From Candidatus Thiodiazotropha endoloripes (GTDB lineage: Bacteria; Pseudomonadota; Gammaproteobacteria; Chromatiales; Chromatiaceae): DNA of 64,000 bases. Shown one piece after another: positions 1 to 64,000 of the stretch (positions within the stretch are counted from its first letter, which is position 1; the number at the start of each line of letters is the position of its first letter). The position numbers and the translations under genes are program-made. The DNA is taken from positions 2,149,834-2,213,833 of the forward strand of contig NZ_LVJW01000003.1 in assembly GCF_001708965.1 (NCBI RefSeq). The letters run 5' to 3'. The notes beneath the pieces were generated by a model. The model saw nothing but the letters and a program-made list of their open reading frames with translations. It was not told the DNA's origin and did no database searches.

Positions 1-25
1 GATCCATCCGGATATTTTCTGGGTA

Positions 26-44
26 CTGAAACCTGAGGTTTCAG
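26..44. repeat. 9-bp inverted repeat with 1-nt centre
   Basis: The arms CTGAAACCT and AGGTTTCAG are exact reverse complements separated by a single G. This is too tight for an RNA hairpin loop, so a protein-binding dyad is more likely than a terminator. Its target gene is not visible in the window. Confidence 0.45.
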
Positions 45-333
45 CCTGCGCTCTCCGGATCATGGATCTGAGTTTGCCATGCCCGACAGGCGGGGACCAG
101 TTGAGGCTATCAATAGGCGGATACAGGTCACTTATGAAGTGGATGCGGGATCTGTTCACCTGTCAGTGATCCTTCCACCCCTGCCCATCAGGCGGAAATA
201 AGATTAACTTTAACCCTTAATTGATTGTTTTTTATATTTTTATTCAAAATATTTACATCAAGATACAATGAAGTCCGGTAGAATCATTCAGCAGATAGCC
301 ATGATCGGCTGAGGTTAACCAGGGGCTATCCGG

Positions 334-368
334 CCTGGGCAGGCCGATTGATCATCAGCCTGCCCGGG
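334..368 (-). terminator. candidate terminator hairpin of htpG
   Basis: The arms CCTGGGCAGGC (334-344) and GCCTGCCCGGG (358-368) pair over 11 positions with one G-T pair and a 13-nt loop. The hairpin begins 15 nt past the htpG stop. No T-run follows on the minus strand, so it is not a canonical intrinsic terminator and may instead stabilise the 3' end. Confidence 0.45.
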
Positions 369-383
369 TCCAACTGGAAGGAA

Positions 384-2291
384 TTATTGTCCGGCCAGTT
401 TCAACATCAGGCTGTTAAGACGCCGCACAAATGCGGCAGGATCATCCAGTTGACCGCCTTCAGCCAGCTGTGCCTGATCAAACAGTACCTTACTCAAATC
501 ACCGAACCGCTCTTCATCTGCCTCGTTTTCAAGTTGCACCACAAGCGGGTGAGTCGCGTTAACCTCCATGATCGGCTTGGTCTGTGGTGCATCCTGTCCG
601 ACCGATTTAAGCACCCGGGCCAGATTGGCACTCATATCGTGCTCCTCAACAACCAGACAGGCCGGTGAATCGGTCAAGCGCTGACTGATCCTGATCTCTT
701 TGACGGACTCCTGCAGAACCTGCTGCATTCTATCGAGCAGCGCCTTGTGCTCTTCCGCCTGTTGCTCCTGACTCTCCTGCTCTTCCTTGTCCTCCAGCTC
801 GCCGAGATCGAGCTCACCCTTGGCAACAGATTGCAGGCTCTTGCCATCAAACTCGGTCAGACTGGTAACCAGCCACTCATCTACCCGGTCTGAGAGCAGT
901 AAGACTTCAATCCCCTTTTTCTTCAGGACTTCAAGATGCGGACTGAAACGGGCTGCTGCCGCTGAATCAGCGGTGATATAGTAGATTTTATCCTGTCCCT
1001 CACGCATTCTGGCGACGTAGTCGGCCAGCGAGACGGTCTGCTCATCCTGCTCGTTGTGGGTAGAGGCAAATCGCAACAGTGCAGAGATTTTCTCCTTGTT
1101 GGCAAAATCTTCTGCCGGCCCCTCTTTCAACACCTTGCCGAACTGATCCCAGAACTCCTGGTACTTTTCCTTGTCGTTCTCTGCAAGTTTCTCCAGAGCT
1201 CCAAGCACCCGCTTCACATTGGCCTGGCGGATGGTGTCGATTTTCCGGTTGTGCTGCAGGATCTCCCGGGAGACGTTGAGCGGCAGATCATCGGAGTCCA
1301 CCACCCCTTTGACGAAACGCATATAGCGAGGCATCAGTTTTTCAGCCTCATCCATGATGAAAACCCGTCGGACGAAGAGCTTCACACCATGTTTCTGATC
1401 TCTGTCCCACAGGTCGAACGGGGCACGAGCGGGAACAAACAGCAGGGCTGTATATTCATTGTTTCCTTCCACCCGGTTGTGGACATGGAGTAGCGGATCC
1501 TCAAAGTCATGGGAGACATGCTTGTAAAACTCGTTGTACTCCTCATCACTGATCTCACTACGGCTACGCATCCACAGGGCAGTGCCGGTATTTACCCGCT
1601 CATATTCAGCGGTTTCCGGTTTCTCCTCATCCTCTCCGTAGAACTCCTTTTCCATCTCCACCGGCATGGTGATGTGATCGGAAAATTTGGAGATGATGTT
1701 GCGTAGCCTGAAGCCTTCGAGAAACTCGTTTTCGTCTTCCCGCAGGTGAAGAATGACGTCTGTTCCACGGGATGGCTTGTCGATGTTTTCAATTGAATAG
1801 GAACCCTGACCCTCCGATACCCACTGAACGCCGTGCTCATGTCCAAGACCGGCTCTTCGGGTCTTCAGGGTCACTTTGTCAGCAACGATAAACGCCGAGT
1901 AGAAACCCACACCGAACTGTCCAATCAGCTCACTGTCTTTGGCCTGATCACCGGACATGGCTTCAAAAAACTTGCGCGTGCCGGAGCTGGCGATGGTACC
2001 AATGGTTTCGGTCACATCCTGGCGACTCATACCGATGCCATTATCGGAAATGGTCAAAGTACCGGCTTCCTTGTCATAAGTGACCCGAACCTTTAGCTCC
2101 GGGTCTTCCTCGAACAGCGCCTCATCGGTGAGCGCTTCAAATCTCAGCTTTTCCGCGGCATCCGAGGCATTCGAAATCAGCTCCCGCAGAAATATCTCTT
2201 TGTTACTGTAGAGGGAACGGATAACGAGATTCAGTACCTGGCTGACTTCTGCCTGAAAATCCAGGGTTTCTTTTTGGGCTTCAACGGTCAT
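384..2291 (-). CDS. htpG: molecular chaperone HtpG (Hsp90)
   Basis: Cytosolic ATP-dependent dimeric chaperone of the Hsp90 family. The 635-residue length is normal for bacterial HtpG. The GHKL ATP-binding pocket is intact: ELISNASDA at residues 37-45 carries the Mg-binding Asn and the catalytic Glu of the family, DNGIGM is at 83-88 and the lid-hinge motif GQFGVGF is at 124-130. The middle and C-terminal dimerisation regions are complete to the last residues. The gene stands alone. A heat-shock-type promoter (2404-2432) lies about 110 bp upstream and a GC-rich hairpin lies just downstream, so it is probably a monocistronic heat-shock gene. Confidence 0.97.
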
Positions 2292-2403
2292 ATTTGAGAA
2301 CGGCCTCTGTTATCAAGGTAGAAACAATAACTCCTGTAAAGCGAGCCGATTCGCAATGGGTATTACCACCCGGCACCGCTTCCAGGATTATAAATTGGTC
2401 AGA

Positions 2404-2432
2404 TAGTTGGGATCGTCGGCCTGTTTTTCAAG
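2404..2432 (-). promoter_or_regulatory. sigma-32-like heat-shock promoter of htpG
   Basis: On the minus strand CTTGAA (2427-2432) is followed after 15 nt by CCCAACTA (2404-2411). This resembles the sigma-32 consensus CTTGAA, 13-17 nt, CCCCATNT. It lies about 113 bp ahead of the htpG start codon, and htpG is a classical heat-shock gene. The small GGCC hairpin around the -35 element may also end the upstream gene. Confidence 0.6.
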
Positions 2433-2450
2433 GCCAAATGTTCAATAGAT

Positions 2451-3902
2451 TTAAAAACTAGCCATGAATCCGATATTTACACGATTCTCTTCATATGTGT
2501 TCAATTCAGTATCCCCATCCCGTTCAAGATGGCTGAAACCGATTGAGACCCTGGCATCCTGACCGAGCAGGTAGCCGAGACCTAAAGAGGCGGTCCACTC
2601 ATCATAGTTGCTCAGTTCCTGCTCATGATCCGACCAGAGTAAGCGTCCCACCCCGGTAATCTTGCGGCTGATCAGTCGACTGAATGAGATGGCAGCGGTG
2701 CTATCCTCGGTATCCTGAGTATCGACCACATAATCCCGTTTGATGTACCCACCACGCACTTCAAAGCGGGTACGTTGAGCGCTGAACAGATAGGAGGCAT
2801 CGACACGATCGACCTCGTAATACTCCGCACTCAGGGTGGAGACACCGGTAACCCGTACCGGTGGCGGATTGTCGAGCACGGCATCCCGCACCACATTGCC
2901 AAAGGCATCCTGGCGCTGGAACAGTGAGGTATGAGTCGCTTCATCACGGGCACTGATGTAATCCCGTTTATAGGTGGCACGCCAGACCGATCTGCTGGCC
3001 TCATGCTCAAAATCCACGTAGTAATCATCGCCAAATGCCCGTTCACCGCCGCCAATCGCGAAACGGGTACGGCTGGTTGGCGTAAATACAAGGCCTACCG
3101 ACCAGATTTCCCCATCCACATCTTCACCGATGACCAGGTCGTAATCTTCATAACCTGCGGCAAAGGCCACCGCCCAGCGACGGGTGATCTGTTGTAGAAA
3201 TTCCCCACGGAAGATCGAGATCTTATTGTCCTCGGCCGTACCGGAAAAATCCTCCCTGGTATGGCTGGCAGAGAGCTCCCAGGCCTGGGCCGTCGAGTAG
3301 CTTCCGCTACCGAGGATCAGATTGTACTTCTGTGATGTACTGTCAACCTCGGTATCCTCCTCATAGTCGACCTTGTCAGTCGAGTAACGCGCTTCCAGGA
3401 CACTGGTATTGCCGAACCGGGTCGTATAATAGGGACTTGCCCCCATGGTGTAGTAGTCCAGATTCTCAGTTGGACCAGTGAGGCCGTCCGGGCTGTTGCG
3501 ACTGGAAGAGATCCGGGTCTGGTCGGCCGTTGCCCAGAGGTCCAGATAGAGATGGTTCTCCATCAGCTCCGCATCAGCGTTGGCGCGCAGCATATGCACC
3601 GTGTCGTTATCCCTGGTCTCTTCTTTGTAGTAGCGGTATTCAGGGGAGTAGTTGAAATCCAGATTGGTCCTGGCGCCTTCCCGCAGAATGGATATTCCGG
3701 GCTTTACCCGGGTGACATACTCCGTCTGCTTGTCATCATTGGCCAGCAGTGCATTGTCCGTGTAGATCTCGTCCAGCGTGATCGATGGGGAGACAATCCA
3801 CTCCCCCGATTGAGCTGCCGGAGACAGTGAGAGGATACTGAACATGCCCAGCATGCGTATCGCCAGTTTACGGTCGTGCCTGTGATTTTTTACGCAAGAC
3901 AT
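2451..3902 (-). CDS. outer-membrane beta-barrel protein (TIGR03016/EpsL-like)
   Basis: Predicted outer-membrane beta-barrel of 483 residues. An N-terminal basic region and hydrophobic stretch (MLGMFSILSLSPAAQSG) form a signal peptide. The rest is alternating amphipathic strands with many Tyr, Arg and Asp, and the chain ends in Phe (NIGFMASF), as expected for Bam-assembled barrels. The opening pattern (PSITLDEIYTDNALL, then VKPGISI) resembles the barrel proteins associated with PEP-CTERM/exopolysaccharide systems, but no exosortase or polysaccharide genes are nearby, so the role stays open. I chose the ATG at 3902 because GGGGTGG precedes it; a GTG three codons upstream is possible. Family assignment is from memory of the pattern only. 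Confidence 0.75.
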   Translation of the reverse strand: MSCVKNHRHDRKLAIRMLGMFSILSLSPAAQSGEWIVSPSITLDEIYTDNALLANDDKQTEYVTRVKPGISILREGARTNLDFNYSPEYRYYKEETRDNDTVHMLRANADAELMENHLYLDLWATADQTRISSSRNSPDGLTGPTENLDYYTMGASPYYTTRFGNTSVLEARYSTDKVDYEEDTEVDSTSQKYNLILGSGSYSTAQAWELSASHTREDFSGTAEDNKISIFRGEFLQQITRRWAVAFAAGYEDYDLVIGEDVDGEIWSVGLVFTPTSRTRFAIGGGERAFGDDYYVDFEHEASRSVWRATYKRDYISARDEATHTSLFQRQDAFGNVVRDAVLDNPPPVRVTGVSTLSAEYYEVDRVDASYLFSAQRTRFEVRGGYIKRDYVVDTQDTEDSTAAISFSRLISRKITGVGRLLWSDHEQELSNYDEWTASLGLGYLLGQDARVSIGFSHLERDGDTELNTYEENRVNIGFMASF

Positions 3903-5930
<2,028 letters not shown>

Positions 5931-6062
5931 ATTTCTGGACAATTCCGATAACGATCACTATAAGTTTGCCTGAGAAAAAAAATATTACAGCTTGTAGCTG
6001 AATCCATGGGTTCAGGTTTGAATTTTGATAGCGATATTTAACGACACTTTAGAGGGCATACC

Positions 6063-6362
6063 GTGAACAAGAAGCAGGAAAAAGAGAACGAGAAAAAGGT
6101 TTCAAAAAAGAAAACCGTGAAGAAAAAGGCTGCCAAACCCAAAGTTGCCAAAAAGAAGACAGCCAAGAAAAAAGTCACTAAAAAACGGGTCGCGAAAAAA
6201 AGCACTCCGAGCAAAGGATTAATCAGTCCACGGGAACGTTACGAGATGATCGCCACGATGGCCTATTATCGGGCTGAGTCGCGGAACTTCGAACCCGGTT
6301 ATGACGTGCAGGACTGGCTCGATTGTGAAGCAATAATCGACGACATGCTCAGCAAAAGCTGA
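6063..6362 (+). CDS. lysine-rich DUF2934 protein
   Basis: A 99-residue protein in two parts. Residues 1-58 are almost only Lys, Ala, Val, Thr and Glu in KKxxKKK-like repeats, resembling histone H1-like tails and the AlgP family. Residues 59-99 form a small DUF2934-type module (SPRERYEMIATMAYYRAESR, then DWLDCEAIIDDML) seen in stress- and nucleoid-associated small proteins. The start is GTG at 6063 behind AGAGGG. The basic tail suggests nucleic-acid binding, which is inference. No operon partner exists: pgm is upstream with a gap and the next gene is convergent. Confidence 0.8.
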   Translation: MNKKQEKENEKKVSKKKTVKKKAAKPKVAKKKTAKKKVTKKRVAKKSTPSKGLISPRERYEMIATMAYYRAESRNFEPGYDVQDWLDCEAIIDDMLSKS

Positions 6363-6384
6363 TTCCAATCAACCCGGCTGTAAT

Positions 6385-6418
6385 CGAGTCCTGCTCTTGT
6401 AACAGAGAGCAGGGCTCG
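6385..6418. terminator. hairpin between convergent genes
   Basis: CGAGTCCTGCTCT (6385-6397) pairs with AGAGCAGGGCTCG (6406-6418) over 13 positions with one G-T pair and an 8-nt loop. It sits between the ends of the DUF2934 gene and the convergent EamA gene and could end either transcript. T-runs are weak. Confidence 0.55.
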
Positions 6419-6475
6419 CTTATGCCTGATCGATCTGAACTGCTGCTGCAGAGCCGGCTCGAGATAAATTCAGGA

Positions 6476-7387
6476 TTACCGTAATTTACGAGCTGACAGT
6501 GTGGCCAGCAAACGCTGGTGAAGCCAGATCATCAGACCGGCTCCGACGATCAGTATCGAGCCGAGATAGAATGGCCAACCCAACAGATCATCAAAAAAGA
6601 GCACGCTGATCAGAGCTGCAGCTACGATCTGTGCATTCAGATAGGGGGAGAGCAGCGATGCGGAAGCCATATGGAACGCCTTCACCAGCAGGAAGTGTCC
6701 ACTTGCACCCAATCCACCGGTAACCACCAGGAAGACCCACTGGATTGGTGAAGGTTGCTGCCACCAGATTGGCAGTAACAGAGTCAGAATCACCGCACCG
6801 GCAAAGGTGGTGTGAAACAGAGTTGTCTGCTCACTGTCATGTCCCTTCAGGGCTCTGGTCAATACAAAATAGAAGGCCAGACAGACGGCTGCCAGACAGG
6901 CAAGCAACAAGGCCGGATCGGGATCACGGAACCCGGGCCTGACGATGAACAGCACACCGATAAAACCGATCCCTACCGCAGACCATTCAGTGGCACCAAC
7001 CTTCTCCTTGAGAAACCAGCCGGCCAACAGGGTAACCAGAACCGGAGCAAAAAAGACGATCGAGGTGGCATCCGCCAGGGATATTGTCTGAATGGCGCTA
7101 TACAGACTCAGCGTTACCCCCATCAGACAGATCGCCCTGACCAGCTGTATCCCTGGTCTTTTAGCCCGGACAAAAGCCAATCCACTGCGGGAGGAGAACA
7201 GGATAGCGACAATCACCGTATGAAAAAAATAGCGTGCCCAGACCACCTCAGGCATTGGCAGATCGCGCATCAGCCACTTGCCCAGGCCATCCATGATGGC
7301 CAACAGGAAACAGGCGAGTATCGTACTGATGATTCCCCAGAATAGATGTTGCACCTTCTCTTCGGGTGGTGGAACAGTTTGGGACAT
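6476..7387 (-). CDS. EamA/DMT family inner-membrane transporter
   Basis: A 303-residue membrane protein of the drug/metabolite transporter superfamily with about ten hydrophobic helices arranged as two EamA repeats. The first begins near IISTILACFLLAIMDGLGKWL and the second near LLACLAAVCLAFYFVLTRAL. The WARYFFHT segment after helix 2 and the SLADATSIVFFAPVLVTLLAGW segment near the end of repeat 1 are typical of the S-adenosylmethionine/RhaT-like EamA branch. The substrate cannot be read from the sequence. It is a single-gene unit, convergent with the DUF2934 gene. Confidence 0.9.
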   Translation of the reverse strand: MSQTVPPPEEKVQHLFWGIISTILACFLLAIMDGLGKWLMRDLPMPEVVWARYFFHTVIVAILFSSRSGLAFVRAKRPGIQLVRAICLMGVTLSLYSAIQTISLADATSIVFFAPVLVTLLAGWFLKEKVGATEWSAVGIGFIGVLFIVRPGFRDPDPALLLACLAAVCLAFYFVLTRALKGHDSEQTTLFHTTFAGAVILTLLLPIWWQQPSPIQWVFLVVTGGLGASGHFLLVKAFHMASASLLSPYLNAQIVAAALISVLFFDDLLGWPFYLGSILIVGAGLMIWLHQRLLATLSARKLR

Positions 7388-7786
7388 GAGGGGAGCCTGG
7401 GAATCGCCGTATCTGGATCAGACGGGATTGTATCCCGCTTTAGCGCACCCTGTCTTCAGCAATGCAGATTGACAGGCTCTTCAAACCTAACCTGGAAGTA
7501 CGCCATATGATTACAGAATAGTAGGAGGAAGCACGCCAATAGACGCGAATGAACGCAAATCGACCTTTTCCAACAAATACTTCGGATGATTTAACAAAGA
7601 AAGATCATACAGAGTGAAATTGAAACCAATCCCAAACTGTCGTTATGTAGTCAATCCAACCCTGCTTTGCTCCAGGCTTGCGGAGTACCAATCGGAATCA
7701 ATTTACGGTCAATCGCGTCCGTTTGTGGAGCTAATAAACAGGGTGGAAGCAAAGCCACCACCCTGCTCTTTCAGCAGCAGCTCGGA
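7388..7786. other. intergenic region between EamA gene and copper receptor
   Basis: About 400 bp with no convincing gene. It contains a 6-bp stem (CGGGAT/ATCCCG, 7423-7437) near the EamA start and the receptor's terminator-like hairpin at 7739-7765. The reading frame running through 7614-7841 has no coding character and overlaps the receptor's end. Confidence 0.45.
7739..7765 (-). terminator. terminator hairpin after copper receptor
   Basis: CAGGGTGG and CCACCCTG are perfect 8-bp arms around an 11-nt loop, 21 bp past the receptor stop codon. A short T-containing tail (TGTTTATTA on the minus strand) follows. Confidence 0.6.
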
Positions 7787-9874
7787 TCAGAACCGGACCC
7801 CGGCTTTCACCCAAACCTCACGCCCCGGCTCATTGACCTGAATCGCTTCCGGATTGAATGGATCCGCGTTGGCACGGTTGACATGGTAGGCGTAGCTCTT
7901 GTCGAGCAGATTATCGATACCAAAACTCACTTCGGCCGCTTCGGCAATCTCATAACTGCCATACAGGTCGATCACACCCCATCCCGGAGTCTCCTGAACA
8001 TCCTGGCCACTGCCATTCTCGAGATCCGCTCGGGTCTGTTCTGCATTCATGCGGAGATTGCCGCCGAACTCCAGGGCGCCCATTGTATATTCCATACCGA
8101 TGGTGGCTTCCAGTGGTGCGATCTGCGCGATGTTGCGATCATCGGTGGTGTTTTCCGCCCGAACATAGGCCAGACTGGCGGTGGTGCTCAGGGATTCCAT
8201 GATCTGGTATCCACCCTCCCACTCAATACCATAGAACTCAGCATCCACATTGCGATAGATGTTGGCCGTGCCATTGGCCACCAGAATACCATCCTGACCA
8301 CGTGCCTTGTCACGCAGGATATAGTCGCTTACATCATTGTAGAAGACCGAAACATCGGTATCCCAGGCGCTACCCTGCCAGCGCAGACCAGCCTCCAGCT
8401 GATGATGTTTTTCAGGTTCGAGTTCCGGGTTACCCACCCAGCTCATATCCATCATGGTCATCATATTGCGTGAAAAGCTTGCCAGATAACGTTCCGTCGA
8501 ATCTGCAGTACGGACACTGCGGCTGAAGCCGGTGTAGAAGGTACCGTCACCGACTTCCCGCTCATACTGGACAAAACCACCAACATTGTTCTCCGTGGTC
8601 TCGTCGGAAGTGTCGGCGTAGTAGGCCGCATAGAGGTTGTTTGGCGTTGGGCTTGGACCCAGATCGGGTTTCTCATCACCCCGTGAGATGGAGGCATCGA
8701 CCCGATCGTATCGCAGTCCGGCCTTGACCCGGTCCAGAGTGCCAATCGGTTGGGATAGTTCCATGAAGATACCGGTCTGCTCCAACTCGGCGCCGGGCCA
8801 CATGATGGACTGCAGGGAGGTCGGCTCCATATTGGCCATGCCGGAGAAACGATCCGCATCGCGCTCATTGTTTTGAATATCGAAACCGACTGTCAGAGTG
8901 GTCTCACCCAGCATCAGGTCCGCCAACAATCTTCCGCCTCTGGTATCGGAGGTTGTCGGCACACTCATACGCATCGGAGCGGTCAACTCCCGCAGTGAGT
9001 AGTTGTCCATGAGATGATCGACTTCACTTGAGTAGATCTCAGCCTTGATCGCCGAAAACGGCCCAACTTGGTCGTTCTGCTCATACTTGAGTCTGATGTT
9101 GTCCGCATCGCTCATTGGCGAGTCCATACCGGCACCGGCATACAGCGCATCATCTTCGCGGGTCGCTTCCAGGTTCAACTGCAGCAGCTTGTGGGTGTCC
9201 GGGGTATAACCCAGAATCAGGTTGCCGGACTGCTTGGTGAATGCGGAGCGTACCTCATTCCCATCACCATCTTCGTAGTTGTCCGCATCCTTATAGCCAA
9301 TGATGCCGCGGGCAAATCCCAGCTCCGTACCGGCCGCCACATCAACCGAGGCCTCTTTGGTTTGAGAATTACTCTTATAGCCGACTTCGGCACTGCCCAG
9401 ATAGGGTTTGCCCTGCTCAAATTTCGGCGCATTACGCTCGAACAGCACGGTGCCGCCACTGCCGCCACCACCATAGATAACTGTCTGCGATCCCTTGATC
9501 ACGGTGACACTGTCGTAGCTCTCCATGGCGGAATAGGCGGTTGGAGGATCCATTCGGTTTGGGCAGCCGCCATGGATGTAAGCGCCATCCATCAATATAT
9601 TCAGACGGTTCTGACTCTGACCGCGAATGATCGGATCGATACCCTGGCCACCCATACGAATACCGGAAACGCCGTTGATGTCCCTGAGAAAATCCGCTGC
9701 ATCACCAGGAATACCACTTGAAGCCCCATCCATTGGTGCTGTTGTTACTGCTGGACTGGTTCCACCTTCTGCCTCAACCACCACATCCTGCAGATCTTCC
9801 GTATGTTCATCTGCCACAACTGCCTGAGTGGTTAGTATGGAACTGATTGCCAATGATAGGGCCGTAAAACGCAT
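7787..9874 (-). CDS. TonB-dependent copper receptor (OprC/NosA type)
   Basis: Outer-membrane 22-strand receptor of 695 residues with a signal peptide (cleavage near AVVADE), a TonB-box-like DVVVEAEG, a plug domain (about 45-165) and a barrel ending in Phe (VKAGVRF). The plug carries HGGCPNRMDPPTAY (101-114), the hallmark of copper receptors. C104 and M108 give CxxxM and H287-L-M289 gives HxM, the metal-ligand motifs described for Pseudomonas OprC. A Met-rich stretch (SRNMMTMMDMSW) adds possible copper ligands. It lies about 200 bp downstream of, and on the same strand as, the TonB2-type cluster that probably energises it. Copper specificity is inferred from motifs. Confidence 0.9.
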   Translation of the reverse strand: MRFTALSLAISSILTTQAVVADEHTEDLQDVVVEAEGGTSPAVTTAPMDGASSGIPGDAADFLRDINGVSGIRMGGQGIDPIIRGQSQNRLNILMDGAYIHGGCPNRMDPPTAYSAMESYDSVTVIKGSQTVIYGGGGSGGTVLFERNAPKFEQGKPYLGSAEVGYKSNSQTKEASVDVAAGTELGFARGIIGYKDADNYEDGDGNEVRSAFTKQSGNLILGYTPDTHKLLQLNLEATREDDALYAGAGMDSPMSDADNIRLKYEQNDQVGPFSAIKAEIYSSEVDHLMDNYSLRELTAPMRMSVPTTSDTRGGRLLADLMLGETTLTVGFDIQNNERDADRFSGMANMEPTSLQSIMWPGAELEQTGIFMELSQPIGTLDRVKAGLRYDRVDASISRGDEKPDLGPSPTPNNLYAAYYADTSDETTENNVGGFVQYEREVGDGTFYTGFSRSVRTADSTERYLASFSRNMMTMMDMSWVGNPELEPEKHHQLEAGLRWQGSAWDTDVSVFYNDVSDYILRDKARGQDGILVANGTANIYRNVDAEFYGIEWEGGYQIMESLSTTASLAYVRAENTTDDRNIAQIAPLEATIGMEYTMGALEFGGNLRMNAEQTRADLENGSGQDVQETPGWGVIDLYGSYEIAEAAEVSFGIDNLLDKSYAYHVNRANADPFNPEAIQVNEPGREVWVKAGVRF

Positions 9875-9999
9875 CTAATCACCTCGATTATTTAATTCTT
9901 GGAAACGGTGTTAAATAGCAGTTTTTGAGCCAAAATCTTAAGCTACTGATATCTAATGAGTAGATCCATTTTTCAGTGACATAGCAGCATCAGCAATAG

Positions 10000-10030
10000 G
10001 GCATATCACACAATTGGTGCGGCATATCAC
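10000..10030. promoter_or_regulatory. paired 10-bp direct repeats upstream of copper receptor
   Basis: GGCATATCAC occurs at 10000-10009 and again at 10021-10030, start-to-start distance 21 bp, or two helical turns. They lie 126-156 bp upstream of the receptor start in the only gap between it and the TonB cluster. This arrangement fits tandem binding of one regulator, but the regulator is unknown. Confidence 0.4.
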
Positions 10031-10071
10031 TCACCTGGAAGCTGGCTGACCGGGGGATATCGAGTGGACCA

Positions 10072-11301
10072 CTAGGGTGTGGCGAGATAGTCGATCCAGC
10101 GCTGAGCAAGCTCACTCTGTTGGGGTTTGTCAGCCAGTTTCAACGCTGATTTGAATGCAGAGTGCGCGGCGGTGGAGTCGGCCAGCCGATAGTGGGTGCT
10201 ACCCAATAACAACCAGTCTTCAAAAGTCGGTTTGCGGGTCAGTTTGATGCCCAGTTCCAGTTGTTGCTGAGCCTCCTGCCACTGCTCCTGTTCCATCAAC
10301 AAACGCCCCATTCTGAGTTGTGGCTTGCCCGACTTATCGATCTCCGACAACTGCTTCAGTACCTTGATCCCCTGCTCCGGCTCTCTTGCCAACAACCAGG
10401 CGTCAACCAGCAGAGTCAGGGATTCTTTACGCCGCCTGATATCGCCTCGTTGAATGCCACCGCTGAGAAGTTCCGCCGCATCCAGAGGATTGTTGAGTTG
10501 CAGATAGAGTTTGGCCAGTCGAATCAGACCGCTCTCATCAACCAGTTTTCTGGAAGCCGCCAGTGACAGCACGGCTACCGCTTGCTGCTCTCGGCCGAGT
10601 TGCAGCAGAACATCTGACAGCTGCTGCCAATATTGGGCTTTGGCCGGGTATTTATTCACCAGAATCCGCAACACGGGTACGCTCGGCTTGTATTGTCTGG
10701 TCTCAAAATAGAGCCCCACCAACATCTGATACCAGGACTCCTGTGGTGAGTCGGACTGCTTGATCGCCAGTTTCAGGGCAGAGATCGCCTGGCTGTACTT
10801 TTTCAGCGCATAGTAAAAACTGGCCAGTAACACCCGTGCCTGGGGAGTGGGCTTTTCGCTCTGTTCAAACCAGCTCTGCAGCTGTGCAAGCCCGGCTTTA
10901 TAGCGCTCTTCCTGATACATCAGCTGGGCCAGGGTGTAGCGTAAATTCAGGCTTACCCCGGTCGGCAATGCCCCGGATTCCACCGCAAACAGAAAATGAT
11001 CGATGGCCGACGGGTAGTCCTTCAGGCCGATACTCAGATACCCATAAGCCTGACGGGTCAGCGCCGTCTCATCCGGATTCTGTTTGACCCGCTCCAGTAG
11101 AGCGTCCAGTTCAATACGGGCACGCTGATACTTTTCATTGCGTATCAGTGCATCGATCATGAACAGATAGTCGTAGGTGTAGCGCTTCGCATCAGCCGCA
11201 TCCTTGGGCAGCGCTTCTGTGGCATGCAGTGGCGTGTACAACAGCAGGCTCAGGCCAACCCCGAGACACCAATACACCATGACTTGCTTTACAGATCTCA
11301 T
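10072..11301 (-). CDS. tetratricopeptide-repeat protein of TonB2 cluster
   Basis: A 409-residue exported protein with an N-terminal signal/anchor (VMVYWCLGVGLSLLLYTPLHATEA) and about eight to ten TPR-like helical hairpins through the rest (for example QAYGYLSIGLKDYPSAIDHFLFAVESG and LLASFYYALKKYSQAISALKLAIKQ). A TPR protein at the end of a TonB2 operon is the arrangement known from Vibrio-type TonB2 systems, where it is thought to act in the periplasm with TonB. Its start overlaps the tonB stop as ATGA, so translation is probably coupled. Confidence 0.88.
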   Translation of the reverse strand: MRSVKQVMVYWCLGVGLSLLLYTPLHATEALPKDAADAKRYTYDYLFMIDALIRNEKYQRARIELDALLERVKQNPDETALTRQAYGYLSIGLKDYPSAIDHFLFAVESGALPTGVSLNLRYTLAQLMYQEERYKAGLAQLQSWFEQSEKPTPQARVLLASFYYALKKYSQAISALKLAIKQSDSPQESWYQMLVGLYFETRQYKPSVPVLRILVNKYPAKAQYWQQLSDVLLQLGREQQAVAVLSLAASRKLVDESGLIRLAKLYLQLNNPLDAAELLSGGIQRGDIRRRKESLTLLVDAWLLAREPEQGIKVLKQLSEIDKSGKPQLRMGRLLMEQEQWQEAQQQLELGIKLTRKPTFEDWLLLGSTHYRLADSTAAHSAFKSALKLADKPQQSELAQRWIDYLATP

Positions 11302-11918
11302 CAGTTCAAACGATAGCTAATGGTTTGGGTCGCAACCCTTGAAACCGCCTTGCCATCCACCACTTTGGGGTGAAACTGCCAGCGGCTGATTGCACGCAGC
11401 GCCGATTGTTCAAAATACCCCGCTGGCTCAGCCTCAATCACCTCAGCATCACTGACCGAACCGTCCGGATTGATGGTAAAGCGCAACACCACTTTCCCCT
11501 CAACATGGCGCATCAGTGCCCGCTGTGGATAGCGGGGTGGGAAGCGCATTCGCGGCACAGGCTCTGCCGCCAGGGTGGTCGGCATTTCCGGCCGTACACC
11601 GATATAGGGGCCGCTACCGATCTGCAGCGGGATATCCAGTTCGGGGATTTGCCACTCCGCAAGCTCGGGGCGATCCACAGCAAGGGGCTGCAGGGGTGTC
11701 TCCGGTACCGCCGGAGGTGGTTCCGGCAGCTCCTCCATCTGCTCGGGCTCCTGTTGGGGAGGTGGCTCTGGCTCAGATTTCAGACGGACGAACTCAATGA
11801 TCTCTGATGAGACCAGTTTATCCACCTGAATCGCCTTTTCACTCAGCATCCGGTCAAGCAGCAGAAACAGAGCCATGTTCACGACTACTGCAATCAGTGC
11901 GGCAAGCAGAAAACGCAT
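11301..11918 (-). CDS. tonB: energy transducer TonB (TonB2 type)
   Basis: Transmits proton-motive force from ExbB/ExbD to outer-membrane receptors. The 205 residues show the usual order: a cytoplasmic start with one transmembrane anchor (about 3-22), a short proline-rich periplasmic spacer (EPEPPPQQEPEQ, LPEPPPAVPETP) and a C-terminal TonB domain beginning at RYPQRALMRHVEGKVVL and containing FTINPDGSVSDAEVIEA. The spacer is shorter than in E. coli TonB, as usual for TonB2 proteins. Its start codon overlaps the exbD stop (TAATG) and its stop overlaps the next start (ATGA). Confidence 0.94.
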   Translation of the reverse strand: MRFLLAALIAVVVNMALFLLLDRMLSEKAIQVDKLVSSEIIEFVRLKSEPEPPPQQEPEQMEELPEPPPAVPETPLQPLAVDRPELAEWQIPELDIPLQIGSGPYIGVRPEMPTTLAAEPVPRMRFPPRYPQRALMRHVEGKVVLRFTINPDGSVSDAEVIEAEPAGYFEQSALRAISRWQFHPKVVDGKAVSRVATQTISYRLN

Positions 11919-12328
11919 TACTCCTGATCCCGGGTTGCTGCAATGGATACACTATCCACTCCGGCAAGGCGTGATTGATCCAATACCCGGATCACCACAC
12001 CGGTTGGTGCCTCCCGATCTGCCATGATGACCACAGCACCCTCCGGATTCTCCGCATGCAGACGCTCCACATTGGCCCGAACAGCCCTCACGTCAACCCG
12101 GCGTTTGTCGATCCACACCTCACCCTTGTGGGTGACGCCGATCAGAATTGCCGCCTGCTGTTTCATAGTGGCTGTGGCGGCACTGGGACGATCCACCTCG
12201 ACCCCGGTCTCTTTGACAAAGGATGAGGTCACCATGAAAAAAATCAGCAGGATGAACACCATGTCGATCAACGGGGTCAGATTGATCGCCAGTTCACCGC
12301 TCTCCTCGTCGACATGCTGATGGCGCAT
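11918..12328 (-). CDS. exbD: biopolymer transport protein ExbD
   Basis: A 136-residue subunit of the inner-membrane proton channel that powers TonB. It has the family signature at the start: a cytoplasmic segment, then a single helix (INLTPLIDMVFILLIFFMVTSSF, about 16-38) whose Asp in PLIDMVF is the conserved protonatable residue. A periplasmic domain follows, with ADREAPTGVVIRVLDQSRLAGV near the end. Stop and start codons overlap with both neighbours (ATGA upstream, TAATG downstream). Confidence 0.95.
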   Translation of the reverse strand: MRHQHVDEESGELAINLTPLIDMVFILLIFFMVTSSFVKETGVEVDRPSAATATMKQQAAILIGVTHKGEVWIDKRRVDVRAVRANVERLHAENPEGAVVIMADREAPTGVVIRVLDQSRLAGVDSVSIAATRDQE

Positions 12329-12756
12329 CAGAGACTCTCCTGGGGCGTGGCGTGGTAGCTCAACCGATGTTGCAGATCGCTGGAGAAGTAGTAGCCGGAA
12401 AGTGAGGCCACCAGCCCGGCCATGGTGGTGATCAGGGCCTGTGAAATTCCGCCGGCCATCCCCCGGATATTGCCGGATCCGTGCTGCGCGATCACATGGA
12501 ACAGCTCAATCATCGCCTCTATGGTACCCAGCAGTCCAACCATCGGCAGAATCTGTACCAGGGAGATGATCAACGGCAGCCAGGGCATGCAGCGATCACT
12601 GACCTGTTCGCCATTGCGCCACCAGATATGCAGGTAGAGATAGATGATCAGGCTCCACATCATCAGGGAGAGCAGCAGGATCAGTAACAGGATCATACCG
12701 CCACGCTCCAACAGGCGCAGTGCATCGAGTGGTAGCCAGTTCAGCAGGATCTCCAT
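12328..12756 (-). CDS. exbB: short ExbB/MotA/TolQ proton-channel protein (ExbB2)
   Basis: A 142-residue proton-channel subunit with three hydrophobic helices: about 19-45 (GGMILLLILLLSLMMWSLIIY), 65-90 (LPLIISLVQILPMVGLLGTIEAMIE) and 105-125 (GGISQALITTMAGLVASLSGYYF). The GLLGTI and GGISQAL motifs are family signatures. I chose the ATG at 12756, two bases past the stop of the previous gene, over an upstream in-frame start that would overlap it by 35 bases. A short ExbB beside a long one is typical of TonB2 systems. Confidence 0.92.
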   Translation of the reverse strand: MEILLNWLPLDALRLLERGGMILLLILLLSLMMWSLIIYLYLHIWWRNGEQVSDRCMPWLPLIISLVQILPMVGLLGTIEAMIELFHVIAQHGSGNIRGMAGGISQALITTMAGLVASLSGYYFSSDLQHRLSYHATPQESL

Positions 12757-12757
12757 C

Positions 12758-14098
12758 TCAGCTTCCAGTACGGGCCGCCACCATTGCGGCACTCTGTTGA
12801 TCCAGCAGGCGGATCACCCGGTTGCTCCGACCGGCGAGATAGCTGTGCAGCAGGACCATCGGGATGGCCACGGCCAATCCCAATTCGGTGGTCACCAGAG
12901 CCTGGGAGATGCCCCCTGACATCAACTTCGGATCACCGGTACCGAACAGTGTGATCGACTGAAAGGTCTCGATCATGCCGGTCACCGTACCCAGTAGACC
13001 GAGCAGTGGCGCGACGGCGGCAAAGATGGCCAGCAATCGCAGCCCTCTTCTGAGTTTCGGCAGCTCCCTGAGGATCGCTTCATCGAAGTGTTTCTGCAGG
13101 GCATCCCCGGAGATAGCATGATGCTGTCGATTGATGGCGAGCAGTCTTCCGAGGGGATTGTTCTCCATCGGCTCTTCCTGTTTCAGTTGCCGCTTCACCC
13201 GGCGCCCGACCCAAAAAAGACTGATCACTCGCTCAATGATCACCAGTGAACCCAGTGCACCCAGGAAAAGTATGAAATAGCCGATATATCCGCCTTGCTG
13301 TATCCGCTCAGTGAGGGTTGGCGAGGCCACAAGCAGTGACAGGATAGCCCCTCTGGAGGGATCGATTGCCAATTTCTGTAAACCACCGTCACTCTGTTCC
13401 GCCTGCTTGGCGAGCAGCTGGTAACGGGGAGCCGGCTGTCTGCTCAGCTCCACGAAACGGGCGGTTTCCGGCAGATATCTGAGGTAGCGGCCGTTGGATA
13501 ATGCATTAAACAGTCCGACGACGGTCACCTGCTCCTGTTGCTCCTCTCCGCTGGTCAGGATCACCGGCAATGATGCCTGCCAGATCTGGCCGGATTGGAT
13601 AATGCGTGTCAAAAAGATCTCCCACAGATCCTGCAGACGCTCCAGTGAGGGAAGCGAACGGCTGCTGGCGACCTCTTCCAGGATGGCCAGATCCTGCTGT
13701 TGTCTGGACGAGGTCAGATCATTTTTGAACAGGTTCAAACTCTCTGAGGCAACCTGCCTGACCACCCCAAACAACTCCCCGAAACTTCCCGTACTCTGCT
13801 GGTGGGTCTGTTTGAGTTTTTCAAGCTCCTCACGTTGATCATCGAATTGAACCAGCAGCTGTTGTTGGCGCTGTTGTTCCGCCTGCAGCTGCTGTCTGAT
13901 GGCTTCGAGCTCCGACTTTCGCTGCTGATGCTGCTCGAGAAATCGTTTCTCCCTGGCCTGATCTCTGCTTTGTTGTACCTGGCGGGACTTTCTGACCTCT
14001 TCCAGCAGGGATTGTAACGAATCCTCTGCGGCCAGTGCCATGGGTTGCTGAGCGACCGCACCGATCAGGAAGATGATAAAACGAAGCAGTCGATTCAT
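12758..14098 (-). CDS. long ExbB-like protein (TtpC type)
   Basis: A 446-residue MotA/TolQ/ExbB family protein. It begins with a signal peptide (LLRFIIFLIGAVAQQPMALAAE) and a long Gln/Glu/Lys-rich coiled coil (about 28-115). A periplasmic region follows, and then the proton-channel domain with helices near 267-292, 345-372 and 395-420 (GLLGTVTGMIETF, GGISQALVTTELGLAVAIP). The extra periplasmic coiled coil is the feature of TtpC, the third inner-membrane component of Vibrio TonB2 complexes. It starts with ATGA overlapping the end of the DUF3450 gene. Confidence 0.9.
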   Translation of the reverse strand: MNRLLRFIIFLIGAVAQQPMALAAEDSLQSLLEEVRKSRQVQQSRDQAREKRFLEQHQQRKSELEAIRQQLQAEQQRQQQLLVQFDDQREELEKLKQTHQQSTGSFGELFGVVRQVASESLNLFKNDLTSSRQQQDLAILEEVASSRSLPSLERLQDLWEIFLTRIIQSGQIWQASLPVILTSGEEQQEQVTVVGLFNALSNGRYLRYLPETARFVELSRQPAPRYQLLAKQAEQSDGGLQKLAIDPSRGAILSLLVASPTLTERIQQGGYIGYFILFLGALGSLVIIERVISLFWVGRRVKRQLKQEEPMENNPLGRLLAINRQHHAISGDALQKHFDEAILRELPKLRRGLRLLAIFAAVAPLLGLLGTVTGMIETFQSITLFGTGDPKLMSGGISQALVTTELGLAVAIPMVLLHSYLAGRSNRVIRLLDQQSAAMVAARTGS

Positions 14099-14868
14099 TG
14101 GCCGCCTCCTTCAGGTATCCGCATCGGTAGTACCATCAGGTCGGGCGGCAGTTGCTTGCGTGCTATCCGCATTGACCGGGTCAACTCTGTCATATGACTC
14201 GAATCGAGGCTGATCCAGCGACGATTCTGATTGTCCCATACCCCCCCTGCTTTACCGTCCAGGGTTTGGTAAAACAGGGCGACCCGACCGATTCTCAGAA
14301 AATCCACCATCTTCTGCTGTTCACCCTCGGTCACCAGTTGGGCCTGATAGGCCTCAATGTTGCGGCCGTAGTCCGCCTCGATCTGGTAGGCCTCGAGCAG
14401 CTGTCGATAGCGCTCGGAAATCTCATTGGTGCGATCCTCACTGGCACTCTGCAGAGAGGCCACTCTAGCCTCCCGCTCTTCACTCAGAAACGGGCTGTCT
14501 CTGGCAACCAACTCAGCCAGGGTCTCCAGCATCTGCTGCATCAGCGGATCGAGTTCGCTGCGCATACGATCAATCTCCTGCAGCTCATCAGTAATCCGTC
14601 TGATCTCAGCGGACTGCCGCTCAACCTGGGATTGCAGATCGTCGTTTGCCAGTTTGGTCCTTTGCAGCTGTTGATTGAGCAGACGATACTCTTCAAGCAT
14701 CTTGCGGCTTTCGTCATCCAGGCGCTCAACACTCTTCTGGGAGTTACCGGCCGCTTTTTGCCCAGCCACTTCCATATCAATGGCGCGTTTAAGTTTTTCT
14801 GCAGCAAATCCATCACCCTGTGAAATCAACAGACCCAGGGCAACTGCCAATGTCATATATATCTTCAT
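14095..14868 (-). CDS. DUF3450 periplasmic coiled-coil protein
   Basis: First gene of the TonB2-type operon. The 257 residues start with a signal peptide (MTLAVALGLLISQGDGFAAE). A long coiled coil follows (about 40-120: QRTKLANDDLQSQVERQSAEIRRI) and then a compact C-terminal part with RIGRVALFYQTLDGKAGGVWD, the recognisable DUF3450 core. Proteins of this family are commonly encoded directly ahead of ttpC/exbB and may align the periplasmic side of the complex. That role is inference; no catalytic motif is visible. Confidence 0.88.
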   Translation of the reverse strand: MKIYMTLAVALGLLISQGDGFAAEKLKRAIDMEVAGQKAAGNSQKSVERLDDESRKMLEEYRLLNQQLQRTKLANDDLQSQVERQSAEIRRITDELQEIDRMRSELDPLMQQMLETLAELVARDSPFLSEEREARVASLQSASEDRTNEISERYRQLLEAYQIEADYGRNIEAYQAQLVTEGEQQKMVDFLRIGRVALFYQTLDGKAGGVWDNQNRRWISLDSSHMTELTRSMRIARKQLPPDLMVLPMRIPEGGGQ

Positions 14869-15293
14869 TATCTTTTTTCTGATTAATACGGCGCGTTAGT
14901 CGTCGGCCTATTCAGCCGAGCTGTTCGGCCACTCCGTTTTTATCAATCCGACAACTCAAACTGTCGTCGTTTGCCGAAGTGTACCGGCAAGATCCAATCC
15001 ATTCCTACTCTCTCATAATACCAGTCTGGCAACCAATTGAATTGACGATCAAAGACGAACTCTATCCATCTGTAATCTATCGGGTTATCCATTGATTGCC
15101 AAAATTCTCCAGAGTCATTCTGTTAAACCCTAACTTACCCAGGTTAACCTGGTAGTCTATTTCTGGAACAATCGCATACAATGAGTGTTGCAATCGCGAT
15201 GAGCCCAGAGGCCCTAGCCCGCACGCGATGCAATGCCTCCGTGTCATAAACGATACGGATCCATATGAATGACAGACCATGTAGGATCTATTG
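14869..15293. other. divergent intergenic region, TonB2 operon / glcD
   Basis: About 425 bp between divergent operons. No gene is visible. It contains a perfect 14-bp palindrome at 15139-15152. AT-rich sequence next to the DUF3450 start (TTATCTTTTTTCTGATTAAT) probably contains that operon's promoter. Confidence 0.45.
15139..15152. promoter_or_regulatory. 14-bp perfect palindrome upstream of glcD
   Basis: CCAGGTTAACCTGG reads identically on both strands. It lies about 142 bp ahead of the glcD ATG and further from the DUF3450 start, so an operator for the glycolate genes is the simplest idea. No regulator gene is adjacent. Confidence 0.4.
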
Positions 15294-16754
15294 ATGGGTA
15301 TTGACCGCCAGAGCCTTGCGGCAGAGTTTTTAAACATGCTCCCTTCCGATTGCGTCATCTATCGTGAGGAGGAGTTGATCCCTTTTGAGTGCGATGGTCT
15401 GTCCGCCTATCGGAAGGTTCCTTTGATTGTCCTCTTGCCCTACACCGCAGACCAGGTGGAGCTTGTCCTGAAACACTGTCATGAAAGGCAGATTCCCGTC
15501 GTGGCCCGTGGTGCGGGAACCGGTCTCTCCGGTGGGGCACTACCCCACGAACAGGGGGTATTACTCAGTCTGGCCAGACTCAATAAGATCATTGAAATCG
15601 ATCGGGACAACCGCTTGGCCTGCGTCCAACCGGGGGTGAGAAACCTGGCTGTGAGTGAAGCGGCCAAACCCTATGGACTCTACTATGCACCGGACCCCTC
15701 CTCCCAGATCGCCTGTTCGATTGGTGGCAATGTGGCGGAAAATGCGGGGGGAGTTCACTGCCTCAAATATGGCCTCACTCTGCATAATGTGTTGCAGGTC
15801 ACCCTGATCACCATTGATGGTGAGCGTCTGACCTTCGGCTGCAACGGCCTGGATGCCCCGGGCCTCGATCTGTTGACCCTGATCACCGGCTCAGAGGGTA
15901 TGCTCGGCCTGGTGGTCGAAGTGGTGGTGAAACTGTTGCCGATCCCGGAGCGACAGCAGGTGGCTCTGGCCGCTTTCGACGAAGTGGAGATCGCTGGAAA
16001 GGCAGTTGCGGAGATCATCGCCAAGGGGATTCTTCCTGCCGGTCTGGAGATGATGGATAACCTCTCACTGCGCGCTGCGGAGGATTTTGTACATGCCGGT
16101 TATCCAACCGATGCGGCGGCCATACTGCTGTGTGAGGTTGATGGCAGTGAAGATGAGGTCTCCGAAGAGATCATGCGGGTTCGTCAGATTCTGCTCGATT
16201 CCGGTGCCCGTGAGGTGCGTACGGCTGAGGATGAAACCGAGCGCATGAGGTTTTGGGCCGGCCGTAAAAATGCCTTTCCCGCAGTGGGTCGGCTGGCGCC
16301 GGATTACTACTGCATGGATGGCACGATCCCGCGCAACCAACTGGGCAAGGTCTTGACCATGATCGGTGAAATGTCTGAAAAGTATGGCTTGCCCTGCGCC
16401 AACGTCTTTCATGCGGGTGACGGCAATCTGCATCCGTTGATCCTCTATGATGCGAACAATGAGGGTGAGTTGGAAAAAGCCGAGGAGTTTGGTGGTGAAA
16501 TCCTCGAACTCTGTGTCGCCGTGGGGGGTACCATAACCGGCGAACATGGTGTGGGTATCGAGAAGATCAACCAGATGTGCGCTCAGTTCCCGGATCCTGA
16601 ACTGGAGACATTTCATGCGGTAAAGGCGGTTTTTGACCCCCACAATCTGCTCAATCCGGGCAAAGCGATCCCGACCCTGGCCCGCTGTGCGGAATTTGGC
16701 GCCATGCACGTCCATGCGGGCAAGCTGCGTTTTCCTGAGCTGGAGCGTTTCTGA
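15294..16754 (+). CDS. glcD: glycolate oxidase subunit GlcD (FAD-binding)
   Basis: Flavoprotein subunit that oxidises glycolate to glyoxylate at the inner membrane. The 486 residues comprise an FAD_binding_4 domain (about 40-220, with VVARGAGTGLSGGALP and GSIGGNVAENAGGVHCLKYG) and a FAD-linked oxidase C-terminal domain with FHAGDGNLHPLILYD and TGEHGVGIEK, both hallmarks of the GlcD/D-lactate dehydrogenase family. I chose the ATG at 15294 after AGGATC; an in-frame TTG precedes it. glcE overlaps its stop (TGATG). Confidence 0.94.
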   Translation: MGIDRQSLAAEFLNMLPSDCVIYREEELIPFECDGLSAYRKVPLIVLLPYTADQVELVLKHCHERQIPVVARGAGTGLSGGALPHEQGVLLSLARLNKIIEIDRDNRLACVQPGVRNLAVSEAAKPYGLYYAPDPSSQIACSIGGNVAENAGGVHCLKYGLTLHNVLQVTLITIDGERLTFGCNGLDAPGLDLLTLITGSEGMLGLVVEVVVKLLPIPERQQVALAAFDEVEIAGKAVAEIIAKGILPAGLEMMDNLSLRAAEDFVHAGYPTDAAAILLCEVDGSEDEVSEEIMRVRQILLDSGAREVRTAEDETERMRFWAGRKNAFPAVGRLAPDYYCMDGTIPRNQLGKVLTMIGEMSEKYGLPCANVFHAGDGNLHPLILYDANNEGELEKAEEFGGEILELCVAVGGTITGEHGVGIEKINQMCAQFPDPELETFHAVKAVFDPHNLLNPGKAIPTLARCAEFGAMHVHAGKLRFPELERF

Positions 16755-17821
16755 TGTCTGGCGATCAAGATCAATCATCACTGCTGCAGGCCAACATCAA
16801 AGATGCACTGGCCGAGCATAGCTGCCTGCGGTTGATGGGTAGTGGCAGTAAGGATTTCTATGGGCGGGAACTGGGCCAGCAGCAGGTTCTGGATCTCAGC
16901 GGCAACCGGGGCATCGTCAGTTATGAGCCAACCGAACTGGTGATCACCGCCCGCGGAGGAACCCCGCTGGACGAGATTGAAGCGGCTCTGGCGGCGAATG
17001 GCCAGATGCTGCCTTTCGAACCACCCCATTTCGATGGCAAGGGTACGATCGGCGGTGCTATCGCGGCCGGTCTCAGCGGTCCCAGACGCCCCTGGGGCGG
17101 TTCCCCAAGAGATCTTCTTCTGGGCATCAAACTGCTGGATGGGCAGGGCAGAATCATGAGCTTCGGTGGTCAGGTGATGAAGAATGTCGCAGGCTATGAC
17201 ATTTCCCGCTTGATGGCCGGTGCAATGGGCACGCTAGGAGTACTGCTGGAAGTCTCCATCAAGGTACTGCCCAAGCCCGTTGAGGAGCATACCCTGATAT
17301 TTGATCGGGATCCGCACAGTGCGACCCGCCTGGTCGGGGAGATGATCGCCGAATCACAACCTGTCACCGCCAGCTTCAGCCTGGCGGACAAACAGGCGAT
17401 TCGACTCGCCTGCAGTCATCAGCGTCTCGGTGCTATCCGCCAGAAATACGGCCTGCAGGAGAGCACTGAATCAACCGGCTTCTGGCAACAGCTCAGAGAT
17501 CACAAGCTCGATTTTTTCCAACAATCCAAACCACTCTGGCGACTTTCGTTGAAACCGACCAGTCCACTGGAACTGACTGAACCCTGCCTGCAAGAGTGGT
17601 CCGGTGGATTACGCTGGCTCTACAGCGAGCGCCCGGCAACGGAGATCCGCACTCTGGTTGAGAGTCAGGGTGGACATGCCTTACAGTTTCGCAATGGTGA
17701 TCGAAGTGGCGACATCTTCCACCCGCTTCACCCCCGCATCCTGAAGATCCAGCAGGGATTGAAGGCGGTATTCGATCCGCACGGCCTGTTCAATCCAGGC
17801 CGGCACTATTCAGACTATTAA
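16754..17821 (+). CDS. glcE: glycolate oxidase subunit GlcE
   Basis: The second flavin-binding subunit of glycolate oxidase, 355 residues. It has an FAD_binding_4 domain (about 20-175) with TARGGTPLDEIEAAL, the GTIGGAIAAGLSGPRRPWGG signature of GlcE and DLLLGIKLLDGQGRIMSFGGQVMKNVAGYD. The chain ends with the FDPHGLFNPGRHYSDY motif shared with GlcD. It overlaps glcD by one base. The expected third partner, the iron-sulfur subunit GlcF, is not next in line: the following gene is on the other strand and unrelated. Confidence 0.93.
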   Translation: MSGDQDQSSLLQANIKDALAEHSCLRLMGSGSKDFYGRELGQQQVLDLSGNRGIVSYEPTELVITARGGTPLDEIEAALAANGQMLPFEPPHFDGKGTIGGAIAAGLSGPRRPWGGSPRDLLLGIKLLDGQGRIMSFGGQVMKNVAGYDISRLMAGAMGTLGVLLEVSIKVLPKPVEEHTLIFDRDPHSATRLVGEMIAESQPVTASFSLADKQAIRLACSHQRLGAIRQKYGLQESTESTGFWQQLRDHKLDFFQQSKPLWRLSLKPTSPLELTEPCLQEWSGGLRWLYSERPATEIRTLVESQGGHALQFRNGDRSGDIFHPLHPRILKIQQGLKAVFDPHGLFNPGRHYSDY

Positions 17822-17829
17822 GCTTGTAC

Positions 17830-17873
17830 CGGTTAACACGAATCCGATTGGATGCCTGTCAACAAGGCCCTAT
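17830..17873. repeat. diverged copy of CTAG-type short repeat
   Basis: Shares GTTAACACgAATCCgAT and a right end AACAAGGCCCTA with the clearer copy at 28635-28691. It fills the 55-bp gap between the glcE stop and the stop of the opposite-strand gene. The terminal CTAG sequences seen in the other copy are lost here. Confidence 0.45.
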
Positions 17874-17876
17874 CGG

Positions 17877-18332
17877 CTACTGCTTCGGCTTTGCTGCCTG
17901 CATACAGCTCTGCATCTGATCCGCTGACTGACTTGAAGTGAAACAGTTTTTCAATGACTGACCCACCAGAATGGATTGGTCGAGGAACTTCAGCATGTTT
18001 TGCTTGTTCTGCTCGTTGAACTCGATCTTTTTCGGTGGCTGTGATTGAGCTTTGTCTGCGCCTGGCATGGCACCACGGCCCATTTTAGCCTGCATCTCCT
18101 GCTCCAGGGCGATCATGATCTCGACACATTTTTGAAACGTTGCCTGATCCTTGGCCTGATTCAGACAGCTCTTGGTCTCCTGCATGGCCGGGATGCTCTT
18201 CTCGATCAGCGGTAGCATGGCTTTTTTCGACTGGTCAAAATGTTGCTGAGGATCCATCTGTCCTCCCCCCTGCCCTGGTGGCTGGGCCAGTGCAAGAGTT
18301 GGGAGCAATAGAGTCGTTAGTAGCCATTTCAT
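17877..18332 (-). CDS. small exported protein with two CX12C pairs
   Basis: Unrecognised 151-residue protein with a clear signal peptide (MKWLLTTLLLPTLALAQ). The mature part begins with a Gly/Gln/Pro-rich stretch, then two helical segments each holding a cysteine pair with twelve residues between: C56 and C69, then C130 and C143. The two segments look like a duplicated unit, joined by a Met/Gly/Pro linker (GRGAMPGADKAQSQPPK). In the oxidising periplasm each pair could form a disulfide-clamped helical hairpin. No catalytic or lipobox motif is visible. It is a single-gene unit, so its role is unknown. Confidence 0.75.
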   Translation of the reverse strand: MKWLLTTLLLPTLALAQPPGQGGGQMDPQQHFDQSKKAMLPLIEKSIPAMQETKSCLNQAKDQATFQKCVEIMIALEQEMQAKMGRGAMPGADKAQSQPPKKIEFNEQNKQNMLKFLDQSILVGQSLKNCFTSSQSADQMQSCMQAAKPKQ

Positions 18333-18548
18333 GTGATTCTCCTCAGCTTGATCTTAATAATTATGATGAACGCATCTCAGGGTCTGTATCCTGAAACCGA
18401 GAGGTCCTAGTTTGACACAATAACGCGTTTTTTATCCGTTAATTCGTTGGTGAAATCCACAACAGCCAAAACCCACACGGATAGAAGCTGAAATTTAACG
18501 GCCAAGTCGTTAGAATTTCGCCCATCAAAATATTCACTGGAGATTTCT

Positions 18549-19955
18549 GTGGCAGAAAAAAGTGTCGACGTCGCTATTCTGGGTTCCGGTACCGCCGGTC
18601 TAAACGCTACCGGCCAGGTTGGACCGAGCGGGAAGAACTTTCTGCTGATCAATGGCGGAGAACCGGGCACCACCTGTGCCAGGGTTGGCTGTATGCCCTC
18701 CAAAGCCCTGATCCAGGTTGCCGAGGATTATCATCGCCGCACCCATCTTGATCGCTACGGCGTGGATGGCCATACCGAAATGACGATCGATATTCCGGAA
18801 GCCATGGAACATGTTCAGGACCTACGTGACAACTTCGTCGACCGGGTGCTATCGAACAGTACGGACAATATGGGTGAGCGGTTCGTCGAAGCCTATGCGG
18901 AGTTCGTCGATCCTCATACTTTGCAACTCGATAACGGTGATCGGGTGATTGCCGAGAAAATCGTCATCGCCACAGGATCCCGGCCGGTGGTACCCCAGGC
19001 ATGGGAAGCTTTTGGCGATAAGGTTTTAACCACCGACAGCTTTTTTGAGTTGGAGGATCTGCCGGAATCGGTGGCCGTTGTCGGCCTGGGTGTCATCGGC
19101 CTGGAACTTGGTCAATCACTCAACCGACTGGGTATCAAGGTCAGTGGCTTCGACATGGCTGAGACCATTGGTGGCACCACCGATCCCGAGGTATCCAAGA
19201 CCGCACTGGAGATTATGCAGCGGGAATTCCCAATCTATCTGGGAGAAGCGGTAGAACTCTCTGCTGAGGGCGAGCAAGTGAGGGTCAGCGCCGGTGAGAA
19301 TTCCGTGGTTGTCGACAAGGTGCTTGCCAGCCTTGGGCGGACACCCAATGTGGAAGGATTGTCGCTGACCAATACCGGCATAGAACTCGATGCCAATGGC
19401 ATCCCTCTATACAACCCGAACACCATGCAGTGCGGCAACTCTCATATCTTCATCGCCGGTGATCTGAACGGTGAAAAACCAATTCTTCACGAAGCCGGGG
19501 ACGAAGGCAAAATCGCCGGTTATAACGCTGCCCATGATGATGTGATGGGATTCAAACGCAAGGTCCCATTGGCTATCAATTTCTGTGATCCCAATATCTG
19601 CCTGGTCGGCAAACGCTATCAGGAACTGGACCTGGATAACACAGCCATCGGCGAGGTGAAACTGGCTCCTGTGGGACGGGCGCTGATCATGGGGCAGAAC
19701 CGGGGTGTAATCCGTGTCTACGCTGAGAAATCCTCAGGGCGGATGGTTGGCGCGGAGATGATCACCACCCGGGGTGAGAATCTGGCACACCTGTTGAACT
19801 GGGCCATTTCACAAGACCTAACCGTTGGGGATCTGATCCGCATGCCCTTCTATCACCCGGTGATCGAAGAGGCACTACAGGCAGCTTTGAATAACCTGTA
19901 CGCACAGGTCGAGACAAAAAACCAAGGCCCGATTAAAGAGCTTTACCCCTTATGA
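18549..19955 (+). CDS. dihydrolipoyl dehydrogenase-like flavoenzyme
   Basis: FAD/NAD(P)-dependent disulfide oxidoreductase of 468 residues. FAD-binding GSGTAG is near the start, the redox-active disulfide TTCARVGC (C43, C48) has the CxxxxC spacing of lipoamide dehydrogenases, the NAD-binding motif is GLGVIGLELG, and the C-terminal acid-base pair is H436 with E441 in YHPVIEE. All catalytic residues are therefore present. No 2-oxoacid dehydrogenase genes adjoin it. Instead an OsmC-family gene follows after 14 bp, suggesting it reduces a thiol peroxidase rather than serving a dehydrogenase complex. The start is GTG at 18549 behind GGAG. Confidence 0.9.
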   Translation: MAEKSVDVAILGSGTAGLNATGQVGPSGKNFLLINGGEPGTTCARVGCMPSKALIQVAEDYHRRTHLDRYGVDGHTEMTIDIPEAMEHVQDLRDNFVDRVLSNSTDNMGERFVEAYAEFVDPHTLQLDNGDRVIAEKIVIATGSRPVVPQAWEAFGDKVLTTDSFFELEDLPESVAVVGLGVIGLELGQSLNRLGIKVSGFDMAETIGGTTDPEVSKTALEIMQREFPIYLGEAVELSAEGEQVRVSAGENSVVVDKVLASLGRTPNVEGLSLTNTGIELDANGIPLYNPNTMQCGNSHIFIAGDLNGEKPILHEAGDEGKIAGYNAAHDDVMGFKRKVPLAINFCDPNICLVGKRYQELDLDNTAIGEVKLAPVGRALIMGQNRGVIRVYAEKSSGRMVGAEMITTRGENLAHLLNWAISQDLTVGDLIRMPFYHPVIEEALQAALNNLYAQVETKNQGPIKELYPL

Positions 19956-19969
19956 GACTGGAGTGAGAG

Positions 19970-20362
19970 ATGGACTCTATCGAGGTCAATTTTACCGGCG
20001 GCAAACGTATTGAAGCGCAGGTGGGGGATTTCACCCTGCAGACGGATCAGCCTCTCAAATATGGTGGCGAAGCGAGCGCCCCTGCCCCGTTTGATCTGTT
20101 TCTCGGGTCACTCGCCACCTGTGCCGGCATTTTTGCCTGGAATTTCTGTGAATCCCGACAGCTGCCCACCGAGGGCCTGGCACTGAAAATGGAGTGTATC
20201 GAGGATGAAAAGAAGAAAATGATCAGCAACATTATCTTTCATCTGACCCTGCCCAAGGATTTTCCAGAGCGCTACCAGAGCGGCATCATTCGGGCAATGG
20301 AGCTGTGTGCGGTTAAAAGACATATGCATACCGCCCCGGATTTCTCGATCCAGGTCAAATAG
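19970..20362 (+). CDS. OsmC family protein
   Basis: A 130-residue OsmC/Ohr-fold protein. The two conserved cysteines of the family are present: C51 in GSLATCAGIF and C113 in MELCAVKRHM. Its KYGGEASAPAPFDLFLGSLATC segment resembles the YhfA-like branch. OsmC/Ohr proteins reduce organic hydroperoxides with electrons from lipoyl groups and dihydrolipoyl dehydrogenase. Here the upstream gene, 14 bp away, encodes exactly such a flavoenzyme. Peroxidase activity of the YhfA-like branch is less certain than for Ohr. Confidence 0.9.
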   Translation: MDSIEVNFTGGKRIEAQVGDFTLQTDQPLKYGGEASAPAPFDLFLGSLATCAGIFAWNFCESRQLPTEGLALKMECIEDEKKKMISNIIFHLTLPKDFPERYQSGIIRAMELCAVKRHMHTAPDFSIQVK

Positions 20363-20696
20363 GTGATCCTTTCCGACGAACCTCCACCTTTTTACCGCAA
20401 GGCCCACTGGGGATAACCCTAGCTGGGGAAATTCCCAGCTATCCATTTCAGACAAAATCCTGCTTACTATAGCCTGCACTGAGCAGAGTGATCGCCAGGT
20501 ATACCCGGCAACTCCCATTCTCCGGATTACTGCAACAGAGTGAATGATCTGTAGAACGGTGCGATAGAAGATTCGTTTTATGTTCCCTTATGAGTTGAAC
20601 GCATTTCAGGGGCGACAGGCAGAACAGATCAGGTTATTTCCATCCTATTCGGTCTTGGTAGTGACCGTTTAGGCTTTCCGTAGAGAGAAATCTGCC
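20363..20696. other. convergent intergenic region, osmC / cmoB
   Basis: About 330 bp between convergent genes. It holds the hairpin at 20420-20441 and otherwise no gene or recognisable site. Confidence 0.5.
20420..20441 (+). terminator. hairpin downstream of osmC gene
   Basis: TAGCTGGG pairs exactly with CCCAGCTA, extended by a G-T and an A-T pair around a 2-nt centre. It lies about 60 bp past the OsmC stop. No strong T-run follows, so termination is only probable. Confidence 0.45.
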
Positions 20697-21680
20697 TCAG
20701 CCCCTACCCTTTTTCGCAACCAGGATGGCACGTCTTGGTGCAGGATAACCTTCGACAGTCAGATCAGGATTCCGAGGGTCCAGATAGTCCTGCAGCGACT
20801 CAAAACGCATCCACTCCGTCGACCTTTGCTCATCGGTTGTGGTAGTAGAAATATCCACCAGTCGAATATCGCTGAAACCACTGCGTTTCATCCACCCTTT
20901 GAGGGTCTCTACCGTGGGGATAAACCAGACATTGCGCATCTTCGCATAGCGGTTTTCCGGGACCAGAACCTCCCTGTCCCCCCCCTCGATCACCAGGGTT
21001 TCTAGCACCAGCTCACCCTCTTTGCGCAGTGCCCCCATCAACTCAGTCAAGTGGGAGAAAGGCGATTGGCGATGATAAAAGACCCCCATCGAGAAGACCG
21101 TATCGAACGCCTTCAACTCCGCAGGCAGATCCTCAATACCCAGGGGAAACAGATGGACCGGATAGCCATTGCCAAGAAAGTGCTTGAAGGCTTCGAACTG
21201 CATATTGAACAGCTGGGTCGGATCGATCCCGATCACCCGCATCGCCCCCTCCCCATGAATGCGCCAGAGGTGGTAACCATTGCCACAGCCAACATCCAAC
21301 ACGGTTCGGTTTTTCAGCGGCGATATCTGCTCAACCAGGCGATCCCACTTAAGATCTGAACGCCACTCGGTATCTACATCAATGCCGCATATCCGGTATG
21401 GACCTTTGCGCCAGGGGTGCAACTGCTGTAGTGCATCGACGATCTGACTCCTGGTTGGATCATCACAATCGGCCATCTCACCGGCTTGCACTTTGGCGGA
21501 TCTGAAATCAACTTTTGAAACAGGGATGTCGGGTAACCGGGCCAGCGCTTCTCGCCACTTATGAATATCCCCGTGGGTCTGTTCACGCCATACCCGCTCA
21601 ACCTGTTGAGGAAGCTCCTTCAGCCAGCGTTCCAGAGGATGATCACCGTAGGCTTCACACCAATCCCAATCGTAGTTCAT
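20697..21680 (-). CDS. cmoB: tRNA U34 carboxymethyltransferase CmoB
   Basis: Transfers the carboxymethyl group of carboxy-SAM to 5-hydroxyuridine at tRNA position 34, giving cmo5U, which broadens wobble decoding. The 327-residue length is typical. An N-terminal CmoB-specific region (for example KWREALARLPDIP and GPYRICGIDVDTEWRSDLKWDR) is followed by a methyltransferase fold with the motif I VLDVGCGNGYHLWR and FSMGVFYHRQSP. Its start overlaps the stop of cmoA, the enzyme that makes its substrate, as ATGA. Confidence 0.96.
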   Translation of the reverse strand: MNYDWDWCEAYGDHPLERWLKELPQQVERVWREQTHGDIHKWREALARLPDIPVSKVDFRSAKVQAGEMADCDDPTRSQIVDALQQLHPWRKGPYRICGIDVDTEWRSDLKWDRLVEQISPLKNRTVLDVGCGNGYHLWRIHGEGAMRVIGIDPTQLFNMQFEAFKHFLGNGYPVHLFPLGIEDLPAELKAFDTVFSMGVFYHRQSPFSHLTELMGALRKEGELVLETLVIEGGDREVLVPENRYAKMRNVWFIPTVETLKGWMKRSGFSDIRLVDISTTTTDEQRSTEWMRFESLQDYLDPRNPDLTVEGYPAPRRAILVAKKGRG

Positions 21681-22402
21681 TTAATGGCCAGTAGTGAGAC
21701 AAAGTTAAAACACTGAAACCAGACTTCCACCGTTGTGAAACCGACCTTTTGAAGACGCAGCTTGTGTCTCTCCAGGGTCTCCGGAATCAACACATTTTCC
21801 AGAGCACTGCGCTTTTGACTGATCTCCAGGTCACTGTAACCCTGAGCTTTCTTGAAGCTGTGGTGCATCTCGGTAAACAGATTTTGTGAAGCCTCATTGG
21901 AGAGTGCAATCTTTTCCGAAAGTACCAACAGACCGTTATCCTGCATCCCATCATAGAGTTGCGTTAAAAAATCCTCACGATCCTCTGCTGGTATGAATTG
22001 CAGGGTGAAATTCAGGATAATCATGGAGGCCCGCTCGATCGTCACATTCCGTACATCAGAGCAGACCAGCTCTATCGGACTTTCCGCTTGATCCAGCTCC
22101 AACAGCTTCGCAGCCTGTTGTAACATCGGCAGGGAGTTATCCACCGCAATCAACGCATAGTCCTGGTGTGGCATGGAGGAGCGGACTGCCATGCTGGCCG
22201 CCCCCAGTGAGCAACCCAGATCGTAACAGTTGGAACCCCGGGTCACCCGGCGGCTCGCCAGAGTACCGATCATATTGATAATGGTCGCATAGCCGGGAAC
22301 CGAACGATTGATCATGTCGGGAAAGACCTGGGCAACCCGCTCATCAAAGACAAAATCGGGGACCACCTGCTGCGGATCGGCATACAGTTCATCTTTTTTC
22401 AT
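21677..22402 (-). CDS. cmoA: carboxy-SAM synthase CmoA
   Basis: Makes carboxy-S-adenosylmethionine from SAM and prephenate for CmoB. The 241 residues show a class I methyltransferase fold with CYDLGCSLGAASMAVR (motif I), AVDNSLPMLQ and MIILNFTLQFIPAEDRE, all characteristic of CmoA. A MITE-like element (22412-22552) lies 9 bp upstream of the start and supplies an AAGGAG sequence about 15 nt from the ATG, so the element may now provide part of its ribosome-binding region. Confidence 0.95.
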   Translation of the reverse strand: MKKDELYADPQQVVPDFVFDERVAQVFPDMINRSVPGYATIINMIGTLASRRVTRGSNCYDLGCSLGAASMAVRSSMPHQDYALIAVDNSLPMLQQAAKLLELDQAESPIELVCSDVRNVTIERASMIILNFTLQFIPAEDREDFLTQLYDGMQDNGLLVLSEKIALSNEASQNLFTEMHHSFKKAQGYSDLEISQKRSALENVLIPETLERHKLRLQKVGFTTVEVWFQCFNFVSLLAIK

Positions 22403-22411
22403 GACAGCAAT

Positions 22412-22552
22412 CTAGTGCTCCTTCAACCTAGAATCCGCAGTTGGACAGGGTGAAGTGTGCGCTTGTGGTTGTGCAGGGCAAGGAGTTGCAACGCCGCCAT
22501 GCGCCGCCACAGGCGCGCTGAACCCGGTAATATCATGTTGAAGGAGCACTAG
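22412..22552. mobile_element. MITE-like element with 16-bp terminal inverted repeats
   Basis: A 141-bp non-coding element whose ends, CTAGTGCTCCTTCAAC (22412-22427) and GTTGAAGGAGCACTAG (22537-22552), are perfect 16-bp inverted repeats beginning and ending with CTAG. The interior is GC-rich and has no reading frame. If CTAG is the duplicated target, the true inverted repeats are 12 bp. It sits exactly between two minus-strand genes, and the CTAG at its right end contains the TAG stop of the transporter gene. No transposase is present, so it would need one in trans. Confidence 0.7.
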
Positions 22553-23835
22553 TCCATCTCCTGGGCCGCCTTTTCACCCGCCTTCACATCCACCATGCTC
22601 AACAGTACCCCACCCAGAATAAAAAGAATGCCAACCGAGAGAATGGAGATTCTGGTACTGCCGGTCAAAACGCCGACCCAACCCATTATGAAGGGCCCCA
22701 ATACCGCGGCGAACTTACCCAGCATGTTGTAGAAACCAAAGAACTCAGCGGCCTGATTGTGGGGAATCAATCGGGCATAGAGGGATCGGGAGAGTGCCTG
22801 TATACCACCCTGCACCAGGCCGATGGCGATCGCCAAGGTGTAAAACTCCCAGACCGATTCCATATGGTAAGCCCAGAGCAGAATCAGCAGATAGATAAAG
22901 ATGGCGATCATGATCCCCTGCTTTGCCCCTCGCCTGGCCGCTATGGAGGCGAACACCAGTGCGGCGGGAAATCCGACAAATTGGGTGATCAACAGGGCGA
23001 CCATCAGGTTGTTGGCATCGAAACCGATCGAGAGACCGAAATCTACCGCCATTCTGACGATTGTGTCCACCCCATCGATGTAGCACCAGTAGGCGAGTAG
23101 AAACAGGAAGGTCATACGCAGACTGCGCAGGCTGGCGAAGGTCTCCAGCAGTTGGCGCAGACTGGCGGAGAACCAGCCTTTCTGCTGCTTTGGCCCCGTG
23201 GGCTCCTCAACCAACAGAAACAATGGCAGTGAAAACAGCCCCCACCAGACGGCCACACTGATGAACGAGAGACGTACCGCCTGAGCAGCATCAGCCAGTC
23301 CGAAGGCGCCTGGATAGAGAGTCATCAACACATTGAAGGTGAACAGCAGCCCTCCCCCGAGATATCCAAACGCATAGCCATAGGCGGATACCCGATCATA
23401 GTGCTGTTTTTGGGTAACCGACACCAGCAGGGAGTCGTAGAAGATGTTACCCCCCATGAAGCCGAGCATACCCAGACAGTAAAGTACCAGTGCCATGACC
23501 CAGTTACCCATCGACACCAGATAGAGGGAACCGGTCATGACAATACCCATGGCTGCAAAAAACAGCAGAAACTTCTTTTTCGCCCCGGCCTGATCCGCCA
23601 GCGCACCGAGAAACGGCGCCATGCAGACCACCAGAATGCTCGCCAGGGAGTTGGCCATGCCCAGTCGGAAGGTCGACTCGGTAACCTCAACACCGGCACT
23701 CCAATACTGCTTGAAAAACACCGGAAAAAATCCCGCCATTACGGTCGTTGCAAAGGCTGAGTTTGCCCAGTCATAGAGTGTCCAGGCGAAGGTGGGGGGG
23801 TGCTTGAGTAATGCCTTACTGGTCTGTTGGTTCAT
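22549..23835 (-). CDS. MFS transporter, UMF1/Atg22-like
   Basis: A 428-residue, twelve-helix major facilitator. It opens with the UMF1-family signature TLYDWANSAFATTVMAGFFPVFFK, has FLGALADQAGAKKKFLLFFA (loop 2-3 motif) and a second-half LSRSLYARLIPHNQAAEFFGFYNMLGKFAAVLGP. The substrate is unknown; family members have been linked to amino-acid or peptide efflux. Its TAG stop codon lies inside the end of the MITE-like element. A 14-bp palindrome lies 70-83 bp upstream of the start. Confidence 0.9.
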   Translation of the reverse strand: MNQQTSKALLKHPPTFAWTLYDWANSAFATTVMAGFFPVFFKQYWSAGVEVTESTFRLGMANSLASILVVCMAPFLGALADQAGAKKKFLLFFAAMGIVMTGSLYLVSMGNWVMALVLYCLGMLGFMGGNIFYDSLLVSVTQKQHYDRVSAYGYAFGYLGGGLLFTFNVLMTLYPGAFGLADAAQAVRLSFISVAVWWGLFSLPLFLLVEEPTGPKQQKGWFSASLRQLLETFASLRSLRMTFLFLLAYWCYIDGVDTIVRMAVDFGLSIGFDANNLMVALLITQFVGFPAALVFASIAARRGAKQGIMIAIFIYLLILLWAYHMESVWEFYTLAIAIGLVQGGIQALSRSLYARLIPHNQAAEFFGFYNMLGKFAAVLGPFIMGWVGVLTGSTRISILSVGILFILGGVLLSMVDVKAGEKAAQEMD

Positions 23836-23904
23836 GAAGATGAGTCATATCAGAGGCCGGCCGCTGTTTCAAGGCAGGTAACCCTGAATAGCCCTCAGCA
23901 GATC

Positions 23905-23918
23905 GCAGACCGGTCTGC
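23905..23918. promoter_or_regulatory. 14-bp perfect palindrome upstream of MFS gene
   Basis: GCAGACCGGTCTGC is identical on both strands and lies in the 113-bp gap between the response-regulator stop and the MFS start. It could be an operator for the transporter gene or part of a terminator for the regulator gene; no T-run supports the second. Confidence 0.4.
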
Positions 23919-23948
23919 TTAAAGGCGGTTTATCGATCCGACGGGGAT

Positions 23949-24581
23949 CTACTCCTCAGGTGTTTCAACCAAGGTCAGGTTGGCACTGATTGCCATGCGG
24001 ACCAGTTCTGCCAACGAGTCAGCCTCCATCTTCTCCATGACACGGGCCCGATGGGCCTCCACCGTCTTTGAGCTGACACCCAGGCTGGTGGCGATCTCCT
24101 TGTTGGCCTTGCCATTGGTGACCATCAACATCACTTCATGCTCTCTGGGGGTCAGCCTTGCCAGTCGGGTGGCTATCTCAGCGCGCTGCGACTGCGTATC
24201 GCGCTGTTTGGCATCCACCGCCATGGCATGACGAATACTCTCCAGTAACAGCTCATCATTGAAAGGCTTCTCGATGAAGTCCACAGCCCCGGCTTTCATG
24301 GCCCGAACCGCCATCGGTACATCCCCATGACCGGTGATGATGATCACCGGTATGGCGATCTGATTGACCTTCAGATACTCCTGCAACTCCAAACCGCTCA
24401 TCCCGGGCATGCGCACGTCAAGAAGCAGACAACCGGAGCGCCCTGGATAGTAGGACTGAATAAAGGCGTTCGCCGATTCGAAGGTCTCGACTTGCATGGA
24501 TACCGATTCGATCAGCCATTTCAATGAGTTCCTCATCGCCTGATCATCATCAACTACAAAAACCGTCGGTCGACTACTCAT
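23949..24581 (-). CDS. FixJ-family response regulator
   Basis: A 210-residue response regulator with an N-terminal receiver domain (acidic pocket DDD at 11-13, phospho-acceptor D55 in LLLDVRMPG, lysine in DFIEKPF) and a C-terminal LuxR-type helix-turn-helix (LTPREHEVMLMVTNGKANKE, then VSSKTVEAHRARVMEKM). This architecture is that of FixJ/TtrR. It is encoded two bases after the stop of the sensor kinase gene and is surely its partner. The regulated genes are unknown; the adjacent transporter is a candidate. Confidence 0.94.
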   Translation of the reverse strand: MSSRPTVFVVDDDQAMRNSLKWLIESVSMQVETFESANAFIQSYYPGRSGCLLLDVRMPGMSGLELQEYLKVNQIAIPVIIITGHGDVPMAVRAMKAGAVDFIEKPFNDELLLESIRHAMAVDAKQRDTQSQRAEIATRLARLTPREHEVMLMVTNGKANKEIATSLGVSSKTVEAHRARVMEKMEADSLAELVRMAISANLTLVETPEE

Positions 24582-24583
24582 GA

Positions 24584-27142
24584 CTAAAAACCCGGTAATT
24601 CAATTGTTGGATCTGAAGGGAGAACCAATCTGAAGGTTGCTCCATGACCATATTCAGACTCTACTTCAATCATTCCCTTGTGATCCTGCATGATTTTTTG
24701 ACTGATTGGTAATCCCATACCCATACCGCTCTTTTTAGTAGAAAAGAATGCATCGAAAAGATGTTTCTGTGTCTGTTCCGGTATCCCCGAACCACTGTCC
24801 TGGACTAAAACCTGAACCTCTCTGGCACTCATTCTACCGGTTTTCAGTACCAGTCGCCGTTGATTCTGATCAACTTGTTTCATTGCATCGATGGCATTGC
24901 GTACCAGATTCAACATCACCTGTTCAATCTGTACCAGGTCCACTTCGACCGGTAGCACGCCCTCCGACAACTCCAGTATCACTTCCACATGCTGTCGGTT
25001 GGCTTCAAATTCTATAAATGACGCCACCTCCAACACCAAGTGGTTGAGATTGACCACTTCATGCTCCTGGGGTCGTTTGCCAACCAGGGTTCTCAAACGC
25101 TTGATGATCTCCCCCGCCCGCTCAGCCTGAGCGGTTATCTGAGCAATCGCATCGATGATCTCCGGCTCACCCCCTTTCCCGGATTGCATCCGGCGAACGC
25201 AACCACTGGCGAAGTTGACGATGGCAGAGAGTGGTTGATTCAGCTCATGCGCCAGACCTGTGGACATCTCACCCATGGTGCTGAGCCGGCAGACATGCAC
25301 CAGTTCGGATTGGTGCTGTCGGCTCTGCATCTCAGCCATGCGGATTCGTGTGATGTCCCGGCCGTAGATGTTGACATATTCGAGTTCCAGGATTGGCGCA
25401 AGCTGCAGGGAAAAGATCTGACTGTCCAGATTGATTTCATACTCTTTGGTGGTTCCCTCTTTCAATGAGCTGGCAACCAGGTTTTTCCAGTACAGCGGCA
25501 GTGTCTGACCCCGTTCACAATCCCAATAGCCCATCAGCGGTTCACTGGCGGCGTTGGCATAGACAATCACACCACGTTTGTTGATACGCAACACCGGACT
25601 GGGGTTTTCACTGGCCAGTTTTGCCAGACTGGTGATTTCACGCTGAGCCTGTTTTTGCCCCGAGATATCCCGCAGATAGACATTGAATACCGTCTGTTGC
25701 TGCAGACGGATCGAGATGACAGAACACTCAACGGATTTCTCCTCACCATTCACCGTGACAGCCTGCATCGCCTGCCCTCTGCATTTGCTGTTCGAGGCCG
25801 ACATGCTGATGCAGGCCGTGAGCATCGCCCGAAAGCGCTCCCGGTCGTTGGGATGTATCGCCATCTCTTCAAGATGACGACCGATCAACTGGCTGCGGCT
25901 GTAACCGAATGTTTTGAACGCTGTACCATTGACCTCAACGATTATGCCCTCCTGATTCAGCGTCACGATCGAGACCATTGAGTTATCGAACAGAGCACTT
26001 TTCAGCACCTCTGTCTCACGCAACCGCTCTTCCTGTTTATTGCGCAGCGTATCGCGGGCACTGATCAACTGCCGAAAGAAGGCTTTCACCCAATCCTCCA
26101 ACAACAGCAACTGGTTGCCTTTTTTGGTTACCGGCTGTTCGATTCCCAGTGCTTGCTGGCCGAATCGGGAAATCCGGATCAGCACATGGCTTATCTTGGC
26201 CGATATCAGATAGAAGATGACAGAAAAGGCGATGATATAGACCAGTGCCGCAAGAAATCGATCCTGCTGGGCCAGTTTGGTGATGTTGAGAATGGTCTTT
26301 TCCACCGCATCACGGGAGACCAGCGTTGTGAACAGCAGGCTCTGCTCCATCGACTGAAACCGGGTGATCGCCTGGGATGTCAGCAGATAGTTCTCATGCC
26401 AGTCATTCAAATGGGAGTTTCTTGCGATCATCTCCCGATTGCTGCTGGATAACAGCTTCAGTGTGTTGGCGTCCACCAGAGCAATCAGGGTATCGGAATC
26501 ATGGGTCATCGATTGTGATTCCAATAGAAACTGATCATCCACCGGAACAATCAGCAGCAGGACCGCAGCCAGATCGTCTTCCAGATAGGAGACATTCGAC
26601 CAGACCAGTAGATAGGGTACCTGATCGATCAGTGTAACCAGCGCCTCATTGCGTCCCGAGTAGAATTCAAACAACTGGTCCAGATCGAATGAGAGTGACT
26701 GTTTCTGATAGATCTCCCTTGGCGTCGCCCGATTATCCAGTAACACCACGTGTTTCGGCTCGATGGAGTTGAGTTTGGGGTAGCCGGGATCCAGCCACTC
26801 CGGTGTCTGCTGGTGGAGGATCGCCTGTGTATCCGAGTTCTTACTCTGATGCCATGCATTTGAACCAAGATAGTTCCTGATGCGCCAATGGTTCGACAAC
26901 CCACTCCCCACCTTGCGCCACTCCTGCAAAAACTGTTCAAACCGATGGCGGGTCTCAACCGCCCGCACATCGAGTCTTCTGACCAGTTCATCATGAAACA
27001 GGTTTGCCAGTCGTCTGTCCTGGATCGGCTCCAATACCAGCCACATCAAAAGACCACACAAGATCCCAACCAGCAGGGAGAGCGCAGGGAGTGGAACGGC
27101 AGCCAGTTTCGCCTGCCATTTTGAGCTTCTCAATGCATTCAT
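24584..27142 (-). CDS. membrane PAS sensor histidine kinase
   Basis: An 852-residue sensor. Transmembrane helices at about 18-36 and 297-315 flank a periplasmic sensing domain of about 260 residues. Two PAS domains follow (about 378-495, with FDNSMVSIVTLNQEGIIVEVN, and about 505-600), then the histidine kinase core with H632 in LAHELNQPLSAIVNFASG and ATP-binding motifs NLVRNAIDAMKQ, DSGSGIP and GMGMGLPIS. The HELNQPL type pairs with FixJ-like regulators (FixL, TtrS, DctB relatives). No haem-ligand motif can be claimed. It is the first gene of a two-gene operon with the regulator. Confidence 0.92.
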   Translation of the reverse strand: MNALRSSKWQAKLAAVPLPALSLLVGILCGLLMWLVLEPIQDRRLANLFHDELVRRLDVRAVETRHRFEQFLQEWRKVGSGLSNHWRIRNYLGSNAWHQSKNSDTQAILHQQTPEWLDPGYPKLNSIEPKHVVLLDNRATPREIYQKQSLSFDLDQLFEFYSGRNEALVTLIDQVPYLLVWSNVSYLEDDLAAVLLLIVPVDDQFLLESQSMTHDSDTLIALVDANTLKLLSSSNREMIARNSHLNDWHENYLLTSQAITRFQSMEQSLLFTTLVSRDAVEKTILNITKLAQQDRFLAALVYIIAFSVIFYLISAKISHVLIRISRFGQQALGIEQPVTKKGNQLLLLEDWVKAFFRQLISARDTLRNKQEERLRETEVLKSALFDNSMVSIVTLNQEGIIVEVNGTAFKTFGYSRSQLIGRHLEEMAIHPNDRERFRAMLTACISMSASNSKCRGQAMQAVTVNGEEKSVECSVISIRLQQQTVFNVYLRDISGQKQAQREITSLAKLASENPSPVLRINKRGVIVYANAASEPLMGYWDCERGQTLPLYWKNLVASSLKEGTTKEYEINLDSQIFSLQLAPILELEYVNIYGRDITRIRMAEMQSRQHQSELVHVCRLSTMGEMSTGLAHELNQPLSAIVNFASGCVRRMQSGKGGEPEIIDAIAQITAQAERAGEIIKRLRTLVGKRPQEHEVVNLNHLVLEVASFIEFEANRQHVEVILELSEGVLPVEVDLVQIEQVMLNLVRNAIDAMKQVDQNQRRLVLKTGRMSAREVQVLVQDSGSGIPEQTQKHLFDAFFSTKKSGMGMGLPISQKIMQDHKGMIEVESEYGHGATFRLVLPSDPTIELPGF

Positions 27143-27474
27143 GCTTTCCCTGTCAGCTGAAAAATCTGTCTGCTGCCTGTTACTGCTTTCGTTTTGGCAT
27201 TTCGCATAATTAAATAGTGATAGTTTTTAGATTCAATGGGTTATTTGTACTCTTCTTGACCTATCGATTCCAGTCCTATTGACCGGGAGACTGAATCTGT
27301 CATGTCCAACCCAAGTTTGCTTGCGGAAGAGAACTGGCGGGGCAAAGCATGATCAGCTCAGCTTGGTGAACGGCTCATCGGCCAATTCAGCAAAAAAAAA
27401 GACGCTGAACGCGTCTTTCTCAATAGATCCAGTTAACTGGAATGGAATCGTTATTATTCAGGAGGTATTCGTAA
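27143..27474. other. intergenic region, sensor kinase / PilZ gene
   Basis: About 330 bp without a gene. It holds the PilZ gene's terminator (27392-27418) and must contain the sensor-kinase promoter, for which no clear -35/-10 pair was found. Confidence 0.5.
27392..27418 (-). terminator. intrinsic terminator of the PilZ gene
   Basis: On the minus strand AAAGACGC and GCGTCTTT form a perfect 8-bp stem with a 5-nt loop, followed at once by a run of nine T. It lies 57 bp past the PilZ stop codon. This is the clearest intrinsic terminator in the window. Confidence 0.88.
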
Positions 27475-27876
27475 TCAGTATATTGATGCTCTCTGGTTTT
27501 TCACCGGATCGGGATTTCTGGTGGCTTTATAACCCTGATAGAGATAGGCTCTCTCTGCCACTGTGGCATATCCGTAGAGCGCTTTTCGAAGCATCTGCCT
27601 GACACTGGAATCCAGCTCACTGAACATAAGCCCCAGACAACCCGATTGTTGATGTACAACCATGGCTTTAGCATGACACTGACTGGTACCGCCGCAGGCT
27701 TCGACTGGGAATGAGACCTCAACAATTGTATTAATCTGTTGTGACTCCTCACCAATATCAACTAACATGCCACTGAGACTTATATTACGAACTTTCCCTT
27801 TCAGTTTACCGAGTTTGCGATCTTTGATGGTGATCTCACATGAAAGTAGTTTTCTGTGATCACATCTGTGTTCCAT
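27475..27876 (-). CDS. PilZ domain protein
   Basis: A 133-residue PilZ protein, a cyclic-di-GMP-binding module. Both binding motifs are present: RxxxR as R4-C-D-H-R8 and NxSxxG as NISLSG (31-36). The domain is followed by about 45 residues of variable tail. Proteins of this size act as adaptors for motility, adhesion or polysaccharide production. No partner gene adjoins it, so the target is unknown. It is monocistronic with a strong terminator. Confidence 0.9.
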   Translation of the reverse strand: MEHRCDHRKLLSCEITIKDRKLGKLKGKVRNISLSGMLVDIGEESQQINTIVEVSFPVEACGGTSQCHAKAMVVHQQSGCLGLMFSELDSSVRQMLRKALYGYATVAERAYLYQGYKATRNPDPVKNQRASIY

Positions 27877-28007
27877 GCTATGGCTCCCCGTTATCAGATG
27901 TCACTGAACATGAACTCCAAGTATGGATCCTGCGGTGCAATTTTCAAATTCGGATTATCGCGTCTGACTGTTAGGGTTTTCCCTTTTATGAGCTTTATTA
28001 TCCGATC

Positions 28008-28457
28008 ATGACTGAACAACCACAGAGTCCCCATGACCTCACTGACGCTGTAGCTCCCGGACTGCTGAGGCGTCTGGGCGCAATCTTTTACGATACGCTT
28101 TTGCTCACAGCGTTGGTGTTTGTCGCCACTGCAGCAGTCACTCTGCCTTTTGGAAATCCGACTGGTGACTGGTTACTGATTTTTCAGATATTTCTCTTTG
28201 AAATCATACCGTTGGTATTCTTTTGCTGGTTCTGGATCAGGGGTGGTCAAACCTTGGGTATGCGTGCCTGGCGTCTCAAGCTGGTCTCAATGGAGGGCCT
28301 GCCAGTGGATTGGAAACAGGCGCTGAAACGCCACTTCGCAGCCATTCTCTCACTGTTGGTTTTCGGCTTCGGTTTTATCTGGGTGGTGTTCGATTCCGAC
28401 AACATGGCCTGGCATGACAGACTCTCGGGAACCCGCCTGATTCTGACCAAAAGTTGA
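28008..28457 (+). CDS. RDD family membrane protein
   Basis: A 149-residue inner-membrane protein with three hydrophobic helices. The RDD family features are present: GLLRRLGAIFYDTLLLTALVF at the start (Arg and Asp of the motif), RGGQTLGMRAWRLKLVSMEG after the second helix and DSDNMAWHDRLSGTRLIL at the end. The function is unknown for most members; some are proposed sodium/proton antiporters. It is divergent from the PilZ gene, monocistronic, and convergent with purA. Confidence 0.92.
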   Translation: MTEQPQSPHDLTDAVAPGLLRRLGAIFYDTLLLTALVFVATAAVTLPFGNPTGDWLLIFQIFLFEIIPLVFFCWFWIRGGQTLGMRAWRLKLVSMEGLPVDWKQALKRHFAAILSLLVFGFGFIWVVFDSDNMAWHDRLSGTRLILTKS

Positions 28458-28583
28458 CCCAGATCACATTCTGCTCAGAGAGTACAATTCAGGCTCATTA
28501 AGACCACTAACCCGTTATAAGTAGATACCTACCCACTAATAGGTAGACAGAGATAAATCTGCTTAATTAAAGGTGAGAAATTA

Positions 28584-28612
28584 TTGATGCGGAAGCTGAT
28601 CTCCCGCATCAA
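28584..28612. terminator. hairpin between convergent RDD gene and purA
   Basis: TTGATGCGG and CCGCATCAA form a perfect 9-bp stem around an 11-nt loop, 127 bp past the RDD stop and 76 bp past the purA stop. It lacks a long T-run on either side, so it is a possible bidirectional terminator. Confidence 0.5.
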
Positions 28613-28634
28613 CAACATGAGCTGATTGAATCTG

Positions 28635-30019
<1,385 letters not shown>

Positions 30020-30061
30020 TTATTACAAAACCTGTCGATTCTTACAGATATATTTATAAAA

Positions 30062-31246
30062 TCAAACAGAAATAAGTTGCCAGCGGCCATCCAACCACTG
30101 CAGCTGCTGTTGGCAGCCCATCTCGGCCGCTCCTCCGGATTGACCTGGCAAAGCACTGATTACCCGGTGACCCTCACCACGCAGTCGTGCAATCTCCTGG
30201 GTGAGTGCCGGATCTTCGGAGGCCGGTGCAAATATCACCATTTCATCGGTGATCTGCAATTCGGGCTGTGCAACCCGGATCAGGTTCTTCAGATCCGTAC
30301 TGAAACCGGTTGCCGGTCTGCCACGTCCAAATACGCTGCCGATGGCATCGTAGCGTCCTCCCCTGGCGATCTCCTTGCCATTCCCCGGCACAAAGGCTGC
30401 GAATACAACCCCGGTATGAAAGTGATAGCCTCGCAGTTCCGCCAGATCGAAGTGTACCGGCACATCGGGTAACCATTGTGCAATCTGGTCGGCCACGGCC
30501 TGCAGATAGTCCAGGGCCTCAATCACTTTCGGTGAAGCCTGTTTGAGCTCCTCTCGAGCCTGGCTCAATGCCTTGTCCCCATTCAGCTCCCCGAGACGCA
30601 GCAGCATGGCAGCAGGTTCCTCGGCGATATCAAACGAGGCCAACAGGGTCTCAATTTCCGCCAGGGCCTTACGCTGCAGAGCATCGAACAACTCCGTCTC
30701 CTGGCGTTTATTCAAACCGGCCTGTTCCGCCAGCCCCTTGAATACGCCCACATGCCCCAGGTCGAGATAGACATCTTCGACCCCGGTCTTATTCAATGTC
30801 TCCATCATCAGCCGCAGGATCTCGATGTCACTCTCGATGCCGCAGTGTCCATACAGCTCAGCACCGATCTGCAATGGGCTACGGGTGCCGGCAAAACCAT
30901 CGGAGCGGGTATGCAGGACAGTGCCTAAATAACAGAGTCTGGTGGGATGTTGCGCCTGGATTCGATTGGCGTCGATGCGTGCCGCCTGAGGGGTGATATC
31001 GGCACGAATCCCCATCAGCCTGCCGCTCATCTGGTCTGTCAGTTTGAAAGTATTCAGGTCCAGGTCACTGCCGGTTCCAGTCAGCAGGGAGTCCAGAAAC
31101 TCGACAAACGGCGGGATGACATAGTCGTAACCCCAGCTGCGATAGAGATCCAATAGTTCTCGCCGCTTACTCTCTACGACCTGCGCCTCCTGGGGAAGCA
31201 CCTCATCAATGCCGTCAGGCAATATCCAACGTTCGTTTTCCATCAT
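30062..31246 (-). CDS. hisZ: ATP phosphoribosyltransferase regulatory subunit HisZ
   Basis: A histidyl-tRNA-synthetase-like subunit that activates short-form HisG in histidine synthesis. The 394 residues show the class II fold (WILPDGIDEVLPQEAQ, MGIRADITPQAARIDA, RGGRYDAIGSVFGRGRPATGFSTDLKNL) but lack the C-terminal anticodon-binding domain of HisS, as expected for HisZ. Placement next to purA is common in gammaproteobacteria with short HisG. I chose the ATG at 31246 behind GGTGA, giving a 9-base gap from the upstream stop; an in-frame TTG lies four codons earlier. Confidence 0.93.
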   Translation of the reverse strand: MMENERWILPDGIDEVLPQEAQVVESKRRELLDLYRSWGYDYVIPPFVEFLDSLLTGTGSDLDLNTFKLTDQMSGRLMGIRADITPQAARIDANRIQAQHPTRLCYLGTVLHTRSDGFAGTRSPLQIGAELYGHCGIESDIEILRLMMETLNKTGVEDVYLDLGHVGVFKGLAEQAGLNKRQETELFDALQRKALAEIETLLASFDIAEEPAAMLLRLGELNGDKALSQAREELKQASPKVIEALDYLQAVADQIAQWLPDVPVHFDLAELRGYHFHTGVVFAAFVPGNGKEIARGGRYDAIGSVFGRGRPATGFSTDLKNLIRVAQPELQITDEMVIFAPASEDPALTQEIARLRGEGHRVISALPGQSGGAAEMGCQQQLQWLDGRWQLISV

Positions 31247-31254
31247 CGCCAAGA

Positions 31255-31440
31255 TCAATTCACCAGATAGAGCAGGATAACCCCAGAAACCATACTGACC
31301 AGACCGCTGATTCGCATGGATCGATTGTCGTGTTGGGCAATCATCAGCAGGATTGAGCGCATGCTGTTGGGATTCAGAAAAGGCCAGATGCCTTCGATCA
31401 CCAATAGCAGAGCCAACGCAACAAGCAGATCATGCCACAT
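31255..31440 (-). CDS. yjeT: DUF2065 membrane protein (YjeT-like)
   Basis: A 61-residue inner-membrane protein with two hydrophobic helices (about 4-22 and 45-60) and the DUF2065 pattern IEGIWPFLNPNSMR, then MRISGLVSMVSGVILLYLV. It is found between hflC and purA in E. coli, as here. The function is unknown. Its start is 12 bp downstream of the T-run of a strong terminator-like hairpin, so expression of yjeT-hisZ-purA may be set by read-through or attenuation at that point. Confidence 0.88.
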   Translation of the reverse strand: MWHDLLVALALLLVIEGIWPFLNPNSMRSILLMIAQHDNRSMRISGLVSMVSGVILLYLVN

Positions 31441-31452
31441 CTGTCATACCCC

Positions 31453-31477
31453 AAAAAAAAACCGGGTTCGTCCCGGT
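31453..31477 (-). terminator. intrinsic terminator or attenuator just before yjeT
   Basis: On the minus strand ACCGGG and CCCGGT form a perfect 6-bp GC-rich stem with a 5-nt loop, followed by eight to nine T. The T-run ends 12 bp before the yjeT ATG. It may close the hflX-hflK-hflC side of the transcript, but its position next to the start codon also fits an attenuator. No alternative antiterminator pairing was found by eye. Confidence 0.8.
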
Positions 31478-31702
31478 CCTGTAATGACGCCTTATTCAGG
31501 CCGCCGGACATTTTCCCAGAGTGGGCTTCGGTTGTCCATTCATCGATTGGCTTTGCTCAATCAGGTAAGCTGTTTCTTCCACAGCCATGCTCCACGACGC
31601 TTAATCTATTCAGCAGAGAATCGCGTGCAGACCAGTGATTTCTGCCATGACACGCATACTTAAGAAGCGGCCCCTGCAGCGCCCGTTGATATTCCAGGTA
31701 GG

Positions 31703-32207
31703 CTATTCAAGCATTTGTTCACCGGTTTTGTATTGATTGATGTCGCCTGGGCTCAAATAGGCAGGATTGGAGTTGATCTTCAGCTTTGCATGGAGTTGAT
31801 GAGCTTGATCCTGACCGAGATAGACCAGAGTAAAGGCCTGGCGACAGATAAACTGAACTTTATCCTGTGGTGGGACAAACGGGGAGGTATCGGCCCGATA
31901 GTTGTACAGGACGAGCTTTTGAAGGTCTTTTTTGCAGATTGAGTGGTGTGTTTTCAACAATCTCCGGCTCAACCCTGCCCGTTTCCAGTTTTGCATCGAT
32001 CAATTGTGTCAGTGGATGCAGCAGATCGGCCAACCCATCCCGGTTCTCTCCAGGCAACCTGGAAATAACACCATTTATGGTACTGCCAATGTTGAGTTTT
32101 ATCGTCTCAGCAGACTGGGATGCATACCATTTCCCCAGCACAAAGGCAGCCACACAGAGAGCTGTAATCGACTACAACCAAGCTGAAATGTTGATAATCC
32201 GATTCAT
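31703..32207 (-). pseudogene. decayed membrane-anchored protein gene (stop plus frameshift)
   Basis: A coding-like stretch begins at ATG 32207 (MNRIINISAWL), meets an in-frame TAG at 32172-32174, and continues in the same frame through a transmembrane segment (SITALCVAAFVLGKWYASQ). It then runs to an A6 tract (minus strand of 31928-31933), where skipping one base joins it to a second frame (DLQKLVLYNYRADTSPFVPP) that ends at 31703. Joined, this makes a protein of about 165 residues with an N-terminal membrane anchor. No family was recognised. The flanks, 31441-31702 and 32208-32298, hold no other gene. Confidence 0.55.
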
Positions 32208-32298
32208 GCATCTTCCCTGACGCACGCAATAGAATGATCTGACTCATCTGGCTAACCCGCCTCCTCCAGTTGGAGAAGGCGGGTGAGTGAGGATTAAA

Positions 32299-33165
32299 CT
32301 ACTGACCAGTGCTGTTTTTCAGATAGCGGAAAAAGTCTGAATCCGGTTGCAGCACCATCACATCGGAAGAGTCCTGAAAGCTGTTTTTATAGGCATTCAG
32401 GCTTCGATAGAAGGCGTAGAACTCACTGTTCTGACGATAGGCGTTGGCATAGGTTTCGGCAGCCTTGCCGTCACCCTCACCACGCATTATCTCAGCTTCC
32501 TTGTAGGCATCAGCGACGATGACGATATACTCGCGGTCCGCATTGGCGCGGATTCGTTCAGCAGCCTCGGCACCTTTCGCACGCAGGTCTCTGGCGACAC
32601 GCTCACGCTCTGCCCGCATACGCTGATAGACCGATTCACTGACCTCTGGCGGCAGATCGATCTGCTTGACCCGTACATCGAGGATTTCAACCCCCAGTTC
32701 CGCGGCCATCGAATCGGCATCCTTGGTCAGCTTCGCCATGATCTCGGCGCGTTCACCGGAAATTACATCCTGCACGGTGCGTTTACCAAACTCATCACGC
32801 AGACTGGTATTGATCCGTTCCTGGAGCAGTCGAGCTGTCTTGTCCAGGCTGCCGCCTGTGGAGCGGTAGTACTGGGCCACATTGGCGATGCGCCATTTGG
32901 CGAAATAGTCGACGATGACGTCCTTTTTCTCCGCGGTCAGGAAACGCTCAGGACGGGAGTCCATGGTCTGAATCCGGGCATCGAAGGTCTCGACATTGTT
33001 GACGATCGGCCACATCAGGTGCAGACCAGGCTTGTAGTCGGTTGCGACGATTTCACCCAGACGCAGTTTCAGGGCAACTTCCCACTGATTGACGATGAAA
33101 GTCGCCGAATAGAAAAACACCGCGGCAACCGCAACAATAGGGATAATCAGTTTCGATATTTTCAT
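32299..33165 (-). CDS. hflC: protease modulator HflC
   Basis: An SPFH-domain membrane protein that with HflK forms the periplasmic cage around the FtsH protease. The 288 residues begin with a single helix (KLIIPIVAVAAVFFYSATFIV), then the SPFH domain (YKPGLHLMWPIVNNVETFDARIQTMDSRPERF), a coiled coil (RAERERVARDLRAKGAEAAE) and a C-terminal DSSDVMVLQPDSDFFRYL typical of HflC. The start ATG overlaps the hflK stop (ATGA); a TTG one codon earlier is not needed. Confidence 0.96.
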   Translation of the reverse strand: MKISKLIIPIVAVAAVFFYSATFIVNQWEVALKLRLGEIVATDYKPGLHLMWPIVNNVETFDARIQTMDSRPERFLTAEKKDVIVDYFAKWRIANVAQYYRSTGGSLDKTARLLQERINTSLRDEFGKRTVQDVISGERAEIMAKLTKDADSMAAELGVEILDVRVKQIDLPPEVSESVYQRMRAERERVARDLRAKGAEAAERIRANADREYIVIVADAYKEAEIMRGEGDGKAAETYANAYRQNSEFYAFYRSLNAYKNSFQDSSDVMVLQPDSDFFRYLKNSTGQ

Positions 33166-34322
33166 CAACGTACCCCCCTGGTGCGGTCCACATTGCGGAA
33201 CTTGGTTGTTTCAACCGGTGCACGGGAAGAGTCGGTCTTGCTTGAAGCCGTACCTCTACCGACACTACCCTGCTCAACACCTTGAATCAGCTTGTCCAAA
33301 GGTAAGTACATCAGGCTATTACCTCCCCCTTCAGCCGTATCGAGCATGACTTTGCTGGTCTGACCCAGCATCGATTCGATTGCTTCGAGATAGATTCGCG
33401 CCCGAGTGACCTTGGGCTCCCTCTCATACTCTTTGAGTATTGCCAGGAAACGACTGGCGTCACCCTCCGCTTCTGCTATCACCCGATCCTTGTAGGCGCT
33501 GGCATCCGCAAGTCTTCGAGCTGCCTCACCTCGCGCTCTGGGTACCACTTCATTAGCGTAGGCCTCAGCCTGGTTCTCAAGCTTCTCTTTATCCTCACGG
33601 GCTTTGATGGCATCGTCGAAGGCGCTTTTCACCTGCTCAGGCGGCTTTGCCGGTTGCATGTTCACACTGGTGATCGTCAAACCGGCCTTGTAGTCATCGA
33701 TCAAGCCCTGGGCACCGGTTTTAATCCGGTCGGCAATCGCGCCACGCCCCTGGGTGAGAATGAAATCCAGGTCACTTTTACCGATGATTTCACGAACCGC
33801 GGTTTCCGTGGCATCGCGCATGGTTTTGTCCGGATCGCGATCCTGGAAGAGATAGTCGGCCGCGTCCTGAATACGAGACTGAATGGTAAACTCCACGTCG
33901 ACGATATTCTCATCCCGGGTCAGCATCTGCGCCTTGTGTCTAAACGAGGTGATCTGATCCACGTTGACGGGAATCACCCGCTCGATCGGGAAAGGTATAT
34001 GCCAGTGGGGTCCCGGCGGGGTTGTTTCATGGTAAGCGCCAAAGCGTAACACCACACCACGCTCAGGGGCGTCGATGATGTAGATACCACTGGCCAGCCA
34101 GACCAGCAGGGCTATGCCGACCAGGAAACCAATGGATTTCGATCCAGGTCCGGATCCACCACCGATCGAGCCATCACCGCGAGAGGGCTTGCCTCCTCCG
34201 AAGATGCCTCCAAACTTGTCCTGTAGTTTCTTTACTACCTCATCAAGGTCCGGCGGTCCTTGATCGCCACCCTTGCCACTCCAAGGATCTTTACCGTTTC
34301 CACCCGGTTCATTCCAGGCCAT
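33165..34322 (-). CDS. hflK: FtsH protease regulator HflK
   Basis: Partner of HflC in the FtsH-HflKC complex. The 385 residues show a Gly/Pro-rich cytoplasmic start (MAWNEPGGNGKDPWSGKGGDQG-like), one membrane helix (KSIGFLVGIALLVWLASGIYII, about 73-95), the SPFH domain (VVLRFGAYHETTPPGPHWHIPFPIE) and a long coiled coil (KAREDKEKLENQAEAYAN). It ends with a charged tail. It is separated from hflX by about 300 bp that holds no gene but should contain the hflKC promoter. Confidence 0.96.
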   Translation of the reverse strand: MAWNEPGGNGKDPWSGKGGDQGPPDLDEVVKKLQDKFGGIFGGGKPSRGDGSIGGGSGPGSKSIGFLVGIALLVWLASGIYIIDAPERGVVLRFGAYHETTPPGPHWHIPFPIERVIPVNVDQITSFRHKAQMLTRDENIVDVEFTIQSRIQDAADYLFQDRDPDKTMRDATETAVREIIGKSDLDFILTQGRGAIADRIKTGAQGLIDDYKAGLTITSVNMQPAKPPEQVKSAFDDAIKAREDKEKLENQAEAYANEVVPRARGEAARRLADASAYKDRVIAEAEGDASRFLAILKEYEREPKVTRARIYLEAIESMLGQTSKVMLDTAEGGGNSLMYLPLDKLIQGVEQGSVGRGTASSKTDSSRAPVETTKFRNVDRTRGVR

Positions 34323-34620
34323 TGATCACTCCAAACTTGGTTATTGATTGTTAACAGCATTTGTCAGCTGCCCGAATCTGTATATATGGGGGCATACTGA
34401 CACGATTCAATCTTCGATTCCTGACTGCCCACTAGGTAGACATCTACAGCATATCCTGCAGCCGCACATTCTAACAGCAGGTTTCAGGATACGATACCAT
34501 CGGTTTCGCGTACAGACTAACCCGAATCTGTTGATACCCTAACAAGTGAAACTGCACCGGCAATGAGGGACAACGGCACAATCTCTCCTGTTTTCAAACT
34601 AAAACGGGATTCGCTGGTAG

Positions 34621-35901
34621 TCAGACTAAACAGCTCTCGAGTGCAGGTTCCTCTTTGAGTAAACGTCGAAACTCCCTCTCAGACATATCGATATCCATCT
34701 CCCAACCTCCCTCATCGGTGGAGGACTCATTGATCACAGCACCACGTTCAAATAAAAGCGCATGCAATCTGCCGTTTTCCGGGTTCAATCTGAGCTTCTG
34801 CCTGACATGGTTTTTACGGTAGTACTCCGCCAATGCCTGCAGCAGAAGATCGCAGCCTTCACCGGTCTGTGCCGAGAGCCAGATCCTGGTGATCATGCCG
34901 TTTTCATCCCGGTCGATTCTGGGTTTGACGTCCTCCAGCAGATCGATCTTATTAAACACTTCAATCTGATGGACCTTGTCGGCCCCGATTTGTTGCAAAA
35001 CCTCATTCACTTCAGTGATACAGGTGGCACGTTGATGACTGGCAGAATCGATCACGTGCAGCAGCAGTGAGGCATCGGTGGTCTCTTTCAGCGTCGATTT
35101 GAATGCGGCCACCAGATCATGGGGCAGATGGCTGATGAAGCCTACCGTATCGGCCAATACAACCGGCCCTTCCCTATCCAGTTCAAGTCTTCTCAATGTG
35201 GGATCCAGGGTCGCAAAGAGCTGATCCGCCGCATACACATCCGATCCAACCATGCGGTTGAAGAGGGTTGATTTACCGGCATTGGTATAGCCAACCAGGG
35301 AGACGGTTGGGATGTCGGCACGCTCCCGCCCGCGTCGACCCTGCTCACGTTGGGAATTGACACGGGTAAGACGTTTTTTGATCTGGCTGATACGCTGATT
35401 CAGCAATCGTCTGTCAGTCTCCAACTGGGTTTCGCCCGGCCCTCTCAGTCCGATACCACCCTTCTGTCTCTCCAGATGGGTCCATCCTCTGACCAGTCGG
35501 GTCGACAGATGTTGCAGTTGTGCCAGCTCAACCTGCAGCTTACCCTCAAATGAACGGGCACGCTGAGAAAAGATATCAAGAATCAACCCGGTTCTGTCGA
35601 CCACCCGGCAGCCGAATGCCCGCTCAAGATTTCGCTCCTGACTGGGGGAGAGCGCGTGATCGAAGATCACCAGATCGGCACCTTCGGAGGAGACGATGTG
35701 ACCGATCTCCTCGGCCTTGCCCCGGCCGACAAAATATTTCGGATCGGGCTGGCGGCGACTGCCAGAGACAAAGGCTACCCTCTCCGCACCAGCAGAGCGG
35801 GCAAGATCCTGGAATTCCGCGATTTCATCGGGATCACTGATCCCATTCAGATCCAGATGAACCAATACAGCGCGTTCACCCGACTTAGGACGTTCAAACA
35901 T
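34621..35901 (-). CDS. hflX: ribosome-splitting GTPase HflX
   Basis: A 426-residue GTPase that splits stalled or heat-damaged 70S ribosomes. The N-terminal HflX domain (about 1-180; SGSRRQPDPKYFVGRGKAEEI and FDHALSPSQERNLERAFGCRV) is followed by a linker coiled coil (RLLNQRISQIKKRLTRVNSQREQGRR) and the G domain with VGYTNAGKST (G1), DTVGFI (G3), and FNKIDLL (G4). It lies about 95 bp downstream of hfq, as in the E. coli hfq-hflX order. A C-terminal extension ends in the predicted stop at 34621. Confidence 0.96.
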   Translation of the reverse strand: MFERPKSGERAVLVHLDLNGISDPDEIAEFQDLARSAGAERVAFVSGSRRQPDPKYFVGRGKAEEIGHIVSSEGADLVIFDHALSPSQERNLERAFGCRVVDRTGLILDIFSQRARSFEGKLQVELAQLQHLSTRLVRGWTHLERQKGGIGLRGPGETQLETDRRLLNQRISQIKKRLTRVNSQREQGRRGRERADIPTVSLVGYTNAGKSTLFNRMVGSDVYAADQLFATLDPTLRRLELDREGPVVLADTVGFISHLPHDLVAAFKSTLKETTDASLLLHVIDSASHQRATCITEVNEVLQQIGADKVHQIEVFNKIDLLEDVKPRIDRDENGMITRIWLSAQTGEGCDLLLQALAEYYRKNHVRQKLRLNPENGRLHALLFERGAVINESSTDEGGWEMDIDMSEREFRRLLKEEPALESCLV

Positions 35902-35997
35902 GTTGGAAACAGTATGGGGATAGAAAAGTGCAGAGGTTTAAAATGGGCGCATCCATCTCATGGTACGCCCTTTAAGCAAAAAGATATTGACAATTTT

Positions 35998-36267
35998 TTA
36001 AAAATTACCACTGCCGGCGGCGGATCCATCCTCTTCGGATTGACCGTTGGCATGCTGGATGCGTACATTTCTGGCTGGCACCACAGTGGAGATAGCGTGC
36101 TTGTATACCATCTGACTGACACTGTTCTTTAACAGCACTACAAATTGATCAAATGACTCGATTTGTCCCTGAAGCTTAATACCATTCACTAGAAATATTG
36201 AGACAGGTACCCTTTCCTTTCTCAATGCATTTAAAAAAGGGTCTTGTAAACTTTGCCCTTTAGACAT
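35998..36267 (-). CDS. hfq: RNA chaperone Hfq
   Basis: A hexameric Sm-like protein that pairs small RNAs with mRNAs. The 89 residues include the full conserved core ([40 protein letters not shown] and [13 protein letters not shown], with the KHAISTVVP proximal-face motif) and a short Gly/Ser/Glu tail. The ATG at 36267 follows a strong AAGGAG ribosome-binding site. A longer in-frame extension to 36378 is rejected because it lacks family similarity. Confidence 0.98.
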
Positions 36268-36356
36268 GGAAATTCTCCTTATTGTGTTTGTAGTTTTAAA
36301 CGTAAAAACAAGCGCGAAAAAATGGTAGTAAATATCTACTTCACAAGCGAAAGTGT

Positions 36357-36386
36357 AGCATACTGTGTTTTTATCCAAGTATTCAA
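36357..36386 (-). promoter_or_regulatory. candidate sigma-70 promoter of hfq
   Basis: On the minus strand TTGAAT (36381-36386) and TATGCT (36357-36362) are separated by 18 bp, about 90 bp ahead of the hfq start in an AT-rich gap. The miaA stop is only 37 bp upstream of this site. In E. coli hfq also has its own promoters within or after miaA. Confidence 0.45.
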
Positions 36387-36422
36387 AATATCAATACCTC
36401 AAATTTATTAAAAATCAAATAC

Positions 36423-37394
36423 TCAGCCTGGGCCAGCCAACTCGGGAAACTTAGCTGAAATCAGCGCCAGAGCCTGCTCCACAACGTCACTGCCGTCATA
36501 CAGCCAGTGGCACTCCTGCTCAGCCCGCAACCAGGTAAACTGGCGCTTCGCCAGCTGGCGAGTGGCGATGATACCTCTTTCCACCATCTCGTTCCTGCTG
36601 ATCTCACCGAGCAGGTAGTGCAGCATCTGTCGATAGCCCACGGCCCGCATCGATGGCATCGCCGGCGTCAGATTGCCCCGGCTCAACAGCTCACGGACCT
36701 CTTGCTCAAAGCCGCTTGCCAGCATCTCTTCAAAACGATGTGCAATTCTGTCATGCAATACCGCCCGCTCCTTGGGGGCACGAACCAGTTTCAATACCCG
36801 GTATGGCAATATGTGACCTTTGTCAGACTGTTGAAGTTCACTCATGGCCCTGCCACTCAGTTCAATCACCTCCAGGGCCCGTAGTATGCGCTGGGTATCA
36901 TTGGCATGAATCTTCGCTGCGGCTTGCGGATCAAGGCGCTCAAGCCGCTGATGCAGTGCCGCCAGGCCGAGCTGATCCATCTCTCCTTCGAGACGCTTTC
37001 GAACCACCGGGTCGGCAGCCGGCAGGTCAGAGAGCCCCTGGCTCAAGGCCTTGAAATAGAGCATGGTGCCGCCAACCAGCAGCGGCACCTTTCCTGACGC
37101 ATGGATCTCCCCCATCGCATCCAGGGCATCCTGCCTGAAAGCGGCGGCGGAGTAGCTCTCCGAGGGGTCGATCATATCGATCAGTCGATGAGGGGCAAGA
37201 TCCAGCGTCTGCCGATCCGGTTTTGCGGTGCCCACATCCATCCCCCGATAGACCAGGGCGGAGTCCACACTGATGATCTCCAACGGCAACCGGCGCACCA
37301 GCTCGACCGCCAGCGCGGTCTTACCTGAGGCAGTAGGACCCATCAGAAAGATCGCTGCAGGCAGCTGCTCCTGAGTCGGTGGGGATTGCGCCAT
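36423..37394 (-). CDS. miaA: tRNA dimethylallyltransferase MiaA
   Basis: Adds a dimethylallyl group to A37 of tRNAs reading codons that start with U. The 323 residues carry the P-loop [15 protein letters not shown], the active-site [18 protein letters not shown] with its catalytic Asp, and [22 protein letters not shown], the signature region for DMAPP and tRNA. The ATG at 37394 is one base past the mutL stop; an upstream in-frame start would overlap mutL and is not needed. The mutL-miaA-hfq order is conserved with E. coli. Confidence 0.96.
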
Positions 37395-37395
37395 C

Positions 37396-39198
37396 TCAAC
37401 GACCGCGCAGAAACAGGCGATCGAGCTCACTGATGGTAAGTTCGGTCCAGGTGGGTCGGCCGTGATTACACTGATCCGCCCTTTCAGTACGCTCCATATC
37501 TCTCAGCAGGGCGTTCATCTCATCCAGCTCCAAACGACGGTTGGCACGTACAGACCCATGACAGGCAACCGTAGCCAGAACCTGATCGATCTCCTCTTTC
37601 ACTCGCTGACTGCTGCCGTGCTCAATCAGATCCGAGAGGATGTCCCGTAACATCTTTTCCGGATCCGCCCCCTGCAGCAGTGAGGGGATGGAGCGGATCG
37701 CCAGCGACTCCCGTCCGGAGCGACTGACTTCAAAGCCCATCCGCTGCAGCAGATCAACGGCATCTTCCGCCAGATCGGCCTCCCTGACGCTGACAGAGAC
37801 AGAAATCGGCACCAGTAGCGGCTGATGGCTGATACCCTCTCCATGGTAGCGCTGTTTCAATCGCTCATAAGTGATCCGCTCATGGGCAGCGTGCATATCC
37901 ACCAGTATCAGGCCGCTCTGATTCTGAGCCAGGATGTAGACCCCGTGCAGTTGTGCCAGTGCATAGCCCAGTGGAGGAACCTGTTGCGGCTGACGCTCAG
38001 TGATCGCCTCATCTGGATCTGCAGCAATCGGTTGTTGAGCAGTAAAACCCGCCTGATAGGCAGCCGGCCGCTCGGCTACACGCCAGTCGAGCCCCTGCTG
38101 CCTGGGCGGGGTGTATGGGTGTTCAACCGCTCCCAGAGCGGTCACCGGAGGTTGCAGATTCACTGCCTCATTTTGCCCGCTCTCAGCGGTTGCTTGGGGC
38201 CGGGTATCGGCCAACAGACGATGCAGTGCCCGAAAGATGAAGTCGTGCACCGAGCGTGAATCCCGAAACCGCACCTCATGCTTGGTCGGATGAACATTCA
38301 CGTCCACCTTATGGGGATCTAGGCTGAAAAACAGCACATAGGCTGGATGGCGGCCATGATAGAGCACATCCTGGAATCCCTGACGAATCGCATGGGTTAC
38401 CAGCTTGTCACGGATCATACGTTGATTGACATAGAAATACTGCATGTCCGCCTGGGCACGGGAGAAACCGGGTCTGGCAACCCAACCGGAAAGTGAGAAA
38501 TCCCCCGCCTGCTGCTGAATTGGCAGCGCCTGTTCGAGAAACTGTGCCCCGAGCAACTCCAGCAGACGCTTCTCCTGCTGCTGCCGATTGTCACAGGGTG
38601 GCAGTGAAAAGATCGCCCGGCGATTATGCTGGAGGGTGAATCCCACATCGAAACGGGCCAGGGCCAGACGTTGAACCAGCGCCTGGATGTGGCCGAACTC
38701 GGTCTTTTCGGTACGCAGGAATTTGCGCCTTGCCGGGGTGTTGTAGAAGAGATCCCGAACCTCAACGCTGGTCCCCTGAGGGTGTGCCGCCGGTTTGCAC
38801 TGCAGCGTCTGGTCGGTGCCGTCACCGCTGACCTCCCAGGCCTGCTCAGCGTCCTGGTGTCTGGAGATCAATCGCAGATGGGAGACTGAGCTGATGCTCG
38901 GTAACGCCTCGCCACGAAAGCCCATGCTCTGCAGCGACTCAAGATCCTCAAATTGAGTAACCTTACTGGTCGCATGGCGCGACAGGGCCAGATTCAACTC
39001 CTGCTGGGGTATCCCCACCCCATCGTCCCGTACCCGCAGACGTTTGATACCGCCCTGCTCGATCTCGATCTCGATATGACGCGCACCGGCATCCAGGCTG
39101 TTCTCCACCAACTCCTTGATCACGGAAGCCGGTCGTTCGACGACCTCACCGGCGGCGATTTGATTGATCAGTTGTGGTGGAAGTGTGCGAATGGGCAT
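37396..39198 (-). CDS. mutL: DNA mismatch repair protein MutL
   Basis: Links MutS mismatch recognition to downstream excision. The 600 residues start [26 protein letters not shown], with GHKL ATPase motifs [18 protein letters not shown] and [15 protein letters not shown], then the transducer domain ([29 protein letters not shown]) and a C-terminal dimerisation domain. The C-terminal endonuclease motif DQHAxxER of other MutL types appears here as [12 protein letters not shown], as in E. coli, which lacks endonuclease activity. The ATG at 39198 was chosen by family similarity; a start 12 codons upstream is not needed. Confidence 0.96.
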
Positions 39199-39368
39199 AG
39201 TCAGGCCCCAGAGGTTACAGAAACATTGCACCATAATGGCTCAGGGTCCCGACTTCAAGATCCGTTATCGGGTCGAGGGAGTTTGGCAGCAGAACCCGGC
39301 CGCTGTCATGCACTGCCAAGAGGGGATCAGATGAGCTTAATGGGCACAACAGCCAGGCTGAAAATGGA

Positions 39369-40688
39369 TCAGCTGCCCGGTGGTATCTGCAATACCTGTC
39401 CGATACGGATGGTGTCGTTTTTCAGATCATTGACGTGACGTAGCCGTTTGACACTGATCTGGTAGCGATTGGCGATCGCAATCAGGGTGTCACCGGATGA
39501 GATCACGTGTTTACGGGTTTTCTGATTGGCCGCCAGCCAGGTACCCGGTGGAGGCTGATACTTGAAGTAGTCACGGATCCCCTTCATCAGCGCCCTGGCC
39601 ACTTTGGTCTGATGTTTGGGATCGCGCAGCCGGCGCTCCTCATCCGGGTTGGAGATGAATGCCGTCTCCACCAGCATGGAAGGAATGTCGGGTGATTTCA
39701 GCACCACAAAACCGGCTTGCTGGACCCGGCGCTTATGGGTCTTGCCCAGGGTCTTGAGTTCAGACAATACCCGACTGGCTGCTTCTGAACTGGCCTGCAG
39801 GGTACCGATCTGGGAAAGATCGAGCAGCACCGATGCGAGCATGTCGTCCTTATCCTCCAGGGAGACACCTCCCACCAGGTCAGCGCTGTTTTCCCGCTCC
39901 GCCAGCCAGCGGGCCGCTTCATTCGAAGCGCCACTGCGGGAGAGTGTATAGACAGAGGATCCTCTGACTTTTGGGTCACGGAAGGCATCGGCATGAATTG
40001 AGACAAACAGATCCGCCTGATTGGCCCTGGCCTTTGCAATACGTTTTCTCAGCCCAAGATAGTAGTCCCCATCCCTGATCAGGACGGCGCGCAACCCTTT
40101 CTGCTGATTGAGCATCTTCACCAGTTTGCGACCGATCGCCAGCACCACATCCTTCTCATAGGTCCCTTTGCGCCCGCGGGCTCCCGGATCTTCACCACCA
40201 TGACCGGGATCCACCGCAATCACCACATCCCGATGACCGGCTGTGTTCGCCTTTTTCGCCGTCTTGACCGGCCCATTCCGGCGTTTGATTCCGGTTTTAC
40301 CATCATACAGATCAACCACCAGCCGATGGCCATACTCCCGGTTGGGTCGTAGTGAGAAACTCTTTGGCTTGACCGCACTGTTGAGATCGAACACCACCCG
40401 CACATCGTGGTCATTGCGTTTCGCAGTACGCATACCACGGATGATCTTGTTCTCTTTGGTGGGGTCAGGCAGGTGCTTGGTGAGGGAGGTGTTTTTCAGA
40501 TCAAGGACCAGGCGATCCGGGCCCTGCAAGGTGAATATCTTATGATTTACCTTGCCATTGGCGTCGAACACCAGACGCACATGATCCGGTGCAGACCATA
40601 TCCTGAGACCGGTAATCTCAGACTGCTTTGCTTGTAGCGGTAGTGCGCTGATCAGCATGATCAGCAGCATAGCGAGTCTAATCCTCAT
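39369..40688 (-). CDS. N-acetylmuramoyl-L-alanine amidase (AmiB/AmiC type, LysM)
   Basis: Periplasmic amidase that splits septal peptidoglycan. The 439 residues contain a signal peptide (LAMLLIMLISALPLQAKQ), an AMIN domain (about 25-125; GLRIWSAPDHVRLVFD), an Amidase_3 zinc hydrolase domain (about 155-380) with IAVDPGHGGEDPGARG, FVSIHADAF and PSMLVETAFISNPDEE, and a C-terminal LysM (HVISSGDTLIAIANRYQIS). The zinc ligands His, Glu and His are present. LysM plus AMIN is the AmiB arrangement, and the gene precedes mutL, as amiB does in E. coli. Confidence 0.95.
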   Translation of the reverse strand: MRIRLAMLLIMLISALPLQAKQSEITGLRIWSAPDHVRLVFDANGKVNHKIFTLQGPDRLVLDLKNTSLTKHLPDPTKENKIIRGMRTAKRNDHDVRVVFDLNSAVKPKSFSLRPNREYGHRLVVDLYDGKTGIKRRNGPVKTAKKANTAGHRDVVIAVDPGHGGEDPGARGRKGTYEKDVVLAIGRKLVKMLNQQKGLRAVLIRDGDYYLGLRKRIAKARANQADLFVSIHADAFRDPKVRGSSVYTLSRSGASNEAARWLAERENSADLVGGVSLEDKDDMLASVLLDLSQIGTLQASSEAASRVLSELKTLGKTHKRRVQQAGFVVLKSPDIPSMLVETAFISNPDEERRLRDPKHQTKVARALMKGIRDYFKYQPPPGTWLAANQKTRKHVISSGDTLIAIANRYQISVKRLRHVNDLKNDTIRIGQVLQIPPGS

Positions 40689-40792
40689 TGCCCCATGACC
40701 CGTAACACTGAAAATACAACATAAAAAATAGCATGCAAAAGATTTTTTTTCCAGATTATTCTGTTAGATAGCTAAATTTCCTACGATCCAAA

Positions 40793-41263
40793 TTAACCAT
40801 CCACCAGATCACTTTGTATTTTCTGAATAATTTCAGATCCCCGATCACTGCCACCTTGGATGGTAATCTGCCGTGACAGGCCATCATGTTCGATCTTCAC
40901 CAGCAGATCGGCAGCCGGTAGACCCCCCTGCCCCCTCTCCGGCCATTCAATCAGCATCAGCGCATCATCCGTCAATAGATCCTGAATACCGAGATAGGCC
41001 AGCTCTTCAGCATCGGCCAGGCGATACAGATCGAAATGATAGCAGGAAATACTCCCCAGTTCGTAGGGCTCCAGCAGTGTGTAGGTAGGACTCTTGACCC
41101 GTCCCTGATAGCCGACTCCTCGCAGGAACCCCCGTGCCAGGGTGGTTTTGCCTGCACCGAGATCGCCCACCAGGTAGACAATACAGGGCGCTCGACAGTT
41201 CAGTGCCAGACGGCGGCCGAGAGCCTCCTGCTCCGCTTCACCAGTGGCCCTCAGTTCAATCAT
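40793..41263 (-). CDS. tsaE: tRNA threonylcarbamoyladenosine protein TsaE
   Basis: The ATPase partner of TsaB/TsaD in t6A synthesis. The 156 residues contain the P-loop GDLGAGKTTLARGFLRG, SPTYTLLEPY, YHFDLYRL and LIEWPERGQG, all diagnostic. The ATG at 41263 overlaps the end of nnr by 8 bases; an upstream TTG two codons earlier is possible. The tsaE-amidase-mutL order matches E. coli. Confidence 0.95.
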   Translation of the reverse strand: MIELRATGEAEQEALGRRLALNCRAPCIVYLVGDLGAGKTTLARGFLRGVGYQGRVKSPTYTLLEPYELGSISCYHFDLYRLADAEELAYLGIQDLLTDDALMLIEWPERGQGGLPAADLLVKIEHDGLSRQITIQGGSDRGSEIIQKIQSDLVDG

Positions 41264-42767
41264 CCACAAGCTCCGAATTCAGTGTCTCACGCAGGGCGTC
41301 AATCAGATCGCCGGCCAGCATGCCGATTTCACCTTCTCTGGCGGCCTTGTCGCCGGCGGCAGCGTGCAGACAGACACCCAGTTCCGCCGCATCCCGAAGC
41401 GCATAACCCTGGGCCAGAAAAGCACCGATCACGCCACTCAATACATCCCCGGATCCACCACTCGCCATACCCGGGTTGCCATCACTGCATAGGGCCACAG
41501 GCTGACTTCCGCTGCCGCCGACCAGGGTTCCGGCCCCTTTCAATACAACCACCCCGCCATAACGTTGCTGCAGGGCCTCACACGCTGCAAACCGATCACT
41601 TTGAACTTGCTGTGTATCCCAATCCAACAGGCGGGCCGCTTCTCCGGGATGGGGAGTCAGCACCCGATTGTTGCGCTGATTCGGCTGCCTGGCCAGCCAG
41701 TAGAGCGCATCGGCATCCAGCAACAGGGGCAGCTCGGTTGTCGTCACCTGATGATAGACTTGCTCCCCCCAGGGGCTCCTGCCCAACCCAGGGCCAAGCA
41801 CCACAGCACTGGCCTGTTGCAGCAAGGGGGTCAGGTCCGTATCGGCATCAACGCCACGGCACATCAGTTCAGGCCGACCGAGGTTACTCCACGGGGCATG
41901 CTGCGGATGGGTTGCCAGGGTCACCAGCCCCGCTCCACTCCTGGCGCCACCCTCGGCAGCCAGACGTATCGCACCGCTATAACCCTGATCACCACCGACC
42001 AGCAACAGATGGCCAAAGCTGCCCTTGTGCGAGGAGCGCTCTCTTCGGCCCACCGACCCAGAGACCTTCGACCAATCCATACGACGGCAGGCGAGCAGCT
42101 GGCGGGCGTAGATCTGTGCCGGTATCTCCAGGGCATCGAAAACCACTTCGCCACAGCAGTCCGGTCCGTTACCGGTGAACATACCCTGCTTCAGACCAAT
42201 GAAACTGATCGTTGCAGCCGCTCTCACCGCACACCCCATGACCCGACCGCTATCCGAATTGAGGCCTGAGGGGATATCCAGGGCGAAGACCGGCGCCTGA
42301 TGCCGATTGATCTGATCCACCGCCGCCTTCCAATCCCCACTGAGGTCCCGCTCCAGCCCGGTACCCAGGATGGCATCCACGATCAGGCCAGGTTTACCTG
42401 GAAGCTCCTGAAAAGGTTCAAGCTGCTGCCCCAAAGCCATCCAGGCCTTCGCTTTCAGCAATGCATCCCCTTTGATCTTCTCCGCATCACCAAGCTGCAG
42501 CACCCGCACACGCAATCCCGCCTGCAGCGCCAGCCTGGCCAGCACATAGCCGTCCCCACCGTTGTTGCCCAGCCCGCAGACCACCAGAATCTCTCTCACC
42601 TCAGGCCATTTATGGCGCAGCAGATCGAAGGCTCTGATACCCGCCCGCTCCATCAGGGTCTCTCCCGGGATTTCAAACTCATCAATGGCGATATGATCGA
42701 ATTGACGAACCTGATCGGCCCGGTAGAGGGCATAGGGCAAACTGTCGGTAAATGGCATCACTCGCAT
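41256..42767 (-). CDS. nnr: bifunctional NAD(P)H-hydrate repair enzyme Nnr
   Basis: Repairs damaged NAD(P)H hydrates. The 503 residues hold the N-terminal epimerase (YjeF_N, about 1-215; DEFEIPGETLMERAG and VCGLGNNGGDGYVLARLA) and the C-terminal ADP-dependent dehydratase (about 225-500) with LTPHPGEAARLL and GNPGMASGGSGDVLSG, the ADP/substrate-binding motif. I chose the ATG at 42767 because GAGGA sits 9-10 nt upstream; the longer reading frame begins with TTG. It overlaps tsaE and is divergent from queG. Confidence 0.95.
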   Translation of the reverse strand: MRVMPFTDSLPYALYRADQVRQFDHIAIDEFEIPGETLMERAGIRAFDLLRHKWPEVREILVVCGLGNNGGDGYVLARLALQAGLRVRVLQLGDAEKIKGDALLKAKAWMALGQQLEPFQELPGKPGLIVDAILGTGLERDLSGDWKAAVDQINRHQAPVFALDIPSGLNSDSGRVMGCAVRAAATISFIGLKQGMFTGNGPDCCGEVVFDALEIPAQIYARQLLACRRMDWSKVSGSVGRRERSSHKGSFGHLLLVGGDQGYSGAIRLAAEGGARSGAGLVTLATHPQHAPWSNLGRPELMCRGVDADTDLTPLLQQASAVVLGPGLGRSPWGEQVYHQVTTTELPLLLDADALYWLARQPNQRNNRVLTPHPGEAARLLDWDTQQVQSDRFAACEALQQRYGGVVVLKGAGTLVGGSGSQPVALCSDGNPGMASGGSGDVLSGVIGAFLAQGYALRDAAELGVCLHAAAGDKAAREGEIGMLAGDLIDALRETLNSELVDD

Positions 42768-42888
42768 AGATCCATTGTCCTCTGATTTGATCGGCAACGA
42801 TACCGCGAACCCCCTGGTGACTCAATATAATCGATCCCACAACGGGCAGCAGTTGAATCGTCATGGCACTGGGCTATAGTGCAGCAGC

Positions 42889-43971
42889 ATGAGCGAGACA
42901 CTGAACGCTGACGAACTACTTAAGCTGAGCCTGCAGATCAAACAGTGGGGTGAGGAACTGGGCTTTAATGCAGTCGGCATTACCGACACCGATCTCAGCG
43001 AAGCAGAGAGCCGACTGCAGCAGTGGCTGGCCTCGGATTGTCACGGAGAGATGGACTACATGGCCAGGCACGGCAGCAAACGGAGTCGTCCCGCAGAGCT
43101 TGAACCCGGAACTGTCAGGGTGATTTCTGTGCGCATGGACTACCTGCCGGAGCCCATGCAGGATCTGCAACAGCTACTGGAAGATCCGCAGAAGGCTTTT
43201 ATCTCCCGTTACGCACTCGGTCGGGATTACCATAAACTACTGCGAAACCGTCTGAAGAAACTGCAGCAGAAGATCCAGCACTCAATACCGGACAGCAACA
43301 ACCGGCTGTATGTGGATTCCGCGCCGGTGCTGGAAAAACCGCTGGCAGAAAAAGCCGGCTTGGGCTGGATCGGCAAACATACCAACCTGATCAACAAACG
43401 CTCAGGTTCCTGGTTTTTTCTCGGCGAGATCTACACCAGCATTCCCCTGCCGATCGACCAGCCGGCTGAAGACCACTGCGGCCGATGCCAGGCCTGTCTG
43501 GAGATCTGTCCAACCCGGGCCATCACTGCCCCATACCAGCTCGATGCACGACGCTGTATCTCCTATTTGACCATCGAGCTGAAAGGCGCCATTCCCGAAC
43601 CATTCAGGGCCGCCATGGGCAACCGGATCTACGGTTGTGATGACTGTCAACAGGTCTGCCCCTGGAACCGCTTCGCCCAGGTGACCGGCGAACAGGACTT
43701 TCTTGCGAGACACCATCTCGACACCAGCGGCCTGATCTCTCTGTTTGATTGGGATGAAGCGACTTATCTACAGAAGACCGAGGGATCAGCCATACGACGG
43801 ATCGGTTATCAACGCTGGCAGAGAAACCTGGCCGTGGCATTGGGCAATGCCCCAACATCCGATGCCGTTGCAGAAGCGCTGCTGAGGCGGTTGGAGCAAG
43901 CCTCACCAATGGTCAAGGAACATATTCTCTGGGCATTGGATCGCCAGCGGAATCAGCCGGCAACGGCTTGA
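42889..43971 (+). CDS. queG: epoxyqueuosine reductase QueG
   Basis: Last step of queuosine synthesis, reducing epoxyqueuosine in tRNA with a cobalamin and two [4Fe-4S] clusters. The 360 residues show QIKQWGEELGFNAVGITD, the ferredoxin-like motifs CGRCQACLEICP and CDDCQQVCPWNRFA, and the HEAT-like C-terminal part (RIGYQRWQRNLAVALGNAP). Divergent from nnr, as queG (yjeS) is in E. coli. Its 3' end overlaps the convergent VanZ gene by 19 bases. Confidence 0.96.
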   Translation: MSETLNADELLKLSLQIKQWGEELGFNAVGITDTDLSEAESRLQQWLASDCHGEMDYMARHGSKRSRPAELEPGTVRVISVRMDYLPEPMQDLQQLLEDPQKAFISRYALGRDYHKLLRNRLKKLQQKIQHSIPDSNNRLYVDSAPVLEKPLAEKAGLGWIGKHTNLINKRSGSWFFLGEIYTSIPLPIDQPAEDHCGRCQACLEICPTRAITAPYQLDARRCISYLTIELKGAIPEPFRAAMGNRIYGCDDCQQVCPWNRFAQVTGEQDFLARHHLDTSGLISLFDWDEATYLQKTEGSAIRRIGYQRWQRNLAVALGNAPTSDAVAEALLRRLEQASPMVKEHILWALDRQRNQPATA

Positions 43972-45059
43972 TGGAGCTTGAAATAGCCTCTGATCAACCA
44001 CCAGCCCGCAACGATACCGATCAGATCGACCATCACATCACTCAATCGGGGCGTCCTGCCAGGCACGTAGTGTTGCATGATTTCAGTTACCACCGCGGCA
44101 ATCACCAGACCAGGCAACAACATCCAAACCGACTTCTCCTTTTCAGAAAACAGAATCAGACTCAGCAGAAAAAAACCCAGCAAGTGGCCGAATTTGGATA
44201 CGTCCCAGCGTTGTGGAAGCATATCTGCCGGTAACTGATACGGCACACCCAGCGTAGTCAACAACTGCTTTGTGGTGCATTCGGGAAGATAGAGTGAGAG
44301 CCAGTTTTCCACCTCCGATTTCAGTTCGGCCGGCATCATAATGCCCACTGAAATCGCCACCAGCATGGCCAGCATAAACCCCATTTGAGTTCTCTGGCGA
44401 TAGTGTCTTACCAGCCCGATCAACCAGATGACACCGACAGCGGCCCAGACAGCCAGCAGCAGGTTTTTGATCAGGCTGTAGGTGGGCGGAATCGCGGCCG
44501 GATAGAGCAGTGGATGCTTGAACCGAAAGCTGCCTTTTGAGCCAAGCAAGCCGATTGACAGACAGATCCGCTCAAGGGATTTATCAATTTCAATGCCGGT
44601 CCGATAGGAGTTCCAGCCAACATCTTGCTTGAGCAATACCAACCTGCTGGACAACCGGTAATCCTTTGACCCATCGGGAAATTGACCTATCAGCCCTGCT
44701 TTGGCCAGATGCCATGGCTTTACGCCGGGCACCAAATCGGCAGTTGAAGCAGTGATGCCGACCAGTATCCGATCGGGAAACCGTTCACGATCCCAACATT
44801 GGGAGAGTGTATTGGACTGGGATAGCGCATCGTGGCGGATCTCCACAGTGCCATCTGCCACCTGGAGCAGATCCTGATCACCACTGATCCGCCAGCCTGC
44901 CAGATGATGAGAGAAATCCGGGTTGACCAGCAGCTGTTCGCCATCGACCACATAGGCATCGACCGAGGCAAAAAAGAGATAGCTCAGGAGCGCCAGTGAG
45001 ATGGCGATCAGATAGTGGACCGATAAACTTTGAGGGTACTTCCCTGAACCTTCAAGCAT
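43953..45059 (-). CDS. VanZ-family protein with periplasmic domain
   Basis: A 368-residue membrane protein. An N-terminal helix (about 16-33) is followed by about 160 residues of predicted periplasmic beta-rich domain (LLVNPDFSHHLAGWRISGDQ and VEIRHDALSQSNTLSQCW), reminiscent of carbohydrate-binding jelly rolls. Four or more helices follow, ending in a VanZ-like core (WDVSKFGHLLGFFLLSLILF, TEIMQHYVPGRTPRLSDVMVDLIGIVAGW). VanZ proteins confer low-level teicoplanin resistance in enterococci, but most bacterial members have unknown roles. The start overlaps no other gene. The link to the envelope is inference. Confidence 0.85.
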   Translation of the reverse strand: MLEGSGKYPQSLSVHYLIAISLALLSYLFFASVDAYVVDGEQLLVNPDFSHHLAGWRISGDQDLLQVADGTVEIRHDALSQSNTLSQCWDRERFPDRILVGITASTADLVPGVKPWHLAKAGLIGQFPDGSKDYRLSSRLVLLKQDVGWNSYRTGIEIDKSLERICLSIGLLGSKGSFRFKHPLLYPAAIPPTYSLIKNLLLAVWAAVGVIWLIGLVRHYRQRTQMGFMLAMLVAISVGIMMPAELKSEVENWLSLYLPECTTKQLLTTLGVPYQLPADMLPQRWDVSKFGHLLGFFLLSLILFSEKEKSVWMLLPGLVIAAVVTEIMQHYVPGRTPRLSDVMVDLIGIVAGWWLIRGYFKLHQAVAG

Positions 45060-45077
45060 GGATAGACCAGATTCAGA

Positions 45078-45626
45078 CTAGGGTAACCTGAGAAAGTGGT
45101 TCCGATAGAAGTGGAGCTCCGCAATCGAGTCCTTGATATCGTCCAGAGCCAGATGTTTACCCTGTTTGGTAAATCCCTCACTCAATGATGGTGACCAGCG
45201 GTTCATCAGCTCTTTCAAAGTACTGACGTCCAGATTCCGATAGTGGAAGTAGGCTTCCAGTTCAGGCATCGTCCTGGCCATAAAACGCCGGTCCTGACAG
45301 ATACTGTTGCCACACATGGGTGACGCGCCGGCAGGTACGTACTGTTGCAGAAAGCGGATCGTCTCTGCCTGTGCCTCGGCTTCACTGTATTGGCTCTGTT
45401 TGACCCGCTCCAGCAATCCCGAGCCGCCGTGCTGGCGCTGATTCCACTCATCCATGGCATCGAGAATTGACTGGGGTTGATGGATGGCAATCACCGGTCC
45501 TTCAGCAAGAATGTTCAGATTGACATCGGTAACAATGGTCGCAATCTCTATGATTTCGTCTTGCTGGGTATCCAACCCGGTCATTTCCAGGTCGACCCAA
45601 ATCAGATTGGAGGCATCAACAGGCAT
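45078..45626 (-). CDS. orn: oligoribonuclease
   Basis: A DEDDh exonuclease that degrades 2-5-nt RNAs to mononucleotides. The 182 residues contain [11 protein letters not shown] (first Asp-Glu pair), [20 protein letters not shown] and [14 protein letters not shown], whose His and Asp complete the active site. The length is typical. It is 18 bp from the VanZ gene on the same strand, so both may share a promoter upstream of orn. In E. coli orn also neighbours queG and rsgA. Confidence 0.97.
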
Positions 45627-45940
45627 CTTGTTATCCTTCTGTTACAGAACCGCTACGCGGCGAAATTCTAACAGGAAGCTGCCTAAGACTGTATGGCAAT
45701 TCATGCAAAAGATAGATACTGTCGAACCTTTGCTTCGCAACCCCTGTCAAAATCACAACCCATTCCCCCCTGACAAACCGGCGCAACAGTAAGATAAGGG
45801 GTAACATTGGAGCAGATATTGAATGAGCAAAACTGGAAACGGATCCCGCCATGTTGGCTGGCATAGCAGGGCTCAACACGACATAATTAGTCGCCGCATC
45901 GATCGCGTCACGTAATCCCAGGAATTTTGATTAACCACTG
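45627..45940. other. divergent intergenic region, orn / M48 peptidase
   Basis: About 315 bp between divergent genes with no gene. A small CCGC-tac-GCGG hairpin lies next to the orn start. Promoters are expected but none is clear by eye. Confidence 0.5.
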
Positions 45941-47188
45941 ATGGCACTCTTTACACAACTGTTTTTACTGTTTCTGATTCTCGGCACCATGCTACAGCTG
46001 TGGTTGCTCTATCGGCATCTGCAGCATGTCACACAACATCGTAGCCAGGTACCTGACGCCTTCAAGGACCGGGTTCCCCTCGAGGACCACCAGAAAGCGG
46101 CCGACTATACCCAGGCGAAGGGCAAGCTAGCCTTTATCGAGGCCCTGATCGGGGTGGCTCTGTTGCTCTTCTGGACCCTGGGTGGAGGCCTGGAGCTGCT
46201 GATTCAGTACTGGAACGGGATGCAATGGGGTCCATTAACCACTGGGATTGTGTTTATATTCTCTTTTTTCTTTATCGGCTCTCTGCTGGACCTGCCCTTC
46301 GATCTCTATCGGACCTTTCGCTTGGAAGCCCTGTTCGGATTCAACCGCAACACCCCACAGCAATACATCAAAGACCGACTGATCGGACTGCTGCTGTCAA
46401 TCCTGCTTGGCCTGCCGCTGTTGTGGATCATTCTGAAATTGATGGCCAGTGCCGGTCAATATTGGTGGCTTGCCGCATGGCTGGTATGGCTCAGCTTTAC
46501 CTTGACCATCTCCTGGGCCTATCCCCGCTTTATCGCGCCGCTGTTCAATAAATTCACCCCACTGTCGGAAGGGGAGATGCGTGAGCGTATCGGCAAGCTG
46601 CTGCAACGTTGCGGATTCACCAGCGACGGTATCTTCATCATGGATGGTTCAAAACGTTCTGCCCATGGCAATGCCTATTTCACCGGCTTTGGCAAAACCA
46701 AACGCATTGTCTTTTTCGATACCTTGCTGGAGGCCCTGAATGCGGACGAGGTGGAAGCGGTTCTGGCCCACGAACTTGGCCACTTTCACTACAAACATAT
46801 CCACAAACAGATGCTGGTAATGGCGCTGCTCTCACTTGGTGCCATGGCACTGCTTGGCTGGCTCTCCCAGCAACTCTGGTTCTATAACGGTTTGGGTATA
46901 TCTCAACCCTCGAATGCCGCGGCTTTACTTTTGTTTGTGCTGACTATCCCTGTGTTCACCATATTTTTCACACCGCTGGGCAGCTTTCTCTCCCGACGCC
47001 ACGAATTTGAAGCGGATGACTATGCCGTCAGCCAGAGCAGTGGGGAGTTTCTGATTCAGGCGCTTGTCAAACTCTATCAGGACAATGCAAGCACACTGAC
47101 ACCGGATCCACTCTATTCATTCTTCCATGACAGTCACCCACCGGCACCGGTGCGTATTGCCCACATCTCCAAGCAGATTACCCAATAG
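45941..47188 (+). CDS. M48 family membrane metallopeptidase (CAAX protease-like)
   Basis: A 415-residue integral-membrane zinc protease of the Ste24/HtpX class. About seven hydrophobic helices surround the catalytic motif HELGH (LAHELGHFHYKHIHKQM) and the third ligand region FEADDYAV. The long N-terminal part with PFDLYRTFRLEALFGFNRNTP matches the Ste24-like branch rather than the shorter HtpX. It is probably involved in membrane-protein quality control. A small cytochrome gene follows after 13 bp, in an apparent operon with rsgA. Confidence 0.93.
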   Translation: MALFTQLFLLFLILGTMLQLWLLYRHLQHVTQHRSQVPDAFKDRVPLEDHQKAADYTQAKGKLAFIEALIGVALLLFWTLGGGLELLIQYWNGMQWGPLTTGIVFIFSFFFIGSLLDLPFDLYRTFRLEALFGFNRNTPQQYIKDRLIGLLLSILLGLPLLWIILKLMASAGQYWWLAAWLVWLSFTLTISWAYPRFIAPLFNKFTPLSEGEMRERIGKLLQRCGFTSDGIFIMDGSKRSAHGNAYFTGFGKTKRIVFFDTLLEALNADEVEAVLAHELGHFHYKHIHKQMLVMALLSLGAMALLGWLSQQLWFYNGLGISQPSNAAALLLFVLTIPVFTIFFTPLGSFLSRRHEFEADDYAVSQSSGEFLIQALVKLYQDNASTLTPDPLYSFFHDSHPPAPVRIAHISKQITQ

Positions 47189-47201
47189 ACGGAGCGAGTA
47201 G

Positions 47202-47489
47202 ATGAAAACGATATTGATACCTGCAACCTCATTGCTGATTCTTGCCGCCTCAAACCTGATGGCGGGGGATGCGGAACTGGGTAAGCAGCTGAATGAAGCG
47301 CACTGCCTGAAATGTCACGGCAGTGAGCTCTATACCCGACCAAACCGTCGAGTGAAAAGCCTCGATGGTCTGCACAAACAAGTACGTTTTTGCGAACAGA
47401 ATCTTGGCCTCACCTGGTTCGAAGACCAGATCGAAGGCACCGCTACCTATCTCAACCTGGAATACTACAAATTCGACCTCAAACCTTAG
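47202..47489 (+). CDS. small exported monohaem c-type cytochrome
   Basis: A 95-residue protein with a signal peptide (about 1-22, cleavage near LMAGDA) and one haem-binding motif CLKCH (C35, C38, H39). After it there is no methionine, so the usual His-Met ligation cannot form. H58 is the only other His and is a candidate second axial ligand, and C64 is another possibility. It sits 13 bp after the M48 peptidase gene and 90 bp before rsgA. The physiological partner is unknown. Confidence 0.85.
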
Positions 47490-47579
47490 GCTCTGGTGAG
47501 ACTGTTTCCATCGCTGAACAGATCAAAAGCTTGTGCGGCTCAGGTGAACTTGCGAATTCCGGCTTAGGATTACCTCTGC

Positions 47580-48575
47580 ATGGCTAAACGGCGTCTGACA
47601 ATCCAACAGAGAAACCGTATCAAGGCCATTCAGGAAAAACGCCGTCAACGCCTGGATCAACGGGCAAACCAGGCCCTGAGCGGTGCTGCCGAACAACCTG
47701 AACAAGAGGGTGTGGTCATCATTCGCCACGGCGCGACGCTGGGTATCGACGACGGTTCGGGCAGGATCTACCGCTGTCAGACCCGTCAGAACATTGGCCA
47801 TCCTGTCTGCGGTGACCGGGTCATCTGGCAACAGGTGGATGAAGACAGCGGGGTGGTCACCGCACTGCAGCCACGTGAGAGTGTACTCAGCCGTCCGGAC
47901 TACAGCGGACGACACAAACCGCTGGCTGCCAATATCAGTCAGCTGGTAGTCGTACTTGCTCCCAAACCTGAACCCAGTGGCTATCTACTCGACCAGTATC
48001 TGGTTACTGCGGAAACCATCAAGATCCCACCACTGATAGCGATCAATAAGATCGATCTGCTGACCGAGGAGACAGAATCAGCTTTCATCGACCAGTTTGA
48101 GACCTATTCGAGGATCGGATATCCGATCATCAACATCAGTGCAAAGCGTGAGCATGGACTGGATACATTGATTGACCATTTGAAGGATGAAACCAGCATT
48201 CTGCTGGGACAGTCGGGGGTGGGAAAATCCTCACTCATCAACGCCCTGCTGCCGGAACACGACATTGAAACCGGAAGACTCTCAGAAGCCACCGGACTGG
48301 GCCGCCACACCACTTCAGCGGCCACCTGCTACAACCTGCCACAGGGGGGCAAACTGATCGACTCTCCCGGTGTCCGCAGTTTCCGGCTTACCGACCTCAG
48401 CCGCGAGGAGCTGGAGCAGGGATTCGCCGAATTCCGCCCCTATATCGGGCAGTGCCGCTTTCACAACTGTACCCATGGCCATGAACCGGATTGCGCTATC
48501 CAGGGTGCAGTGGAACAGGGTGAGATAACCCGGCTCCGACTGGAGAACTTTCTCCGCTTGAGCAAGGCATCATAG
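47580..48575 (+). CDS. rsgA: ribosome small-subunit biogenesis GTPase RsgA
   Basis: A late 30S assembly GTPase of 331 residues with a circularly permuted G domain: the G4-like motif INKIDLL precedes the P-loop GQSGVGKSSLINALL and the DSPGVRSF G3 motif. An N-terminal OB fold (RHGATLGIDDGSGRIYRCQTRQN) and a C-terminal zinc-binding segment (CRFHNCTHGHEPDC) complete the architecture. Its closeness to orn and queG matches E. coli. Confidence 0.97.
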   Translation: MAKRRLTIQQRNRIKAIQEKRRQRLDQRANQALSGAAEQPEQEGVVIIRHGATLGIDDGSGRIYRCQTRQNIGHPVCGDRVIWQQVDEDSGVVTALQPRESVLSRPDYSGRHKPLAANISQLVVVLAPKPEPSGYLLDQYLVTAETIKIPPLIAINKIDLLTEETESAFIDQFETYSRIGYPIINISAKREHGLDTLIDHLKDETSILLGQSGVGKSSLINALLPEHDIETGRLSEATGLGRHTTSAATCYNLPQGGKLIDSPGVRSFRLTDLSREELEQGFAEFRPYIGQCRFHNCTHGHEPDCAIQGAVEQGEITRLRLENFLRLSKAS

Positions 48576-48645
48576 GCCATTCATTGTTTGGCTTGGATCT
48601 GTCTACTTAGGATGGATTTGCCCCACAGCCGGACAGCGCTATGTA

Positions 48646-50001
48646 TCAACTCTCCGGGAAGCGAATCTCCACCGCAGCCCCACCCAGATCGGCGGATTTG
48701 CCGAGTTTGATCTCGCCTCCGTAAGCCTGTGCGATATCCAGGGCCACCGCCAAACCGATTCCCTGGCCGGGCTGTCTGGTATCGGCACGATTGCCCCGTT
48801 GAAACACGCTCTGCTGAAGGTGCCGGGGAATCCCCTCCCCATCATCCTCGATGCGAATCGACAGGGCGGGTTCGGTGCTCACTGTCACCCGGACCCGGCT
48901 GCGGCCATATTTACAGGCATTCTCCGTCAGGTTGCCAAGCAGCTCCATCAGATCCCCCTCTTCACCGTAAAAGCGGCTCTCCGGAGCGACCGACGTCTGC
49001 CACTCGATCCCCTTCTCCAGATAGACCTTGTCCAGAGACCTGACCAGTCTTTCAAGCAGCGGCCCGACCTCCAGACTCTGGGTCAGCAGATGTCGCCCTG
49101 AAGCGGCGGCACGCTGCAGTTGATGACTGACGATCTGGTTCATTCGCTCGACCTGCTCCCGCACGGTCTGCTCGCTGTGACTGCCGGGCTGGTCGGCAAC
49201 ACCCTGCAGGATCGCCAGGGGTGTCTTCAGACTGTGGGCCAGATCGCCGAGACTGTCACGATAGCGTTGCTGTCGTGCCTGGGCATGCTGAATCAGGGAG
49301 TTGATATTTGAGGTGAGTCGATTCAACTCTTTCGGGTAGCGCCCCTGGAGTTTTTCCGAGCGCCCCGACTCGATCTCTGTGAGTGCCTCTTCCACTTCCC
49401 TCAGCGGCCGCAACCCCCAACTCAAAACCCACCCCTGCACCAACAGCAGCAGCAGGGCTGCACCACCCAGCCAGAGAAACAGGGTATCGCGATAGGTGGC
49501 AATCTGCTCCTGGATCGGCTGCATGTCCTCAGCCACCGACAGTACATACTTCAACTCCTGCCCATTGAAGTCCTCCCAGACCACTGCGAAGTTGAAGCCC
49601 ATGACATCCCCGACAGCCAATTGGTAGCGCCCGCTCTCAGACTCGCCGGGTGGGATGTCACGGGAAAAACTCAAAGCCTGGCCAAGTGAGGAGCCGGAGT
49701 GCCAGTTGTACCCTTCCGGATATTGGATCACCTGGGCATAGAGACCGGATTCGGGGCGATTGAAGCGGGGATCGGTCAATACCCTGGGCATGGTCAATTG
49801 TCCCTCACTCCCCTCTTCCGCAGCTGCAAGCAGCGCATAGACATTGCTTAACAGTCTGGCCTCGAGCGCCTCCACCGTGGCTGAGCGAAACGCCTTATCC
49901 AGTGACAGACCGGTGAGGCCAAGGAAGGCGCCCAGCACCAGGGTTGCCGCCAACAGCAGACGTTGTCGAATCGAGAGATTAGATATTCCGCTCAAGGGCA
50001 A
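48646..50001 (-). CDS. PhoQ-like sensor histidine kinase
   Basis: Membrane sensor of 451 residues. An N-terminal helix (QRLLLAATLVLGAFLGLTGLSL), a periplasmic domain of about 130 residues, a second helix (LFLWLGGAALLLLLVQGWVL), a HAMP region, the phospho-acceptor helix (LAHSLKTPLAILQGV) and ATPase motifs NLTENACKYG, DDGEGIP and GQGIGLAVALDI are visible. No ATG lies in a plausible place: the best start is TTG at 50001, overlapping the regulator stop by 23 bases, with GAGG upstream. The longer frame to 50169 is rejected. The DLAHSLKTPLA type is that of PhoQ-like sensors. Confidence 0.85.
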   Translation of the reverse strand: MPLSGISNLSIRQRLLLAATLVLGAFLGLTGLSLDKAFRSATVEALEARLLSNVYALLAAAEEGSEGQLTMPRVLTDPRFNRPESGLYAQVIQYPEGYNWHSGSSLGQALSFSRDIPPGESESGRYQLAVGDVMGFNFAVVWEDFNGQELKYVLSVAEDMQPIQEQIATYRDTLFLWLGGAALLLLLVQGWVLSWGLRPLREVEEALTEIESGRSEKLQGRYPKELNRLTSNINSLIQHAQARQQRYRDSLGDLAHSLKTPLAILQGVADQPGSHSEQTVREQVERMNQIVSHQLQRAAASGRHLLTQSLEVGPLLERLVRSLDKVYLEKGIEWQTSVAPESRFYGEEGDLMELLGNLTENACKYGRSRVRVTVSTEPALSIRIEDDGEGIPRHLQQSVFQRGNRADTRQPGQGIGLAVALDIAQAYGGEIKLGKSADLGGAAVEIRFPES

Positions 50002-50659
50002 ACCGGTAACCTCTTCCGCGCAGTGTCTCAATCGGTTTGTAGCGGTCCTCCGGGTCGAGTTTCTTGCGCAGGCGTCTGACAAAAACCTCGATGGTATTAC
50101 TGTCCCGGTCCCAGTCCTGTTCATAGATGTGTTCGGTAAGATCGGTCTTAGAGACCACCTCCCCCGCATGCAGCATCATGTATTCAAGCACCTTGTATTC
50201 GTAGGCAGTCAGCTCCACTGGCTGATCATTGATCGAGACGGCCTGAGTGCGGGTATCCAGGGAGACAGGACCGCCCGACAGCACAGGCTGAGACCAGCCA
50301 CCGGAGCGTCTCAACAGGGCATTCAATCTGGCCAGCAGCTCTTCCACATGGAAGGGTTTCACCAGATAGTCGTCCGCGCCGGCCTCCAAGCCTTCCACCT
50401 TATCCTGCCAGTTGCCTCGTGCGGTAAGTATCAATATCGGAAAGTGCTTATCCAGTTTTCGCAATTCACGGATCAACTCGATACCCGACATTTTCGGTAG
50501 ACCGATATCGACGATGCCCACATCGATCCCATACTCCCGTCCGAGGAAAAGGCCTTCTGCACCATCTTCCGCACTGTCAACGGTGTAGCCGGTTTCAGCC
50601 AGTCGGGCGGCAAGCGGTTCGCGGATTTCCGCTTCATCTTCAACCAACAGAACACGCAT
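49979..50659 (-). CDS. PhoP/OmpR-family response regulator
   Basis: A 226-residue response regulator. The receiver domain has the acidic pair at residues 7-8, phospho-acceptor D51 in VDIGLPKMSG and the conserved Lys in VKPFHVEELLA. The C-terminal winged helix includes LTAYEYKVLEYMMLHAGEVVSK, then RRLRKKLDP and TLRGRGYRFALE. It is translated just ahead of its sensor kinase, with overlapping genes. A PepSY-domain gene lies 66 bp upstream on the same strand, suggesting a three-gene unit. Confidence 0.95.
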   Translation of the reverse strand: MRVLLVEDEAEIREPLAARLAETGYTVDSAEDGAEGLFLGREYGIDVGIVDIGLPKMSGIELIRELRKLDKHFPILILTARGNWQDKVEGLEAGADDYLVKPFHVEELLARLNALLRRSGGWSQPVLSGGPVSLDTRTQAVSINDQPVELTAYEYKVLEYMMLHAGEVVSKTDLTEHIYEQDWDRDSNTIEVFVRRLRKKLDPEDRYKPIETLRGRGYRFALERNI

Positions 50660-50725
50660 CTGTATGCCTCCGAGCGTCAGTTCAGCGGAATAAAACCGGA
50701 TCGGCTTGGCAAATCCGTCTCTCGA

Positions 50726-50992
50726 TCAGCGTCTGCCACCATTGCCTCCACCCCGGTTGTTCGCATTGATTCGTAACCGACGCACCTTACCGTCTTGCGT
50801 CAGAATGCGGATATTGTGCACTCTCTGACCGTCCTGGTTACGGGTTTCCGCCGAAATCACCTGGCCACCGGTACGCTTTTTAGCCTGCTCTACCGCCTTG
50901 TTGAGGCTTACCTCGGCCAATGCCGGGTTCAGCGTCATCAGCAGCAAGCCGAGCAGCAGGGTACGCCAAAGATGTGATCTGCTTTTCCTCAT
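50726..50992 (-). CDS. small exported PepSY-domain protein
   Basis: An 88-residue protein with a signal peptide (LWRTLLLGLLLMTLNPALAE) and a single PepSY-like unit: VSLNKAVEQAKKRTGGQVISAETRNQDG and VHNIRILTQDGKVRRLRINA. A Gly/Asn/Arg tail ends the chain. PepSY proteins of this size are often encoded beside OmpR-type two-component genes and may act as periplasmic inhibitors or sensors. That function is inference. Confidence 0.82.
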   Translation of the reverse strand: MRKSRSHLWRTLLLGLLLMTLNPALAEVSLNKAVEQAKKRTGGQVISAETRNQDGQRVHNIRILTQDGKVRRLRINANNRGGGNGGRR

Positions 50993-51037
50993 AGGATGAA
51001 AACCCGATGGTAGATTTGAAACCTGTTCAGTTCCCTC

Positions 51038-51073
51038 CTGCGGCGAGCCGGGGCTCTCCCCGACTCGCCGCAG
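51038..51073. terminator. strong GC-rich hairpin between glycine-zipper and PepSY genes
   Basis: CTGCGGCGAG (51038-51047) pairs exactly with CTCGCCGCAG (51064-51073). Inside it CGGGG/CCCCG continues the stem after one mismatch around a CTCT loop. It lies about 78 bp past the glycine-zipper stop and 46 bp before the PepSY start. No T-run follows, so it may reduce read-through or protect RNA ends. Confidence 0.5.
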
Positions 51074-51151
51074 ATGGTCTATCAGTTATACCTCTTTCGT
51101 CAGTTTAATGCGATTTTCCAGTCAGACAATCACAGCACAATCAAATTCAGA

Positions 51152-51688
51152 TCAGTGGTCATGGATCGGCCTGACACTGACCCGCACAGGGATCCGCTCT
51201 CCCGGGTGCTGTTTAGTGAAAGTCGTGAAGACCCGGCCCCGATAACGATAGGTCACATCGTAGCCGGCCAGCTGCTCCTCATAGTGGGTCTGATGAGTGG
51301 TTTCACAGCGACGTTCATAGGAAGTTGAATAGTGACCTCCTCCACGCTTCTGATGACTCAGGTCGTGGCCGATGGCGCCACCTAACAGGGTTCCGGCCAG
51401 AGTTGCCGCATCCTTGCCTCTACCGCGTCCGCGACTGACGGAATTGGCGACCACACCACCGATGATACCGCCCAGAACCGTACCGGTGTAGCCATGCTCT
51501 CGGGGCTGGTAGTGGGTGACCTCTTCATCCCAGCAGTGGCGCTCCGGCTCGGTGATCTCCACCGTCCGGTAGACCGGTTCCACATCGATGACCTTGGCGC
51601 TATCCTGATAGCGATCCCTTGGCCCGGCGGTGGCGCTCATCGACAGGGCCAGCGTTAGGATTCCGGTAATCAGTGAGGTTTTATTCAT
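51152..51688 (-). CDS. glycine-zipper 2TM-domain envelope protein
   Basis: A 178-residue protein with a signal peptide (LITGILTLALSMSATAG). A conserved segment (VEPVYRTVEITEPERHCWDEEV) and a glycine-zipper 2TM region (about 68-108: GTVLGGIIGGVVANSV, then AATLAGTLLGGAIGHDLS) follow, and the chain ends with a beta-rich tail (YDVTYRYRGRVFTTF). Members associate with the outer membrane. The His/Cys-rich part (HCWDEEVTHY, CETTHQTHYEE) could bind metal. It is monocistronic by position. Confidence 0.85.
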   Translation of the reverse strand: MNKTSLITGILTLALSMSATAGPRDRYQDSAKVIDVEPVYRTVEITEPERHCWDEEVTHYQPREHGYTGTVLGGIIGGVVANSVSRGRGRGKDAATLAGTLLGGAIGHDLSHQKRGGGHYSTSYERRCETTHQTHYEEQLAGYDVTYRYRGRVFTTFTKQHPGERIPVRVSVRPIHDH

Positions 51689-51783
51689 GACGCTCTCCTG
51701 GCTGATACAGATAATTCAGGTGAGTGGCTCACCCGTTGTTATCTACAGCTTAAGAGAGTCAAACTGAACGCTAACTGAATCTC

Positions 51784-52419
51784 TTACCGTACGGGTTCAA
51801 CCCGTTTACGCCAGACCAGGATTCGGTTGTTCACCGGCATCTCGATATCCTCTTCAAAGATCAGGCCCTGATCCTCGGCCAAAGCATTCAGATCGTCAAA
51901 ATCCCTGATGCCACTAAACGGATCCCGGGATTTCAGCCATTCATCGAAACGACTGTTGCTTTCACTGGTGAAGGCCCCCTGATAGTTGAATGGCCCATAC
52001 AGCACAAACCGCCCATCTGCCTGCAGCACACGGCCAACCCCTTGAAACAGGCTGATCACAGCCGGCCATGACATGATATGGGTGGTATTGGCACTGAATA
52101 CAGCGTCGTAGCGGGTCTTCGGCCAGACAGAAGTAACGTCGAGAGCTAAAGGGGATAGCAGATTGTCCAGTGCGGCTTCAGACAACCAGGCCCGGATGCC
52201 CTCGAGATTCTCCTCCCGGTCGCTGGTTTGCCAGGTCAGATCCGGCATTGCCGCCGCGAAAAAGACCCCATGCTGACCGGTTCCACTGCCGATTTCCAAG
52301 ACCGAGCCTGTCTCACTGAACAACCGCTGCAGCTGATCCAGAATCGGCACCTTGTTCTCATCACAGGCTTCGGCGTAGGGTTTGTTTGCCTGACTCAATT
52401 TGAACTCCAATGGTTGCAT
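51784..52419 (-). CDS. DUF938 SAM-dependent methyltransferase
   Basis: A 211-residue class I methyltransferase-like protein. Motif I is VLEIGSGTGQHGVFFA; ACDENKVPILDQL at the start, MSWPAVISLFQGVGRVL and YGPFNYQGAFTSESN are characteristic of DUF938. The reading frame extends 32 codons upstream, but I chose the Met at 52419 because the family begins just before the ACDENK motif. The substrate is unknown. It stands alone. Confidence 0.88.
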   Translation of the reverse strand: MQPLEFKLSQANKPYAEACDENKVPILDQLQRLFSETGSVLEIGSGTGQHGVFFAAAMPDLTWQTSDREENLEGIRAWLSEAALDNLLSPLALDVTSVWPKTRYDAVFSANTTHIMSWPAVISLFQGVGRVLQADGRFVLYGPFNYQGAFTSESNSRFDEWLKSRDPFSGIRDFDDLNALAEDQGLIFEEDIEMPVNNRILVWRKRVEPVR

Positions 52420-52586
52420 CCCATAACAGTTGCCGATTATAGCTGCTAGTCTGTTTTGAGGCTCCAAGAGATGCGGATTCCAAGTAAAATCCCTTGCAAC
52501 CAGTAGGAGACCCAACGGGCATCAATATTCCGGTTCTGATCTACTCAACAGCCAACTACTCAATGTCAGACAAGCGTGCACAACGA

Positions 52587-53456
52587 TCATGCGATCACAG
52601 CACGCCTGCGGTTGAGCCAGAGGATATAGGCGAAGGTCGGTATCAGCATCAGTATGCCGTACATCACCGGCGCAATGGTCATATTGGGATTATTGAGAAT
52701 CGTGCCGGTAATGAGAATCGCCGTACCACCGTTCTGAATACCGGTCTCTATGGCAATGGTTCGGGCCGTACGGAGCTGCAAGCGGACCAGTTTCGCCGCC
52801 AGGTAGCCCAGACCCAGCGCGAGGCTCGACAACAGCAATGCGGGGACACCTGTCTGATCCAGGAACAGGGACATGGAGGTCCGGTTCTGCCAGATAATTC
52901 CGCCAATCACCAACAGCAACATGAGCAGGGGTACGCGGGTCATCAACTTCTCAAATCTCAGACAGAAGGCCGCCCGATAGTGACGCAGCAGCATACCGAG
53001 CAGTACTGGAATCAGAGTGATCACCACCAGTTTGGCGAAGGTTGGCAGGAAAGGAAGAACAATTTCACTCTGATCACCCAGCTGCCATTCAAGTACCAGC
53101 CCCCCGAGCAGCGGGATGGTCAACGGCGTCACCAGGCTGACGATCGCGGTCAGGGTGATGGAGAGGGCCACATCACCCTGCGCCAGGTAGGAGAACATAT
53201 TCGATGTGGTGCCGCCGGGACTGAAAGCGAGAATCATGAAACCGATGAATAGCTCAGGCGGCAATTGCAGCAGAGAGAGTATGATGAATGCCGCCAACGG
53301 CAGGACGACCATCTGACTGACCACCCCGGTGATGACGGCTGCCGGAGTTTGCACTACCCGCTTGAAATCGGCGGCCACCAGACTGCTGCCCATGCTGAAC
53401 ATGATGCAGAACAGGGTTACCGGCAGCGCCAGTTGCAGTACGATGTCGTGATTCAT
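52587..53456 (-). CDS. BASS-family (bile acid:sodium symporter-like) transporter
   Basis: A 289-residue inner-membrane protein with nine to ten helices. The BASS signature FSPGGTTSNMFSYLAQGDVALSIT lies in the middle, and FALVLGLGYLAA-like and ETGIQNGGTAILITG segments give the second crossover motif, the sodium/substrate site of this fold. The substrate may be an organic anion; many bacterial members carry pantoate, pyruvate-like or other acids. Its start overlaps the prenyltransferase stop (ATGA). Confidence 0.9.
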   Translation of the reverse strand: MNHDIVLQLALPVTLFCIMFSMGSSLVAADFKRVVQTPAAVITGVVSQMVVLPLAAFIILSLLQLPPELFIGFMILAFSPGGTTSNMFSYLAQGDVALSITLTAIVSLVTPLTIPLLGGLVLEWQLGDQSEIVLPFLPTFAKLVVITLIPVLLGMLLRHYRAAFCLRFEKLMTRVPLLMLLLVIGGIIWQNRTSMSLFLDQTGVPALLLSSLALGLGYLAAKLVRLQLRTARTIAIETGIQNGGTAILITGTILNNPNMTIAPVMYGILMLIPTFAYILWLNRRRAVIA

Positions 53457-54301
53457 GGCAGTTGCATCCAGATTGTCGCCAGGTAGGTGGCGCCGAACAG
53501 CAGATAGAAACGGCCGGTCAGCGGCGTCAGCCTGCGGCGCTGGGGTACATTGGCGGTGAGCAGGCTGATCGGGCCGACCAGGGCGATAGAGGTCACCAGC
53601 AACATGACGATTCCCGGTAACATCTGGGTCCAGTAGAGCAAGGCGCTGATCAGATAGACCAGGCTCACCAGCAGGTAGTAGAGCTTGATACCGGAGCGGT
53701 AGCCGATACGCACGATCAAAGTACGGATGCCGGCCTCACGATCCGCTTCGTAATCCCGCAGTTCATTACTCAGCAGCAGCAAGGAGGACAACAGACTGAA
53801 CGGCAGTGACAGCCAGAACACCTCAAGGGTGTAGATGCCGGTGAGTACGTAGTAGGAACCACCGATCAGCAACACCCCCATCAACAGGAACACCAGCAGA
53901 ATACCCAGTCCCCGCTGTTTGTAGTTGACCTTGCCGCCGGTGTAACCCCAGGCGCCGGCCACCCCGATCAGCCCGAGCAGCAACAGAGGCCAGCCCCGGA
54001 TGCTCACCATGTAGAGCCCCAGGGCGATGGCCAGCAACATCACCCCCCAGCCTATGGCGGCATTACGCCGTATCGCCTGCCTGAGCGCCGGTTCCAGTCC
54101 GGGGGTTTGCAGATCGGGCGTGTCATTGATCAGATTCACTGCCACTTGCAGCAACACCCCGGTCAACAGCACCAGCCAGGCCAACCAGCCATCCACGGCC
54201 TGGTCGATCAGCGCCAGGCTGACACCCAAGCCACAGGTGGCAATGGCCACCACCAGGGAAAAGGGCCGCATGGCAGCGAAAAAACTGTATTTACCACTCA
54301 T
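53453..54301 (-). CDS. UbiA/MenA-type prenyltransferase
   Basis: A 282-residue inner-membrane prenyltransferase with about eight helices. The first Asp motif reads NDTPD (59-63) and lacks the third acidic residue of the canonical NDxxDxxxD. The second, NELRDYEADREAG, is complete. Overall it resembles the MenA branch (MRPFSLVVAIATCGLGV, TLIVRIGYRSGIKLYYLL). No menaquinone or ubiquinone genes adjoin it. The start is the ATG at 54301, overlapping the porin stop as ATGA; its stop overlaps the transporter start. An upstream extension of 13 codons is unlikely. Confidence 0.85.
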   Translation of the reverse strand: MSGKYSFFAAMRPFSLVVAIATCGLGVSLALIDQAVDGWLAWLVLLTGVLLQVAVNLINDTPDLQTPGLEPALRQAIRRNAAIGWGVMLLAIALGLYMVSIRGWPLLLLGLIGVAGAWGYTGGKVNYKQRGLGILLVFLLMGVLLIGGSYYVLTGIYTLEVFWLSLPFSLLSSLLLLSNELRDYEADREAGIRTLIVRIGYRSGIKLYYLLVSLVYLISALLYWTQMLPGIVMLLVTSIALVGPISLLTANVPQRRRLTPLTGRFYLLFGATYLATIWMQLP

Positions 54302-55548
54302 AGACGATATGACCAGGTGACATCGAGAGAGACCACCCACTGGTGCTTCTCCTCTCCAAAGAAAGCTGTCGGCACCCGGCCACCGAATGGCGCGCCGGAA
54401 CCGGAATAGTGATCATAGCGCAGTTCAGGTCGAATCCTGAGTCCCTCTTCCAGCCACCAGGAGAGATTGGCGGTTACCCCCCGGTAGATACCCGCTGGCA
54501 GCAGTGCGTGAGCCCCATCCGCATCCCTGAACCACTCCAGTCTCAATCCGATCTGACTCTCTTCCCACCACTGCAGGTACCAGTTCAGATTGGCGCCGTA
54601 CCAGCGGCTGTCCCGGGTGATCAGAAAACCGGGTGGGTTGTTGTCGTCCGCCAGCAGATCGCCACCTTCCTGATAGCCGTAGACTGCGTTCAGCGCGACC
54701 CGGTGGATCGGATTGAAACGGTGACTCAACAACACCGAGTGCATGCGGCGCAAGAGCTTTTCGCCCGTAGTGCTGACCGCGTTGAACGGCCGTGTCTGTT
54801 CAGTCAGGCCATCTTCCGACTGTTCGTAGCCGATGATGTTCTCAATATCGAGCCAGGTCCTGAAATCGGCACTGCGCCAACGAATGTCGAACAGCAGCGT
54901 CTTGTCATCGTTGTTGTCCTGCAGGTTGTTCCAACCCTGCACCAATCCCAGACCGACAGACCAGAGACCAAGCTCTGCGGCCATCGGCAGCTTTAACGCC
55001 CCCATCACCCCCGCATGCTTGACCGGTTGATAGACAAAGGCGTAAGAGTGGGTATAGAAGCCGGTTGGCGGATTGACCGGAGCACCGATCTCATATCCCA
55101 GAGAGGTGAACCAGCTCCCCGCAATCCAGGAAAAACCGTCCGCCAGCGGCAGGTAACCGCTGAGGAACCACTGGGGTATGAGAAACAGCCGCTCCTTGTC
55201 CTCGTTGATAGCGAGTTCGTCATCCAGACCGTAGGTAATGGCCGCGTCCTCACCGTAGCGCAAGTCGACTTCGAAACCCCAGTCGGACTCTGCCAGTGCG
55301 GGACCGGGAAAGGGACCGATCCGGGGTTTGATATTGGAGTTCGGTGACTTTTCGATGATCAACTCCGCCCGATTGAGGTTGATCCCTTCATCAAAATTCA
55401 GAAATCCTGACGGGAAAACATTCTCCGACGGCGTGTCATTGGCAATGGTGCCGAACTGGATGCGACTCTGCAATGTGGGCCAGGCGGAAGCCTGGCACGT
55501 GGAGAGTGTGAATCCCAGTAATAGAAAAGAGATTACCGATTTTGTCAT
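54298..55548 (-). CDS. outer-membrane porin-like barrel (BBP2-like)
   Basis: A 416-residue beta-barrel with a signal peptide (SVISFLLLGFTLSTCQASA). Aromatic-rich alternating strands run to a C-terminal aromatic residue near the end (VSLDVTWSYRL). The segment GYEIGAPVNPPTGFYTHSYAFVYQPVKHAGVMG strongly recalls the BBP2 porin family. It is the first gene of a tightly overlapping operon with a prenyltransferase and a BASS transporter. The ATG at 55548 was preferred over one four codons upstream; both are possible. Confidence 0.85.
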   Translation of the reverse strand: MTKSVISFLLLGFTLSTCQASAWPTLQSRIQFGTIANDTPSENVFPSGFLNFDEGINLNRAELIIEKSPNSNIKPRIGPFPGPALAESDWGFEVDLRYGEDAAITYGLDDELAINEDKERLFLIPQWFLSGYLPLADGFSWIAGSWFTSLGYEIGAPVNPPTGFYTHSYAFVYQPVKHAGVMGALKLPMAAELGLWSVGLGLVQGWNNLQDNNDDKTLLFDIRWRSADFRTWLDIENIIGYEQSEDGLTEQTRPFNAVSTTGEKLLRRMHSVLLSHRFNPIHRVALNAVYGYQEGGDLLADDNNPPGFLITRDSRWYGANLNWYLQWWEESQIGLRLEWFRDADGAHALLPAGIYRGVTANLSWWLEEGLRIRPELRYDHYSGSGAPFGGRVPTAFFGEEKHQWVVSLDVTWSYRL

Positions 55549-55897
55549 AGCCTGAATCATATTGGGCCGCTACTCTATGCCATTACAGACCGAGCCGGCT
55601 TGATCTGTGACAAATCACAGCATCGGCATTCCGATCGAGGCATGAGTGGAAAATGTAAAATGGGTATCGTCTCTATGCATTCCGTAGAACTTGCCATGCA
55701 CCTGAATGACCAAGACTGATATCAGAATATCTCACATCGCCATAGGTTGAGAATTTGTGAATAACGCTACTCTCACCACTGACAAAGTCAGGGTAGGATC
55801 CCAGATCAATTGAAGCTATTCCGGAGACGAGTTGGCAATACTGAGATGACGTTGTTCGTCATCATCACCCCCATGGATAACAGGCCAGAAAAACTCT
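55549..55897. other. divergent intergenic region, porin operon / ABC exporter
   Basis: About 350 bp between divergent operons. It contains the CRP/FNR-type dyad at 55605-55620. No gene is visible. Confidence 0.5.
55605..55620. promoter_or_regulatory. CRP/FNR-superfamily-like dyad upstream of porin operon
   Basis: CTGTGA-caaa-TCACAG is a perfect 6-bp inverted repeat around 4 bp. The half-sites TGTGA/TCACA are those of CRP, but the 4-bp spacer, 14 bp in all, is that of FNR-type boxes. It lies 57-72 bp upstream of the porin start, a usual promoter distance. Confidence 0.5.
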
Positions 55898-56833
55898 ATG
55901 AGTGCAGTAATTCAAAATAATCCAAAACCCTTACTGGCTGCCCATGGGCTGGTAAAGCACTTCGGCTCCACACGGGTCGTGGATGGGGTCGATCTACAGT
56001 GTCGATCCGGAGAAATCCTCGGCATGTTGGGAGCCAACGGCGCGGGTAAAACCACCACGCTGCGTCTCTGTTACGGTTTTTTGCAGCCCGACGAAGGCAG
56101 CGTGTTTATCGATGGAGTCGAACGGCAGAAAGACCCGGACGGGGTCAATCGCCAGATCGGTGTCTGTACCCAGGATGATACCTTTGATACCGATTTTACC
56201 GTGCGGGACAACCTGCTCTGGTTCGGACACTATTTCCGCCCGAGACCGACTGACCTTGAGTCCCGGGTTAAGGAGCTGTTGGATCGTTTCGATCTCACCC
56301 GTTACGCGAAGGCTAAACCGGACACCCTCTCCGGCGGCTATCGACGCCGGTTGATGATCGCCAGAGCCCTGGTGCACCAGCCTAAAGTGCTTTTCCTGGA
56401 CGAACCGACAACCGGACTGGACCCTCAGGCACGGATGGCGGTATGGGAGCTCGTAGACGGATTACGTAACGAAGGGTTGGGAATCGTACTGACCACCCAC
56501 TACATGGATGAAGCCGAACGTTTATCGGACAATTTGCTGGTCCTGAAGGAGGGACAGGTGGTCTCGGTGGGAGCACCGCGTACGGTTTTAGGGGATCTGG
56601 TGGGTGAGCACGTTGTGGTGCTGGATGCCAAGATCCCGCAGGCAGAGATGATAGAGTCCTGGCTTGATAAGGAGGGATTTGGCGAACCAACGCGAATTCT
56701 GAACACATGGCAATTTGCCCTCGACGGTGCGGGACTGGCTCGCTTCTCCGCCGCCTTCGGGCAGTTACGGTTTGAAGTTCGGCCACCCAATCTCGATGAT
56801 CTGTTCCTGCAATTGACGGATGACGACTCATGA
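55898..56833 (+). CDS. ABC transporter ATP-binding protein (NodI-like)
   Basis: A 311-residue ATPase. Walker A is GANGAGKTTTL, the signature is LSGGYRRRLMIARAL, Walker B is VLFLDEPTTGLDPQ and the switch His is in LTTHYMDEAERLSD. A C-terminal extension (about 220-310) with the DLFLQLT ending is typical of NodI/DrrA-type exporters. It overlaps the permease start by four bases (ATGA). The substrate is unknown; the Nod-factor name is by family only. Confidence 0.93.
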   Translation: MSAVIQNNPKPLLAAHGLVKHFGSTRVVDGVDLQCRSGEILGMLGANGAGKTTTLRLCYGFLQPDEGSVFIDGVERQKDPDGVNRQIGVCTQDDTFDTDFTVRDNLLWFGHYFRPRPTDLESRVKELLDRFDLTRYAKAKPDTLSGGYRRRLMIARALVHQPKVLFLDEPTTGLDPQARMAVWELVDGLRNEGLGIVLTTHYMDEAERLSDNLLVLKEGQVVSVGAPRTVLGDLVGEHVVVLDAKIPQAEMIESWLDKEGFGEPTRILNTWQFALDGAGLARFSAAFGQLRFEVRPPNLDDLFLQLTDDDS

Positions 56834-57642
56834 GGCTCTATCTGGCCATGACAGCCTGGCAGAGCTGGGCCGTATTGCGGCGTCATTTGACCGTCTACCT
56901 GCGTAACTGGCACACCGCCGCGCTGCCACCGATCTTTGAACCGATCATCCTGCTGTTGGTCTTCGGAGTCGGTCTGGGGAGTAATATCCCCGACTTCGAC
57001 TGGAAGTCGCAGAATGTTTCGTATCTGGCCTATCTGGCACCCGGCATTCTCGCCTACACCGTTTTCATGACAGCGTTTTTTCAGGCGTTGTTTGCCGCCT
57101 ACATCCGCATGCACTACCAGAAGACCTGGGACGGTCAGCTGACCACCCAGGTGAGATTGGAACATGTAGTCTGGGGTGAAGCGCTCTGGTCAGCCAGCCT
57201 GGGCCTTGCTTATGCGGTTATCGTAATCTTCGTACTGCTCGGCTTTAATCTGGGGGGGTGGCTCGACCTTCACTGGACCGGCGTGATTGCGACCCTGCCA
57301 CTGCTGTTTCTTGCTGGAGTCGCCTTTGCGGGCCTGGGTCTGCTGTTCACAGCAATCGTGCCGACCATCGATCACATGAACATCCCGTTCTATCTGGTGA
57401 TCATGCCTCTCGGTTTTGCCAGCAACACCTACTTCCCTCTGGAGAGTGATGCCTTGTTGGCCCAGGCCTGGTTGATGATCAATCCTCTACACCATCTGGC
57501 GGAGGGGATACGGCTGTTAATGTTGTCAGGTATCTGGAGTTACCACCTGATTATGGCGGTGTTTTTATTCCTTCTGATGATTCTTATTCTGTTACCGGTC
57601 GACCTGCGGCTGTTACGCCGCAGAGTGTTGGGGGAGAGATGA
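56830..57642 (+). CDS. ABC-2 type permease (NodJ-like)
   Basis: A 270-residue inner-membrane permease with six helices (for example PIILLLVFGVGLG, YLAPGILAYTVFMTAFFQALFAAY and LYAVIV-like segments). Sequence features RNWHTAALPPIFEPI and NPLHHLAEGIRLL match NodJ. It pairs with the preceding ATPase as a two-gene exporter; no periplasmic adaptor is present. Confidence 0.92.
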   Translation: MRLYLAMTAWQSWAVLRRHLTVYLRNWHTAALPPIFEPIILLLVFGVGLGSNIPDFDWKSQNVSYLAYLAPGILAYTVFMTAFFQALFAAYIRMHYQKTWDGQLTTQVRLEHVVWGEALWSASLGLAYAVIVIFVLLGFNLGGWLDLHWTGVIATLPLLFLAGVAFAGLGLLFTAIVPTIDHMNIPFYLVIMPLGFASNTYFPLESDALLAQAWLMINPLHHLAEGIRLLMLSGIWSYHLIMAVFLFLLMILILLPVDLRLLRRRVLGER

Positions 57643-57749
57643 AGCCGAATGGCAATTCGCTCCCTGGCCTATCCAATCGCCGCCGGAACAATCCGATGCC
57701 TATCGACATACCGGATACCGATATCGGAATCTCACTCAGGGTTGCAGGC

Positions 57750-58754
57750 TTATTGCCCTTCACCATCAGAGATTGGAAAATCACGAATCAATGACGCCAC
57801 AACCGACGGTTTATCGATCTGCACAAAGTGCCCTGCACCATCGACTAAATGGATCTCAGAGTTGGGAAGCAGGCGATGAAACTCTTTCGCCACACCGGCG
57901 TTCAGGTCCTTATCGTCATTACCGAATATGATCCGCACTGGAGTCTGCAGCCTCTTTAACGCCGGAATCATCTCCTGACGCTTTTCGATCTCCTCATTCA
58001 ATACCCGGTTCAGGCTGAAAAAGGCGGGACGGATCTGGAGTGATTGATAACCGAGTATCTTTTGAAACGGTTCCCGTAGTGATTCTGTAGTGATGAACTT
58101 GGCAATCTGCTGGTTGTAGCCTTGCATCCAGAGACTATCGAAGTGGCTGGTTGCCCAGACCGATATGTCTCGATAGATACCTGGCGTTGAAAAACGTTTG
58201 ATCGCCTCAGGCGCTTTTAACGTGGGTGATGGCGCGTAGTAGGTGTTGAGTAGAACCAGGCCTGAAGATTTGTGCGGATTATCCAGAGCCCAGTCAATGC
58301 CGGGTTGACCGGACGCATCGTGCATGACGAGTACAACCTGGTTCAGGTTGAAATGATCTATTACCGCCTCCAGGTCCCGGCGCAGACTGGTGACGTCATA
58401 TCGATGTTGCTCAGGTTTGTCTGAGTCGCCCCAGCCTAAAAAGTCGAAAGTGATGATATGACGATGATCAGCTAGCAGTGGCACCAGTCTGTCATAGAGG
58501 TGCATGCTATCCGGAAAGCCATGCATCATAACCAGGGTCGGTTTATCGCGCTGGATCCCGTATTCACGGGCATGGATCTCAAAACCGTCCCGAGGCAGTC
58601 GATGTATGCGATATTCGGTTTCCGCCTGGTAGCGCTCTTCGTATGCTTGAAAGTAGCCACTATGATCCACGCTTGCGCAACCATTCAACAACAGCATAAA
58701 GAAAGCAATTTTACCGATCGCCACCGACTTATAGACCCGTAATTCCATTTTCAT
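57750..58754 (-). CDS. alpha/beta-hydrolase lipoprotein (dehalogenase/epoxide-hydrolase-like)
   Basis: A 334-residue alpha/beta-hydrolase. The N-terminus has a hydrophobic stretch ending LLLNGCAS, with C26 a plausible lipid-modified cysteine, so it is probably anchored outside the cytoplasm. The oxyanion motif HGFP is at 78-81. The nucleophile position reads VMHDASGQPG with Asp (D146) rather than Ser, as in haloalkane dehalogenases and epoxide hydrolases. The His of the triad is H309 (GAGHFVQID). Divergent from an HxlR regulator. The substrate is unknown. Confidence 0.85.
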   Translation of the reverse strand: MKMELRVYKSVAIGKIAFFMLLLNGCASVDHSGYFQAYEERYQAETEYRIHRLPRDGFEIHAREYGIQRDKPTLVMMHGFPDSMHLYDRLVPLLADHRHIITFDFLGWGDSDKPEQHRYDVTSLRRDLEAVIDHFNLNQVVLVMHDASGQPGIDWALDNPHKSSGLVLLNTYYAPSPTLKAPEAIKRFSTPGIYRDISVWATSHFDSLWMQGYNQQIAKFITTESLREPFQKILGYQSLQIRPAFFSLNRVLNEEIEKRQEMIPALKRLQTPVRIIFGNDDKDLNAGVAKEFHRLLPNSEIHLVDGAGHFVQIDKPSVVASLIRDFPISDGEGQ

Positions 58755-58817
58755 TGCCTCACATTGTCACTTTCTTTTTTAAAGTTACTTCAGTCTAGCC
58801 AACTTACTTGTTAATTG

Positions 58818-58844
58818 CAAGTTACTAGATAGCATGCTAACTTG
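58818..58844. promoter_or_regulatory. inverted-repeat operator between hydrolase and HxlR genes
   Basis: CAAGTTA (58818-58824) and TAACTTG (58838-58844) are a perfect 7-bp inverted repeat with a 13-bp spacer, so half-sites lie on one helix face. A further AAGTTAC copy is at 58782-58788. It sits 5 bp ahead of the HxlR start codon in a 95-bp divergent gap, as expected for an autoregulated HxlR operator. Confidence 0.6.
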
Positions 58845-58849
58845 AAATC

Positions 58850-59227
58850 ATGGCAAAGCAGAATCAAAGCAGCGAGAAGTTCAAAAGATCATCATGCCCG
58901 GTGGCATCCACACTCGACATCATCGGCGATAAATGGACCCTGCTTGTTGTCAGGGATCTGTTTGCCGGCAAGCGAACCTATAGTGAATTTCAGGGATCTC
59001 CCGAGAAAATTCCGACCAATATTCTGGCAGATAGGCTAAAACGGCTGGCTGAGTATGAGATCGTTGTGAAAAAACCATACCAACATCATCCTGTGCGCTA
59101 TGAATATCTACTCACCGCAAAAGGCAAGGATTTGGGCCCTGTTTTAATGACTATGGTTCAGTGGGGTGAAAAGCATCTACCCGGCACAAAAGCTCAGATA
59201 ATACCGGCGAAAGAGGCGAAACCATAA
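58850..59227 (+). CDS. HxlR-family transcriptional regulator
   Basis: A 125-residue winged-helix regulator. The family pattern is clear: CPVASTLDIIGDKWTLLVVRDLFAGKRTYSEFQ, then ILADRLKRLAEYEIV and RYEYLLTAKGKDLGPVLMTMVQWGEKHL. One Cys (in SSCPVAS) at the HxlR/YodB/HypR position could sense thiol-reactive or electrophilic compounds. It is divergent from the alpha/beta-hydrolase, which is the likely target. The ATG is preceded by only a weak ribosome-binding site, overlapped by the operator. Confidence 0.92.
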   Translation: MAKQNQSSEKFKRSSCPVASTLDIIGDKWTLLVVRDLFAGKRTYSEFQGSPEKIPTNILADRLKRLAEYEIVVKKPYQHHPVRYEYLLTAKGKDLGPVLMTMVQWGEKHLPGTKAQIIPAKEAKP

Positions 59228-59292
59228 GAGTTGCTGGCTTCATGACCATTAACTCTGGCGTTGCCTGAAAGTGATTGCGTGATGAATGAGTT

Positions 59293-60906
59293 TCAAGCTT
59301 TATCGAGTGTATTGAAATGTTGTTTCAAATCCTCAGCGAAACCTTTGCCGGCCTCTGTATAGATATTGAAAACAAAATTTACCCCTAGCTTCTTCAGCGA
59401 GGCAATTTCATCATGAAACTTGGATGTTGAAGCGATATGCCCTTCAAATCCAATCTCACGCAAACGTTCAGCAGCGGCCAGGTTCGCCGGGTGTCTGGGT
59501 AATGCTAGAATTACCCATTTCAACTTCGCTGCCAGATCGGGTGCACGTGACCAGAAATCGGGGTTGGTAGCATCTCCCTTGACAACCTGCTGACCCTGGG
59601 CCAGATGTCTCTCGACCTGGAAATCATCCATGTCGACCCCTAGCACTTTGCCAGGAAAGTCTACGGCAAGTGAATCGTAGACTGAACTACCAACACGCCC
59701 CATTCCAAACACCAGCACCTGGACATCACCTATCTGAATATCTTCCTCTCCAGAGAGACGCTGTTTACGCTCCATGCGTTTGAATCGTGGTCGCCACAAT
59801 GTATACAGACGCTCACCGTTATCTATGATCGGTGCAGCACCGATAAAAGAGAGCGACAGCAGAATGGCGAATACCGCCATCCATTCAGCTGGAAGCCAAC
59901 CGGCTGCGACCGATACCGACCCGACAATCAAGCCAAACTCGCTGTAGTTGGCCAATACAAGGGAAGAACGCCAGGATGTACTTGCTCGCAATTTAAATGC
60001 AGCAAACAGGCCGAAATACAACGCGGTCTTGATTGGTAGCACGAGAAGGAAGAGGCAGGCCAACAGAATCGCATTCCAACTTGGTGGCACGGCCATACCG
60101 ACACTGAGAAAAAAACCCACTAAAAACAACTCTTTGAAACCAAGTAGATTTTTGGCCATTTCATTAGCCTTGGGATGACCAGCCAGCAGCATCCCAACCA
60201 CCAGCGCCCCCAAGTCTCCCTTGAGATTAACCAGCTCGAACAGGTCGGCACCACCCAGTGCCAATACAAAACCGTAGAGCACCAATAATTCGCCGTGACC
60301 GGTTCGCGACAGAACTGCAAACAGCAAGTAACGCAGCGGAATGAGCGCCAATAACCCAAATGCCCATAGCGATGGCAGTTTACCCGCAGATACGGCAAGA
60401 AACGCCACTGCAGCTATATCCTGTATGATCAGCACGCCAATGGCGATTAAGCCATAAAACGAACCACTCCCTCCGGCCTGATCAAGGCTTTTAACCGCAA
60501 ATACCGTACTGGAAAATGTCAGGGCAAAACCGATGATCAACGCTGTTTGTAATTCAATCCCCGAGACCAGTGGTAAACCAAATGAGGAGAGAAAAACCAC
60601 AAACAACGTCATCAAACCAACCACCAGAGCCATATGTAAAATGGCCACACCCCAGACATGGGGCGGCAGCAATACTTTTAGGCGCAGCTTCAAACCAATG
60701 GTAAACAGCAAAAGCGTAACGCCCAGGTCAGCGGTGATACGAAGAAAATCACCGCCTTCGGCACCTGCAGCATTGAGCATAAAACCGGCCAGTAAAAAGC
60801 CAACCAATGGTGGTAAACCAATGTGACTTACCAGTAACCCGCAGGCAAATGCAAACCCAATCCACAACGGTTCACGTGGATCTATTGATAGCAGGAGGGA
60901 GTCCAT
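59293..60906 (-). CDS. CPA2 cation/proton antiporter with TrkA-N domain (Kef/YbaL-like)
   Basis: A 537-residue inner-membrane antiporter. About twelve helices of the Na+/H+ exchanger fold (with GFALTFSSTVFAVKSLDQAG and LIQDIAAVAFLA, the latter the conserved charged region) precede a cytoplasmic TrkA-N Rossmann domain (about 388-520; VLVFGMGRVGSSVYDSL, VLGVDMDDFQVERH, VVKGDATNPDFW). It resembles YbaL/KefB potassium efflux systems. No KefF/KefG-type ancillary gene is adjacent. Confidence 0.92.
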   Translation of the reverse strand: MDSLLLSIDPREPLWIGFAFACGLLVSHIGLPPLVGFLLAGFMLNAAGAEGGDFLRITADLGVTLLLFTIGLKLRLKVLLPPHVWGVAILHMALVVGLMTLFVVFLSSFGLPLVSGIELQTALIIGFALTFSSTVFAVKSLDQAGGSGSFYGLIAIGVLIIQDIAAVAFLAVSAGKLPSLWAFGLLALIPLRYLLFAVLSRTGHGELLVLYGFVLALGGADLFELVNLKGDLGALVVGMLLAGHPKANEMAKNLLGFKELFLVGFFLSVGMAVPPSWNAILLACLFLLVLPIKTALYFGLFAAFKLRASTSWRSSLVLANYSEFGLIVGSVSVAAGWLPAEWMAVFAILLSLSFIGAAPIIDNGERLYTLWRPRFKRMERKQRLSGEEDIQIGDVQVLVFGMGRVGSSVYDSLAVDFPGKVLGVDMDDFQVERHLAQGQQVVKGDATNPDFWSRAPDLAAKLKWVILALPRHPANLAAAERLREIGFEGHIASTSKFHDEIASLKKLGVNFVFNIYTEAGKGFAEDLKQHFNTLDKA

Positions 60907-61159
60907 AAGTAAGGTTAACTTAATCCAGGGGATTTAGGAAAAAACACCGGCTTTCCAACCAATGATATCTGCAATCATAAACTACTGAAATAAACGGTAT
61001 AAACATGATGCTTAAGGTTTGCAATGAACCAACGGCTTCTGATTTGTTATTAACCTTCATTTATTTGGGTCCGCAGTCAAGGTCTCCTCTGCTGCGGCAG
61101 GAGTGACTTTCCCTGCAGACTCGACGGGTTTATCGTCATAAGCCAAAAGCAAACTGGTG

Positions 61160-62182
<1,023 letters not shown>

Positions 62183-62491
62183 CTACTCCAGTCTTTTCAG
62201 AAAGACACGCATCTCCTTGGCCGCCTGTATATCCCCTTTTGCCTCGGCAACCTCTATCCCCTTCTGATAACTCTCCACCGCCTCTTCGATACGCTCCATC
62301 CCCGTCAATGCCTTACCCAGGTGTTTCCAGCTGGCTGAGTGCTGAGGATCGAGTGTCACCGCTTGAGTGAGATGCTCAACAGCCTGAGCATAGGCTTTTT
62401 GTTTGAGAAACAGGGTGCCAAGGGTATAGCGCAACAGCGCATTGTCTGTTCCCTGCTCCAACATCTTTTCCAGATTGACCTGGTCCATCAT
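62183..62491 (-). CDS. small TPR protein
   Basis: A 102-residue cytoplasmic protein made of about three TPR-like units (LRYTLGTLFLKQKAYAQAVEHLTQAVTLDP, then WKHLGKALTGMERIEEAVESYQKGIEVAEAKG). It has no signal peptide. It lies 87 bp upstream of hemF on the same strand and could be cotranscribed with it. The function is unknown. Confidence 0.85.
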   Translation of the reverse strand: MMDQVNLEKMLEQGTDNALLRYTLGTLFLKQKAYAQAVEHLTQAVTLDPQHSASWKHLGKALTGMERIEEAVESYQKGIEVAEAKGDIQAAKEMRVFLKRLE

Positions 62492-62815
62492 ATGACCTCA
62501 TTGTGATTGCGGGCAGAATCGGATCATGACCATTTAACCGAATCCTTAGGGTCTGTGAATAGCCTGATACTATCAGATGCGGGTCAGAATTCAGCCATAC
62601 AACCAGAGACAAAACATGGATATCGTAGCCGTCAACTATTAAAAAATAGTGATTACGCGATTCTGTAAATTGTGTCTGTAACAGTCCCATCTGACTGAAA
62701 ACCAAATGACGTTCGATAAGGGAGCATGATCTGAGACCTTTGGCCTGACCCGTTACCGACTTTACCCATTGGCTCCATTGAGATCTACCAGTCAGGTTCG
62801 GCAGCTTCAGCCTGG
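62492..62815. other. intergenic region, methyltransferase / TPR gene
   Basis: About 325 bp. No convincing gene, repeat or terminator is visible. It should contain the TPR-hemF promoter. Confidence 0.5.
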
Positions 62816-63412
62816 TTACTTTTGCGCCACTAACATGGCCACATCCCGACTGCCGAGAGAGAGATCACCCAATCGCCCCTCCTCCCGGTAGAGACGCACT
62901 TTCAAATCCCTGAACAGTTGCAGCAACTCCTGATCCGCCAGGCGAAAAGCCGGGTTCTGGGGTCCTTCCGAGGAGACGGCCAGCTGGGTAAAGGTCTGGT
63001 AGAAGAGTAATCCATCCGGTTTCAGAGCCTGGATCAAGGCGGGTATCAAAGCCCGCTCCAGAAAGTAACTGACCACGATCACATCAAACTGCTCTGTTGA
63101 GGGTGGATGGTTTTCCACATCACGCACCCGAGCATGAAGATTGTTCAGATTCTGTTGCCGGGCACTCTGCTCCAATCGCTGGATGGCAACCGCAGACAGA
63201 TCCCAGGCTTCAACCACAAATCCCCGGCTCGCCAGAAACAGTGCATTTCCACCCAGGCCACAGGCCAGATCCAACGTGCTGCCCTGTTTCGGCAGCAGGT
63301 GAGCATTGTTCAGCAGTACCTCAGCCGGACGGGCGATCTTCTCCTCATCGGCGTAGCGTTGATCCCACTTGATACGCAGCTGTTGTGATGGATCATTCGT
63401 TTGCCGGTTCAA
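62816..63412 (-). CDS. TehB-like SAM-dependent methyltransferase
   Basis: A 198-residue class I methyltransferase-like protein. Motif I is LDLACGLGGNALFLASRG, then VEAWDLSAVAIQRLEQ, DVIVVSYFLERALIPAL and PDGLLFYQTF, the TehB-like pattern. Because no ATG or GTG is available in frame near the start, the most likely start codon is TTG at 63412, overlapping the metZ stop by two bases. The substrate is unknown. Confidence 0.88.
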   Translation of the reverse strand: MNRQTNDPSQQLRIKWDQRYADEEKIARPAEVLLNNAHLLPKQGSTLDLACGLGGNALFLASRGFVVEAWDLSAVAIQRLEQSARQQNLNNLHARVRDVENHPPSTEQFDVIVVSYFLERALIPALIQALKPDGLLFYQTFTQLAVSSEGPQNPAFRLADQELLQLFRDLKVRLYREEGRLGDLSLGSRDVAMLVAQK

Positions 63413-64000
63413 AGACTATCCAGTCCCCGGGAGAGATCCCGTTGAATATCCTCGATGTTCTCCAGGCCGACAGCAACCCGCACCAGTCCATTGCCGATAC
63501 CCACCTGGCTCCGCTCTTCCGGGCTCAGACGTCCATGTGTGGTGGTGGCAGGATGGGTGATGGTGGTCTTGGTATCCCCCAGGTTGGCGGTGATCGAGAG
63601 CAGCCGGGTGGCATCGATCAGGGTCCAGGCAGCAGTCTGCCCCCCTTTGACATCGAAAGCGACAATACCGCCAGGGGCACTCTGTTGCGCCCTCGCCAGA
63701 TCGTGTTGCGGATGACTGCTCAGACCCGGGTAATAGACTCGCTCGACCTTCGGGTGGCTCTCCAGCCACTCAGCCAGCTGTTGGGCATTTTTGCAATGGG
63801 CCTGCATCCGGATATCGAGGGTTTCCAGCCCTTTCAGAAACACCCAGGCATTGAAGGGACTGAGTGTAGGACCTGCCGTTCTCAAAACACCGAACACAGC
63901 TTCACCAACGATTTCGTGGCTGCCGACCACGGCGCCGCCGATACACCGCCCCTGGCCATCCAGGTATTTGGTCGCAGAGTGAATCACGACATCAGCTCCA
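63409..64000 (-). CDS. metZ: O-succinylhomoserine sulfhydrylase MetZ, C-terminal part
   Basis: A PLP-dependent enzyme of the Cys/Met metabolism family that makes homocysteine from an activated homoserine and sulfide. Only about 197 residues are in the window; the gene continues past the right edge. The PLP lysine is in VIHSATKYLDGQGR. Later segments include GPTLSPFNAWVFLKGLETLDIRM, LLSITANLGDTKTTITHPATTTH and RVAVGLENIEDI, typical of MetZ/MetB. MetZ rather than MetB/MetC relatives is favoured by ATKYLDGQGRCIGGAVVG, but this is not certain. It is cotranscribed with the following methyltransferase. Confidence 0.85.
   Translation of the reverse strand, partial: GADVVIHSATKYLDGQGRCIGGAVVGSHEIVGEAVFGVLRTAGPTLSPFNAWVFLKGLETLDIRMQAHCKNAQQLAEWLESHPKVERVYYPGLSSHPQHDLARAQQSAPGGIVAFDVKGGQTAAWTLIDATRLLSITANLGDTKTTITHPATTTHGRLSPEERSQVGIGNGLVRVAVGLENIEDIQRDLSRGLDSL

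Follow-up and report, generated by a model that had tools for sequence, protein, structure and literature searches.

The 141-bp palindromic element that separates a transporter gene from a methyltransferase gene in the 64-kb window (the whole stretch of DNA analysed here) is probably a nested insertion collapsed by deletion: a MITE of one family (family B) would have inserted at the stop codon of the transporter gene, a MITE of a second family (family A) would have inserted into it, and most of both would then have been lost. The initial annotation, made from the sequence of the window, treated the element as a single unit and overlooked that its interior is a fragment of a second MITE family; what was an unexplained palindrome becomes a readable history of two mobile families and one deletion. 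In the genomes that carry family B, TAG stop codons are over-represented among its insertion sites, and B ends rebuild these stops. As far as our literature searches reach, this pairing of families, the proposed collapse of a nest and the bias towards stop codons are new, and neither family B nor the bias was recognised among the titles and abstract openings listed.

The element and its empty site

The palindrome exceeds chance. With 16 nt each and 100% complementarity, its arms (22412-22427 and 22537-22552) stand 109 nt apart; they form the sole exact inverted repeat with 16-nt arms and a gap of at most 200 across the window, and none of the 100 dinucleotide-shuffled versions of the window had a comparable repeat, so that the perfect terminal repeats of the initial annotation stand. 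The element also folds better than its own shuffles, as RNA (z of -6.5 and -5.8 for the two strands) and as DNA (z of -5.0). The 141 bp that had been given as the length of the interior are those of the entire element, and its bounds have to be drawn inwards, to 22415-22549, as the TA at each end is target duplication. ORF and Pfam calls agree with the placement between the transporter gene and the gene that had been named cmoA (Table 1).

Table 1. Features of the element and its two neighbouring genes (positions in the window)
Feature	Position	Strand	Basis
TA, left copy of target duplication	22413-22414		one TA in sister empty sites (CTAT); TA at borders throughout family B
First 12 bases of family B left terminal repeat (GTGCTCCTTCAA)	22415-22426	+	matches B ends
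TTCAA, family A target within B end	22422-22426	+	A duplications are WTNAW, including TTCAA; same junction in G006
Left part of family A MITE	22427-22518	+	94-98% identity to A copies of G016 over most of the stretch
12-bp stretch CCACAGGCGCGC common to A and B	22507-22518	+	A match reaches element position 107, B match starts at 96
Family B right end	22507-22549	+	96% match to B copy of G008
TA, right copy of target duplication	22550-22551		same basis as left copy
Transporter TAG stop (duplicated TA plus terminal G of the element)	22549-22551	-	ORF end; TAG of sisters at same place
AAGGAG, 15 nt before cmoA ATG	22418-22423	-	read from sequence
Transporter gene (Pfam ATG22/MFS), upstream	22549-23835	-	ORF and Pfam
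Methyltransferase gene (Pfam), downstream; named cmoA in the initial annotation	21677-22402	-	ORF and Pfam

With the 3' part of the transporter gene as query, a match was obtained in all 22 genomes of the genus. The border beside cmoA could be read in 12 other genomes (five close and seven more distant), none of which carries the element; among the other nine genus genomes, five match on the opposite strand without a reading of the border, and four have a different neighbour at that border. In the five close genomes (G016, G010, G008, G007 and G012, with 89-95% identity over the query) the transporter stop lies 9 nt from the cmoA start, and a single TA is present, followed by T (CTAT); three of the five read ATC-TA-TTCC on the plus strand, where the window reads ATC-TA-[G...C]-TA-GTCC. 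The element is an insertion, and its close relatives hold the empty site, which bears out its original description as a non-autonomous inverted-repeat insertion; the contrary case that had been considered, an element shared by every relative at the orthologous site and lacking any empty allele, does not describe what was found, since empty alleles exist. A comparison of the whole 141 bp with 56 genomes gave matches in 20, with a full-length match only in this genome. The element as a whole is unique, as had been envisaged for the case against a mobile repeat, yet both of its halves belong to repeat families.

Family B and its IS630 relatives

Family B is spread over many proteobacteria and duplicates the TA in CTAG. 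Its exact pattern was found in 87 stretches over genome contigs, hosted by Thiodiazotropha, Nitrosomonas, Zhongshania, Thiohalobacter, Methylophaga and other proteobacteria, and a 29-base pattern of its end, with up to 3 mismatches, in 11 of 210 family genomes (reversed control, 0), this genome having one such end. Of 61 pairs of B ends, 40 span 260-319 bp and nine about 31 bp, a typical B being about 265 bp long; the one full copy that was folded forms a terminal stem and inner hairpins, with a z of -12. Rfam gave 0 matches in five loci, and plasmid DNA gave no match to one B copy or one A copy. Each of the nine 31-bp miniatures (L093:4077-4108, L095, L104, L119, L136, L141, L142, L156 and L172) consists of two outer ends, left and right, joined together; since the inner part of the B end (CAAYATGATATTG) is nearly palindromic, an in-register deletion between the ends would give 31 bp, like a solo LTR.

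Among 153 distinct B ends, the G of the element is preceded by C-TA in 121 and by T-TA in 11 (Y-TA, 132 of 153), a count that leans towards this pattern because the search pattern for many of the loci itself began with CTAG. Four copies (L033, L110, L113 and L154) have TTAG at the left border and CTAG at the right, that is, T-TA-[G...C]-TA-G, and therefore point to a duplication of TA, as a 4-bp YTAR duplication would need a mutation.

We file family B as an IS630-family MITE, judging from its TA duplication, shared ends, shortness, non-coding content and many copies. In Nitrosomonas marina Nm71, a transposase of 233 residues, cut by the end of its contig and named IS630 by NCBIfam (NF033545), ends PAISN-stop inside a B-type repeat, TAGTGTTCTTTCAATTTGATATTGCCGG. 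At this place (L303/L305) one end only is visible before the contig stops; a second N. marina locus (L314) has both ends but is internally deleted and keeps just the C-terminal part of the transposase, and in one B copy (L101) NPAISC-stop is still readable at the right end. The N. marina IS630 element is the probable source IS of family B, and a candidate parent can be named for a MITE family spread over many proteobacteria. An IS with matching ends had been anticipated, and an end of this kind does occur at an IS-type transposase locus; the proposed link to IS5 and a YTAR target has to be given up, because the flanks fit TA duplication and the transposase found next to a B-type end belongs to IS630.

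Among the loci examined, none proved to be a complete IS bounded by two B-type ends. The protein search of 33 genomes gave a match in nine; most B-carrying genomes searched, this one included, showed no such transposase, and the relatives of the Nm71 transposase in 495 plasmid records are all below 60% identity. Some IS630-type transposase loci in B-carrying genomes have C-TA/GTG.../TA-G borders with other ends. One IS630-type element in G006 (L182:109-1289) lies at C-TA/GTGTGG.../TA-G, and the right flank of a B copy of the same genome (in L054) directly begins like the end of that element. Two candidates were rejected: the IS630 transposases of the genus (PF13358) as mover of B, which occur in 2 of 7 genomes and without B ends, and the long B-to-B spacings L127 and L176 as autonomous IS, in which no transposase was recognised by eye, L127 containing a copy of A, another repeat and a short gene.

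The element would work like RUP and other IS630-type MITEs. RUP (repeat unit of pneumococcus) is a 107-bp MITE ascribed to IS630-Spn1 (PMC2229807); like B, it is a short non-coding inverted repeat with a TA target and IS630-like ends, but its ends and host are different, B is longer with two inner hairpins, and the window copy is a chimera. For IS630 itself, a preference for TA in CTAG has been reported (Tenzen and Ohtsubo 1991); it has the same target and TA duplication as B, although IS630 is autonomous and B codes for no transposase. ISY100, of the IS630 family, had 2 of 39 insertions at AA/TT (PMC2170065), which the B copy L066, flanked by CAAG on both sides, resembles. Two further IS630-family elements, ISPna1 and ISMae29, have the same C-TA/GT.../TA-G borders as B, and the ends of ISMae29 look like those of B; unlike B, they are complete elements, they belong to other bacteria, and their transposases are about half identical to that of N. 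marina. MITEPsy1 of Pseudomonas syringae is, like B, a MITE inserted at CTAG or YTAA (100 bp), but it has a 4-bp duplication and different ends, and its ascription to IS5 carries a question mark (PMC3189936).

Family A and the junctions of the two families

The ends of family A read CCTRRAAnnnnCAGTTG, and its length is often 235-240 bp. Pairs of A ends were present in 39 of 40 picked regions, and 25 of the 39 have a perfect 5-bp duplication, in all 25 cases WTNAW (TTGAA 6, ATCAT 4, ATTAT 4, TTTAA 3, ATAAT 3, TTAAA 2, TTCAA 2 and ATGAT 1; orthologous rows were kept in this tally, and among several possible end pairs that with the best flank match was taken). Family A fits a short fixed-length duplication together with ends beginning CC (CCTRRAA), which we take to be traits of IS1380, and hence we liken it to an IS1380-type MITE. 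The domain PF13701 occurs in 2 of the 8 genomes searched; the intact locus (L253), with ends CCCARATAATCC and an ATAAA duplication, resembles A in plan and does not have the same ends, and neither an IS with the ends of A nor a transposase of A was found in this search.

Four bases in the A terminal repeats vary among copies and agree between the two ends of one copy; the inner-base variants include AACG../..CGTT versus AATC../..GATT (for example L235, L244 and L216). The genome G017, of the same genus and 3.4 Mb in size, has 320 A-type ends, versus 10 in the genome of the window (1 mismatch; reversed control, 2 in both). One A copy has identical flanks in three species (L213 in G000, L220 in G016 and L224 in G010), so that some A copies are old and inherited.

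The element of the window is made of both families: it matches A up to position 107 and B over 96-141, with the 12 bp of CCACAGGCGCGC in common. On its left side, the first base of A directly follows TTCAA, itself part of the end of B, and this first base of A is the sixteenth base of the palindrome. The junction of a B end with an A end recurs: its exact pattern, which variants would escape, is present in 2 of 22 genomes of the genus, this one and G006, where the junction carries another A variant. At the G006 junction (L248:98 onward, G006:C5:26947), A is likewise truncated, and a third repeat (GTAGGTCACGTTGCGCAGCTACGTGAC) comes after it. Stretches of the A and B interiors are alike (L249 versus L101 and L097, of the CAAGGCGCAAC...CAAGGAGTTGCAACGC type), with 74-76% identity over 54-72 bases despite different ends and duplications, and perhaps represent a common interior cargo.

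We infer the following order of events. A family B MITE would have been inserted at the TA of the transporter stop codon by an IS630-type transposase, duplicating the TA; a family A MITE would then have inserted at TTCAA within the left terminal repeat of B; and a deletion between the 12-bp stretches common to A and B, for which CCACAGGCGCGC is the probable junction, would have removed the rest of both. The remnant would comprise 12 bases of the left end of B, about 90 bases of A and the right end of B, with the 16-bp palindrome as what is left of the longer terminal repeats of B, and the outcome would be a shorter hairpin-forming element, presumably now nearly immobile, which keeps apart a gene pair of otherwise tight spacing. 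At this site, the genomes read show no intermediate, whether a full B or a B with a complete A, and this genome has no further B end at up to 3 mismatches, so that a source of B is missing from it. The second TTCAA of A is lost here, so that one copy of its presumed duplication is left, and the sisters have CTAT rather than CTAG, which calls for a substitution or a non-consensus target.

A chimera built elsewhere and then moved here whole, as a mosaic MITE via its outer B ends, would account for the lack of other B ends in the genome and for the intact outer 12 bases of both B ends and the intact TA duplication. There is precedent for the movement of mosaic non-autonomous elements: TIMEs resemble the window element in being non-autonomous and in forming mosaics, but they belong to the Tn3 family, and their mosaics arise by acquisition, not by the collapse of a nest (PMC4133298). 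Against such a transfer, the whole chimera occupies one site in 1 of 56 genomes, with no second copy showing movement, and we regard it as unlikely. Much less probable again is a fusion of A and B by template switching or recombination at similar stretches, in which A never inserted into B; the right junction does lie in shared sequence, and the interiors of A and B share stretches of 70-83% identity, but the left junction falls exactly at the terminal base of A behind a canonical A target, and does so in two species.

The two remaining explanations we consider very improbable, and about equally so. The simple 141-bp IS5-type MITE with a 4-bp CTAG duplication of the initial annotation has in its favour the CTAG at both ends and the precedent of MITEPsy1, but it is opposed by the flanks and the transposase described above and by an interior that comes from another family. 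A hairpin kept for a function at the operon border, in attenuation of cmoA or as its ribosome-binding site, would suit an element that has a strong hairpin and parts two genes only 9 nt apart in the sisters, with AAGGAG upstream of cmoA. This AAGGAG is present as annotated, but at 15 nt from the ATG it is rather far away for a ribosome-binding site; neither a promoter-like nor a terminator-like site was found in 22300-22700, and only this species of the 13 with the border read has the element. The nested insertion collapsed in place remains our preferred reading.

Insertion on TAG stop codons

Thirty-eight B ends are entered by a frame of at least 100 codons, 37 after removal of one near-duplicate. 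In 24 of the 37 the border TAG is itself the stop of the frame, as it is in 24 of the 32 where the TAG is intact; the window copy (L041) and L042, which had prompted the test, are among the 24, and without both the count is 22 of 30. At CTAG sites elsewhere in the same contigs the corresponding count is 52 of 257 (odds ratio 11.8, p = 1e-9, versus 24 of 32), CTAG being scarce in those contigs, with 402 sites per 655,607 bases versus 2,561 expected (1 in 256). The rebuilt stop of the window transporter is a case of the same stop-rebuilding. Survivorship is the simplest reading of the bias, as insertions on stops spare the gene and others tend to break one; selection of B ends for stop-rebuilding, rather than survivorship, would go beyond what these counts show. 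A testable rule follows: where an IS630-type MITE targets CTAG, its copies accumulate on TAG stops because its ends rebuild the stop, a rule that links target choice, CTAG rarity and the evolution of gene borders.

B ends might further suit gene borders in that they rebuild the TAG stop (TA plus the G of the element) and lay AAGGAG before the next gene, a suggestion we make tentatively and with some doubt. It is similarly conceivable, though we lean against it, that B can enter operon borders with both genes left whole, and perhaps even contributes signals for translation. Start codons that lie at most 9 nt behind a B end and open a 100-codon frame were counted at 18 of 153 ends (nine of them ATG), and the same count in later 9-nt bins is 7-14 (1-7 ATG), an excess too weak for B to be claimed as a donor of ribosome-binding sites.

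One orthologous TAG stop, at the border of an exonuclease-like gene and a short downstream gene (loci L279-L284; both gene names are guesses), holds a full B in G008 and a 31-bp B in G012 and is empty (CTAG or CTAA) in G000, G010, G016 and G007, a pattern of repeated use or loss at a single stop codon.
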